From NCBI GenBank assembly GCA_017416325.1, contig JAFQCV010000003.1, positions 1 to 40,064 on the forward strand: a stretch of DNA of 40,064 nucleotides. Direction: 5' to 3'. This document shows positions 1 to 40,064 of the stretch, in pieces (positions within the stretch are counted from its first letter, which is position 1; every line of letters starts with the position of its first letter). This stretch comes from Oscillospiraceae bacterium (GTDB taxonomy: Bacteria > Bacillota > Clostridia > Oscillospirales > Oscillospiraceae). The position numbers were made by a program, and so were the translations under genes. The notes under the pieces are model-generated. The model did not search any database. It was not told the DNA's origin and was given only the letters and a program-made list of their open reading frames with translations.

Positions 1-1
1 A

Positions 2-91
2 ACATTTATTGCCTGCTATCGAAACTTCAAAATTGCGGAGTTTGACACCGAAGACGGCCAACTAATTCACCGTTCTATTGCAAGGCTGTAA
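2..91 (+). CDS. Possible 3' end of a gene running in from the left edge (unrecognised)
   Basis: A frame open from base 2 to a TAA at 89-91 gives a 29-residue C-terminal tail ending in HRSIARL. The composition is protein-like, but too little is present to name a family and the start lies outside the window. It runs toward the rqcP gene on the other strand, and the hairpin at 164-196 could terminate both. It may simply be a chance open stretch. Confidence 0.3.
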   Translation, partial: TFIACYRNFKIAEFDTEDGQLIHRSIARL

Positions 92-163
92 GTTGTGGAC
101 TATGTCCTTACACTGGTGTGTACCATGTTACACTTGACACAAGCCCCCGCCCTACGTTAGTAT

Positions 164-196
164 AAAAAGAGGGAAGCGTTCGCTTCCCTCTTTTTT
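164..196. terminator. Bidirectional intrinsic terminator after rqcP
   Basis: A near-perfect hairpin with stem GAGGGAAGCG / CGCTTCCCTC is flanked by A-run and T-run on either side, so it can work in both directions. It lies directly behind the rqcP stop codon on the minus strand and closes the amidohydrolase-flippase-HU-rqcP group. Confidence 0.85.
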
Positions 197-434
197 ATAC
201 TTCCTTATACATGGCGGCGGCATCGTCCTTGCGGACGGTTTCTGCCACTTGCAGAACCTCCACAGCCACCACCCGGGGGCCCATACTGATCTCGATCTTG
301 TCGCCGACCTTCACATCGTAGCTGGCTTTCACCACCCGTCCGTTGACGCTGATGCGGCCATTGTCGCAGGCCTCATTGGCAACGGTGCGGCGCTTGATGA
401 GCCGAGACACCTTTAGGTATTTGTCAAGACGCAT
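195..434 (-). CDS. rqcP: S4-domain RNA-binding protein RqcP (YabO/Hsp15 family)
   Basis: This is a 79-residue protein that is essentially one S4 RNA-binding domain: MRLDKYLKVSRLIKRRT at the start, then a GRISVNGRVVK strand-turn and a VKVGDKIEI strand. RqcP (YabO of Bacillus) binds the 50S subunit with RqcH and supports alanine tailing of nascent chains on stalled ribosomes, a bacterial ribosome quality-control pathway. The length is close to that of the Bacillus protein. It lies 3 bases behind the HU gene, with a SpoVB/YabM-like gene upstream, which resembles the yabM-yabN-yabO order of Bacillus with HU in place of MazG. The function is inferred from family and context. Confidence 0.88.
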   Translation of the reverse strand: MRLDKYLKVSRLIKRRTVANEACDNGRISVNGRVVKASYDVKVGDKIEISMGPRVVAVEVLQVAETVRKDDAAAMYKEV

Positions 435-437
435 GGT

Positions 438-713
438 TTATTTTGCAACCAGATCTTTCAGGGTCTTGCTTGCCTTAAAAGCGGGAACTTTGGTGGCGGG
501 GATTTCTACAGCTTCCCGGGTAATGGGATTGCGGCCAACACGAGCTTCCCGATTCCGTACCTCAAAGATACCGAAGCCGGAGAGCTGAATAGATTCTCCC
601 TGCGCAAGCTTCTGGGACATGATGTCGATGGTGGCATTGATCAGACGCTCCGCGTCTTTCTTTTGTGCGCCGGCAGCCTGTGCGGCAGCGGCAATCAGTT
701 CGCTTTTGTTCAT
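438..713 (-). CDS. hup: HU family DNA-binding protein
   Basis: The 91-residue protein begins MNKSELIAAAAQAAG and has the family features: an N-terminal helical dimerisation part, the FGIFEVRNREARVGRNP segment leading into the beta arm, and a C-terminal SKTLKDLV helix. HU dimers bend and compact DNA and coat the nucleoid. It lies between the flippase gene (12 bases upstream) and rqcP (3 bases downstream) in one apparent transcription unit. HU next to rqcP is a common arrangement in Clostridia. The identification is secure, but whether this is the only HU gene of the genome cannot be seen. Confidence 0.96.
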   Translation of the reverse strand: MNKSELIAAAAQAAGAQKKDAERLINATIDIMSQKLAQGESIQLSGFGIFEVRNREARVGRNPITREAVEIPATKVPAFKASKTLKDLVAK

Positions 714-725
714 AATCCTTCTCCT

Positions 726-2327
726 TTACAATTTTAATAATTTGGCGATCTTTTCGCCTTTGGGTAACAAAAGACAGTCTTCGCGGGTAATTGCTTTCAG
801 CTTTACTACTGCAATCAAGTATACAACAGCGCCCACCAAAATAGGCACTGCACAGCTGACCAGACGGCTCACATCACCCAACGCCATTTGGATGCCCTTC
901 CAAGTGCCGAAGACGGCCACACCCATAATGGCGGCAGCCAGCACAGCCCGGAGGATGCTCTTGACAATGGCAGGGGGATTTTTGAAAACCTTGCGCATGG
1001 CAATCAGATTCAGCGCGGTGATGCACACATAGCAAACCAGTGTACCGATAGGCGCTCCCAAAATTCCAATGTTGGGATTGCCGGTAAGAATGAAGATGAT
1101 GGCAAGCTTCAGAATACCGCCGATAAACATATTGATCACCGGCAAAACCACATTGCCGTGAGCCTGCATAATGGCGTTGGTCAGCAGCACGATGGCGTTA
1201 AATACGATGCAGATGCCAAGAATGGACATCAGCTGGGTAGAAAGCTGCAGATTCTCGCCGGAATAACCGCCCAACAGAGCGGTGACCGGCTGTGCCAGAA
1301 GGCTCAGACCCACCGCGCAGGGCAGGGCAATGAGACCGGTGATCCGTGCGCCGGATTCTTCTGTTGCCTTTACAGCGCTGTCCTTATTCAGGGTCAGCTG
1401 GGCGGTGATGGCAGGAATGATGCTGATGGTGATGGGGTTAATAAAGGCGCAGGGCATGTTGAAAATGGTCTGGGTCATATTGTAGATGCCCTTCATGGTG
1501 TTTGCCTGGACTTGGGTATAGCCTAGAGTGACCATCAGTTGACGCATGTAGGTTCTGGTTTCCAGTACGGTCAGCATCTGCAGTCCGGCAGAACCGATGG
1601 TGATGGGAATAGCGATAGCCAGCAGCGTTTTTATGATCTTTCCGGAGGAGGAAACTTCTTCTTCTGTTACCGGAAGGGCTGTATAGGACTTGTGGCAGGT
1701 GAGTTTCAGATACAGGGCAGACAGGGCAGTACCTACGGTAACGCCCAGAATGGCGCCGGCGGCAGCCAGAGGGATACTATTGGTGTAGCGCAGCACCAGC
1801 AGGGCAGCGCCCATGCCGACGACCAACTTGCACACCGCCTCCAGCACCTGGCTGACGGAGGTGGGCATCATGTTGCTCTGCCCCTGGAAGAAGCCCCGGT
1901 AGGTGCTGATCAGACAGATGAAGAACGCGCAAGGACCCAACGCGCCGATGGCGGCCCAGGCATCTGGCTGCATCATTTTTCCGGCTAACCACCGGCAGCG
2001 TACCGTCATCAAAATGCCGCCAGCGAGACCTAAAATCAGGAAAATAGTGCGGCAGATTTTGTAGATCTTCCGGACCTCCCGGTAATGTCCTAGGGAATTC
2101 GCCTGGGAGATCATCCGGCTCATAGCCACCGGAAGACCGGCGGAGGAGACCATGAGAAGTACGGTGTAGATCTCATAAGCGGTGGTGAAATAGCCGAAAC
2201 CCTCCGGACCAATGATGGCGTTGAGGGGTATCTTATACAAAGCACCGATCACCTTGACGATGGCCGTAGACAGGGCCAGCAGCATGGTGCCGTGTAAGAA
2301 GGTTTGCGCTTTTGGTGATTCAGACAT
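726..2327 (-). CDS. SpoVB/YabM-like polysaccharide or lipid II flippase (MVF/MOP superfamily)
   Basis: This 533-residue, strongly hydrophobic protein has about 14 membrane segments and is of the polysaccharide-biosynthesis / stage V sporulation protein B family. The N-terminal FLHGTMLLALSTAIVKVIGALYKIPL segment and the YEIYTVLLMVSSAGLPVAMSRMISQ segment are typical. SpoVB is needed for spore cortex peptidoglycan synthesis, and YabM and MurJ-type relatives flip lipid-linked precursors across the membrane. Here it precedes HU and rqcP, which fits YabM better than SpoVB by synteny, but sequence reading alone cannot separate the two. The start at 2327 lies 15 bases behind the amidohydrolase stop, with a GGAGG-type site in front. 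Confidence 0.88.
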   Translation of the reverse strand: MSESPKAQTFLHGTMLLALSTAIVKVIGALYKIPLNAIIGPEGFGYFTTAYEIYTVLLMVSSAGLPVAMSRMISQANSLGHYREVRKIYKICRTIFLILGLAGGILMTVRCRWLAGKMMQPDAWAAIGALGPCAFFICLISTYRGFFQGQSNMMPTSVSQVLEAVCKLVVGMGAALLVLRYTNSIPLAAAGAILGVTVGTALSALYLKLTCHKSYTALPVTEEEVSSSGKIIKTLLAIAIPITIGSAGLQMLTVLETRTYMRQLMVTLGYTQVQANTMKGIYNMTQTIFNMPCAFINPITISIIPAITAQLTLNKDSAVKATEESGARITGLIALPCAVGLSLLAQPVTALLGGYSGENLQLSTQLMSILGICIVFNAIVLLTNAIMQAHGNVVLPVINMFIGGILKLAIIFILTGNPNIGILGAPIGTLVCYVCITALNLIAMRKVFKNPPAIVKSILRAVLAAAIMGVAVFGTWKGIQMALGDVSRLVSCAVPILVGAVVYLIAVVKLKAITREDCLLLPKGEKIAKLLKL

Positions 2328-2342
2328 GGAAACCTCCTTGTA

Positions 2343-3665
2343 TTATTGCCCCTGCCCGTCGTCGGTAAACACCCGGGCAATGGCGTAGTTTGTCAGCTCG
2401 GCAACAGCAGCCGGCAGGTCGATGGTGGGGAATTGACCGTTTTGGTAGAGGATCTTGCCCCGAACCATGGTCATAGCCACATCGCCGCCCATGGCGCTGT
2501 AGGTAAGACCGTTTAGTACATTGTGGCAGGGGATCAGATGGGGGGCGGAGAAGTCCACCAAACACAGGTCAGCATCGAAACCCTCTTGAATGATGCCGGT
2601 GTCTGCGGCGCGGCCTTGTGCCTGTGCGCCGCAGGTGGTAGCCATCATCAGCGCGGCAGCAGCGGGAAGCCCGCCGGAGCGCTCGTCGCCACGCTGGGAT
2701 ACCGCGGCGGCGCGCATTACCGGGAACAGATCCAGGTTGCCGGCTTCCTGAGAACCGCCGGTACCCAGAGCCACATTCATCCCGGCTTTGACGCAGCTGA
2801 GAATCGGCGCGGTGGGCCGGGCAGCCTTGGCATCGGAAATGGGGGTTGCCACAATGGATGCCTTCTTTTTGCCCAAAAGCTTCTGTTCTTCTTCCGTCAG
2901 ACAGCCGCAGCCGGCAGCGGTGGTGGGCAGCTGGAACAGTCTGTGACAGCTAAGAAGCTCAGCAGGGGCCAAACCGGTACGGTCCAGGCAGGAATCCACT
3001 TCTCCTTGGGTCTGGGACAGATGCAGCTGCAGCCGCAGCTGCTTTTCTGCTGCGTAGCCAACAAGACCTTCCCAAAGCCGGTGGTTGCTGGTGTATTCGC
3101 TGTGGATGCCGGCGTCAATGCGGAGCCTGCCGTTGTCATAGCCGTGCCATTTGTCTACGATCCGTTGCAGCTCCCGGCATTGCTCGTCCGTTTCAAAGTC
3201 AAAGTCCTCGCAGGCATCGATAAACCGGTAGGAAGACAGGGCAAGGTTTGCCTTGATACCTGCCTCAGCCGCCGCCTCTGCGGTGGCATCGGGATAATAA
3301 TATAGATCCGATACAGAGGTGATGCCGAAGCGCAGACATTCGGCGATGGACAGGGTGGCAGCGGCTTTGGCGCACCGATGGTCCATTTTCGCTTCCCGCT
3401 TCAGCTGCTCCTGGAGCGCATCCATAGGAGAAAGGTCATCGCAGTAGCCGCGCAGGACTGAGGCGGCCAAATGGGTGTGGCAGTTTATCAGACCGGGCAT
3501 CAACACCATGCCGGTGCCGTCCACAATGGTCTTAGGCTGCTGTTCCGGTGGCTTTTTGCCGATGTAGGCGATCTTTCCGTCCTGAACACCCAAATGGGCG
3601 CCAAACAGCACATCCATTCGGTCGTTCATGGTAACGATGGTAACGTTGGAGATTAAGGTGTCCAA
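2343..3665 (-). CDS. Amidohydrolase of the SAH/MTA deaminase (ATZ/TRZ) type with altered active-site residues
   Basis: This 440-residue protein follows the MtaD/ATZ-TRZ amidohydrolase plan: a small N-terminal beta sandwich, PGLINCHTH (His63, His65), a TIM barrel, and the closing C-terminal sheet. Family members deaminate S-adenosylhomocysteine, 5'-methylthioadenosine or related compounds with one bound metal. Several family signatures are changed. HLxE reads HLSQ (Glu replaced by Gln218), GTDG reads GTGG (the metal/catalytic Asp replaced by Gly303), and the usual HNPxSN reads ATPISD. It may therefore be inactive or have a changed reaction. The start is TTG at 3665 with AAAGGAAGG five bases upstream. 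It heads the flippase-HU-rqcP group, and a dispersed repeat lies directly upstream. Confidence 0.82.
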   Translation of the reverse strand: MDTLISNVTIVTMNDRMDVLFGAHLGVQDGKIAYIGKKPPEQQPKTIVDGTGMVLMPGLINCHTHLAASVLRGYCDDLSPMDALQEQLKREAKMDHRCAKAAATLSIAECLRFGITSVSDLYYYPDATAEAAAEAGIKANLALSSYRFIDACEDFDFETDEQCRELQRIVDKWHGYDNGRLRIDAGIHSEYTSNHRLWEGLVGYAAEKQLRLQLHLSQTQGEVDSCLDRTGLAPAELLSCHRLFQLPTTAAGCGCLTEEEQKLLGKKKASIVATPISDAKAARPTAPILSCVKAGMNVALGTGGSQEAGNLDLFPVMRAAAVSQRGDERSGGLPAAAALMMATTCGAQAQGRAADTGIIQEGFDADLCLVDFSAPHLIPCHNVLNGLTYSAMGGDVAMTMVRGKILYQNGQFPTIDLPAAVAELTNYAIARVFTDDGQGQ

Positions 3666-3696
3666 AATATCCTTCCTTTCGTAGGAAAGTTGATTT

Positions 3697-3894
3697 CAAA
3701 TTTTTCTTTGCGGGGCAGTTCCGTAAGGGTTTGTAGGGCGGAGTCATGACTCCGCCGATTACTTTCCGGATTTCGAAAAGTTCGAAGGTTGTAAAGACCT
3801 ACCGAAAAATGGACGAAACTGCTCAAATAATGCAACCTGGTCGGCGGACTCATGAGTCCGCCCTACGCACACACGCCTTTCTTGCTGTTCAAAT
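3697..3894. repeat. Dispersed palindromic repeat, copy 1
   Basis: The stretch between hemZ and the amidohydrolase is filled by a repeat-like element. It contains CAGTTCCGTAAGG, then the palindrome GGCGGAGTCATGACTCCGCC (3737-3756), a roughly 85-base middle, and GGCGGACTCATGAGTCCGCC (3843-3862) followed by CTA, so it has inverted ends. The same left half recurs at 16107-16230. The outer border (CAAATTTTTCTTT) is a degenerate version of that in the other copies. No coding potential was seen. Confidence 0.75.
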
Positions 3895-5313
3895 TTACAG
3901 CAAAGCGAACAGCTTGCGCTTGTCCTCCAGCACAGAATCGATCATTTCGATATACTGCTCCGGGAACTTGGGGTTGTGGAACCGCTGGAGCGTGCCGTCC
4001 GGGAGATTTAGCTTGTTCATACCGCCGCCGCCCAGGGAAACAATGGTGTGCAGCTCCTCCATCATCAAGATGTTGTAGAGGCAATCCTGCCCGGGAAGGC
4101 TCCAGCCTACATTCTCGAAAGAGCCGGACATATACTTCTGCCGGTACAGATAATAGGGCTTATAGCCGAGACTGCGGAGTGCTTCGTTGGCATACTCCAC
4201 CATCCGGGCCACTTCCTCCGGGGCGGAAAGGTTTTCCCGGCGTTCAAACAGGTCAGCGCCCTTTTTCAGCGCCAGGGTGTGTACGGTAATGTTGCCGGGA
4301 CGAAGCTTCGCCACCGTGTCTAAAGAGTGACAGAAGCCGTCAAGGTGATCCGCCGGGAGACCGGCGATGAGATCCATGTTGATGCTCCGGAAGCCGGCAT
4401 CCTGGGCCCAGCGGTAGGCTTGCAGCACATCCTGGGCTGTGAGGGGTCTGCCGCAGACCTGCAGCACAGAATCTACCATGGTCTGGGGATTGATGCTCAT
4501 ACGGTCCGCGCCGCCCCGGCGGATGGTGTCCAGTTTTAGGGGATCCAGAGTGTCCGGCCGTCCGCCTTCTACGGTGAACTCCAGACAGCGGCTCAAATCA
4601 AAGCTATCCCGGATCGTTTCCAGGAGCAGCTGCATCTGCGCCGCGGTCAAGGTGGTGGGTGTGCCGCCGCCTATGTAAATTGTACGAATCTTCTTGCCGG
4701 AACTTTCCAGCAATTTTCCTGTGGCGGAGATTTCCGTCAAAAGCGCCGTCAGGTACGGCGCTATCAGCGCTCCGTGCTTGCCAATGGTGCGGCTGACGAA
4801 GCTGCAGTAGCTGCACCGGGTGGGGCAGAAGGGGATTCCTACATAGAGGGAGATGTCATTTTTATCCAAAAGCCGGGCAGTCTCCACGGTGGACAAGGAA
4901 CAGTCTACAGCCAGCTTTGCCCGGGGAGGGGTCACATAGTAAATATCCTGTAAAAGCTTTTGGGCAGACTCCGGTGTGCCGCCTTCCAGCAAGTGCCGGG
5001 TGGAAAGCTTGGTGGGGCGAACCCCCGCCAATGCGCCCCAGGCAGGGGCTTCCGGCAGCAGCTGTACCGCGGCCCGGTAGTAGCTTTGCTGCAAGCACCG
5101 CCGCCGCAACGATACGGTTTCTTCCCCGGCAGGCAAACGCCGGCTTGCCCGGACCGTTTTGCCGCCCAATGTGATGACCGTCACCGCGTTGAGCCAGGTT
5201 TTGCCCCGGGAAAGAGACGATACCGCTTCTACCGGGGAATCCGCGGAAAACAGCGCCATTTGCAGCTGCTCCACCGCATAGCGGTCCTCATGACCGATGA
5301 GCGTCAGTTTCAT
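3895..5313 (-). CDS. hemZ: HemZ-type radical SAM protein (coproporphyrinogen dehydrogenase family)
   Basis: The 472-residue protein has an N-terminal region special to HemZ and then a radical SAM core with C-x3-C-x2-C (PFCPTRCSYCSF, about residues 163-170) and IYIGGGTPTTL. HemZ is a paralogue of oxygen-independent coproporphyrinogen III oxidase. Its role in heme or siroheme metabolism in fermenting Clostridia is not settled, and it could equally be a HemW-like factor. I place the start at ATG 5313, behind AAGAGGAA. A further in-frame ATG at 5382 lies inside the upstream hydrolase gene and has no good ribosome site. It follows the MBL hydrolase by 16 bases and is the last gene of the recJ-relA-dtd-MBL-hemZ series. 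Confidence 0.9.
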   Translation of the reverse strand: MKLTLIGHEDRYAVEQLQMALFSADSPVEAVSSLSRGKTWLNAVTVITLGGKTVRASRRLPAGEETVSLRRRCLQQSYYRAAVQLLPEAPAWGALAGVRPTKLSTRHLLEGGTPESAQKLLQDIYYVTPPRAKLAVDCSLSTVETARLLDKNDISLYVGIPFCPTRCSYCSFVSRTIGKHGALIAPYLTALLTEISATGKLLESSGKKIRTIYIGGGTPTTLTAAQMQLLLETIRDSFDLSRCLEFTVEGGRPDTLDPLKLDTIRRGGADRMSINPQTMVDSVLQVCGRPLTAQDVLQAYRWAQDAGFRSINMDLIAGLPADHLDGFCHSLDTVAKLRPGNITVHTLALKKGADLFERRENLSAPEEVARMVEYANEALRSLGYKPYYLYRQKYMSGSFENVGWSLPGQDCLYNILMMEELHTIVSLGGGGMNKLNLPDGTLQRFHNPKFPEQYIEMIDSVLEDKRKLFALL

Positions 5314-5329
5314 AAAAATTCCTCTTGGG

Positions 5330-5920
5330 TTACTGCATATAAGGGTTGTATTGCTTTTCCAAAGCCAGGGTGGTAGATTCACCGTGTCCCGGATGGATGG
5401 CGAACTCGCCCTCCAGCTGCCGAAGCTTCAGCAGACTTTTCCGGATGGCAGTCCAGTCGCCGCCGGGCAGGTCCGTCCTGCCGCAGCTGCCTGCAAACAG
5501 GGTGTCCCCGGAGAAGATGTGCTTTTCGCAGAGCAAACACACAGAGCCGGGGGTATGCCCGGGGGTGTGCAGCACCCGGAAGCTGAGTCCTGCCAGAGAA
5601 AGGACAGTGCCATTCCCATAGGTGTCGGTGTAGAAAAGAGGACCGGCAGTAAACATCTCGGGAAGCCCCAGATCATCCGGGTGCAAATATACCCGGCAGC
5701 CGGTTTCGGCGGTCAAAGCTTTGACACCGCCCACATGGTCAAAGTGTCCGTGGGTCAGCAAAATGGCGTCCAGTTCTAGCCCCAGCTCTTCTAATGTCTT
5801 CAAAACCGTTTCCGGCTGATAGCCGGGGTCGATGACAACGCAGGTCTTGGCGTTTTCTTCATATACGATGTAGCTGTTGGTTTGATAGCTGCCCAAAGCT
5901 AAAGCGTGCATTTTCAGCAT
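5330..5920 (-). CDS. MBL-fold metallo-hydrolase (glyoxalase II-like)
   Basis: The 196-residue protein carries the metallo-beta-lactamase metal motifs in order: THGHFDHVGG (HxHxDH) at about residues 56-65, HTPGHTPGS (His), FSGDTLF (Asp) and HPGHG (His). This is the compact glyoxalase-II-like subgroup, which hydrolyses thioesters such as acyl-glutathione or bacillithiol analogues. The true substrate in Clostridia, which mostly lack glutathione, is unknown. The start at 5920 has AAAAGGAG upstream. That ribosome site lies right at the border of the inserted DUF559 cassette, so the insertion spared the start signals. It is followed by hemZ. Confidence 0.92.
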   Translation of the reverse strand: MLKMHALALGSYQTNSYIVYEENAKTCVVIDPGYQPETVLKTLEELGLELDAILLTHGHFDHVGGVKALTAETGCRVYLHPDDLGLPEMFTAGPLFYTDTYGNGTVLSLAGLSFRVLHTPGHTPGSVCLLCEKHIFSGDTLFAGSCGRTDLPGGDWTAIRKSLLKLRQLEGEFAIHPGHGESTTLALEKQYNPYMQ

Positions 5921-5932
5921 AAAGGTCTCCTT

Positions 5933-6343
5933 TTAAGGCTCCCCTTGAGGGGAGCTGTCAGCAAAGCTGACTGAGGGGTGAAGCGTGCGGTCTTCAAGAA
6001 ACTGCCATATATGTTGACAGACCTCCGGAAAATGTGTCTGAATTTCTAAATTGGTAAAACGCATTACGGTAATACCATGCTGGAGGAAATATGCGGTTCT
6101 GGCATTGTCGTATGCAGTGTTGAATGGCTCATAATGCTGAGCTCCGTCCAACTCAACAACAAGACCTGCCTTGTGGCAGAAAAAATCCGCAATATAGTTT
6201 CCGATAATCTCTTGACGACGAAATCTAGGCTTACAAAACCTTAGGCAATCATACCATAGGTGTCGTTCTTCTTTCGTCATATTTTTTCGAAGAACTTTTG
6301 CGTTGGGCAACAATTGTTTGTTGCGAGGCAAATTCGCAGGCAT
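5933..6343 (-). CDS. DUF559 / Vsr-like PD-(D/E)XK endonuclease-domain protein
   Basis: The 136-residue protein belongs to the DUF559 family, which shares the very-short-patch-repair endonuclease fold. Visible signatures are MTKEERHLWYDCLR near the N-terminus, PRFRRQEIIGNYIADFFC, and the core LVVELDGAQHYE, whose acidic residues would form the PD-(D/E)XK site. The last residues (SFADSSPQGEP) are simply the translated inverted repeat, a sign that the gene is the cargo of the repeat-bounded cassette. The start at 6343 has GGAGGGG upstream within the other repeat end. It reads in the same direction as the surrounding operon. Activity and target are unknown. Confidence 0.85.
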   Translation of the reverse strand: MPANLPRNKQLLPNAKVLRKNMTKEERHLWYDCLRFCKPRFRRQEIIGNYIADFFCHKAGLVVELDGAQHYEPFNTAYDNARTAYFLQHGITVMRFTNLEIQTHFPEVCQHIWQFLEDRTLHPSVSFADSSPQGEP

Positions 6344-6394
6344 TTTATCACCCCTCCGCCCTCTTTGCGGGCACCTCCCCTGAAGGGGAGGCTT
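5935..6394. mobile_element. DUF559 cassette bounded by inverted repeats
   Basis: About 460 bases between dtd and the MBL gene are framed by inverted ends. The left end is AAGGCTCCCCTTGAGGGGAG; the right end read inward is AAGCCTCCCCTTCAGGGGAG. Each end is also a hairpin by itself. Both flanks carry TTTTA (5931-5935 and 6394-6398), a possible target duplication. The only gene inside runs from end to end. The right end also provides its ribosome site (GGAGGGGTGATAAAATG) and the left end its stop codon. The element splits an otherwise tightly packed operon. A small non-coding relative with similar CTCCCCTTTGGGGAG hairpins lies at 35217-35333. Confidence 0.7.
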
Positions 6395-6395
6395 T

Positions 6396-6860
6396 TTACC
6401 TTCTTGGCTCTCCCAGCAGCTGGTCGGTGTCCAGGATCAAAGTCACAGGGCCGTCGTTGACGGACTCCACCTGCATATCCGCGCCAAACTGCCCGTGCTG
6501 GGGCGGATACCCCAGTTCCCGGCAGACGGCCAAAAACTTTTCATACAGGGCGTTGCCAAGCTCCGGACCGGCAGCGTCGGTGAAGCTGGGACGGCGGCCT
6601 TTCCGGCAGTTGCCGTAAAGGGTGAACTGGCTGACCACCAAAACTTCCCCGTGGACAGCATCCAGACCCAGATTCATTTTTCCGTTTTCGTCCTCAAAGA
6701 TCCGAAGCCCCAAGGCCTTTTCTGCCAAGGCGCGACATTCTTTTTCGGTGTCCTCAGGACCGACACCCAGCAGGATCAGAAACCCCTTGCCGATTTTGCC
6801 GACCACCTGACCGTCAATGGTGACGGAGGCGGAATTTACTCTGGTCAGCACAGCGCGCAT
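6396..6860 (-). CDS. dtd: D-aminoacyl-tRNA deacylase
   Basis: The 154-residue protein has the standard length and motifs of DTD: MRAVLTRVNSASVTIDG at the start, SQFTLYGNCRKGRRPSF around residue 77, and NDGPVT near the C-terminus (the Gly-cisPro selectivity motif). DTD hydrolyses the ester bond of D-aminoacyl-tRNAs and also of glycine mischarged on tRNA(Ala), keeping D-residues out of proteins. It follows relA by 21 bases, as in many Bacillota (relA-dtd). Its stop codon falls within the possible TTTTA target duplication of the DUF559 cassette, so the insertion lies immediately behind the gene without damaging it. Confidence 0.96.
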   Translation of the reverse strand: MRAVLTRVNSASVTIDGQVVGKIGKGFLILLGVGPEDTEKECRALAEKALGLRIFEDENGKMNLGLDAVHGEVLVVSQFTLYGNCRKGRRPSFTDAAGPELGNALYEKFLAVCRELGYPPQHGQFGADMQVESVNDGPVTLILDTDQLLGEPRR

Positions 6861-6881
6861 AATGACGCACTCCTTTTCCTG

Positions 6882-9074
6882 TTAGTTTTGTCCCCGTCTG
6901 GAGCTGATGATATCCGGGATGTTCAGCAGTTTGTTGCGGATGGCGTCCAGTTCTGCCACATCCTTGACCTCGAATTTTACGGTAAACACACTTCTGCCGC
7001 CGGGCATATCTTTACCGGTCAGTTCCTTCATCCGAACCCGGGCGGTGGTCATGGTTTGGGCGACATCCAGCAGAAGTCCGTCCCGGGTGATACATTCCAG
7101 TTCCAGAACGGTCTCAAAGGGTTGGGAATCCTGGTTGGCCCAGCGCACCGGCACCCACCGGGCAGCCTGAACGGGATGCTCCCTGTTTGCGGTATTGGGG
7201 CAGTCGCACCGATGCACACTGACACCAAAACCCTTGGTGATAAAGCCAATGATGGCATCCCCGGGGACCGGGGCGCAGCACTTGGCGAACTTGATCATGC
7301 AAGAATCGATATCCTCCACGATGACACCGTTGACAGCATGGCGGTTTTGCTTGACACTTTCCTTGTCGGGATTGGTCTTCAGGGGATTGACTTGAAGCTT
7401 TTCGCTGGCCTGGACCTTCAGCGCCTTGTTGATATCGTCCCGGATCCGGCCAACGGCCTTGGTGGCAGTCAGGCCGCCGTAACCGATGGCTGCGTACATA
7501 TCCTCCCAGTTGTCGAAGGCCAGTTTCCGAAGAAGCTGCGGGCCAAGCTCCGGGTCGATGGTGATGGACAGGGGCAGGGCGTTGCGCTTCATTTCAGCTT
7601 CGAAGGAGGAACGGCCGTGGATCACATTTTCTTCCCGCTTTTCCTTCTTGAACCACTGGCGTATCTTGGTGCGGGCCTGGTTGGACTGGCAGATACTCAG
7701 CCAGTCACGGCTGGGGCCTTTGGCGGCTTTGGAGGTCAGTACCTCTACAATGTCGCCGTTGTTCAGAGTGGTGTCGATACCCACGATCCGGTTGTTTACC
7801 TTAGCGCCGATCATGGAGTTGCCAACGCCGGAGTGGATGGCGTAGGCGAAATCGATGGGGGTAGAGCCCGCGGGCAGAGAGACGATGCGGCCTTTGGGAG
7901 TGAAGACGAAGACCTCATCGTCAAACATATCGATCTTCAAGGATTGGATGTATTCGTCCGCGTCCGCGTCCTGCTGGCTTTCCAGCAGCCGGCGGACCCA
8001 CTCAAAGTCTTTTTCGTCACCGGCACCTACGCCCTGCTTGTACTTCCAGTGGGCAGCGATACCGTATTCCGCAGTCTCGTGCATATCCCAGGTGCGGATC
8101 TGCACCTCAAAGGGAATACCCTGAGTGCCGATGACCGTGGTGTGCAGACTCTGGTACATATTGGGTTTGGGGGTGGAAATGTAGTCTTTGAATCTGCCGG
8201 GCACCAGATTAAACAGGTCGTGGATGTGACCCAGCACATTGTAGCAGTCGGGGATGGTGTCCACAATGACCCGGAAGGCGTATACGTCGTACAGCTCGTC
8301 CAGGGTCTTGCCCTGGGTGTTCATCTTCCGGTAGATGGAGTAAACGTGCTTGATCCGTCCGTAGACAGTGCTGTGGATACCCACAGCCGCCAGCCGGTCG
8401 GTGATTTTGCTCTGAATGGTGCGCATAAAGGCTTCGTCTTGCTCTTTATGGACATTCAGATAGGTCATGATCCGGTCATAGTCCCCGGGGTTCAGATACC
8501 GCAGGGCAATATCTTCCAGCTCCCACTTGATCTTCTGCATACCAAGACGGTGAGCCAGAGGCGCATAGATGTCCATGGTCTCCCGGCATTTCAGCACCTG
8601 CTTTTCCGGGGTCTGATACTGCATGGTACGCATATTGTGGAGCCGGTCCGCGATCTTAATGAGGACTACCCGGATATCCTTGGACATAGCCATGAACATT
8701 TTTCGCAGGTTCTCCATCTGAGCCTGCTCGGAGCTGGAGAAATTGGCGCGGGTCAGCTTGGTGACACCTTCCACCAGCTGCGCCACGGTTTGTCCGAACA
8801 GCTTTTCTACATCCTCATAGGAAGCATCGGTATCTTCAATGCAGTCGTGGAGCAGCGCGCCCAGAATGGCATCGGCATCCAGACCCATTTCCGCTACGAT
8901 CTGCGCCACCGCCAGGGGGTGGATGATGTAAGGGGAACCGTCCTTGCGCTTTTGGGACCGGTGCTTGTTTTGGGCGTAGTCTACCGCCCGGTCGATCAGT
9001 TCCATATCCGCGCCGGGAAGACATTTTATAATTGTGGCCCGCATGGAGCTATAATGGGCATCAAAAGTTTCCAT
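6882..9074 (-). CDS. relA: Bifunctional (p)ppGpp synthetase/hydrolase (RelA/SpoT homologue)
   Basis: This is a 730-residue long RSH protein with all domains. The HD hydrolase region is near residues 35-190 (LLHDCIEDT and KIADRLHNMRT), followed by the synthetase region (FKDYISTPKPNMYQSLHTTV), TGS (FTPKGRIVSLPAGSTPIDFAY), the helical/zinc-finger region (KFAKCCAPVPGD), and a C-terminal ACT domain. Both active-site signatures look intact, so it should make and destroy the stringent-response alarmone. The start at 9074 is 5 bases behind the recJ stop with only a weak site (AAAGAGAG), suggesting translational coupling. The order recJ-relA-dtd is conserved among Clostridia. Confidence 0.97.
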   Translation of the reverse strand: METFDAHYSSMRATIIKCLPGADMELIDRAVDYAQNKHRSQKRKDGSPYIIHPLAVAQIVAEMGLDADAILGALLHDCIEDTDASYEDVEKLFGQTVAQLVEGVTKLTRANFSSSEQAQMENLRKMFMAMSKDIRVVLIKIADRLHNMRTMQYQTPEKQVLKCRETMDIYAPLAHRLGMQKIKWELEDIALRYLNPGDYDRIMTYLNVHKEQDEAFMRTIQSKITDRLAAVGIHSTVYGRIKHVYSIYRKMNTQGKTLDELYDVYAFRVIVDTIPDCYNVLGHIHDLFNLVPGRFKDYISTPKPNMYQSLHTTVIGTQGIPFEVQIRTWDMHETAEYGIAAHWKYKQGVGAGDEKDFEWVRRLLESQQDADADEYIQSLKIDMFDDEVFVFTPKGRIVSLPAGSTPIDFAYAIHSGVGNSMIGAKVNNRIVGIDTTLNNGDIVEVLTSKAAKGPSRDWLSICQSNQARTKIRQWFKKEKREENVIHGRSSFEAEMKRNALPLSITIDPELGPQLLRKLAFDNWEDMYAAIGYGGLTATKAVGRIRDDINKALKVQASEKLQVNPLKTNPDKESVKQNRHAVNGVIVEDIDSCMIKFAKCCAPVPGDAIIGFITKGFGVSVHRCDCPNTANREHPVQAARWVPVRWANQDSQPFETVLELECITRDGLLLDVAQTMTTARVRMKELTGKDMPGGRSVFTVKFEVKDVAELDAIRNKLLNIPDIISSRRGQN

Positions 9075-9079
9075 AGCTA

Positions 9080-11137
9080 TCAGCTCTCTTTCGCTTGCGC
9101 CAGAAGCCGCATGGTTTGACTGTCATTCAAATCTGCTTTCTGGGCGTCGGGGTTGAGTTCTACGGTGATGTACCGGTGCTGCCGCTGCAGCCGCAGCAGC
9201 GCTACATCCTGGAAGATATCCAGACAGGTGAGCATTTGCCCTAAGCTTAGGGGCAGTCCCGACCACCGGACGATCTTGCGGCACAGACACATGGGATCTT
9301 CCCGAACAGGACCGGGGGCAGCAGCCAGATACCGCCATACCCGTGCCAGGGTATTCCGGTCGGGCAGCAGTCTGGCGGCATCGGCAGGGTCAACAGTCCC
9401 CCGGCGCAGATTCCAGTAGCCAAAGGACTCCGGACAGCAATCCGCGCTGCAGTGGGGACGAATATCCAGAATGTTCATCTGCACAGTTCTTTCTCCCCGG
9501 TATTCATTGATCTGGGGAGAGAACGCTGCATCCACCACATCTCCCGGCTCGATAGAAAAGCTTTCGGGGGTGGCGGAGAAACAAATGGCGGCAAGGCTAT
9601 GGGAGCCGGAACGAAGCTTCAGCCGCATATGCCGCCCACCGCCTACCATGCTGATGCGCTCTACAGTCAGCTTTTCCATCATCAGCACCGGCTTGGGACA
9701 GCCGCTGCCGGTGGGCTCCAGGGCGGATAGGCCGTCGATTCCCCGGACTGTCAGCAGCTCCGGCGGAATACGGCAGTCCACATCCAGCTGGGTGTGAACG
9801 GTTCGGTCAGCATAGTAAAGGGCAGCCAGCTGACAGATCTCCTGCCGGAACTGACCGATCTGGCTCCGGGAAATGGTAAAGCCTGCCGCCAGCTCGTGAC
9901 CGCCGTAGCTTTCCAGCAGCGGCGCGAGGGCTGTCAGAGAGGTAAACAGGTTAAAGCCGCCGTAGCTTCGGGAACTGGCTTTGCCATGCTCCCCGTCCAA
10001 ACAGATCAGGAAGGTGGGACGGCAGAATTCTTCAGCCATGCGGCTTGCAACGATACCCACAACGCCTTGATGCCAGCTGTCATCCGCCAAAACGATGGCA
10101 TCGGGGATCTGCCCCAAAGGCAGCATGGACACGGCCTGGGTGTAGATCTCAGACTCTACACTTTGCCGCTGGCGGTTTAGTTCACACAGGGATTGGGACA
10201 GATATTCTGCCCGTTCCGGGTCTTGGGTCAAAAACAGCTCCACAGCCAGCTCAATCTTGCCCATGCGGCCGGCGGCGTTGATCCGGGGCGCTAACACAAA
10301 CCCCAAAGTGGCGGCGCTGACAGACTCCATGGCACAGCCGCTTTCTTTCATTAGGGCGGCGATGCCCGGGCGGCAGGTGTGCCGCAAAGCTTCCAACCCC
10401 CGGGCGACAAACAGCCGGTTTTCTCCCTGCAGGGGCATCACATCGGCTACCGTGCCGAGGCAGACCATGTCTGCATAATGTTTCAGAACTTCCTCCTGGC
10501 TGCCGCAGAGGGCAGAAGCCAGCTTAAACGCCACACCGACGCCGGAGAGCGTCTTGTGGGGATAGGTACAGTCGGGGCGGTGGGGATCTACCACAGCCAC
10601 AGCATCGGGCAGGGAGGACTTGCATTCGTGGTGATCGGTGATCACCAGATCCATACCCAATTCCCGGCAAAGCCGCGCTTCTTCCAGGGCAGTGATACCG
10701 CAGTCTACCGTGACGATCAGCTTCACGCCCTCCTGGCTCAGCTGACGCAGGGCAATGGGGTTCAGACCGTAGCCCTCCTCCAAGCGGCCGGGGATATAGC
10801 TGACGCAGTCTGCTCCGTGACGGCGCAAAAAGTCCGTCAGCAGACACGTGGCGGTGATGCCGTCCACATCATAGTCACCGAAAACGGCGATCTTTTCCCC
10901 CCGGGTCATGGCAAGTCCCAGCCTTCCGGCAGCTAAGTCCATATCCTTCATGGCGAAGGGGTCGGGCAGTGGGGCGTTGCAGTCTAAATAGGCCTGCACA
11001 TCCCGGGCGCTATGCATGCCACGGGAGGCCAGCACCATAGCGGTCAGCGGGGCGTAGCCTGCCGTAACCAGTGTGTTGACACTGCCTTGCTCCGGCGTGT
11101 GCACATTCCAAATTCCATACTTCACAGCAATACACAT
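9080..11137 (-). CDS. recJ: Single-stranded-DNA-specific exonuclease RecJ
   Basis: This 685-residue DHH-family protein has FGDYDVDGITATCLL (motif I), a DCGITA segment, VITDHHE (the DHH motif), the DHHA1 domain with GGHELAAGFT, and an OB-like C-terminal part. RecJ degrades single-stranded DNA 5' to 3' in recombinational and mismatch repair. It is first in the recJ-relA-dtd-MBL-hemZ unit, with a consensus-like promoter only about 20 bases upstream (11161-11189). The ribosome site before ATG 11137 is weak. GTG 11125 is an alternative start that removes four residues, so the exact start is uncertain. Confidence 0.95.
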   Translation of the reverse strand: MCIAVKYGIWNVHTPEQGSVNTLVTAGYAPLTAMVLASRGMHSARDVQAYLDCNAPLPDPFAMKDMDLAAGRLGLAMTRGEKIAVFGDYDVDGITATCLLTDFLRRHGADCVSYIPGRLEEGYGLNPIALRQLSQEGVKLIVTVDCGITALEEARLCRELGMDLVITDHHECKSSLPDAVAVVDPHRPDCTYPHKTLSGVGVAFKLASALCGSQEEVLKHYADMVCLGTVADVMPLQGENRLFVARGLEALRHTCRPGIAALMKESGCAMESVSAATLGFVLAPRINAAGRMGKIELAVELFLTQDPERAEYLSQSLCELNRQRQSVESEIYTQAVSMLPLGQIPDAIVLADDSWHQGVVGIVASRMAEEFCRPTFLICLDGEHGKASSRSYGGFNLFTSLTALAPLLESYGGHELAAGFTISRSQIGQFRQEICQLAALYYADRTVHTQLDVDCRIPPELLTVRGIDGLSALEPTGSGCPKPVLMMEKLTVERISMVGGGRHMRLKLRSGSHSLAAICFSATPESFSIEPGDVVDAAFSPQINEYRGERTVQMNILDIRPHCSADCCPESFGYWNLRRGTVDPADAARLLPDRNTLARVWRYLAAAPGPVREDPMCLCRKIVRWSGLPLSLGQMLTCLDIFQDVALLRLQRQHRYITVELNPDAQKADLNDSQTMRLLAQAKES

Positions 11138-11160
11138 CCAAAATAATTACTTTTCCTAAT

Positions 11161-11189
11161 ATTATAACAAAATAATCCCGGATGCACAA
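11161..11189 (-). promoter_or_regulatory. Promoter of the recJ-relA-dtd-MBL-hemZ operon
   Basis: Read on the minus strand, -35 TTGTGC and -10 TATAAT are separated by 17 bases. The predicted transcription start lies within about 20 bases of the recJ start codon, which implies a very short leader. Confidence 0.65.
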
Positions 11190-11243
11190 TAGGAAGTTTG
11201 CTTTTTTTGGAGGTTTGGAAGAAAATACAGGGGGTAAAACCGA

Positions 11244-12293
11244 TTATTTTGCGGGTTTTGCCTGGAGAAACTGGGTGACCGTTACCGCCAGCAGGGGCGC
11301 CAGAAGCATACCGCCAAGCCCCCAGAGCCGATACCCTGCATAAAGCGCCACCAGAGTGATGAGCGGGTCCAGCCCCAATTGCTTCCCCACCAGCCGCGGC
11401 TCCAGTATAGACCGTATCAGCAGCGCGGCGGCATAAGTTCCCAACAGGCCGATGGCGCGGAGGGTGTCCCCCTGCAGAAAACAGACGATGCTCCAGGGGA
11501 TCAGCACCATGCCTGTTCCTAAAATGGGCAGCGCATCCACCAAACTAATGGCGGCAGCCCAAAGGATCCCATAGCGGATCTGCAAGATCAGAAAACCCAC
11601 GCTCAGTACACAGGCGGTGATGCCGGTAAGCTTCAGCTGCGCCAGCAGCCAGCCGCCCAGAGAGGATTTTAGCTGCTTGAAAGCCGGGAGATACCGTTCC
11701 TTCCAGCTTTCCGGAAGTAAGGAGCCGGCGCGTTTTTTAAGACTGGGAAGCTTGGCGCTGATCATAAAGCTGGCGATGATCCAGGTGCCAAGTCCCAAGG
11801 CGCTGTCCGGCAGCGCTTTCAGCACCCCGGAGGCAAATCCCAAGAGCCATAGGGCGATTCGGTCTAAAAACTGGGAGCTGCCGGAAAAGATGCCGTCAAC
11901 ATAGTGGTTCAGAATGGACCGTACACCCTCCGGTGTGCGGTCCGCCATGCCCATCAGCCAGCTCTGGAGTAACCCGATCCCTTGCCGGGCAGTTTTCTCC
12001 AGATCCGGAACAACACCGGCAAGAGAGCTGAGCTCTTTCAGCAGCAGCGCGCCCAGCATAAGCGCGCAGAGGATCACCAACACCAGGGCGATGCATACAC
12101 CCAATCCGGCACCCAGCCACCGGGGCATCCGGCAGCGGCGGACAAAAACGCCCACCAACGGCTCGGCGGACAGGGCCAGCAGCACAGCGAATAAAAAGGG
12201 CAGAAAAACCGGGAGCAGGTACCGAAGGAAAAACCAGAGGGCGATAATCGCTGCGGCAGCGGCGCCCAGCCTGCGGGGGATACTGTGGGACAT
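11244..12293 (-). CDS. YtvI-like permease, AI-2E transporter superfamily
   Basis: The 349-residue protein has about eight membrane segments: a pair near the N-terminus (IIALWFFLRYLLPVFLPFLFAVLLALSAEPLV is cut by a short turn), a long amphipathic middle, and a helical hairpin rich C-terminal half ending in LLAPLLAVTVTQFLQ. It matches PF01594 (AI-2E/PerM-like), and the length fits the sporulation integral membrane protein YtvI subgroup. No transported substrate is established for YtvI. The start at 12293 has AAAGGAG 8 bases upstream. It diverges from the ACT-protein gene, sharing a 110-base intergenic region. Confidence 0.82.
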   Translation of the reverse strand: MSHSIPRRLGAAAAAIIALWFFLRYLLPVFLPFLFAVLLALSAEPLVGVFVRRCRMPRWLGAGLGVCIALVLVILCALMLGALLLKELSSLAGVVPDLEKTARQGIGLLQSWLMGMADRTPEGVRSILNHYVDGIFSGSSQFLDRIALWLLGFASGVLKALPDSALGLGTWIIASFMISAKLPSLKKRAGSLLPESWKERYLPAFKQLKSSLGGWLLAQLKLTGITACVLSVGFLILQIRYGILWAAAISLVDALPILGTGMVLIPWSIVCFLQGDTLRAIGLLGTYAAALLIRSILEPRLVGKQLGLDPLITLVALYAGYRLWGLGGMLLAPLLAVTVTQFLQAKPAK

Positions 12294-12321
12294 GTTTGGA
12301 CTCCTTTCGTGGTAAGAGGGG

Positions 12322-12349
12322 TTGCAATTCTCAGAAAGTGTGTTAAAAT
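12322..12349 (+). promoter_or_regulatory. Probable promoter of the ACT-protein gene
   Basis: TTGCAA and TAAAAT are separated by 16 bases, about 55 bases ahead of the start codon. The gene's ribosome site is AGGAGG at 12391-12396. Confidence 0.5.
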
Positions 12350-12403
12350 GGTAAAAGAAACCGCAAAAAAGCGAACGGAAGCTGGTCTTGAGGAGGATGT
12401 CCT

Positions 12404-12841
12404 ATGGCAGATAAACATAAGTTCTATATCGTAGAAGCATCTGCTCTGCCCGAGGTGTTTCTGAAGGTGGCGGAGGTGAAGCGCCTGCTGTCTACCGGAG
12501 AGGCTGCCACGGTGAACGATGCTGCCCGGATGGTGGGCATCAGCCGCAGCGCGTTTTATAAATACCGGGATGCCATTATGCCCTTCCAGAACATGACCGG
12601 CCGGGTCATCACCTTCCAGTTTTTGCTGCAGGATCAGCAGGGCGTGCTGTCGCTGATCCTGAAGATCTTTGCGGAAAATGGCGCGAACATCCAGACCATC
12701 AACTCCGTCAGCCCCTCCAATGGCTGCGCGTTTCTGACCATTACAGCGGAGACCGCAGGCTTGACGTTGAGTCTGGAGGAACTTCTGCACAGATTAGAGG
12801 GGATCCCCGGTGTGATCCGGGCAGAGATCCTGGCAGGCTGA
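12404..12841 (+). CDS. ACT-domain protein, PheB/UPF0735 family
   Basis: The 145-residue protein starts with a helix-turn-helix-like segment ([34 protein letters not shown], spanning about residues 26-60) and ends with an ACT domain (about 70-143, including [31 protein letters not shown]). This is the PheB-type family, thought to sense an amino acid and to act in aromatic or threonine/homoserine metabolism. It precedes an aspartate kinase that lacks its own ACT domains, so it might supply feedback sensing in trans. A strong terminator between the two genes (12848-12876) argues against a simple operon. Confidence 0.87.
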
Positions 12842-12847
12842 TATACC

Positions 12848-12876
12848 ACCGCCCCAATGCTTTGGGGCGGTTTTTT
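12848..12876 (+). terminator. Intrinsic terminator after the ACT-protein gene
   Basis: CCGCCCCAA / TTGGGGCGG stem followed by six T residues, ten bases behind the stop codon. It separates the ACT-protein gene from the aspartate kinase gene. Confidence 0.9.
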
Positions 12877-12923
12877 CGCACATTTCGTCGGCTTGGGGCG
12901 TAGAATGGCACGGAGGTGAAACT

Positions 12924-13649
12924 ATGTTGATCGTGCAAAAATTCGGGGGGACCTCCCTTGCAGACAGCAATAAGATCCGTAAAGCTGCCCTGCGGACTGC
13001 CCGGCTGGTGGGGCAGGGCCATCAGGTGGTGACGGTGGTTTCCGCCCAGGGGCATACCACAGACCGGCTGATCCGGGAGGCCGGAGAGATCGATCCTCAG
13101 GGACCTGCCCGGGAGATGGATGCGTATCTTGCGGCAGGGGAGCAAATGTCCGCGGGACTTATGGCCATGGCGCTGCAAAAGGCAGGCTGCGATGCCATCA
13201 GCCTCACAGGCTGGCAGGCAGGACTGCTCACCGACGGAGACCACGGGAACGCCCGGGTGGTGGTTTTGCAGTCAGACAGGATACAGCGGGAGCTGGCACT
13301 GGGGAAAGCCGTAGTGGTGGCAGGCTTCCAGGGGGTGGATGCCGAAGGGGACATCACCACCCTTGGCCGGGGCGGCTCTGATACCACGGCAGTGGCGCTG
13401 GCGGCCTTTTTGGGCGCGGAGGAGTGTCGGATCTATACGGATGTAGATGGGGTATACGACCGGGATCCCCGGGAATATCCCGATGCCGTGCGCTATGACC
13501 GGATTGGCTACGATGCCATGCTGGACCTGGCCCGCCGGGGCGCCCAGGTGCTCCATGACCGGTGCGTGGAGCTGGGGCGGCAGTATGGGGTGAAGATCCG
13601 GGTGCTGTCCTCGTTTCGCCCGGGGCCTGGGACATTGGTTTCAGATTGA
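12924..13649 (+). CDS. lysC: Aspartate kinase, catalytic domain only (no ACT domains)
   Basis: This 241-residue protein is a complete amino-acid-kinase domain of aspartokinase: [11 protein letters not shown] at the N-terminus, [37 protein letters not shown], and [14 protein letters not shown]. It phosphorylates aspartate, the first step to lysine, threonine and methionine. Usual aspartokinases have 400 or more residues, with two ACT domains that bind lysine or threonine. Here the protein stops directly after the catalytic domain (GPGTLVSD), and the 70 bases behind it hold no ACT remnant before the infC promoter. The gene therefore looks naturally short rather than frameshifted. It may be insensitive to feedback or regulated by the ACT protein upstream. 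ATG 12924 is preceded by GGAGG. Confidence 0.88.
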
Positions 13650-13717
13650 TTCTTGCCATTTCCGGGATAGGATATTCCTGCCGGGAATAAATCCAAAGAA
13701 AAACCTGTAAAATACTA

Positions 13718-13746
13718 TTGACAAAAGGAAAAAGGTATGCTAAGAT
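13718..13746 (+). promoter_or_regulatory. Promoter of infC-rpmI-rplT
   Basis: A perfect -35 TTGACA (13718-13723), a 17-base spacer, and -10 TAAGAT (13741-13746). Transcription would start near 13753, giving a leader of about 140 bases before infC. Confidence 0.8.
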
Positions 13747-13752
13747 ACCCGG

Positions 13753-13870
13753 GTAATAAAGAAGGCTGAACATCCGCCTCACCGTAAGCAGACTGCAAAA
13801 CGGTTCATATTCACAAGACCCTTCGGGGGTATCATTGCGGGTATGCGGATGCTTTGGCATCCGCTTTTTT
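13753..13870 (+). promoter_or_regulatory. Structured infC leader with attenuator (L20-leader-like)
   Basis: The leader holds several hairpins (ACCGT 13781-13785 with ACGGT 13800-13804; CCCTTCGGGGG) and ends in a full intrinsic terminator: GCGGATGC-TTTG-GCATCCGC (13845-13864) followed by six T. An upstream CATCCGC (13771-13777) is complementary to the left arm GCGGATG and could form an alternative antiterminator. In Bacillota the infC-rpmI-rplT operon is known to be repressed by L20 through a leader RNA. This arrangement fits that logic, though I cannot match it to the Rfam model by eye. Confidence 0.75.
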
Positions 13871-13880
13871 ATCGTTATTT

Positions 13881-13896
13881 GGAGGTGCTTACCATC
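13881..13896 (+). promoter_or_regulatory. Ribosome site and rare ATC start codon of infC
   Basis: GGAGGT at 13881-13886 is followed, after 7 bases, by ATC at 13894-13896, in frame with IF-3. There is no ATG, GTG or TTG at a workable distance. The in-frame ATG at 13843 lies inside the attenuator stem. Confidence 0.8.
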
Positions 13897-14409
13897 GCTA
13901 AGTTAGATCATCAGCTCAATGAGGAGATCCGCGACAAGGAGATCCGCCTGATCGGTGCCGACGGTGCCCAGCTGGGTATCGTATCCGCAGACGAAGCCAA
14001 TGACATGGCTGCGGAGCAAGGCTTGGATCTGGTTAAAATTTCTCCCAATGCTACCCCCCCGGTGTGCAAGATCATGGACTATTCCAAGTTCTGCTACGAC
14101 CAGAAGAAGCGGGAGAAGGATGCCAGAAAGAACCAGAAGGTCGTGGAGATCAAGGAGATCCGCATGAGCCCCAGCATCGACACCAACGACTTTAACACCA
14201 AGCTGAAAGCTGCCATGAAGTTCCTGGCAGACGGAAACCGGGTCAAGGTCAGCGTCCGCTTCCGCGGCCGTGAAATGGCCCATACCAATCTTGGTGAAAA
14301 GCTGCTGATGGACTTTGCCGCAGGCTGCGCTGAGATCGCTTCTATGGAGAAGAATCCCAAGCTGGAAGGTCGTTTTATGGCGATGTTCCTGACCCCGAAA
14401 AAACAGTAA
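13894..14409 (+). CDS. infC: Translation initiation factor IF-3
   Basis: The protein has about 171 residues. The N-terminal domain contains [23 protein letters not shown] and the C-terminal domain contains [18 protein letters not shown] and [14 protein letters not shown]-3 binds the 30S subunit, prevents premature joining and rejects non-canonical start codons. I choose ATC 13894 as start because of GGAGGT seven bases before it. IF-3 genes are known for AUU-type starts, through which IF-3 limits its own synthesis. It is first in infC-rpmI-rplT behind an attenuator leader. Confidence 0.96.
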
Positions 14410-14444
14410 ATAATCAAACCAAAGATACGGAAGGAGAACCACTT

Positions 14445-14642
14445 ATGCCCAAGCTGAAAACCCATAGCGGTGCAAAGAAGAGATTCAACCTGACCAAGTC
14501 CGGTAAGGTAAAGAGAGCTCACGCTTACAAGAGCCACATCCTCACTAAGAAGACCACCAAGCGTACCCGCCATCTGCGCGCTACCGCTTACGCTGACAAA
14601 ACCAATGTCAGCGCCATCAAGGAAATGATTCCGTACAAATAA
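14445..14642 (+). CDS. rpmI: Large ribosomal subunit protein bL35
   Basis: A 65-residue, highly basic protein beginning [14 protein letters not shown] with the [14 protein letters not shown] segment typical of bL35, a component of the 50S subunit. Its ribosome site is AAGGAG, and it follows infC by 35 bases and precedes rplT by 22. The three genes form the standard infC-rpmI-rplT operon, so its expression should follow the leader attenuator. Confidence 0.98.
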
Positions 14643-14664
14643 GGCAGATTAGGAGGATACAGAA

Positions 14665-15021
14665 ATGGCAAGAGTTAAAGGCGCGATGATGACGCGCAAG
14701 AGAAGAAATGCTACCCTGAAGCTGGCCAAGGGCTACTGGGGTTCCAAGTCCAAGCACTTTAAGATGGCCAAACAGCAGGTCATGAAGTCCGGCAACTATG
14801 CTTTCGCTGGCCGTAAGCAGAAGAAGCGTGACTTCCGCCGCCTGTGGATCACCCGTCTGAGCGCTGCTGTCGCTCCCTACGGTCTGAACTACTCCAAGTT
14901 CATGAACGGTGTGAAGAAGGCCGGTATCGAGATGAACCGCAAGAGCCTGTCCGAGCTGGCGATCAACGACACCGCTGCTTTCGCCGCTGTTGTTGAGAAG
15001 GCTAAGGCTGCTCTGAACTAA
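14665..15021 (+). CDS. rplT: Large ribosomal subunit protein bL20
   Basis: A 118-residue basic protein of standard length beginning [15 protein letters not shown], with [20 protein letters not shown] and [12 protein letters not shown] segments. bL20 is an early 50S assembly protein that binds 23S rRNA. In E. coli and Bacillus it also represses its own operon by binding leader RNA. It is preceded by AGGAGG and followed at once by a strong terminator (15028-15056). The identification is secure. Confidence 0.98.
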
Positions 15022-15027
15022 GCATCT

Positions 15028-15056
15028 AAAGACCCTGCTTTGCAAAGCAGGGTCTT
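15028..15056 (+). terminator. Terminator of infC-rpmI-rplT
   Basis: AAAGACCCTGCTT / AAAGCAGGGTCTTT hairpin with a T-rich end, six bases behind the rplT stop codon. Confidence 0.88.
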
Positions 15057-15078
15057 TCTCGTATCTACGGCAATGCAA

Positions 15079-15211
15079 TAAATTGCCATTTCTCGGGGAG
15101 TTGGTTTACCCGGTAACGAATCGGGCGGTACCCAAAGGCGTAACGAATACCACCCGACAGTCAGTCCCGAAATTGTCCGCGGCTACTAGCCGCCCGACAA
15201 ACGGGGATTTG
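15079..15211. repeat. Dispersed repeat, copy 2
   Basis: A 133-base element between rplT and the pseudouridine synthase gene. It begins TAAATTGCCATTTCTCG and ends CGACAAACGGGGATTTG, so its ends are inverted versions of each other (consensus CAAATTcCCgTTT). The interior differs from the other copies and contains small hairpins. It ends two bases before the AAGGAGGA ribosome site of the next gene. Confidence 0.72.
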
Positions 15212-15225
15212 AAAGGAGGACAACC

Positions 15226-16077
15226 GTGGAATTAAGGCACATAGCAGACCGGGCGGGACGGCTGTCATCCTTTTTGCTGGGGGAGATGGGAATGTCCGCC
15301 TCTTTGATGAATAAACTGAAATGGGGAGATTCCCTGCAAGTCAATGGGATGCCTCAGCGGACAAACTACCCGGTACAGCCCGGGGATGTAATCACGGTGC
15401 AGCTGGATGAGCAAGCGCCCCAGTACCCGGCAGAGGATGGGGAACTGACCGTATTGTATGAGGATGACTTTCTGCTGGCGGTGGATAAACCGGCAGGCAT
15501 GCTCATTCACCCATCCCGCAGCTGCTTTCGCGGCACTTTGGCAAACCTTGTGGCAGGCTATTACGCCCGTACCGGGCAGAAAAGCGCCTATCACCCTATG
15601 ACCCGGCTGGATCGGGATACCTTCGGCATCGTGCTGCTGGCGAAAAACGCCTATGTCCATACCCGGCTGCAGCAGGTGACCGTGGAAAAACGCTACCGCG
15701 CCTTGGTCTATGGCGGCCCGGAGACGGATGCCGGCGTGATCGATGCGCCCATCGCCCGGAAACCCCTGCCCAGTCTTCTCCGCCAGATCCGGGAAGACGG
15801 CAAGCCGTCCGTTACCCGGTTTTGGGTGCGAAACCGAAATGACCAAACTTCTGTTCTGGAACTGGTGCCGGTTACCGGCAGGACCCACCAGCTGCGGCTT
15901 CACTGCGCCTATATGGGATACCCCATTTTGGGAGACCCCCAGTACGGCAGTCTGGAATCCCGGGCCTTTTCCCAAAGCCTGGGACTGACCCACCAGCAGC
16001 TCTGCGCCCGGGAATTGATTTTTCTCCATCCCATCACCGGAGAAAAGATGCATTTGGTGTCGAATATGGATGTATGA
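15226..16077 (+). CDS. RluA-family pseudouridine synthase
   Basis: The 283-residue protein has an S4-like N-terminal part (LSSFLLGEMGMSASLMNKLKWGDSLQVNG) and an RluA catalytic domain with MTRLDRDTFGIVLLAKN, whose Asp is the catalytic residue, followed by PVTGRTHQLRLH near residue 225. Such enzymes convert uridine to pseudouridine in 23S rRNA or tRNA. The RLDRDTFG box differs from the usual RLDxxTSG by Phe for Ser, which is seen in some subgroups. The target site cannot be predicted. The start is GTG 15226 with AAGGAGGA five bases upstream. Confidence 0.92.
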   Translation: MELRHIADRAGRLSSFLLGEMGMSASLMNKLKWGDSLQVNGMPQRTNYPVQPGDVITVQLDEQAPQYPAEDGELTVLYEDDFLLAVDKPAGMLIHPSRSCFRGTLANLVAGYYARTGQKSAYHPMTRLDRDTFGIVLLAKNAYVHTRLQQVTVEKRYRALVYGGPETDAGVIDAPIARKPLPSLLRQIREDGKPSVTRFWVRNRNDQTSVLELVPVTGRTHQLRLHCAYMGYPILGDPQYGSLESRAFSQSLGLTHQQLCARELIFLHPITGEKMHLVSNMDV

Positions 16078-16087
16078 CAGGGAATGT

Positions 16088-16357
16088 CAAATTCCCGTTT
16101 TTCGAGTAGTTCCGTAAGGATTCGTAGGGCGGACTCATGAGTCCGCCGGTTACTTTCCGTGTTTCGGAATGTTAAAGTTTTAAAAATCTACCGGAATCAT
16201 GGACGAAACTGCTTAAAATAAGCAACCTGGTCGGCGGGGTGGTGCTCCGCGCAGCGAATCAAAATAAATCGATTGCCTGTGGCAATCGCACCTTGATTCT
16301 TATGACCCCGCCCTATGAATACATATTTTTTCAGCTGCCCGAAAAAATGGCAATTTG
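16088..16357. repeat. Dispersed repeat, copy 3, with nested hairpins
   Basis: This 270-base element fills most of the 400-base gap before the P-type ATPase gene. Its ends are clear inverted repeats: CAAATTCCCGTTTTTCGAG on the left, and CAAATTGCCATTTTTTCGG when the right end is read inward. Inside lies the left half of copy 1 (CCGTAAGG, GGCGGACTCATGAGTCCGCC at 16128-16147, ACTTTCCG, GACGAAACTGCT). It is followed by a separate long hairpin (GGCGGGGT ... ACCCCGCC, 16215-16313) not present in copy 1. A promoter region follows directly. Confidence 0.8.
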
Positions 16358-16387
16358 TTGGTTACAGGCAGATGCAAAGCATAAAAC

Positions 16388-16414
16388 ACCCATTGACAGG
16401 TCGTGTCAATGGGT
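16388..16414. promoter_or_regulatory. Candidate operator over the -35 box of the ATPase promoter
   Basis: A perfect inverted repeat with 11-base arms, ACCCATTGACA-GGTCG-TGTCAATGGGT, covers the -35 hexamer and most of the spacer. A repressor bound here would block RNA polymerase. It has no run of T after it, so it is unlikely to be a terminator. Confidence 0.6.
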
Positions 16415-16421
16415 ATATACT
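16393..16421 (+). promoter_or_regulatory. Promoter of the P-type ATPase gene
   Basis: TTGACA (16393-16398), 17-base spacer, TATACT (16416-16421). The predicted start is near 16428, about 50 bases before the start codon. Confidence 0.8.
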
Positions 16422-16430
16422 ATACATAAT

Positions 16431-16452
16431 ACATGAATAATTGCTCATATGT
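16431..16452. promoter_or_regulatory. Candidate ArsR/SmtB-type metal operator
   Basis: ACATGAATAATTGCTCATATGT is an imperfect palindrome centred on AATT (ATGA-N8-TCAT). It resembles the ATGAA...TTCA-type sites bound by SmtB and related metal-sensing repressors. It lies just after the -10 box, where binding would repress. No regulator gene is adjacent. Confidence 0.45.
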
Positions 16453-16478
16453 AAAAATAACCAAAACAGGAGGCTGCC

Positions 16479-18536
16479 ATGGTGGAAAAGATCTATACTT
16501 TGCAGAACCTTTGCTGCGCAAACTGTGCCGCCAAGATCGAGGAAAAGATGAACGCCTTGCCGGAGGTGGAAAAAGCGGTCATCGTATTTCCCACCCGGCA
16601 GCTTCGGCTGACAGCCAAAGACCCGGATGCGCTGCTTCCGAAGCTGGAGCAGCTGGCCCGGACAGTAGAGCCGGAGGTAACCATTTCCTCTGGGGCAGAA
16701 GACCCTCCCAAGGAAACGGAAGAATATAGCCTGCCGGAGATTTTGGCAGGCGCAGGCCTCTTCGCGGCAGGCTTGGTGACCCAACAGCTTTTACCCCAGA
16801 TCCCGGTGGCGCTGATTTTATACTTGGCAGGCTGGCTGGTGCTGGGAAGAAAAGTCCTGATCGCCGCAGTGACCAACCTGTTCAGAGGCCGTGTGCTGGA
16901 TGAGAACTTTTTGATGAGCCTGGCCACCGTCGGCGCGTTCTTTATTGGAGAATATCCCGAGGCGGTGGGTGTCATGCTGTTTTACCGTCTGGGCGAATAT
17001 CTGGAGCACCGGGCGGTGGCGCGCAGCCGCAGCCGTATTATGGAGGCGGCAGACCTGCGCCCGGAGACGGTGCATCTGGCATCCGGGGAGGAGGTTCCGG
17101 CAGAATCGGTACGCCCCGGAACACTTTTGGTGGTTCGTCCGGGAGACCGGATCCCTCTGGATGGACGGGTGGTTGCCGGACGCAGCCGTATCGATACCTC
17201 TTCCATTACCGGAGAACCGGTGCCGGTTTCCGTGGGCCCGGGAGACAGTGTGACCTCCGGCTGTGTCAATACCGAGAGTCTCCTGACCGTCCGGGCGGAA
17301 AAGGCACTTTCCGAGTCCATGGTGACCCGGATCCTAAACAGTGTAGAAAATGCCGCTGCGGGAAAGCCGAAGATAGACCGGTTTATCACCCGCTTCTCCC
17401 GGGTCTATACTCCGGTGGTGGTGGCGGTGGCTCTGGCAGTCGCGGTCGTTCCGCCGCTGATGGGGGGAGATTGGCACTATTGGACCTATACCGCCCTGTC
17501 CTTTTTGGTGATGAGCTGCCCCTGCGCTTTGGTTTTGAGTATCCCGCTGTCCTTTTTCTGCGGCATCGGCGCAGGCAGCAGGCGGGGCATCCTGTTTAAA
17601 GACGGTTTGGCTATGGAGGCCTTGGCAAAGGTGAAGGCGGTGGCGCTGGATAAGACAGGCACCGTTACCCGGGGGGATTTTTCTGTAACGCGGGTGGCGC
17701 TGGACAAAGAGATCCTTTCTCTTTGCGCCGCCGCCGAGCACAGATCCAGCCATCCGGTGGCGGTCAGTATTACCCAGTATGCCCAAAAGCAGGGGATAAA
17801 GCCGGAAGAGCCGGAAAAGCTGGAGGAGATTCCCGGGCGTGGCGTTTTGGCATGGGTCAAAGGCCGGGAGGTTCTCTGCGGCAATGAAGAGCTGATGCAG
17901 CGCTATGCGGTAACTGTACCGAAACAGTCCGGGGAAAATGGGACCCGGGTGCTGGTGGCAGTGGATGGCAGCTATGCCGGCTTTCTGGAGATCTCCGATA
18001 CCGTCAAAACCGGCGCGTCCTCCGCGGTAGCCCGGCTGGAACAGTCCGGGATCGCCGTAACCATGATTACCGGCGATGGGGAAGCAGCCGCACAGACGGT
18101 AGCTGCCCAGGTGGGGATTGACCGGGTGTATGCCGGTCAGCTGCCGGATCAGAAGCTGCAGATCCTGCGGAAGCTTCGGGCAGAATACCAAAGTGTGATG
18201 TTTGTGGGCGACGGCATCAATGATGCCCCGGTATTAGCCGGCGCGGATGTAGGCGGCGCTATGGGGACTGGCGCAGACGCTGCCATCGAGGCGGCGGATG
18301 TGGTGTTCCTGACTGCTGAGGCAGAAGCCATCCCGGAAGCGGTGGACATCGCCCGGCAGACCCAAAGGATCTCCCGGCAGAATGTGATATTTGCGTTGGG
18401 CATCAAGGGCCTGGTGATGCTGCTGGGGCTGCTGGGACACGCATCGCTGTGGGCGGCAGTGTTTGCCGATTCCGGCGTGGCGCTGCTGTGCGTTGCCAAT
18501 GCGGTAAGACTTTTGTACCGAAAACGGAAAATGTAA
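16479..18536 (+). CDS. P-type heavy-metal ATPase, PIB-2 (Zn/Cd/Pb exporter) type
   Basis: The 685-residue pump has an N-terminal heavy-metal-associated domain with a CxxC pair (LCCANCAAK, residues 11-19), a TGEP-type actuator loop (SSITGEPVPVS), the membrane metal site SCPCAL, the phosphorylation site DKTGTVTRG, SHPVA for nucleotide binding, and GDGINDAPVLAGADVG. The last membrane segments carry N...K...D-S-G (NVIFALGIKG, FADSGVALL), the pattern of Zn2+/Cd2+/Pb2+ exporters rather than Cu+ pumps. It probably removes divalent metals from the cytoplasm. The gene stands alone behind a strong promoter with two candidate operators. No cognate sensor was found nearby. Confidence 0.93.
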   Translation: MVEKIYTLQNLCCANCAAKIEEKMNALPEVEKAVIVFPTRQLRLTAKDPDALLPKLEQLARTVEPEVTISSGAEDPPKETEEYSLPEILAGAGLFAAGLVTQQLLPQIPVALILYLAGWLVLGRKVLIAAVTNLFRGRVLDENFLMSLATVGAFFIGEYPEAVGVMLFYRLGEYLEHRAVARSRSRIMEAADLRPETVHLASGEEVPAESVRPGTLLVVRPGDRIPLDGRVVAGRSRIDTSSITGEPVPVSVGPGDSVTSGCVNTESLLTVRAEKALSESMVTRILNSVENAAAGKPKIDRFITRFSRVYTPVVVAVALAVAVVPPLMGGDWHYWTYTALSFLVMSCPCALVLSIPLSFFCGIGAGSRRGILFKDGLAMEALAKVKAVALDKTGTVTRGDFSVTRVALDKEILSLCAAAEHRSSHPVAVSITQYAQKQGIKPEEPEKLEEIPGRGVLAWVKGREVLCGNEELMQRYAVTVPKQSGENGTRVLVAVDGSYAGFLEISDTVKTGASSAVARLEQSGIAVTMITGDGEAAAQTVAAQVGIDRVYAGQLPDQKLQILRKLRAEYQSVMFVGDGINDAPVLAGADVGGAMGTGADAAIEAADVVFLTAEAEAIPEAVDIARQTQRISRQNVIFALGIKGLVMLLGLLGHASLWAAVFADSGVALLCVANAVRLLYRKRKM

Positions 18537-18572
18537 ACTTTTTTCCATCGCTAAAAAAACAGGCAAAATCCC

Positions 18573-18601
18573 TTGCAAGCCGTATCATCGTCCGTTATAA
18601 T
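18573..18601 (+). promoter_or_regulatory. Promoter of the lipid kinase gene
   Basis: TTGCAA (18573-18578), 17-base spacer, perfect TATAAT (18596-18601). Confidence 0.78.
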
Positions 18602-18641
18602 AAGACCATCAACAACGGATTGTAGGAACGAGGTCAAAGCC

Positions 18642-19523
18642 GTGAAAAAAATGCTGTTTATTGTCAATCCCTGCGCAGGGATGCGCCGGGTGAACCGCTA
18701 TATGGTGGAGATTTTGGATATCTTCAATCGGGCAGGGTATGAGGTGGTTACCTATATTACCGCTAAGTCCGGAGACTGTGCCCAAATTGCCCGGGAGCGG
18801 GCGGCGCAGGTAGATCTGGTAGTCTGTGCCGGGGGAGACGGTACGTTTAATGAAATGATTACCGGCGTTTTAGACAGCGGCGCCCAGGTGGCGGTGGGAT
18901 ATATCCCCAGTGGCTCTACCAACGATTTCGCTTCCAGCCTGCATTTGCCTACCAATGTCATAAAGGCAGCCAAGGCGATCGTGGAGGGAACACCCCATCC
19001 TTTGGACGTGGGGCGGTTTGGTAACCGGTATTTTTCCTATGTGGCATCCTTCGGCGCGTTTACCCGGGCTTCCTACGCAACCCCCCAGAGCATTAAAAAT
19101 GCCTTGGGCCATATGGCATATCTGCTGGAGGGGATTCAGGAGCTGTCCCAGCTTAAGAATGTGCATGTGTGCATCGAAACGGAGAGCCAGAGGATCGAGG
19201 GAGATTACCTGTTCGGCGCGGTGAGCAATTCCACATCCGTGGGCGGTATCCTCACCTTAGACCCCAAGCAGGTGGATATGAGCGACGGAATGTTTGAACT
19301 GCTTCTGGTGCGGATGCCGAAAGATCTGGGAGAGCTGCGTGAGTGCATTGTGGCTTTGCAAAAGCAGAAATATAACTGCTCCGTAATCACCTTCGTAACA
19401 GCCAGCAAGCTGAAGATCGCCGCGGATCCCAAGATGGTGTGGACTTTGGACGGAGAGCGGGAGGATGGACATGCGCAGGTGACGGCAGAGAATCTGCACC
19501 ATGCCATCCGGCTGATGAAGTGA
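18642..19523 (+). CDS. Diacylglycerol/lipid kinase family protein (YegS/BmrU-like)
   Basis: The protein has about 293 residues and a DAGK catalytic domain: FIVNPCAG near the N-terminus, VCAGGDGTFNEMITGVL (the GGDGT nucleotide site) and GYIPSGSTNDFASSL. Such enzymes phosphorylate diacylglycerol or related lipids and help recycle DAG from envelope synthesis. The start is taken as GTG 18642, with GAGG eight bases before it. The longer frame from TTG 18573 would begin on the -35 box of the promoter and is rejected. The Nudix gene follows after 9 bases, so the two form one unit. Confidence 0.9.
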   Translation: MKKMLFIVNPCAGMRRVNRYMVEILDIFNRAGYEVVTYITAKSGDCAQIARERAAQVDLVVCAGGDGTFNEMITGVLDSGAQVAVGYIPSGSTNDFASSLHLPTNVIKAAKAIVEGTPHPLDVGRFGNRYFSYVASFGAFTRASYATPQSIKNALGHMAYLLEGIQELSQLKNVHVCIETESQRIEGDYLFGAVSNSTSVGGILTLDPKQVDMSDGMFELLLVRMPKDLGELRECIVALQKQKYNCSVITFVTASKLKIAADPKMVWTLDGEREDGHAQVTAENLHHAIRLMK

Positions 19524-19532
19524 GGAAGGATC

Positions 19533-20003
19533 ATGCGCAATACGACTTTGTGCTATATTACCCGGCGCGATCAGGTGCTGATGCTCCACAGGGTCAAAAA
19601 GGAAAACGATGTCAACCGGGATAAATGGATCGGGATCGGTGGCAAATTCGAAGGGGAGGAAACCCCCGATGAATGTCTGCTCCGGGAGGTTCGTGAGGAA
19701 ACGGGCTTGACTCTGACCAACTGGCAATGCCGGGGGATCGTAACCTTTTTGTGTAACGGCCCTTGGGAAGGGGAATATATGTATCTGTTTACCGCTGACG
19801 GCTTTGCAGGGGAACTGATCGACTGTGATGAAGGAGAGCTTCAGTGGGTCAGCCGGGATTTTCTGGACGATCTTCCCAAGTGGGAGGGGGATCAGATCTT
19901 TCTGGATCTTTTGTGGCAGGATGCGCCCTTTTTCCTGCTGAAGCTGCGCTATGATGGCGATTCCTTGGTGGAAGCCGTGCTCAACGGAAAGAAAATACGC
20001 TAA
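19533..20003 (+). CDS. Nudix hydrolase (MutT-like)
   Basis: This 156-residue protein has a complete Nudix box, GKFEGEETPDECLLREVREETGL (split here as GKFEGEETPDECLL and REVREETGL, about residues 38-60), with the catalytic REVREE glutamates. It is likely to hydrolyse 8-oxo-dGTP or another nucleoside diphosphate derivative. The exact substrate cannot be read from sequence. GAGGAAGG precedes ATG 19533. It is co-transcribed with the lipid kinase and closed by a strong terminator (20002-20037). Confidence 0.92.
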   Translation: MRNTTLCYITRRDQVLMLHRVKKENDVNRDKWIGIGGKFEGEETPDECLLREVREETGLTLTNWQCRGIVTFLCNGPWEGEYMYLFTADGFAGELIDCDEGELQWVSRDFLDDLPKWEGDQIFLDLLWQDAPFFLLKLRYDGDSLVEAVLNGKKIR

Positions 20004-20037
20004 AAAACAGGCATGCTGTCCAGCGTGCCTGTTTTTT
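20002..20037. terminator. Terminator after the Nudix gene
   Basis: AAAAAACAGGCA.GCT / AGC.TGCCTGTTTTTT hairpin starting at the stop codon, with A-run and T-run, possibly active in both directions. One mismatch lies in the stem. Confidence 0.88.
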
Positions 20038-20052
20038 ATTCAGATAGATTCA

Positions 20053-20225
20053 TAAATTGCCATTTCTCGTGCTGACGCACGAATGAATAATGGATAATTG
20101 ATAATGGATAATTGTGGTATTTTCTTCGAAAATGATTTCAAATATGTCGCCGAAGGCGACTCCTTCATTATACATTTTCCATTATCCATTAGCAGGCGCT
20201 TGCCCGCCCGACAAACGGGAATTTG
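20053..20225. repeat. Dispersed repeat, copy 4
   Basis: A 173-base element between the convergent Nudix and MATE genes. The outer ends are TAAATTGCCATTTCTCG and CGACAAACGGGAATTTG. The interior is A+T-rich, with TAATGGATAATTG-type short repeats and a GTCGCCGAAGGCGAC hairpin. The interior matches, in reverse orientation, the interior of the copy at the right edge of the window (39925-40064). Confidence 0.8.
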
Positions 20226-20238
20226 ATTGGTTGTGCGG

Positions 20239-21624
20239 TTATGGCGCGCTCAGGGGCAGGACCTTCTGCCGGTAGATCCTGCGGAAGAACAGCAGGGTTA
20301 CCGTAACACTGATTACCTCCGCAATGGGGAAGGCCCACCAGACGAGGGTGACATTTCCGGAAAGGCTCAGCAGGTAAGCTGCCGGGAGCAGCGCGATCAG
20401 CTGGCGAATCAGAGAGGTAACGGTGGAGTAGATGCCGTTGCCCAGAGCCTGAAAGCTTGCGCCTAAGGCGATGCCAATGGCAGCTAAGGGGAAATGCAGG
20501 CAGATGATCCGCAAAGCGCTTCTGCCGATCCGCAAAAATTCCTCCGAGGGCTGGAACAGACCCAGCAGCAGATCCGGCAGCAGCAGGAAAGCGGCTGTAC
20601 CCAGAAGCATGATGACCATGGCGCTGCCGCAGGCTATTTTCAGGGTGCGGACGATGCGTTCCGGCTTCCGGGCGCCGTAATTAAAGGCAATGATGGATAT
20701 GGTGGCGTTGTTGATGCCGAACACGGGCATGAAGAAGAAGCTTTGCAGCTTGAAATAAACACCGAAAACGCCGGTAGCGGTTTCGTGGAAGCCCTGGAGG
20801 ATCTGATTCATACCAAAGGTCATCACAGAGCCGATGCTGTTCATGACGATGGCGGGAACACCCACGGAAAGAATGGGCGTGATGACCCGTTTCCGGGGGC
20901 GAATGGCAGCCAAAGAGAAGCGGATATCGGGATTGAATTTTAGGTTGAAGATGACCGCCAGGATCGCTGCGATCCATTGACCGATGACGGTGGCAATGGC
21001 AGCGCCTGCCATACCCATAGCCGGGATACCCAGAGGCTCGACACCGAAGATGAACACCGGGTCCAGCAGGATGTTTACGATGGCGCCGGTACCTTGGGTG
21101 ATCATGGTGTATACGGTGCGGCCGGAGGCCTGGAGCAGCCGTTCCCCCAAAACCTCAAGAAAGATACCCAAAGAGAAAATACAGCAGATGGCGGTGTAAA
21201 TAATGCCGCCGTCCACGGTTTGCGCCACCTGGGACTGCATGGCAAAATACGGCTTCGCGCCGAAAATACCGAAGAGGATAAAAAGACCCGTTGCGGTGAG
21301 GGCCAGAAAAATGCCGTTTCCGGCAGTGCGGTCAGCCAGCTCCCGGTCGCCCTGCCCCAAAGCCTTGGACAGCAGGGAATTGACACCAACGCCGATACCC
21401 ACGGCAAAACCGATCAGCAGGTTTTGAATGGGGAAGGCCAAAGACAGGGCGGTGACGGCGCTTTCCGAGATCCGAGAAACATAGATGCTGTCTACTACAT
21501 TGTAAAGAGCCTGGATCACCATAGCGAGGATCATGGGAAGCGCCATGTTGAAAAGTAATTTGTTTTCGGGCATGATGCCCATTTTATTTTGAGAAAGATC
21601 ATTTGTATGCTTATCCTTTTGCAT
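20239..21624 (-). CDS. MATE family efflux transporter
   Basis: The 461-residue protein has 12 predicted membrane segments in two homologous halves. The first contains LLFNMALPMILAMVIQALYNVVDSIYVSRI, with the Q-A-L-Y-N-V-V-D-S signature of the DinF/NorM-like MATE proteins. These export cationic drugs or metabolites using Na+ or H+ gradients. The start at 21624 has AAAGGAA upstream, with a promoter at 21655-21683. It is convergent with the Nudix gene and divergent from rnfC. Confidence 0.92.
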   Translation of the reverse strand: MQKDKHTNDLSQNKMGIMPENKLLFNMALPMILAMVIQALYNVVDSIYVSRISESAVTALSLAFPIQNLLIGFAVGIGVGVNSLLSKALGQGDRELADRTAGNGIFLALTATGLFILFGIFGAKPYFAMQSQVAQTVDGGIIYTAICCIFSLGIFLEVLGERLLQASGRTVYTMITQGTGAIVNILLDPVFIFGVEPLGIPAMGMAGAAIATVIGQWIAAILAVIFNLKFNPDIRFSLAAIRPRKRVITPILSVGVPAIVMNSIGSVMTFGMNQILQGFHETATGVFGVYFKLQSFFFMPVFGINNATISIIAFNYGARKPERIVRTLKIACGSAMVIMLLGTAAFLLLPDLLLGLFQPSEEFLRIGRSALRIICLHFPLAAIGIALGASFQALGNGIYSTVTSLIRQLIALLPAAYLLSLSGNVTLVWWAFPIAEVISVTVTLLFFRRIYRQKVLPLSAP

Positions 21625-21654
21625 GGGAATTCCTTTCCGTAACGGTTTTTCGCT

Positions 21655-21683
21655 ATTATACTACAGTTTTCCTTGGGGCGCAA
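21655..21683 (-). promoter_or_regulatory. Promoter of the MATE gene
   Basis: On the minus strand, TTGCGC and TATAAT are spaced by 17 bases, about 30 bases from the start codon. Confidence 0.65.
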
Positions 21684-21752
21684 GAGCAGCCTCTGGTGTT
21701 CTGAAGCAAAGGCCGCGTCAGGCGAAAGAAGCTGCGCTGCTTTTAGCTATAA

Positions 21753-21796
21753 TTTTATCGATAAAAATGTACTTTTTACCTTTAAACATGGTAAAA
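21753..21796. promoter_or_regulatory. Two inverted repeats upstream of the rnf promoter
   Basis: TTTTATCGATAAAA (21753-21766) is a perfect 14-base palindrome. TTTTACC and GGTAAAA (21774-21780 and 21790-21796) form a second inverted repeat. They lie 15-60 bases ahead of the rnf -35 box, where an activator or repressor could bind. They do not match the Rex consensus well. This is A+T-rich sequence where short palindromes arise by chance. Confidence 0.35.
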
Positions 21797-21810
21797 CAAC
21801 GAAAAAACCA

Positions 21811-21839
21811 TGGACAAATGTTGTGTTTTGCGGTATGAT
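21811..21839 (+). promoter_or_regulatory. Promoter of rnfCDGEAB
   Basis: TGGACA, 17-base spacer, TATGAT. The predicted leader is about 45 bases, followed by GAGAGGTGATC as ribosome site before ATG 21892. Confidence 0.6.
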
Positions 21840-21891
21840 ATCCTCAACAAGCCAAAGCCTGTTTTGGTATCTGAGCGAGAGGTGATCAACC

Positions 21892-23220
21892 ATGGTATTC
21901 CCCATTTTTGGCGGAGTCCATCCCAAGGATAACAAGTGGTATACCGAGAACTGCCCTGTGGTAGAGTTCCCGGAGCCGGATATTGTGGTCATTCCCATGA
22001 GTCAGCATATCGGCGCGCCCTGCAATCCCCTGGTGAAAAAAGGTGACCGGGTGCTGATGGGTCAGAAGATCGGCGATAATGCCGGTCTTTGCGTACCTGT
22101 CCATGCCTCGGTTTCCGGCACAGTCAAAGCCGTGGAAATGCGTCCCCATTCCAACGGCACCACCTGCTTGTGCGTGGTGGTCGAAAATGACCATCAGCAG
22201 GAACGGCATCCCGATATCCAGCCCAGAACGCCCCAGCAGGTGGAGGCGCTGACCCCTCAGGAGCTCATCGACATTATCCGGGAAGCCGGAATCGTGGGCA
22301 TGGGCGGCGCGGCCTTTCCCACCCATGTCAAGCTCAGCTCCGGCCTGGGCAAGGTGGATACCGTGATCGTCAACCTGGCAGAGTGTGAGCCTTTTATCAC
22401 GGCAGATGACCGGCTGTGTAAGGAAAAGCCCTGGGATCTTCTGGAGGGCATCCGGATCTTAAAAAAGATTCTGGGTCTGGAGGTCGCCTACATCGGTATT
22501 GAGAACAACAAGCCCGAAGCCATCAAAACACTGAAGCGGGCCATCAGCACCAAGAAGGATATCCGCCTGGAGATTCTGCGTACCAAGTATCCCCAAGGCG
22601 CGGAAAAACAGCTGATCCAGGCCATCACCGGCCGCCAGGTCCCCTCCGGCGGTCTGCCTGCGGCGGTGGGCTGCGCGGTGTTCAACGGCGCTACCTGTAA
22701 GGCAATCTATGATGCGGTGTACCAGGGCATGCCCCTGATCCGCCGGATCGTGACGGTCTCCGGGGATATCGTCATGGAGCCGCGGAATCTGCTGGTTCCC
22801 ATCGGCACCAGCTTCAATGAGCTTCTGGAGGCGGTAGGTCACAGCGAGAATCCCTATAAGGTCCTGTCCGGCGGCCCGATGATGGGCGCTGCCCAGTATG
22901 ACCTTTCTGTGCCCACCATCAAGGGCACCAATGCCGTTACGGTTCTTGGTCATGCCAACCGCTATGTTGTGGAGAGTGCCCGGTGTATCCGCTGCGGCAA
23001 GTGTATCGATGCCTGTCCTATGCATTTGATGCCGGTTTTGATGTATAAGGCACTGTATACCGGCAGCATCGAGGAAATGAATTCGGTGCATCTGATGGAC
23101 TGCATCGAATGTGGCTGCTGCGCCTACACCTGTCCTGCCGGTGTTCCCCTGGTGCTCAGCTTCCGAAGCGGCAAGCACCAGATCCGGGAAGCTGCCGCGG
23201 CAGCTAAGGTCAAGGTGTAA
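21892..23220 (+). CDS. rnfC: Rnf complex subunit RnfC
   Basis: The 442-residue NADH-interacting subunit of the ferredoxin:NAD+ oxidoreductase. Visible features are the N-terminal biotinyl-like region (HIGAPCNPLVKKGDRVLMGQKI, VHASVSGTV), the NADH/FMN-binding part with GGAAFPTHVK and NLAECEPFITADDR, and two 4Fe-4S motifs near the C-terminus (CIRCGKCIDACP and CIECGCCAYTCP). It is first of six genes in the order C-D-G-E-A-B, with a short gap to rnfD. Rnf couples electron flow from reduced ferredoxin to NAD+ with Na+ or H+ export, a main energy-conserving step in fermenting Clostridia. Confidence 0.97.
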   Translation: MVFPIFGGVHPKDNKWYTENCPVVEFPEPDIVVIPMSQHIGAPCNPLVKKGDRVLMGQKIGDNAGLCVPVHASVSGTVKAVEMRPHSNGTTCLCVVVENDHQQERHPDIQPRTPQQVEALTPQELIDIIREAGIVGMGGAAFPTHVKLSSGLGKVDTVIVNLAECEPFITADDRLCKEKPWDLLEGIRILKKILGLEVAYIGIENNKPEAIKTLKRAISTKKDIRLEILRTKYPQGAEKQLIQAITGRQVPSGGLPAAVGCAVFNGATCKAIYDAVYQGMPLIRRIVTVSGDIVMEPRNLLVPIGTSFNELLEAVGHSENPYKVLSGGPMMGAAQYDLSVPTIKGTNAVTVLGHANRYVVESARCIRCGKCIDACPMHLMPVLMYKALYTGSIEEMNSVHLMDCIECGCCAYTCPAGVPLVLSFRSGKHQIREAAAAAKVKV

Positions 23221-23232
23221 GGAGGAAATGTC

Positions 23233-24234
23233 ATGGCACAACATATGAAATATTATTACGAGCTGACCATTTCCTGCTCACCCCATGTTCATTCCCGGAC
23301 CACCACCCGCACCGTCATGCGGGATGTGATCCTTGCTTTGACCCCGGCTCTTGCGGGCAGTGTGTATTTCTTCGGTCTGCGGGCGTTGGTGGTAACCCTG
23401 ATCTCTGTGGCGTCCTGTGTGTTTTTCGAGTGGGCATGGTGTCAGCTGATGAAGCAGCACTGCAAGATCTACGATCTTTCCGCTGTGGTTACGGGCATCC
23501 TCCTTGCCTTTGTGTGTCCCGTTACCATCCCTTACTGGATGATCGTGGTGGGTGACTTCTTTGCCATCGTGCTGGTGAAGATGCTTTTCGGCGGCATTGG
23601 CAAGAATGTGGTGAACCCTGCCCTGGCAGCCCGGGCGTTTCTGTTCAGCTGGCCGGCGGCCATGTCCACCTGGGTCCAGGTGGGTTGGGAAAACCGGGCA
23701 GGCATTGTTTCCACTGCCGATGCGGTGACTGCCGCAACCCCTATGGCTGCTTTGCATGGGGGGGATCTGCCGGAAGCTTCCCTTCTGGATATGTTCCTGG
23801 GCAATGTAGGCGGCAGCCTGGGCGAGACCAGCGCGGCGCTGCTGCTTCTGGGCTTTGGCTATTTGCTGCTTCGTAAGATCATCACGCCCCGGATACCTCT
23901 GGCGTATCTTGGCACCGTGGCGGTGCTGGCGCTGCTGTTTCCCATGGGCAATGACCGGCTCACCTGGATGGCGGCGCAGCTTTGCGGCGGCGGCCTGATG
24001 CTGGGTGCCCTCTTTATGGCAACAGACTATGTGACCTCCCCGGTCACCAAGCTGGGTCAGGTGATTTACGGCATCGGCTGCGGCGTGCTGACGGTGCTCA
24101 TTCGCTATTTCGGCAGCTATAACGAGGGCGTCAGCTACGCCATTCTGGTGATGAACTTCTGTGTGGTGCTGCTGGACCGCATCGGCCGGCCTAAAAAGTT
24201 CGGCGCGCCGAAAAAGGAGGCGGCTGGAAGATGA
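23233..24234 (+). CDS. rnfD: Rnf complex subunit RnfD
   Basis: A 333-residue integral membrane subunit with around ten helices. The segment DAVTAATPMAALHGG holds the Thr to which FMN is covalently attached in characterised RnfD proteins (S/TAT motif). It starts 12 bases behind rnfC with AAGGAGG, and its end overlaps the start of rnfG by four bases (ATGA). It probably forms part of the ion and electron path across the membrane. Confidence 0.96.
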   Translation: MAQHMKYYYELTISCSPHVHSRTTTRTVMRDVILALTPALAGSVYFFGLRALVVTLISVASCVFFEWAWCQLMKQHCKIYDLSAVVTGILLAFVCPVTIPYWMIVVGDFFAIVLVKMLFGGIGKNVVNPALAARAFLFSWPAAMSTWVQVGWENRAGIVSTADAVTAATPMAALHGGDLPEASLLDMFLGNVGGSLGETSAALLLLGFGYLLLRKIITPRIPLAYLGTVAVLALLFPMGNDRLTWMAAQLCGGGLMLGALFMATDYVTSPVTKLGQVIYGIGCGVLTVLIRYFGSYNEGVSYAILVMNFCVVLLDRIGRPKKFGAPKKEAAGR

Positions 24235-24794
24235 AACAGGAATCTGTAGTCAAGTATATCCTGCGTCTTGCCTTGACGCTGCTGCTGATCACCGGTGTGG
24301 TGGCGGCGGCTCTGGCTGGCATCAACAGTATTACCGCCCCGAAGATCCTGGAAAATCAACAGGCCAAGATCCGGGCGGCGATCCAAACGGTGCTCCCGGA
24401 AGCCAATATTTCCGGGGAAGTGGCGTTTACAGATGCGACCGGCCTTGTGAAGACCGTGTATGGCTCTGACAAGGGCTATGCGGTAGAGGTTGCCCCTGTG
24501 GGCTTTGGCGGCGACATCACCATGCTGGTGGGTGTCAGCCACGAAGGAAAAATTTTGGGCGTGGCGGTGGTTTCCCAGACAGAAACTGCCGGCTTGGGCG
24601 CTATTGTAGCGGCGGACAGCCAGGCGGGCCAGAGCTTCCGGGATCAGTTTGTTGGCCTTTCCGGTACATTGGCGGTGGAGAAGGACGGCGGCGAAATTGA
24701 TTCCGTTACCGGCGCCACCATTACCTCCCGGGCAGTGACTGATGGCATCAACGCGGCACTTTCCTGTGTTGCGGATCTGGAAAAAGTAGGGTAA
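24231..24794 (+). CDS. rnfG: Rnf complex subunit RnfG
   Basis: A 187-residue protein with one N-terminal membrane anchor (YILRLALTLLLITGVVAAAL) and an extracytoplasmic FMN-binding domain. DSVTGATITSRAV near the C-terminus contains the S/TGAT motif whose second Thr carries covalent FMN. It overlaps the end of rnfD and precedes rnfE by 13 bases, as expected for tightly coupled subunits. Confidence 0.96.
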   Translation: MKQESVVKYILRLALTLLLITGVVAAALAGINSITAPKILENQQAKIRAAIQTVLPEANISGEVAFTDATGLVKTVYGSDKGYAVEVAPVGFGGDITMLVGVSHEGKILGVAVVSQTETAGLGAIVAADSQAGQSFRDQFVGLSGTLAVEKDGGEIDSVTGATITSRAVTDGINAALSCVADLEKVG

Positions 24795-24807
24795 GGGGGG
24801 ACTTTCT

Positions 24808-25452
24808 GTGAAATTTAAAGATCATGTAAAGGAAGGTCTTCTGACCAAAAACCCCGTTACGGTGCAGCTTTTGGGCATGTGCTCCACCCTGGCCATCACC
24901 ACAAGCCTTTTTAACGGCCTGGGTATGGGACTGGCGGTTACCGTCATTCTCATTTGCTCCAATGTGCTGATCTCCGCTCTGCGAAACTTCATTCCTTCCC
25001 AGATCCGGATCGCGGCGTATATCGTGATCATTGCCGGATTTGTGACCATCGTGGACCTGATCCTCCAGGCGTATCTCCAGGAACTCAGCGAAAGCCTGGG
25101 CGTGTTTATCCCGCTGATCGTGGTAAACTGTATGATTTTGGGGCGGGCGGAGGCCTTTGCCTCCAAAAACGGGGTGCTGGCTTCTGCGTTGGACGGACTG
25201 TGCCAGGGCTTCGGCTATACGGTGGCGCTGGTCGTCGTCTGCGTGATCCGGGAGCTGCTGGGCTCCGGCACGTTCGGCGGCGGCATCCTCAACAACGGCG
25301 AGGGGATCCGCATCATTCCCCAGGGTTTCCCGGCGATGCAGATGGTCATGCCGGTGGGCGGCTTTTTGGCGCTGGGCTTTGTCATCGCCGGCTCTCAATG
25401 GCTGATGCGAAAGCTGGAGCACCGCAAAAAGGATAAGGAGGCGGTCAGATAA
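24808..25452 (+). CDS. rnfE: Rnf complex subunit RnfE
   Basis: A 214-residue membrane protein with six helices, a paralogue of RnfA. Typical parts are [20 protein letters not shown] at the N-terminus and [14 protein letters not shown] in the middle, with Cys residues that in structures help bind a membrane [2Fe-2S] cluster with RnfA. The start is GTG 24808 behind AGGGGGG. The stop codon shares a base with the start of rnfA (25452). Confidence 0.96.
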
Positions 25453-26045
25453 TGGAAGGCGCTTATTCACAAGCATTACTGGGCATCCTGTTCAGCGCGA
25501 TTTTGAGCGAGAATTTTATTCTGGTGAAGTTTTACGGCATCTGCCCCTTTATGGGTGTGTCCAAGAAGATCGATACGGCTCTGGGTATGGGCATGGCGGT
25601 CACTTTTGTCATGGCGTTGGCCTCCGCGGCCTGTTACGGTGTGAATCTGGCGCTGGAAGCGCTGGATCTGCAATATATGCAGACGGTGGTGTTCATTCTG
25701 GTCATTGCCTCCATCGTACAGGTGGTGGAAATGTTCCTGAAAAAATCTGTGCCCGCCCTTTACAAGGCGTTGGGCGTGTTTCTGCCCCTGATCACCACCA
25801 ACTGCGCGGTTTTGGGCGTGGCATTGGTGAATGTCCAGGCTGGCTATGATTTTCTGCTGAGCGTGGTCAACGGCGCTGCCGGCGGCCTGGGCTTTACTCT
25901 GGCCATCGTGCTCTTTGCCTCCATCCGGGAGCGGGTAGAGAAGGCAGAGTGTCCTCAGGCTTTCAAGGGTTTTCCCATAGCGCTGATCACAGCGGGTCTT
26001 ATGGCCCTGGCTTTCATGGGATTTTCCGGCATGAAGATATTCTAA
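25452..26045 (+). CDS. rnfA: Rnf complex subunit RnfA
   Basis: A 197-residue, six-helix membrane protein homologous to RnfE but with opposite topology. [23 protein letters not shown] near the N-terminus and [13 protein letters not shown] in the middle provide the cluster-binding Cys residues. AAGGAGG lies within the end of rnfE, and the two genes are translationally coupled. It precedes rnfB by 12 bases. Confidence 0.97.
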
Positions 26046-26057
26046 GGAGGGCAGGCT

Positions 26058-26918
26058 ATGGAAATTATCCTTGCAATCGGCATCCTTGGCGGCCTGGGAC
26101 TGATCTTCGGATTGGTTTTGGCAGCTGCCTCCAAGGTGTTTTATGTGGAAACAGATCCCCGGCTGGAAAAGCTGAACGCCTGTCTTCCCGGCGCTAACTG
26201 CGGCGGCTGCGGCTATGCCGGCTGCGGCGGCTACGCCGAAGCGGTGCTGGAAGGCAGAGCGGAAATCGGCAAATGCGCCTCCGGGGGCAACGAATGTGCC
26301 CAGGCTATGGCAGCCATCATGGGTAAGGAAGCGGGGGAGGTCACCCGGAAAGTGGCGCTGGTGCGCTGCTCCGGCGAAAAGACCTATGATAGCGACGGCA
26401 ATCTGGTGGCGGGTGCCCGGATGAAAGCCAACTATGAAGGCTTCCACGACTGCCTGGCAGCCAGTAAGGTAGGCGGCCGGGGTCCTCTGGCTTGTAAATA
26501 CGGCTGCCTGGGCTTTGGAAACTGCGTCAAAGCCTGCAAATACGATGCCATTAGGATCGTGAACGGTGTGGCCCGGGTCAATGAGAAGCGGTGTGTAGGC
26601 TGTATGAGCTGCGCTGCCGCCTGTCCCCGGGATCTGATCGTGGCGGTAGAACCCAACCGCAATGTGGTCATCGCCTGTAACTCCATGGCTAAGGGCGCGG
26701 TCACCACCCGGGGCTGCACCGTGGGCTGTATCGGCTGCGGCTTGTGTAAGAAGATTTGCCCCCATGGCGCCATTACCGTGGAGAACAATCTGGCGGTGAT
26801 CGATTACAGCAAGTGCGATAACTGCGGCCTGTGCGCTACGGTTTGCCCCAAGCGGCTGATCAAGGATTCCAATGTGGAAAACCTGGCAGATCCCCATCCG
26901 CTGACAAAATCGCTGTAA
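26058..26918 (+). CDS. rnfB: Rnf complex subunit RnfB
   Basis: A 286-residue ferredoxin-accepting subunit with an N-terminal membrane helix, the Fe-S region ANCGGCGYAGCGG (about residues 47-59), and several 4Fe-4S motifs: CLGFGNCVKACKYDA, CVGCMSCAAACP, CIGCGLCKKICP and CDNCGLCATVCP. It takes electrons from reduced ferredoxin and passes them into the membrane part. It is the last gene of the complex and is followed by a strong terminator. All six subunits look intact, so the complex should be functional. Confidence 0.97.
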   Translation: MEIILAIGILGGLGLIFGLVLAAASKVFYVETDPRLEKLNACLPGANCGGCGYAGCGGYAEAVLEGRAEIGKCASGGNECAQAMAAIMGKEAGEVTRKVALVRCSGEKTYDSDGNLVAGARMKANYEGFHDCLAASKVGGRGPLACKYGCLGFGNCVKACKYDAIRIVNGVARVNEKRCVGCMSCAAACPRDLIVAVEPNRNVVIACNSMAKGAVTTRGCTVGCIGCGLCKKICPHGAITVENNLAVIDYSKCDNCGLCATVCPKRLIKDSNVENLADPHPLTKSL

Positions 26919-26952
26919 TAACAAAGCCTGAGGAATACAAAAGTATACAAAT

Positions 26953-26992
26953 AAAACCGGCAGTGGTGTTTTAAACGCCACTGCCGGTTTTC
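26953..26992. terminator. Terminator after rnfB
   Basis: AAAACCGGCAGTGG / CCACTGCCGGTTTT hairpin with T-rich tail. It marks the left border of the A+T-rich island. Confidence 0.9.
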
Positions 26993-27100
26993 GTTTGACG
27001 GGGAATATAGTCGCATTTCCTGACATAAGGAATTTTTGTATGCCAAATGTCTGAGGAATAAATTCTCCATATGGTTGTATAGCGCTGTTCAACTGATACA

Positions 27101-27130
27101 TTGAAAAAGCGTGTAAAAATAGTATATAAT
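27101..27130 (+). promoter_or_regulatory. Promoter of the pyrimidine island
   Basis: TTGAAA (27101-27106), 18-base spacer, TATAAT (27125-27130). The ribosome site AAGGAG lies at 27146-27151, nine bases before ATG 27161. Confidence 0.72.
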
Positions 27131-27160
27131 TGTGGTAAACAGCGGAAGGAGAGAGCGTCA

Positions 27161-27988
27161 ATGTTAATTGGTGATAAAATACGAAGGCTGCGGAAAAATA
27201 AAAATATAACTCAGATTCAACTGGCAGAAGCCTTATCTGTTTCCTCTCAATCGGTGAGCAAATGGGAGAATCATATATCTGCTCCTGATATTGCTGTCTT
27301 GCCTGTGATTGCACGATATTTTGGTATCACAATGGACGAGTTGTTTGGCTACCGGCTTGATGCGCTTAATTACAAGGAGCGTTTCATTCGCTTTATGGTG
27401 AACAACGGAATGTTGCGGTTTGGCGAGTTTATGTTGAAAAGCGGTCGTCTTTCGCCGTATCTTATCCACAGCGGCTACAACCTTACGGGAAGTCAAATTT
27501 CTAAGCTCGGCGAGTTTTATGCCGAATGTATCAGAGAGCACAGCATTGAGGCAAACTGCCTTATTGGAATTGACAACAGAGAAATCCCGCTTGTAATTGC
27601 AACAAGCATGACTTTATTCAATCGGTATGGCATAGATTCAGCCCATTGTGTTGATTATGATATTGAAAATACTGCTTTTTCTTCTCATGAAATAACGCTT
27701 ATTACCGATGCGTTTACATCGGGGGCGTCCCTCTGTTCGGCATTAGAGCAAATTAAAAACAGAATGAACAAGTACCCATCCGATGTGGTAGTTTGCGTTG
27801 ACAGAATGGAAAGCTCCGATCATTCTTCTCTTTCTGCGAAACACGAAATTGAAAACCGGTATGGAGTGAAAATCCATCCTATCGTAAATGTGGATGATAT
27901 AATCAAGGCGATTGAAAGTGGCGTAATTACGGCAGAGGAGCATTTTGAGAAGCTAAAAGATTATATGAAACGTTATAAGGGGAAATGA
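27161..27988 (+). CDS. XRE helix-turn-helix protein fused to a degenerate orotate phosphoribosyltransferase domain
   Basis: A 275-residue two-domain protein. Residues 4-60 are an XRE/Cro-type DNA-binding domain (ITQIQLAEALSVSSQSVSKW). Residues 70-255 align with PyrE: FIRFMVNNGMLRFGEFMLKSG (written over 20 residues, 75-95) and SPYLI correspond to PyrE's FIEF...LKFGEFTLKSGRKSPY. The catalytic parts are eroded. The GPAYKGIP motif reads GIDNREIP, the flexible loop RKEAKDHGEGG is replaced by a short stretch without Lys (163-175), and the PRPP loop DDVITAGTA reads TDAFTSGAS. It is therefore more likely a sensor than an enzyme, comparable in logic to Bacillus PurR, a DNA-binding PRTase relative that senses PRPP. 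It overlaps pyrF by ATGA. Confidence 0.85.
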   Translation: MLIGDKIRRLRKNKNITQIQLAEALSVSSQSVSKWENHISAPDIAVLPVIARYFGITMDELFGYRLDALNYKERFIRFMVNNGMLRFGEFMLKSGRLSPYLIHSGYNLTGSQISKLGEFYAECIREHSIEANCLIGIDNREIPLVIATSMTLFNRYGIDSAHCVDYDIENTAFSSHEITLITDAFTSGASLCSALEQIKNRMNKYPSDVVVCVDRMESSDHSSLSAKHEIENRYGVKIHPIVNVDDIIKAIESGVITAEEHFEKLKDYMKRYKGK

Positions 27989-27990
27989 CA

Positions 27991-28947
27991 ATGAATGTTG
28001 TTGATAAACTGATTGAAAATACGATTAGAACAAAGAATCCGTCCGTTATTGGCCTCGATCCGGATATTGGGAAAATTCCTGCGTGTTACAAGAATCATGC
28101 CAAAAGCAACCATCCTTTTGAGGCAGTAGCAAACGTAATATATGCGTTTAATCGTGATGTGATTGATACGGTTGCCGATCTTATTCCTGGGGTCAAGCCT
28201 CAAATGGCATTCTACGAAAAGTATGGTTCGTATGGTGTTGCCGCTTTTGAGAAAACGGTTGCATATGCAAAATCCAAGGGACTGATCGTGATAGAGGACG
28301 CAAAGCGGAACGACATTGGCAATACAGCCAGGGCGTATGCAGACGGACATCTCGGATGCGTCGAGTTGCTGGACGGTTCTTGCGCCCCCTCCTTTGATGC
28401 TGACTTCTTAACTGTTACGCCCTTTTTGGGAAGTGAAAGCCTGCATCCGTTTATTGATGTGTGCGTAAAGAATAGCAAAGGCATCTTTGTCTTAGTAAAG
28501 ACATCAAACACAAGCTCCGGTGAAATCCAAGATGTTGTTACTTCAGATAAAATGACGATCAGTCAAAGCGTTGCAAAATATGTATCTGAGCAGGGCGATA
28601 CTTTCACAGGCGAACACGGGTATTCCGCTATTGGCGCTGTAGTTGGCGCGACCTACCCGGAGGAAGCTGTTTCGCTTAGAAAGTTAATGCCAAAGAGCTA
28701 TTTCCTTGTTCCCGGTTATGGCGCACAAGGCGGCGGTGCAAAAGACATTACACCTTGTTTCAATGAAGATGGTCTTGGTGCAGTTGTCAATTCGTCAAGA
28801 GGTATCTTGTACACACATATGAACAACGAAGAAAGAGAACAGTGTACCCGCCAGGAATACTTGTTAAGTGTAAAAAATGCCGCAATGCAAATGCGGGAGG
28901 ATATTTATTCTGCTTTAAAAAGAGAATACCGGAAAATGATTTATTAA
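27991..28947 (+). CDS. pyrF: Orotidine 5'-phosphate decarboxylase, type 2
   Basis: A protein of about 318 residues that decarboxylates OMP to UMP, the last step of de novo UMP synthesis. The active-site D-x-K-x-x-D is present (DAKRNDIG, about Asp103, Lys105, Asp108), together with GAVVGATYPEEA and VPGYGAQGGGA, typical of the longer type-2 enzymes. It should be active. ATG 27985 overlaps the preceding stop codon. ATG 27991 has better spacing from AAGGGG (27977-27982) and is chosen. The pairing with a PyrE-like regulator is notable. Whether the genome has another pyrF in a complete pyr operon is not visible here. Codon use is A+T-rich compared with the flanks. Confidence 0.93.
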   Translation: MNVVDKLIENTIRTKNPSVIGLDPDIGKIPACYKNHAKSNHPFEAVANVIYAFNRDVIDTVADLIPGVKPQMAFYEKYGSYGVAAFEKTVAYAKSKGLIVIEDAKRNDIGNTARAYADGHLGCVELLDGSCAPSFDADFLTVTPFLGSESLHPFIDVCVKNSKGIFVLVKTSNTSSGEIQDVVTSDKMTISQSVAKYVSEQGDTFTGEHGYSAIGAVVGATYPEEAVSLRKLMPKSYFLVPGYGAQGGGAKDITPCFNEDGLGAVVNSSRGILYTHMNNEEREQCTRQEYLLSVKNAAMQMREDIYSALKREYRKMIY

Positions 28948-29012
28948 TTACACATCGAGTATGGCGATAGATTGTTTTTTGTACGAAAATAGAGGCCAGG
29001 TGAGTGCTTAGC

Positions 29013-29846
29013 TTGAAAACATTATATGTATCAGATTTAGATGGAACTTTATTGAGAAGTAACGAGAGAACTTCTGAATACACCAATAATGTCATTAATA
29101 GCCTGACAGACAGAGGAGTGCTCTTTTCCTATGCAACCGCACGTTCGTTGATTACGGCAAAGAAAGCAACTAAGGGGTTAAATGCCAAAATCCCGCTAAT
29201 CGTTTATAATGGCGCATTCGTGATGGATAATGTTACGGAAAAGATACTGCTTGCAAATTATTTTGATGCGTCTGTTCATACGTTGCTGGATGAATTGTTT
29301 GCGAACAAGATATATCCCATTGTTTATGCTCATATAAACGGAAAAGAGAAGTTTTCATTTGTACCGGAGTTGTGCACGGTTGGTATGCAAAAGTTTATTG
29401 GGAGCAGAAACGGTGATGTTCGTACCAATGCTGTGAACACACCAGACGAATTAACAATAGGAGAGCTGTTTTATATTACTTGTATAGATGAACCGCACAA
29501 ATTGAAGCCAATATACGAAGCATATAAAGATATATATCATTGTGTTTATCACACTGACATATATACAAACGATCAGTGGCTCGAAATTATGCCTTTGGCA
29601 GCATCTAAGTCAAACGCACTCAAACAATTGCAAGAATTGCTTGAGTGTGAGAAGTTGGTTGTATTCGGTGATGGTAAAAATGATGTGGATATGTTTGAAC
29701 TGGCCGATGAAAGCTACGCCGTTGAAAATGCACATGAAGAATTGAAAAAATATGCTACGGCAATGATTCCGTCCAATAATGATGATGGTGTTGCAAAGTG
29801 GCTGGACCATATGCTTGTGCAGTCAGGTTCATCCGAAATGGCTTGA
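29013..29846 (+). CDS. Cof-type HAD-IIB family phosphatase (first of two)
   Basis: A protein of about 277 residues with HAD motif I VSDLDGTLLRS near the N-terminus, the Cof-type cap in the middle, a conserved Lys (KSNAL), and motif IV FGDGKNDVDMF. Such enzymes dephosphorylate sugar phosphates, nucleotides or cofactor phosphates; the substrate is open. The start is taken as TTG 29013, nine bases behind AGGTGA. GTG 29004 is directly at the ribosome site and less likely. It lies 65 bases behind pyrF in the same direction. By context a nucleotide or ribose phosphate is plausible, but that is inference only. Confidence 0.85.
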   Translation: MKTLYVSDLDGTLLRSNERTSEYTNNVINSLTDRGVLFSYATARSLITAKKATKGLNAKIPLIVYNGAFVMDNVTEKILLANYFDASVHTLLDELFANKIYPIVYAHINGKEKFSFVPELCTVGMQKFIGSRNGDVRTNAVNTPDELTIGELFYITCIDEPHKLKPIYEAYKDIYHCVYHTDIYTNDQWLEIMPLAASKSNALKQLQELLECEKLVVFGDGKNDVDMFELADESYAVENAHEELKKYATAMIPSNNDDGVAKWLDHMLVQSGSSEMA

Positions 29847-29912
29847 TTTCAATAGAACCTCAGGATATAATTCTGTTAGATAAGAAGTTAGCATGTGAAG
29901 CGGGTGATCAGA

Positions 29913-30686
29913 ATGAAAAATGTTCCAAAGATTAAGACCGTCGTAGTGGATTTGGACAGGACCTTATTACATACGGACAAAACCTTGTCTCCTTATACCC
30001 TGGAGGTTCTGAAAGCCTGCAAGGAAAAGGGATTGCGGCTCCTGATAGCCACGGCAAGACCCCAACGCACGGCTGAGCAATTCTATGAGAGAATTGGCGC
30101 CCACGGGATGGTTGTTTCCAACGGCGCAAGGGTGATCTGCGGAAACAAGCAAACTGAGTATGGAATCTGCCGAGAGAGTGCGGAGCGTTTATTGCGTTAC
30201 TTGAACCGCTATCCCGATCTGCGCATTACTCTTGAAACGGGAGATATTGCCTATTCCAACAAACCAATTGCGGATTATGAAACAATTCTTTCCGACAATT
30301 TGGTGGGAATTGCCAAAGCGGAAGGTGTATTAAAAATACTGGTGCAGCTTGATAGAAAAGACACATTAGCGGTCGTGGAGAAAGGTTTAACAGATGATCT
30401 GTATTACACGGTTGCTCATGGGTACTTAATGCAGATCATGAACAAATCTGCAACCAAGTGGAACGGCATCAAAGCAATGCTGGAAATTTGCAGCTGCTCC
30501 CCGAAAGAAACTGCTTACTTTGGGGATGACCATGATGATTTGGAGCCTATCAAACTGTGTGGAATGGGAATTGCTGTAGCCAATGGTATTGACGAAGTGA
30601 AAACTGCCGCAGATTGTATTGCCGAAAGCAATGATGAAGACGGCGTTGCAAGATTTATTGAACAAGTGTTATTAAGGAAACTGTGA
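29913..30686 (+). CDS. Cof-type HAD family phosphatase (second of two)
   Basis: A protein of about 257 residues of the same superfamily as the preceding gene but clearly divergent. Motif I is VVDLDRTLLHT (DxD kept, the usual Gly replaced by Arg), there is VVSNGARV in the cap linker, and motif IV is FGDDHDDLEPI. The catalytic Asp pair is present, so it is probably a phosphatase. ATG 29913 with GGGTGA just upstream is preferred over GTG 29895. It is 66 bases behind the first HAD gene and 17 bases ahead of the kinase gene. The substrate is unknown. Confidence 0.85.
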   Translation: MKNVPKIKTVVVDLDRTLLHTDKTLSPYTLEVLKACKEKGLRLLIATARPQRTAEQFYERIGAHGMVVSNGARVICGNKQTEYGICRESAERLLRYLNRYPDLRITLETGDIAYSNKPIADYETILSDNLVGIAKAEGVLKILVQLDRKDTLAVVEKGLTDDLYYTVAHGYLMQIMNKSATKWNGIKAMLEICSCSPKETAYFGDDHDDLEPIKLCGMGIAVANGIDEVKTAADCIAESNDEDGVARFIEQVLLRKL

Positions 30687-30703
30687 TTTGTGGAGAGTTG
30701 TCC

Positions 30704-31243
30704 ATGGGAATGGGAATAGTTGTCTGTGGGTTGAATGGGTGTGGAAAAAGCACACTTGGTAAAGCGCTAGCACGGCAGATGGGATTGCATTTTATTGATG
30801 TTGAGGATTTGTATTTTACGCGAGAAAGTGTAGAGGCGCCCTATAAAAGTCCTCGCTCCCGAGCAGAAGTTGAAGACCTACTCTTGCGTGAAGTGGCTGG
30901 GCATGAAGACTTTGTCTTTGCTGCGGTGAAGGGTGATTACGGAGAAAAAGTTCAAAAATGCTATCAGTATATAGTTGTTATTGAGGCCCCCAAAAAGATA
31001 CGCGTGCAGCGTGTACGAAATCGTTCGCTGCAAAAATTTGGGAGCAGGATGTTAGAAGGTGGAGACCTGTATGAGGCGGAAGAGCAGTTTTTTAAACTGG
31101 TAGAATCAAGAACAGAAGCATACTATGAAGATTGGTTGCGGACACTAAAATGTCCGATAATCAGAGTGGATGGTACCAATACAATTGAAGAAAATGTTTA
31201 TTACATTATTCAACAAATTAGTATGCAACAGTCAACCTTTTGA
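30704..31243 (+). CDS. Small P-loop kinase (AAA/shikimate- or nucleotide-kinase-like)
   Basis: A protein of about 179 residues with a Walker A motif right at the N-terminus (GLNGCGKST, residues 9-17), LHFIDVEDLYF as the acceptor-side strand found in NMP/shikimate-type kinases, and an RVRNRSLQKFG lid-like basic region. It resembles small ATP-binding proteins in Clostridia that are usually left without a function. By context it could phosphorylate a nucleoside or nucleotide, but nothing in the sequence fixes the substrate. GGAGAG precedes ATG 30704. A longer GTG start at 30683 would overlap the HAD stop. Confidence 0.8.
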   Translation: MGMGIVVCGLNGCGKSTLGKALARQMGLHFIDVEDLYFTRESVEAPYKSPRSRAEVEDLLLREVAGHEDFVFAAVKGDYGEKVQKCYQYIVVIEAPKKIRVQRVRNRSLQKFGSRMLEGGDLYEAEEQFFKLVESRTEAYYEDWLRTLKCPIIRVDGTNTIEENVYYIIQQISMQQSTF

Positions 31244-31320
31244 CGGGGCATAATGGTACAATTCTACTTAAAGTTGCATAAATGCAAACTCTAGCTGGTG
31301 GAAAGAAAGCATAACCTGTG

Positions 31321-31337
31321 GTATATTGACAATATAC
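31321..31337. promoter_or_regulatory. Candidate operator upstream of the XRE-dCMP deaminase gene
   Basis: GTATATTGACAATATAC is a perfect inverted repeat (7-base arms, 3-base centre) overlapping the presumed -10 region, 25 bases before ATG 31363. It is a natural candidate for autoregulation by the XRE domain encoded directly downstream. Part of it (GTATAT) is also seen at the -10 of the first island promoter. Confidence 0.5.
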
Positions 31338-31362
31338 ATTGTGCGAAAGCGAGGCATCGCAA

Positions 31363-32052
31363 ATGAGTTTTGCAGAAAACTTAAAGAGCATTAGAAAAAA
31401 ACAAAATATCACCCAAGAACAACTGGCAGATATGCTGTCAGTTTCAAGGCAGGCGATTTCCAAGTGGGAATCCGGACTGGTATATCCGGAAACAGAAACA
31501 TTGCTGACAATTTCCAGGGAACTAAATGTTTCGCTGGATTATCTGTTTGAAGACAGGCATCACATAGTCAGACCTAAAAGCACAGAGCGTACATCCAAGA
31601 TTGATACGTATTTGAACTGCGCGGAAGTATTTGCCTATCGAAGCACCTGCATAAAGCGCAAATACGGTGCCGTCATTGTAAAGGATGATGCGGTGATTTC
31701 AACCGGGTACAACGGCTCGCCCCGTGGAATGGAGAATTGCTGCGATTTGGGAACGTGTCCCCGAATCGAAAGAAATATGCACCAAGGTGAGGGGTACGGT
31801 ATTTGCAGGGCCATCCATGCAGAGGCGAATGCACTGCTTAACTGTTCCCGCCAACAAACCATTGGTGCGGATTTGTATTTGGCAGGCATCAATCCAAAGG
31901 ATAATTCTATCCACAGAGCCAATCCCTGTCCGATGTGTGCAAGACTTATAATTCAAGCAGGTATCAACAATGTCTATATGCGCGTGGGTGAAGGAGTAGA
32001 AAACTATATAGTGCTTCCTGCCAAGGATCTTGTTTGGGTGCAGGATGCGTAA
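31363..32052 (+). CDS. XRE helix-turn-helix protein fused to a dCMP deaminase domain
   Basis: A 229-residue two-domain protein. Residues 4-62 form an XRE DNA-binding domain (ITQEQLADMLSVSRQAISKW). Residues 80-225 form a cytidine/deoxycytidylate deaminase domain like ComEB: RSTCIKRKYGAVIVKDD, TGYNGSPRG, IHAEANAL (zinc His152 and catalytic Glu154) and PCPMC (zinc Cys189 and Cys192). All zinc and catalytic residues are present, so it should be active on dCMP or a related nucleotide, giving dUMP. Further Cys residues (126, 127, 132, 148) could hold a structural zinc. ATG 31363 is chosen, with GAGG eight bases before it. It ends the island and mirrors the XRE-PyrE fusion at the beginning. Confidence 0.88.
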   Translation: MSFAENLKSIRKKQNITQEQLADMLSVSRQAISKWESGLVYPETETLLTISRELNVSLDYLFEDRHHIVRPKSTERTSKIDTYLNCAEVFAYRSTCIKRKYGAVIVKDDAVISTGYNGSPRGMENCCDLGTCPRIERNMHQGEGYGICRAIHAEANALLNCSRQQTIGADLYLAGINPKDNSIHRANPCPMCARLIIQAGINNVYMRVGEGVENYIVLPAKDLVWVQDA

Positions 32053-32066
32053 ATTTAGCATAATTT

Positions 32067-32095
32067 TAGGCGCTGTTGCTATGCAACAGCGCCTA
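32067..32095. terminator. Hairpin terminator at the right end of the island
   Basis: TAGGCGCTGTTGC-TAT-GCAACAGCGCCTA, perfect 13-base arms, lies between the convergent deaminase and DegV genes. The following plus-strand sequence is only moderately T-rich; on the minus strand the run is AAAATTA. It is probably used by both genes. Confidence 0.75.
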
Positions 32096-32106
32096 ACTTG
32101 TTTGTT

Positions 32107-32970
32107 TTATCGATGTTCGCCCAGGAAGAACAGAGCCAGCGTACCGGGACCGGAATGAGAACCGATCACCGCGCCGGTGTAGCCGATGAAGACCTCTTTT
32201 ACACCGTGCTTGGCTTTCACAATGGCTGCCAGCTGCTCAGCATCCTGGATGCAGTCGCCGTGGCAGATGAACACGGTGTCATTTTCGCCGGGCAGCGCCA
32301 GCTGATCCATTTTGCTGGCCAGAGCCTCAATGGCTGCCTTCCGGCCCCGAACCTTGGATCTGCTGATAAGATGCCCTTCGTCATCCACATGGAGTACCGG
32401 CTTGATGTTCAGCATGGTACCGACCAAGGCGGTGGCTGCGCTGACACGGCCGCCCCGCTTCAGATACATCAGATCGTCTACCGTAAACCAATGGCACAGC
32501 CGGAAGCGGTTTTCTGTGACCCAGTCCGCCAGAGCGTCCAGCTCCAGCCCCTCCTGCTGCTTGCGGCAGGCATACCAAACCAGCAGTCCCTGACCCAAGG
32601 AGGCAGCCAGGGTGTCCACCACCCGGATCTTCCGCTGCGGATACTTTTCCGACAGCTCATTGGCGGCGATCACAGCGGATTGGTAGGTGGTACTCAGACC
32701 CGAAGAGAAAGTCAGCACCAGGGCGTCCAAGCCTTCTGCCAGTACAGATTCTATGACATCGGACCATTGCTGGGGATTGATGGCAGAGGTGGTGGCGGCT
32801 TCCCCGGACCGCAGGCCGGCATACATTTCCTGAATACCGTCGTCTACGGAATCGGGATTGGTGACACCTCGGAAAGTCACATACAGCGGCGAAACAGCCA
32901 GCCCCAAGGAGTCTGCCATGGACTTGGGCAAATCGCTGCCGGAATCGGTGATGATTTTATAGTTGGACAT
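32107..32970 (-). CDS. DegV family fatty-acid-binding protein
   Basis: A 287-residue protein with KIITDSGSDLP at the N-terminus, FRG..NPDSVDDGIQEMY, a TFSSGLSTTYQSA loop and a C-terminal GPGTLALFFLGE. DegV proteins bind a fatty acid; FakB members present it to the kinase FakA for incorporation into phospholipids. No fakA is seen here, so this may be a FakB-type carrier or another lipid-binding member. I choose ATG 32970 with GGGAG nine bases upstream. The longer frame up to 33123 adds non-conserved residues. Confidence 0.92.
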   Translation of the reverse strand: MSNYKIITDSGSDLPKSMADSLGLAVSPLYVTFRGVTNPDSVDDGIQEMYAGLRSGEAATTSAINPQQWSDVIESVLAEGLDALVLTFSSGLSTTYQSAVIAANELSEKYPQRKIRVVDTLAASLGQGLLVWYACRKQQEGLELDALADWVTENRFRLCHWFTVDDLMYLKRGGRVSAATALVGTMLNIKPVLHVDDEGHLISRSKVRGRKAAIEALASKMDQLALPGENDTVFICHGDCIQDAEQLAAIVKAKHGVKEVFIGYTGAVIGSHSGPGTLALFFLGEHR

Positions 32971-33109
32971 AAGATACACTCCCGCATCAAAGGATTTTCC
33001 GGCTTGAACGCCGGAATCATCATATAGAAATATCATACTGCATATGGGACGCAAAGTCACCCTTTTGGTCGGAGAAGTCCAAAATCTTGCTCTCCATAAG
33101 GTAGAATAC

Positions 33110-33136
33110 CCCACTCTACTCATGGTAGAGTGGGGC
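33110..33136. repeat. Hairpin between the DegV gene and the small Cys-rich gene
   Basis: CCCCACTCTAC / GTAGAGTGGGG stem with a short loop. There is no clear T run on either strand, so termination would be weak. It may be a processing or partial termination signal behind the small gene. Confidence 0.45.
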
Positions 33137-33142
33137 GTCCGG

Positions 33143-33313
33143 TCATTTTTCTAAAAAATCCGTGATTTGCTCCGCAATCGGACACTGCATACGGTGAACA
33201 CAGAGAAAATAGTCACAGTCAATTTCCGGTGGCTGTCCGGCTTCCGTCTCCACGGTTACCATCCGGCTTTGATCCAGACAGCGGCAATAGCCCGTAAAGA
33301 TCTTTTCTTCCAT
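33143..33313 (-). CDS. Small Cys-rich protein of unknown function (56 residues)
   Basis: This minus-strand frame starts with ATG directly behind the TAA of the amylase gene. GGAGGA lies seven bases upstream, inside the amylase 3' end, which makes it very likely to be translated. The product begins MEEKIFTGYCRCLDQSRMV and contains five Cys (CRC-type pair near residue 10, then EIDCDYFLC and MQC), a pattern that could bind a metal. It has no signal peptide or membrane segment. I do not recognise the family. Its position suggests co-expression with the amylase and glycogen genes. Confidence 0.65.
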   Translation of the reverse strand: MEEKIFTGYCRCLDQSRMVTVETEAGQPPEIDCDYFLCVHRMQCPIAEQITDFLEK

Positions 33314-35158
33314 TTATGCTTCCTCCAAAATACACATGCCGCCGGCATCCAGAGTTACCCCATCTTCGGCAACGGACAGCAGGTTGTGTCCAAAGAGAAG
33401 CTTGCCGCCGGGCAGCTCCCAGGGCGCAAGGCTTCGGTTGACGCAGACGCGAAGGGTTTGCCCCGGGTACTGACGGGTGAAGCCCAGCTTGCCGTCCTGT
33501 GACTGGAAAAAGCGGATATCGCCCAGCCGCAGAGCGGGATGTTCCGCTCTTAACTTACCCAAAGCTCTAAAATGGGTCAAGAGTGTCTGGTTTTCCCTGC
33601 CCCAAGGGTAGGTGCGGCGGTTAAAGGGATCTTTGTGCCCCTCCATGCCAGCTTCATCCGCGTAGTACAGACTGGGCGCGCCGGGGAGGGTGTACTGGAT
33701 AAAGGAAGCCATCAGCAATTTCTCCACGGCAGCGCTGTATTGCTGGGGAGAGAGATGGCGGTGCGCCTGCTGCTCCCGGCTGCCCTCAAACCCGTCCACC
33801 AAGGCTGTGAGGATCCGTACACTGTCGTGGGTGCTCAAAAGATTCATGTTGCACAGCAGGACCTGAGACGGATAATTTTCCGCAATGGTCATAACGGTAT
33901 CCGCAAGCCTCCGGCCATCATCGCAGTCCCGCAGGTAAGCCAGGATGGCGCTCCGGAAGGGGTAGTTCATCACGCTGTCCAGCTGTCCATCTACAAAATA
34001 CCGGCGGCGAACGCCGTAGGCAATTTTGTTGGAAGCATCCTCCCAGACTTCCCCCATCAAAAGAGCGTCGGGGCGCAGCTGGCGGAGGCGCTTTTTCAGC
34101 AGCGACAAAAATTCATTGGGAAGCTCATCTGCTACATCCAACCGGAAACCGTCGCAACCGGCGTTCAGCCAGTGGGCGATGACGCTGTTTTCTCCGGTGA
34201 TGATATAGTCTATAAAGGATGGGTCTAGCTTGTTCGCCGTAGGTAAGGTGTCAAATCCCCACCAGGAATTGTAGTGATCCGGCCAGTTTTGGAACTGATA
34301 CCAGGTGTAGTAAGGGGACGTTCTTGTGCAGTAAGCGCCGTTTCCACCGAAGGTCCTCTGCTTGTCAAAATAGAGGCTGTTAGAGCCGGTGTGGGAATAC
34401 ACGCCATCCAAAATCACCCGGATACCCCGTTTGTGGGCCTCCCGGCACAGCTGGGAAAAATCCTCCAGCGTACCCAGCATGGGGTCGGGGGTTTTATAGT
34501 CAGCCGTATCGTAGCGGTGGGAGGAGAAGCTTTTGGAAATGGGATTTAAATACAGGATAGTTGTACCCAGGGAAGCGATATAGTCCAGTTTTTCGGTAAT
34601 GCCCCGGAAGTTGCCCCCAAAGAAATCGTTGTTCAGCACCTGCCCATCGGGAGTGGGCTGCCACTGAACCTCCTCGTCCCAATTCTCATGGATGGTGTAG
34701 GGGGTGAGCTTATCCCTTAGATCGCAGTCACCGGATTTACAGAACCGGTCCGGGAAAATTTGATAGATCACAGCGCCCTGGGCCCATTGAGGAACGGTAA
34801 AGTCCGCCGGGATACAGCTGACCTGCCAAAGATCCCCGTCTTCCATATTGGTGTCGTTGCCGTATTTAAACAGGCGGAAGGAATTGCCCGGGGTGTGGAT
34901 GCGGAAATAGTAGTAATAAAGACCCGGCTCTGTCAGAGAGAAGCTGCCCCGGAAGATCTCATAAGCTCCCTCCTGGGCGTGGAGCGTCAGGGGGACAGAC
35001 ATGGGGTTGCTTCCGTCAAACAGGGAGATCAGACACTCTACCTTTTGGGAACGGACGGTTGCCGGAATATGAATATGCAAAGTACATTCTTCCCCCGGCA
35101 ACAATGTGCCGAAGGGGGTTTTAAATTCAGACTTCTTGCTGTCAAAAAGAATACGCAT
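33314..35158 (-). CDS. GH13 alpha-amylase family glycosidase (pullulanase/maltodextrin-glucosidase-like, cytoplasmic)
   Basis: A 614-residue glycoside hydrolase with an N-terminal beta-sandwich (about 1-125, starch-binding/CBM-like), a TIM barrel with DGVYSHTGSNS, DGFRLDVADELP (nucleophile Asp), MGEVWEDAS (acid Glu), LLSTHDSVRIL (third Asp), and a C-terminal sheet domain. There is no signal peptide, so it acts on internal glycogen or imported maltodextrin. It lies behind glgC-glgD-glgA, separated from glgA by a 320-base gap with a repeat, and probably completes a glycogen synthesis and breakdown cluster. The precise bond specificity (alpha-1,4 or alpha-1,6) is not readable. Confidence 0.92.
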   Translation of the reverse strand: MRILFDSKKSEFKTPFGTLLPGEECTLHIHIPATVRSQKVECLISLFDGSNPMSVPLTLHAQEGAYEIFRGSFSLTEPGLYYYYFRIHTPGNSFRLFKYGNDTNMEDGDLWQVSCIPADFTVPQWAQGAVIYQIFPDRFCKSGDCDLRDKLTPYTIHENWDEEVQWQPTPDGQVLNNDFFGGNFRGITEKLDYIASLGTTILYLNPISKSFSSHRYDTADYKTPDPMLGTLEDFSQLCREAHKRGIRVILDGVYSHTGSNSLYFDKQRTFGGNGAYCTRTSPYYTWYQFQNWPDHYNSWWGFDTLPTANKLDPSFIDYIITGENSVIAHWLNAGCDGFRLDVADELPNEFLSLLKKRLRQLRPDALLMGEVWEDASNKIAYGVRRRYFVDGQLDSVMNYPFRSAILAYLRDCDDGRRLADTVMTIAENYPSQVLLCNMNLLSTHDSVRILTALVDGFEGSREQQAHRHLSPQQYSAAVEKLLMASFIQYTLPGAPSLYYADEAGMEGHKDPFNRRTYPWGRENQTLLTHFRALGKLRAEHPALRLGDIRFFQSQDGKLGFTRQYPGQTLRVCVNRSLAPWELPGGKLLFGHNLLSVAEDGVTLDAGGMCILEEA

Positions 35159-35180
35159 ACCATATCTCCTGTAATCTGGT

Positions 35181-35394
35181 CAAATTCCCGTTTGTCGGGC
35201 AGTTGCGATAGAGCATATGCCCTCCCCTTTGGGGAGGGGGGACCGCTTGCGGTGGGAGAGGTTATTACCTCTTCCGTCAAAAAGTGGCTTAAAACGCCAC
35301 TTTTTGCCACCTTCCCCAGAGGGGAAGGCTTGGCGGCTGCGCCGCCATAAGGGACGGGAGATCCGTCCCCTACTCCCCGGAAAATGGCAATTTG
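35181..35394. repeat. Dispersed repeat, copy 5, with several hairpins
   Basis: A 214-base element between glgA and the amylase gene, with ends CAAATTCCCGTTTGTCGGGCAG and, inward from the right, CAAATTGCCATTTTCC. The interior holds CTCCCC-TTT-GGGGAG, the hairpin AAAAAGTGGC/GCCACTTTTT (35279-35305, a terminator-like signal in both directions), CTTCCCC-AGA-GGGGAAG and GGGACGG/CCGTCCC (35351-35369). Its CTCCCC hairpin ends resemble those of the DUF559 cassette, so one kind of element seems to be nested in another. No gene lies in this gap. Confidence 0.78.
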
Positions 35395-35445
35395 TCCTTA
35401 TATGATAACCATACTGTATCATAAAATATCAGCGCAGGCAAGTAA

Positions 35446-35474
35446 AAACCGGAGCGATTTCGCTCCGGTTTTTA
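35446..35474. terminator. Terminator after glgA
   Basis: AAAACCGGAGCGA / TCGCTCCGGTTTT hairpin with T-rich ends on both sides, just behind the glgA stop codon on the minus strand. Confidence 0.88.
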
Positions 35475-35481
35475 GGAATCT

Positions 35482-36927
35482 TTACTGACCAAGCATCTTA
35501 CGAAACAGCTCCATATACCGCTGGGCGGGTTTGTCCCAGCTGAAGTCCTGGGCCATGTCCCGGTGTTGCAGCTGACGGAACCCATCGGGATCCTCCCGGT
35601 AGAGCGCCAGACACCGCTTTAGCGCGCCCAGGAAATCGTCAGCATTGTAGCTTTGGAAGGTGAAGCCAAGACCGCCTTGTCCGTTGTTATCCACCGGGGG
35701 GACAGTGTCCCGCAGACCGCCGGTGGCGTGTACCACAGGGACAGTGCCGTAGCGCATGGCGTTCATTTGGCTCAGGCCACAGGGCTCGGATTTGGAAGGC
35801 ATCAGGTAGATGTCGCCGCCGGCATAGATCCGGGCTGCCAGGCCTAAGTTAAAAGTGATCTTGGCAGCTACCCGGTCAGGATACTCTGCTGCCAGTTCTC
35901 GGAAGAAATGCTCGAACTGGGGTTCGCCCGTACCCAGGATCAACAGCTGGCAGCTTTCCTCAGCCAGCAGCTTCCGGGCGTTATAGCAAAGAAGATCCAG
36001 TCCCTTGTGTCCTGCAAGCCGTGTGACCATGACCAGCAGCGGCACATCCGGCGCTTGGGGAAGCCCCACTTCCTGCTGCAGGGCGGCTTTACACAGAGCC
36101 TTGCCATCCCGGAAGGTTTCGGCGTTGTAATGCGCCGGGAGATTGGGGTCGATTTCCGGGTTGAAGGTATTTACATCAATGCCGTTGGTGATACCCGTCA
36201 GCTTCCAGGCGTTTCCGGCAAGAACACCGTCCAAGCCGTGGGCATAGTAAGGATACATCAGCTCCCGGGAATAGGTCTCGGAAACGGTAGTTACCAAATC
36301 GCAGGTTTCAATGGCGCCTTTCATCATGTTTACGGAGCTATTCATATCCATGGTGCTCCGGTACTCCCAAGGCAGGCCCAGCACATCGTCAAAGAAGCTG
36401 CCGTTTGCCCAACCCTGATACTCGATATTGTGGATGGTATACATACACCGGGTGTTGGGGAAGACCCACCGGTACTGCGCTTTCAGATAGGTTGGCACCA
36501 TAGCGGTCTGCCAATCGTTGCACTGGATCACATCCGGGATATATCCCATCAACGCAAGCCCGTCCAGACAGGCTTTGGAGAAGAAAGCGAACCGCTCGGA
36601 ATCGTCGCCGTGACCGTAAATGGCCCAGTCCCGGCCGCCGAAGTAGTAATCGCTGTCGATGAAGTATACCTGCACACCGTCCCGGGGCGTTTTCAGCCGC
36701 ATAAGACCGGCATACTGCCGCCGCCAGCCTAGGTGTACCTCGTAGGGAATTACCAGCTCCGTTTGGTAGGCCAGGTTATCTTTGACTTTTTTGTAGTAAG
36801 GCAGGATCAGCACGACCTCATTGCCCTCGATTCTGGAGAGGGCGGAGGGCAGCGCTTCCATAACGTCGCCCAAACCGCCGGATTTGCAGTAGGGCGCGCC
36901 CTCGGAAGCCAGGATGGCTATTTTCAT
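35482..36927 (-). CDS. glgA: Glycogen synthase
   Basis: A 481-residue GT5 glycosyltransferase that transfers glucose from ADP-glucose to glycogen. The N-terminal KSGGLGDVMEALPSAL segment (KxGGLGDV, ADP-glucose binding) and the C-terminal PSKSEPCGLSQMNAMRYGTVPVV segment (position about 375-400, shown here because it holds the EPCGL site) are clear; length is standard. ATG 36927 overlaps the glgD stop as ATGA and has GAGGAGAG upstream, so I reject the longer frame. It is third in glgC-glgD-glgA. Confidence 0.97.
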   Translation of the reverse strand: MKIAILASEGAPYCKSGGLGDVMEALPSALSRIEGNEVVLILPYYKKVKDNLAYQTELVIPYEVHLGWRRQYAGLMRLKTPRDGVQVYFIDSDYYFGGRDWAIYGHGDDSERFAFFSKACLDGLALMGYIPDVIQCNDWQTAMVPTYLKAQYRWVFPNTRCMYTIHNIEYQGWANGSFFDDVLGLPWEYRSTMDMNSSVNMMKGAIETCDLVTTVSETYSRELMYPYYAHGLDGVLAGNAWKLTGITNGIDVNTFNPEIDPNLPAHYNAETFRDGKALCKAALQQEVGLPQAPDVPLLVMVTRLAGHKGLDLLCYNARKLLAEESCQLLILGTGEPQFEHFFRELAAEYPDRVAAKITFNLGLAARIYAGGDIYLMPSKSEPCGLSQMNAMRYGTVPVVHATGGLRDTVPPVDNNGQGGLGFTFQSYNADDFLGALKRCLALYREDPDGFRQLQHRDMAQDFSWDKPAQRYMELFRKMLGQ

Positions 36928-38036
36928 ACGATCTCTCCTCTGGGGATGATAATAGGCGTGGTGGGGGTGCCGCAAAGCTTCGCGCCGGGACGGACTACCA
37001 CGTCTTTGTCCAAAATGGCATATTTCAGCTCAGCGCCTTCGCCGATCACGGCATCGTTCATAATGACACAGTTTTCTACCTCTGCGCCCTGGCAGACGGT
37101 TACATTGCGGAACAGCACGGAGTTTTCCACTTCACCCTCCAGAATACAGCCGTCAGCGATGATGCAGTCTTCTACCTCGCAGTATTCGCCGTAATAGGTG
37201 GGAACTCTGTCGCGAACCTTGGTAAAGACCGTGTGATTGTAGCCAAACAGGTCGTGGCGCACATTTCGGTCGATCAGCGCCAGGGAATTGCGGAAATATT
37301 CTTCCACAGACTCGTTGTAAAGTACAGCGCCCTTGAACTGATAGACATTCACGGACAGCTGACCCTTCTGCCACTGACCCAGCACCAGATCCCGGTCCAT
37401 GTGGAACAGATTTCTGGCAATGAATTCCTGAACCTTTTCCTGCAGATACTTTTTGGAAAGGACAAAGATGTCCATGGTGGCAAGATAGCCTTCCGGCGCC
37501 ATATAGTCTACAGCGATGTCGGCGATCTCGCCCTGCTCATCCAGCTTCAGCGCCAGGTCCAGCTGCTTCTTGCCGTTGGCAATACCGGATTTGGTGACTA
37601 TGGTGATATCCCGGCCGCTGGCGATATGGGAAGCCACAACGTCATTCAGATCGATGTTACACAAAATGGAGGAGCCGGTCATGACCACATACTCATCCTC
37701 AGGGCCGTAGGTCAGAAAGCTCATAGCGGAGTGAAGGGTCTCCAGCTTGCCATGGTAGCTGTCGGTGGTGGACATGGAGAAGGGTGTCAAAAATTCCAGG
37801 CCGCCTTCTTCCAGCTCCATGCCCCACTCTTCGCCGGAGCCGATGTGGTACATCAGGCTTTGATAGTTATGCCGGGAGATGATACCCACCCGACGGATGC
37901 CGGCTGCGGCCATGTTGCTCAAATGGAAGTCCACCTGGCGATACCGCCCGCCAAAGGGAATGGCTGCTGTGGTGCGTTGATTGGTCAGAGCGCCCACGGC
38001 ACCGTCGTTTGCGAAAATAATACCCATTACTTGCAT
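36924..38036 (-). CDS. glgD: GlgD, glucose-1-phosphate adenylyltransferase accessory subunit
   Basis: A 370-residue protein homologous to GlgC but lacking its pyrophosphorylase loop: the Glg[10 protein letters not shown] motif is replaced by IIFANDGAVG, and the sugar-phosphate sites are altered. A left-handed beta-helix domain forms the C-terminal third. In Bacillota GlgD is inactive alone and raises the activity of GlgC in a hetero-tetramer. It lies 12 bases behind glgC and overlaps glgA. Identity is well supported by the gene order. Confidence 0.95.
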   Translation of the reverse strand: MQVMGIIFANDGAVGALTNQRTTAAIPFGGRYRQVDFHLSNMAAAGIRRVGIISRHNYQSLMYHIGSGEEWGMELEEGGLEFLTPFSMSTTDSYHGKLETLHSAMSFLTYGPEDEYVVMTGSSILCNIDLNDVVASHIASGRDITIVTKSGIANGKKQLDLALKLDEQGEIADIAVDYMAPEGYLATMDIFVLSKKYLQEKVQEFIARNLFHMDRDLVLGQWQKGQLSVNVYQFKGAVLYNESVEEYFRNSLALIDRNVRHDLFGYNHTVFTKVRDRVPTYYGEYCEVEDCIIADGCILEGEVENSVLFRNVTVCQGAEVENCVIMNDAVIGEGAELKYAILDKDVVVRPGAKLCGTPTTPIIIPRGEIV

Positions 38037-38048
38037 GACAGCACCTCC

Positions 38049-39239
38049 TTACAGCATTTCACCGGGCAGCAGCACGGTGTTGGCTTCTACAACGGCACCT
38101 TTGGAGGTGACGCTGATCTGTTTCTTTTCCTTGGGGCCGAAAGCGCCGCCCACGACCGCGTTGCGGCAGACCTTGCTGTTCTCACCCAAAATGGCATGAC
38201 GGACGATGGCGCCGGGCTCAATGACAACACCGGGCATCACCACACTGTCTTCCACCACGGCGCCCTCCCCGATGGTGCAGCCCACGGAGATCACACTGTG
38301 GCGGACGATGCCGTAGACTTCACTGCCTTCCGCAATGAAGCAGTTGACGGTCTTGGCATTTTCGTCAATGTAAGAAGAGGGGAAAGCATTGTTCCGGGCG
38401 GAGATTTTGCTCCGCTCGTCACCCCGGATATTGAAGGCGGGATTTTTGCCCAGCAGCTCCATGTTTGCCTCCCACAGGGAGTCGATAGTACCCACGTCTT
38501 TCCAGTAGCCGTCGAAATTGTAGGCCATCATCTTATGGCCGGCATTCAGCAGGTTGGGAATGATGTTTTTGCCGAAGTCGTTGGAGGAGTTGGGGTCTTC
38601 CTCGTCAGAAATGAGGGCTTCCCGGAGGACGCTCCAGTTGAATACATAAATACCCATAGAGGCGTTGGTGGATTTGGGCTTCTTGGGCTTCTCTTCGAAT
38701 TCATAGATAGAGTTGTCCGGATTGGTGTTCAGAATACCGAAACGGGAGGCTTCAGACAGGGGAACATCCCGGACGGCGATGGTGCAGCTGGCGCCGTTTT
38801 GCTCATGATACTCAACCATGGCGGCGTAGTCCATTTTATAGATGTGGTCACCGGAGAGAATGACGACATAATCCGGGTCAAAACGCTCAATAAAGTCGAT
38901 GTTCTGGTAGATGGCGTTGGCTGTGCCCTTATACCAGCCGCTCTTTTTATCGTGGCGCTCATAGGGAGGCAGGACCTGGGCGCAGCTGTGGGTCTTGTTC
39001 AGGCCCCAGGGTTGGCCGTTGCCGATGTATTCATTCAGCTCCAAAGGCTGATATTGAGTCAAAATACCAACGGTGTCGATGCCGGAATTTACGCAGTTGC
39101 TCAAGGGGAAGTCGATGATCCGGTATTTACCGCCGAAGGGTACGGCAGGTTTGGCGGTTTTCTCTGTCAGAACTTTCAGTCTGCTGCCCTGGCCGCCAGC
39201 CAGAAGCATTGCGATGCAGCGTTTCTTCTGAAAATACAT
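38049..39239 (-). CDS. glgC: Glucose-1-phosphate adenylyltransferase (ADP-glucose pyrophosphorylase)
   Basis: A 396-residue catalytic subunit with [20 protein letters not shown] (nucleotide loop), [27 protein letters not shown] and a beta-helix C-terminus. It makes ADP-glucose from ATP and glucose-1-phosphate, the committed step of glycogen synthesis. The start at 39239 has AAGGAG upstream. No convincing promoter consensus is visible in the 80 bases ahead of it. It is first in the glg operon. Confidence 0.97.
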
Positions 39240-39321
39240 GATTTCAGCTCCTTACAGTCAAAGTGGGTATGCCAAAAGATAGGTACATCTATCCATGGAT
39301 AACATATCACATTTTTGGCAA

Positions 39322-39903
39322 TTAAGAAAGAGACAAAATGGCTAAAATATCCTCCAATTTTTGGCTAGAATTGACAATATCCCAAATGGGAATCGGGGCG
39401 CGACTGGGAGAATCGACAAAATCCTGCCGTTTTTCCATCCAAACGACACCCAGCCACCGGTCAAATTTCCAGCCGCAGTCTTTAAGCAGCGCTGTGTGGG
39501 TATAGCCCAGCCTTTCGTGGAAAGCTATGGAGGCGTGGTTTTCCTGGGTGATCAGGGCGTAGAGCACCCGGTAACCTTGCCGGCGCAAGAGTTCTTCCAA
39601 GACGGTGTAAAGCTGTTTGCCGATGCCTTTGCCCTGAATTTCGGGAGAAAGGTAAATGGACGGCTCGGCGCACCACTGATAAGCTGCCCGGGTGAAGGGG
39701 GCGCTGGCATAGGCGTAGCCCAAAACCTTTCCGCCTTCCTCCCACACCAGCCAGGGGAACTGCTTGGTAATGTCTGCAAACCGGGCGGAAAAATCTTCAT
39801 AAGTGGGGACGGTATATTCAAAGGTGGCGGTGGTGGTCAAAACATAAGGCGCGTAGATATCCAGAATAGCCGGGATATCTTCAGCCCGGGCCATACGAAT
39901 CAT
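39322..39903 (-). CDS. GNAT family N-acetyltransferase (phosphinothricin acetyltransferase-like)
   Basis: A 193-residue acetyltransferase with MIRMARAEDIPAILDIY at the N-terminus, TTTATFEYTVPTYEDF, the acetyl-CoA loop IQGKGIGKQLY (Q/RxxGxG/A), NHASIAFHERLGY, and a WKFDRWLGVVWMEK end, all typical of the Pat/YncA-like subgroup. The C-terminus carries about 30 extra residues. Substrates are amines such as methionine derivatives or phosphinothricin-like compounds; the real one is unknown. ATG 39903 with GGAGGT seven bases upstream is chosen. The longer frame runs into the repeat. Confidence 0.92.
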   Translation of the reverse strand: MIRMARAEDIPAILDIYAPYVLTTTATFEYTVPTYEDFSARFADITKQFPWLVWEEGGKVLGYAYASAPFTRAAYQWCAEPSIYLSPEIQGKGIGKQLYTVLEELLRRQGYRVLYALITQENHASIAFHERLGYTHTALLKDCGWKFDRWLGVVWMEKRQDFVDSPSRAPIPIWDIVNSSQKLEDILAILSLS

Positions 39904-39924
39904 GGCAGTTACCTCCGTAAAAGT

Positions 39925-40064
39925 CAAATTCCCGTTTGTCGAGCAGCCGATGGCTGCCAATTGACAATTGAAAATTGACAATGGAGAATTTCGGAGTCGC
40001 CAAAGGCGACATTTTTAAATCATTTCCGAAGGAAATACCACAATTGTCAATTATCCATTATCAA
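39925..40064. repeat. Dispersed repeat, copy 6, cut by the window edge
   Basis: It starts CAAATTCCCGTTTGTCGAGCAG and continues with AATTGACAATTG-type short repeats, GGAGTCGCC-AAA-GGCGAC, and TCATTTCCGAAGGAAATACC. The interior matches copy 4 (20053-20225) in reverse orientation. The right end lies beyond the window. Confidence 0.75.

What the first reader, a model, noticed from the sequence alone, without database searches (positions are those of the whole stretch)
27101..32095. Six-gene A+T-rich pyrimidine island with XRE-enzyme fusions at both ends
Seen in sequence: between the rnfB terminator and a convergent hairpin lie six co-directional genes with visibly higher A+T content and different codon use than both flanks. 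The order is XRE-PyrE-like, PyrF, HAD, HAD, P-loop kinase, XRE-dCMP deaminase. Known: PyrE and PyrF make UMP, dCMP deaminase makes dUMP, and HAD and P-loop proteins often act on nucleotides. Inference: the set may sense and adjust pyrimidine nucleotide pools. This could be metabolic control acquired by transfer, or a defence module, since nucleotide-depleting deaminases and phosphatases are known antiphage strategies. I know of no described system with this composition.
Basis: partly seen in the sequence, partly recalled or inferred. Interest (0 to 1): 0.82.

Follow-up and report, generated by a model that had tools for sequence, protein, structure and literature searches.

The report
Dead pyrimidine enzyme turned gene switch
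A gut bacterium has picked up a small gene set in which a pyrimidine-making enzyme, stripped of its catalytic loop and joined to a DNA-binding domain, probably controls a working copy of the next enzyme in the pathway; the other four genes of the set look like loosely linked passengers.

Summary
The six A+T-rich genes are there, in the stated order, and look foreign to this genus. They are not one conserved system. What recurs is the first pair, an XRE–PyrE fusion followed by PyrF: 33 further complete fusions among the 80 loci kept, 27 with PyrF directly downstream. The island's last two genes are beside none of the 33. The PyrE part looks dead: all 34 distinct fusions lack the catalytic loop, yet keep R156 and most of the phosphate loop; 71 of 73 alignable non-fused rows keep the loop, the other two being partial fusions. 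PyrF looks active. Of 36 carrier genomes, 34 hold another PyrE over the family cut-off. A 36-base element overlapping the −35 box precedes the gene in most copies; all 15 near-exact matches in 36 genomes lie at the fusion operon. Best reading: a mobile, self-controlled OMP-decarboxylase operon whose regulator is a pseudo-OPRT sensing a pyrimidine nucleotide (OMP is my guess), built like PurR and BzdR. XRE–dCMP deaminase is a second, rarer fusion. Defence is unsupported. Ligand, DNA binding and structure are untested.

The parts
27068..27103 (+). conserved 36-base element (putative operator) whose last three bases begin the -35 box
   Evidence: placed by an EM motif search in the window and 32 relatives, 27.3 bits against 9.0-10.3 in 12 shuffled sets; mean 0.88 bit per column against 0.16 upstream in 29 rows. 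By hand count the window copy departs at 4 positions from the pattern, and it was not found there
27101..27130 (+). promoter-like TTGAAA-18-TATAAT
   Evidence: 11 of 12 consensus positions, best of the region; a -10-like hexamer at 15-18 bases in 26 of 29 rows, one mismatch allowed
27161..27988 (+). XRE HTH + pseudo-orotate phosphoribosyltransferase (275 aa), putative regulator
   Evidence: HTH_3 4.6e-14; TIGR00336 75.0 bits against cut-off 106.8; catalytic loop absent
27991..28947 (+). PyrF, OMP decarboxylase type 2, motifs intact
   Evidence: TIGR02127 270.5 bits; catalytic DxKxxD stretch present
29013..29846 (+). HADa, Cof-type HAD phosphatase; passenger or occasional partner
   Evidence: TIGR00099 137.1 bits, cut-off 137 (scanned from 29004); beside the fusion in L084, 1 of 33
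29895..30686 (+). HADb, Cof-like HAD phosphatase; probable passenger
   Evidence: PF08282 2.2e-47; distant HADs (27-31%) follow the pair in L069 and L072
30683..31243 (+). P-loop nucleotide-kinase-like protein; probable passenger
   Evidence: AAA_18 1.6e-10; beside the fusion in 0 of 33 loci
31321..31337 (.). perfect 17-base palindrome GTATATTGACAATATAC upstream of the XRE-deaminase
   Evidence: not found within 3 mismatches in L168, the stretch with the other fusion, so unconfirmed
31363..32052 (+). XRE HTH + dCMP deaminase with HAE and PCPMC motifs
   Evidence: PF00383 8.6e-18 and HTH_3 9.2e-18 (scanned from 31339); one other full fusion seen, in G688
32066..32096 (+). terminator-like hairpin closing the island
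   Evidence: 14-pair stem plus T-rich tail

Best explanation
The functional unit is the first two genes. XRE-PyrE is a transcription regulator whose sensor is an orotate phosphoribosyltransferase (OPRT) domain that has lost catalysis. It binds the 36-base element at its own promoter and controls a two-gene operon that makes an extra, active OMP decarboxylase. Most likely ligand (inference): OMP, the substrate of the PyrF it controls, because the 5'-phosphate loop and the orotate-contacting arginine are kept while the pyrophosphate-binding loop is gone (the roles of these residues are recalled). When OMP or orotate builds up, binding would change occupancy of the element, which overlaps the -35 box, and raise PyrF. 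The pair moves among Clostridia as a cassette. In the window it came with four further genes that do not belong to it as a rule. Shown by sequence: degeneracy, single clade, conserved element, linkage to PyrF, presence in genomes with another PyrE. Inferred: DNA binding, ligand, direction of regulation, mobility.
For: K103 and H105 deleted in 36 of 36 fusion rows (34 distinct), against K100/K103/H105 present in 71 of 73 alignable non-fused rows, the two exceptions being partial fusions. Purifying selection on the degenerate domain, dN/dS 0.051, 0.030 and 0.029 in 3 pairs. Another PyrE over the cut-off in 34 of 36 carrier genomes. PyrF directly downstream in 27 of 33, and in both of two fusions found later that were not in the first set, both loopless too. 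Distances of the two proteins go together, r = 0.90 over 26 loci, 0 of 2000 permutations as high. Element; of 36 carrier genomes 18 show it at the fusion operon with at most 3 mismatches, and all 15 matches with at most 1 mismatch are among these. One clade, SH-aLRT 100. Precedents: PurR (passages of PMC8789054) and BzdR (abstract of PMC3602430).
Against: 6 of 33 fusions lack PyrF, so PyrF is not the only target. 18 of 36 carrier genomes, the window's own included, show no match to the element pattern at the fusion; the pattern was drawn from these same loci, and 4 rows out of register were dropped before the column count. One fusion (L098, in G720) itself just passes the PyrE cut-off, 107.7 against 106.8. 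K73 is still lysine in 5 rows and D124 still acidic in 3; K26 is kept in 19 of 36 rows and is Q in 10, so the ligand may differ among subfamilies or not be OMP. Relatedness inflates the motif, permutation and clade statistics; dS is near saturation in 2 of the 3 pairs. The element was not found upstream of L223.
Confidence: 0.62

Rival explanations
1. The XRE-PyrE/PyrF pair is a back-up UMP-making route: the fusion is still an active OPRT with an added DNA-binding domain.
For: The gene pair matches consecutive steps; clear OPRT homology (E 2.3e-26 to 3n2l); strong purifying selection; one relative (L098) just passes the PyrE cut-off.
Against: Catalytic loop lost in all 34 distinct fusions, K73 changed in 31 of 36 rows and the acid at 124 lost in 33 of 36; 34 of 36 carriers have another PyrE; the window protein is under the PyrE cut-off.
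Confidence: 0.08
2. All six genes form one pyrimidine-pool control module.
For: Shared low G+C, one direction, one terminator-like site at the end; HADs follow the pair or the fusion in L069, L072, L084 and L098; HADa relatives lie beside canonical pyrE in L132, L139, L143, L144; a 57% kinase homologue lies downstream of a canonical pyrE in G440.
Against: Kinase and XRE-deaminase beside 0 of 33 fusions. Kinase homologues in 12 of 36 carrier genomes, own included, none of the 11 others on the fusion's contig; HADa homologues in 13 of 36, own included, 1 of the 12 others beside the fusion. HADb was not searched genome-wide.
Confidence: 0.12
3. The pair is an antimetabolite-bypass cassette: the dead OPRT senses an OMP-like inhibitor and induces a spare, less sensitive OMP decarboxylase.
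For: Apparently mobile, self-controlled, duplicates an enzyme that the host has already.
Against: No inhibitor, producer or resistance link was seen; the type of the host PyrF was not tested.
Confidence: 0.1
4. Antiphage defence by nucleotide depletion.
For: Weak matches to defence models: deaminase part to dCTPase (77.4 bits), kinase to VakA (39.7 bits), XRE parts to RmrA and others. One of 94 neighbours in relatives is a type II restriction enzyme (8.5e-153).
Against: NF041025 61.5 bits against cut-off 400; the closest relatives of the deaminase part are stand-alone proteins at 72-84%; no PADLOC model matches more than 2 of 94 neighbours at 1e-15; no close relative of the fusion in viral contigs.
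Confidence: 0.04

Closest known systems
PurR of Bacillus and other Firmicutes
   Same: DNA-binding domain joined to a phosphoribosyltransferase-fold domain without enzymatic activity that binds effectors (passages of PMC8789054).
   Different: PurR has its own N-terminal domain (PF09182, named in the paper) and a purine-type PRT domain; here XRE and OPRT. PurR binds at many operons; here the element was recognised only at the own operon.
BzdR/BoxR regulators (XRE + shikimate-kinase-like domain)
   Same: DNA-binding domain plus a domain descended from an enzyme whose activity was lost (abstract of PMC3602430).
   Different: Sensor is OPRT, not shikimate kinase; NF006015 scores 16.7 bits against 204.
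GfcR of haloarchaea (encoded by 'pyrE1' in Haloarcula hispanica)
   Same: A protein annotated pyrE that acts as a transcription regulator (passages of PMC11519228).
   Different: Archaeal, acts on sugar degradation; NF002620 (OPRT-like proteins) scores 19.2 bits against 115. That NF002620 covers GfcR is recalled, not tested.
Canonical clostridial PyrE
   Same: The OPRT domains fall in one starred clade (97) with Oscillospiraceae/Ruminococcus-type PyrEs.
   Different: Loop and most catalytic residues lost, XRE domain added.

Membership tests
active orotate phosphoribosyltransferase (PyrE) | TIGR00336 cut-off 106.8 bits | tested here: not met
   75.0 bits; among relatives one fusion, L098, reaches 107.7
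active orotate phosphoribosyltransferase (PyrE) | catalytic loop K100, K103, H105 (E. coli numbering; role recalled) | tested here: not met
   gap at K103 and H105 in 36 of 36 rows
OMP decarboxylase type 2 (PyrF) | TIGR02127 cut-off 110.6 bits and DxKxxD motif | tested here: met
   270.5 bits; EDAKRNDIGNTA
Firmicute PurR | N-terminal PF09182 domain | tested here: not met
   N-terminus is HTH_3; PF09182 not among the families listed at E <= 0.01
Firmicute PurR | catalytically dead PRT effector domain on a DNA-binding domain | tested here: met
   by sequence only
BzdR/BoxR | XRE plus shikimate-kinase-like domain (NF006015) | tested here: not met
   16.7 bits against 204 for gene 1, 16.2 for gene 6
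OPRT-like regulators of the NF002620 model | cut-off 115 bits | tested here: not met
   19.2 bits
antiphage dCTP deaminase (NF041025) | cut-off 400 bits; N-terminal P-loop domain in the same chain (recalled) | tested here: not met
   61.5 bits; N-terminus is XRE
dCMP deaminase | zinc motifs HAE and PCxxC (recalled) | tested here: met
   IHAEANALL and PCPMC seen in the translation; PF00383 8.6e-18
ligand-regulated repressor or activator | effector-dependent DNA binding | not testable with these tools
   needs binding assays

The most novel reading that the evidence does not exclude
A family of XRE-type regulators, not found described in the searches, uses a pseudo-OPRT to sense OMP itself, so that a mobile cassette measures the substrate of the enzyme it carries and adds OMP decarboxylase only when flux through the host pathway stalls: a portable metabolic relief valve or antimetabolite bypass. 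The XRE-dCMP deaminase beside it would be an early, still catalytic stage of the same enzyme-to-regulator route.
Probability: 0.25. Interest if true: 0.78.

Novelty: new variant of a known kind. Interest (0 to 1): 0.58.

Why it matters
It would add to PurR, BzdR and GfcR a further case of an enzyme-like domain turned into a gene switch. Here parent enzymes, degenerate descendants and the enzyme under control are all at hand in one bacterial class, so the steps from enzyme to sensor can be tested. It would also show a mobile operon that carries its own metabolite sensor for a core pathway.

Tried and rejected
Six-gene system: rejected as a conserved unit. Defence module: not supported. Phage carriage: the best match in the phage collection (H61, MT835471) has the intact loop and its DNA is 90% identical over 689 bases to a bacterial locus (L107), so I take it for an ordinary bacterial PyrE; the other 64 phage records were not looked at. 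RNA switch upstream: no Rfam family at gathering score in 26900-32200. Plasmid carriage: of 405 plasmid records with a match none covers 80% of the XRE-PyrE protein. A regulon beyond the own operon: 19 further element matches with 2-3 mismatches in 36 genomes, 3 of them with 2, against 28 for the reversed-pattern control, so background. Palindrome upstream of the deaminase: not found at the other fusion. dN/dS for the XRE-deaminase pair: dS could not be computed. Not followed: one plasmid record (H34, Bacillus halotolerans, 30.5%) covers 83% of the XRE-deaminase query, HTH part included, so looser XRE-deaminase fusions may exist.

Not in print, as far as searched: the listings show no paper on an XRE-OPRT regulator; only listings were seen. 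One search (GfcR with OPRT) found no paper.

Rows dropped or limits: one search kept 80 of 114 relatives; one search's match list is cut. 94 of 115 candidate neighbour proteins went into A2; of its Pfam result only the first 25 of 134 families are shown. 4 of 77 non-fused rows could not be aligned at the active site. 23 non-fused rows and two partial fusions of the 77 went into the tree. L079 and L081 were left out of the motif search because their promoter seems to lie upstream of another gene; from the 33 motif rows I dropped 4 by eye (L072, L087, L097, L098) before the column count. Stretches after rnfB: 16 of 30 genomes with a match.
Full report
Observation. The island is real. Six co-directional genes lie between rnfB and a convergent hairpin, with G+C of 0.39-0.45 in a window that is otherwise 0.50-0.61. 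The window lies in a 2.0 Mb draft genome, 86% complete. That genome has another pyrF at C83:12500-13162 and, next to it, another pyrE at C83:13204-13830 that is over the PyrE cut-off. Genes before them on C83 match, in order, genes of G688 that I read by eye as pyrC, pyrK and pyrD; pyrB and the carbamoyl-phosphate genes were not looked for.

Foreign origin. RnfB was searched in 41 genomes of the genus (30 with a match). I took the stretch downstream of rnfB from 16 of these. None holds any of the six genes (tblastn, at least 60 bits), and in 6 of 16 (L197, L199, L201, L203, L204, L206) the gene matching the window's amylase (33314-35158) lies 188-726 bases from the rnfB match. Several of the other stretches end at a contig end. 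The complete fusion was seen in no other genome among the listed matches of the family sample (300 genomes, list cut), in 7 of 394 of the order sample, own included, and in 1 of 398, the own one, of the phylum sample.

Relatives. One scan of 84,980 species genomes found 114 relatives and kept 80; 33 of these (L066-L098) hold the complete XRE-PyrE fusion, 47-93% identical to the window's, and three more (L099-L101) are partial. Record titles name Lachnospiraceae, Oscillospiraceae, other Clostridia and one Bacillales bin; 19 of 33 titles name a ruminant. PyrF lies directly downstream in 27 of 33 (L078 and L081 cut by contig ends); L074, L082, L083, L084, L097 and L098 lack it. HADa (53%) follows the fusion in L084; other HADs follow the pair or the fusion in L069, L072 and L098. 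The kinase and the XRE-deaminase are beside none of the 33. Other neighbours mostly differ from locus to locus, though close pairs such as L077/L078, L079/L081 and L085/L088 share them, as expected of a cassette. In 25 loci the pair is on average 3.5 points lower in G+C than its flanks (Wilcoxon p 0.002), yet follows them (r 0.77), so some copies are probably old in their hosts.

The PyrE part looks dead. E. coli PyrE was used for numbering. In all 36 fusion rows (34 distinct; the window is in three times) the positions of K103 and H105 are deleted, and no printed row has lysine at K100; K73 is R in 24, K in 5, Q in 5; D124 is T or K in 32 and E in 3. Kept: G28 36, D125 34, T128 32, G130 36, R156 36; K26 only 19. 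Of 77 non-fused rows, 73 can be aligned there and 71 keep K100, K103 and H105; the other two (L100, L101) are partial fusions. That the loop and K73 bind pyrophosphate and R156 the orotate is recalled knowledge of OPRT structures. The window protein scores 75.0 bits against the PyrE model, under the 106.8 cut-off; one relative, L098, reaches 107.7. 34 of 36 carrier genomes have a PyrE over the cut-off that is not the fusion; the exceptions are G703 and G717, and G717 shows PyrE pieces on two contigs. The domain is under purifying selection: dN/dS 0.051, 0.030 and 0.029 against L066, L067 and L068, with dS 0.6, 1.7 and 2.0. All 36 fusion rows of the tree (the window, 33 and two partial ones) are one side of a branch against 23 canonical rows, SH-aLRT 100, inside a clade (97) with Oscillospiraceae/Ruminococcus-type PyrEs; this was a quick tree with 21 weak forks.

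PyrF looks alive. The catalytic DxKxxD stretch is kept in 36 of 37 rows; the exception, L003, is a weak PyrF-family match elsewhere in the window's genome, not a cassette gene. The distances of PyrF run parallel to those of the regulator (26 loci, r 0.90, 0 of 2000 permutations as high), so the two seem to travel together; host relatedness was not taken out.

The promoter element. Upstream regions of the window and 32 relatives gave a 36-base motif of 27.3 bits; 12 shuffled sets gave 9.0-10.3. In 29 of these 33 rows, kept by eye in register, the element averages 0.88 bit per column and the 45 columns before it 0.16. Its end is the -35 box, followed by a -10-like hexamer at 15-18 bases in 26 of 29. 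A pattern drawn from the closer copies was sought with up to 3 mismatches in 36 carrier genomes: 37 matches in 25 genomes, 18 of them at the fusion operon. All 15 with 0-1 mismatch are at that operon, 13 just upstream of the fusion and 2 (G701, G703) about 1.4 kb further up, where in L079 an APH-like kinase gene precedes the fusion. The 19 others are no more than the 28 matches of the reversed control. The other 18 fusion operons, the window's included (4 mismatches by hand count), were not found by this pattern. The regulator therefore looks local; this part is partly circular, as the pattern came from the same loci.

A small independent check. The order sample held six further full-length matches; four proved identical to loci already used. 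The two new ones (L223, L224) both lack the loop and both have PyrF directly downstream; L224 has the element within 4 mismatches, L223 does not.

XRE-dCMP deaminase. Both zinc motifs are present in the translation. A second full fusion (79%) exists in G688, on another contig than that genome's XRE-PyrE; none other was seen in 391 genomes of the class sample or the 36 carrier genomes, though one plasmid record shows a weak, long match (H34). Stand-alone relatives at 72-84% exist in G539, G664, G720 and G712. It is the only match in the window's genome at E 1e-15. I read it as a recent fusion, perhaps a regulator that is still an enzyme.

Comparison with known systems. It works like PurR (dead PRT domain as effector domain; passages of PMC8789054), is built like BzdR (DNA-binding domain plus retired enzyme; abstract of PMC3602430), and resembles haloarchaeal GfcR in being a PyrE-like regulator (passages of PMC11519228). 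It is a member of none of them by the tests listed.

Verdict. What I cannot show is the ligand, DNA binding, or whether the regulator represses or activates.

Noticed in passing
L132:7076-7870, L139:7066-7860, L143:1781-2575, L144:7072-7866: A HADa relative (53-55%) lies divergently beside canonical pyrE in four loci, suggesting a link of this HAD family to orotate/OMP metabolism.
   Followed up: partly
L218:7944-9767: In G440 a canonical pyrE is followed by a gene that I read by eye as a GNAT acetyltransferase and by a 57% homologue of the island's P-loop kinase.
   Followed up: partly
window 31321-31337: Perfect 17-base palindrome GTATATTGACAATATAC just upstream of the XRE-deaminase start; absent at the other known fusion.
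   Followed up: partly
L168:3619-12486: In G688 the XRE-deaminase lies about 4-8 kb from pyr genes and a gene that looks by eye like dihydrofolate reductase.
   Followed up: no
L079:6940-7968: An APH-like phosphotransferase gene precedes the fusion, and the element lies about 1.4 kb upstream of the OPRT part, apparently before that gene; the same gene order in L081.
   Followed up: partly
G712 contigs C7 and C25; G708 contig C41: Two PyrE-like frames of fusion size, below the PyrE cut-off, in one genome; the second copies were not examined.
   Followed up: no
window 32107-33123: A DegV gene (named by eye) lies between the island and the amylase gene but was not found in the 16 relative stretches, so it may have moved in too, though its G+C is ordinary.
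   Followed up: no
L077:9806-10393: A protein matching YfbR-like 5'-deoxynucleotidase follows the pair in L077, another nucleotide enzyme as optional neighbour.
   Followed up: no
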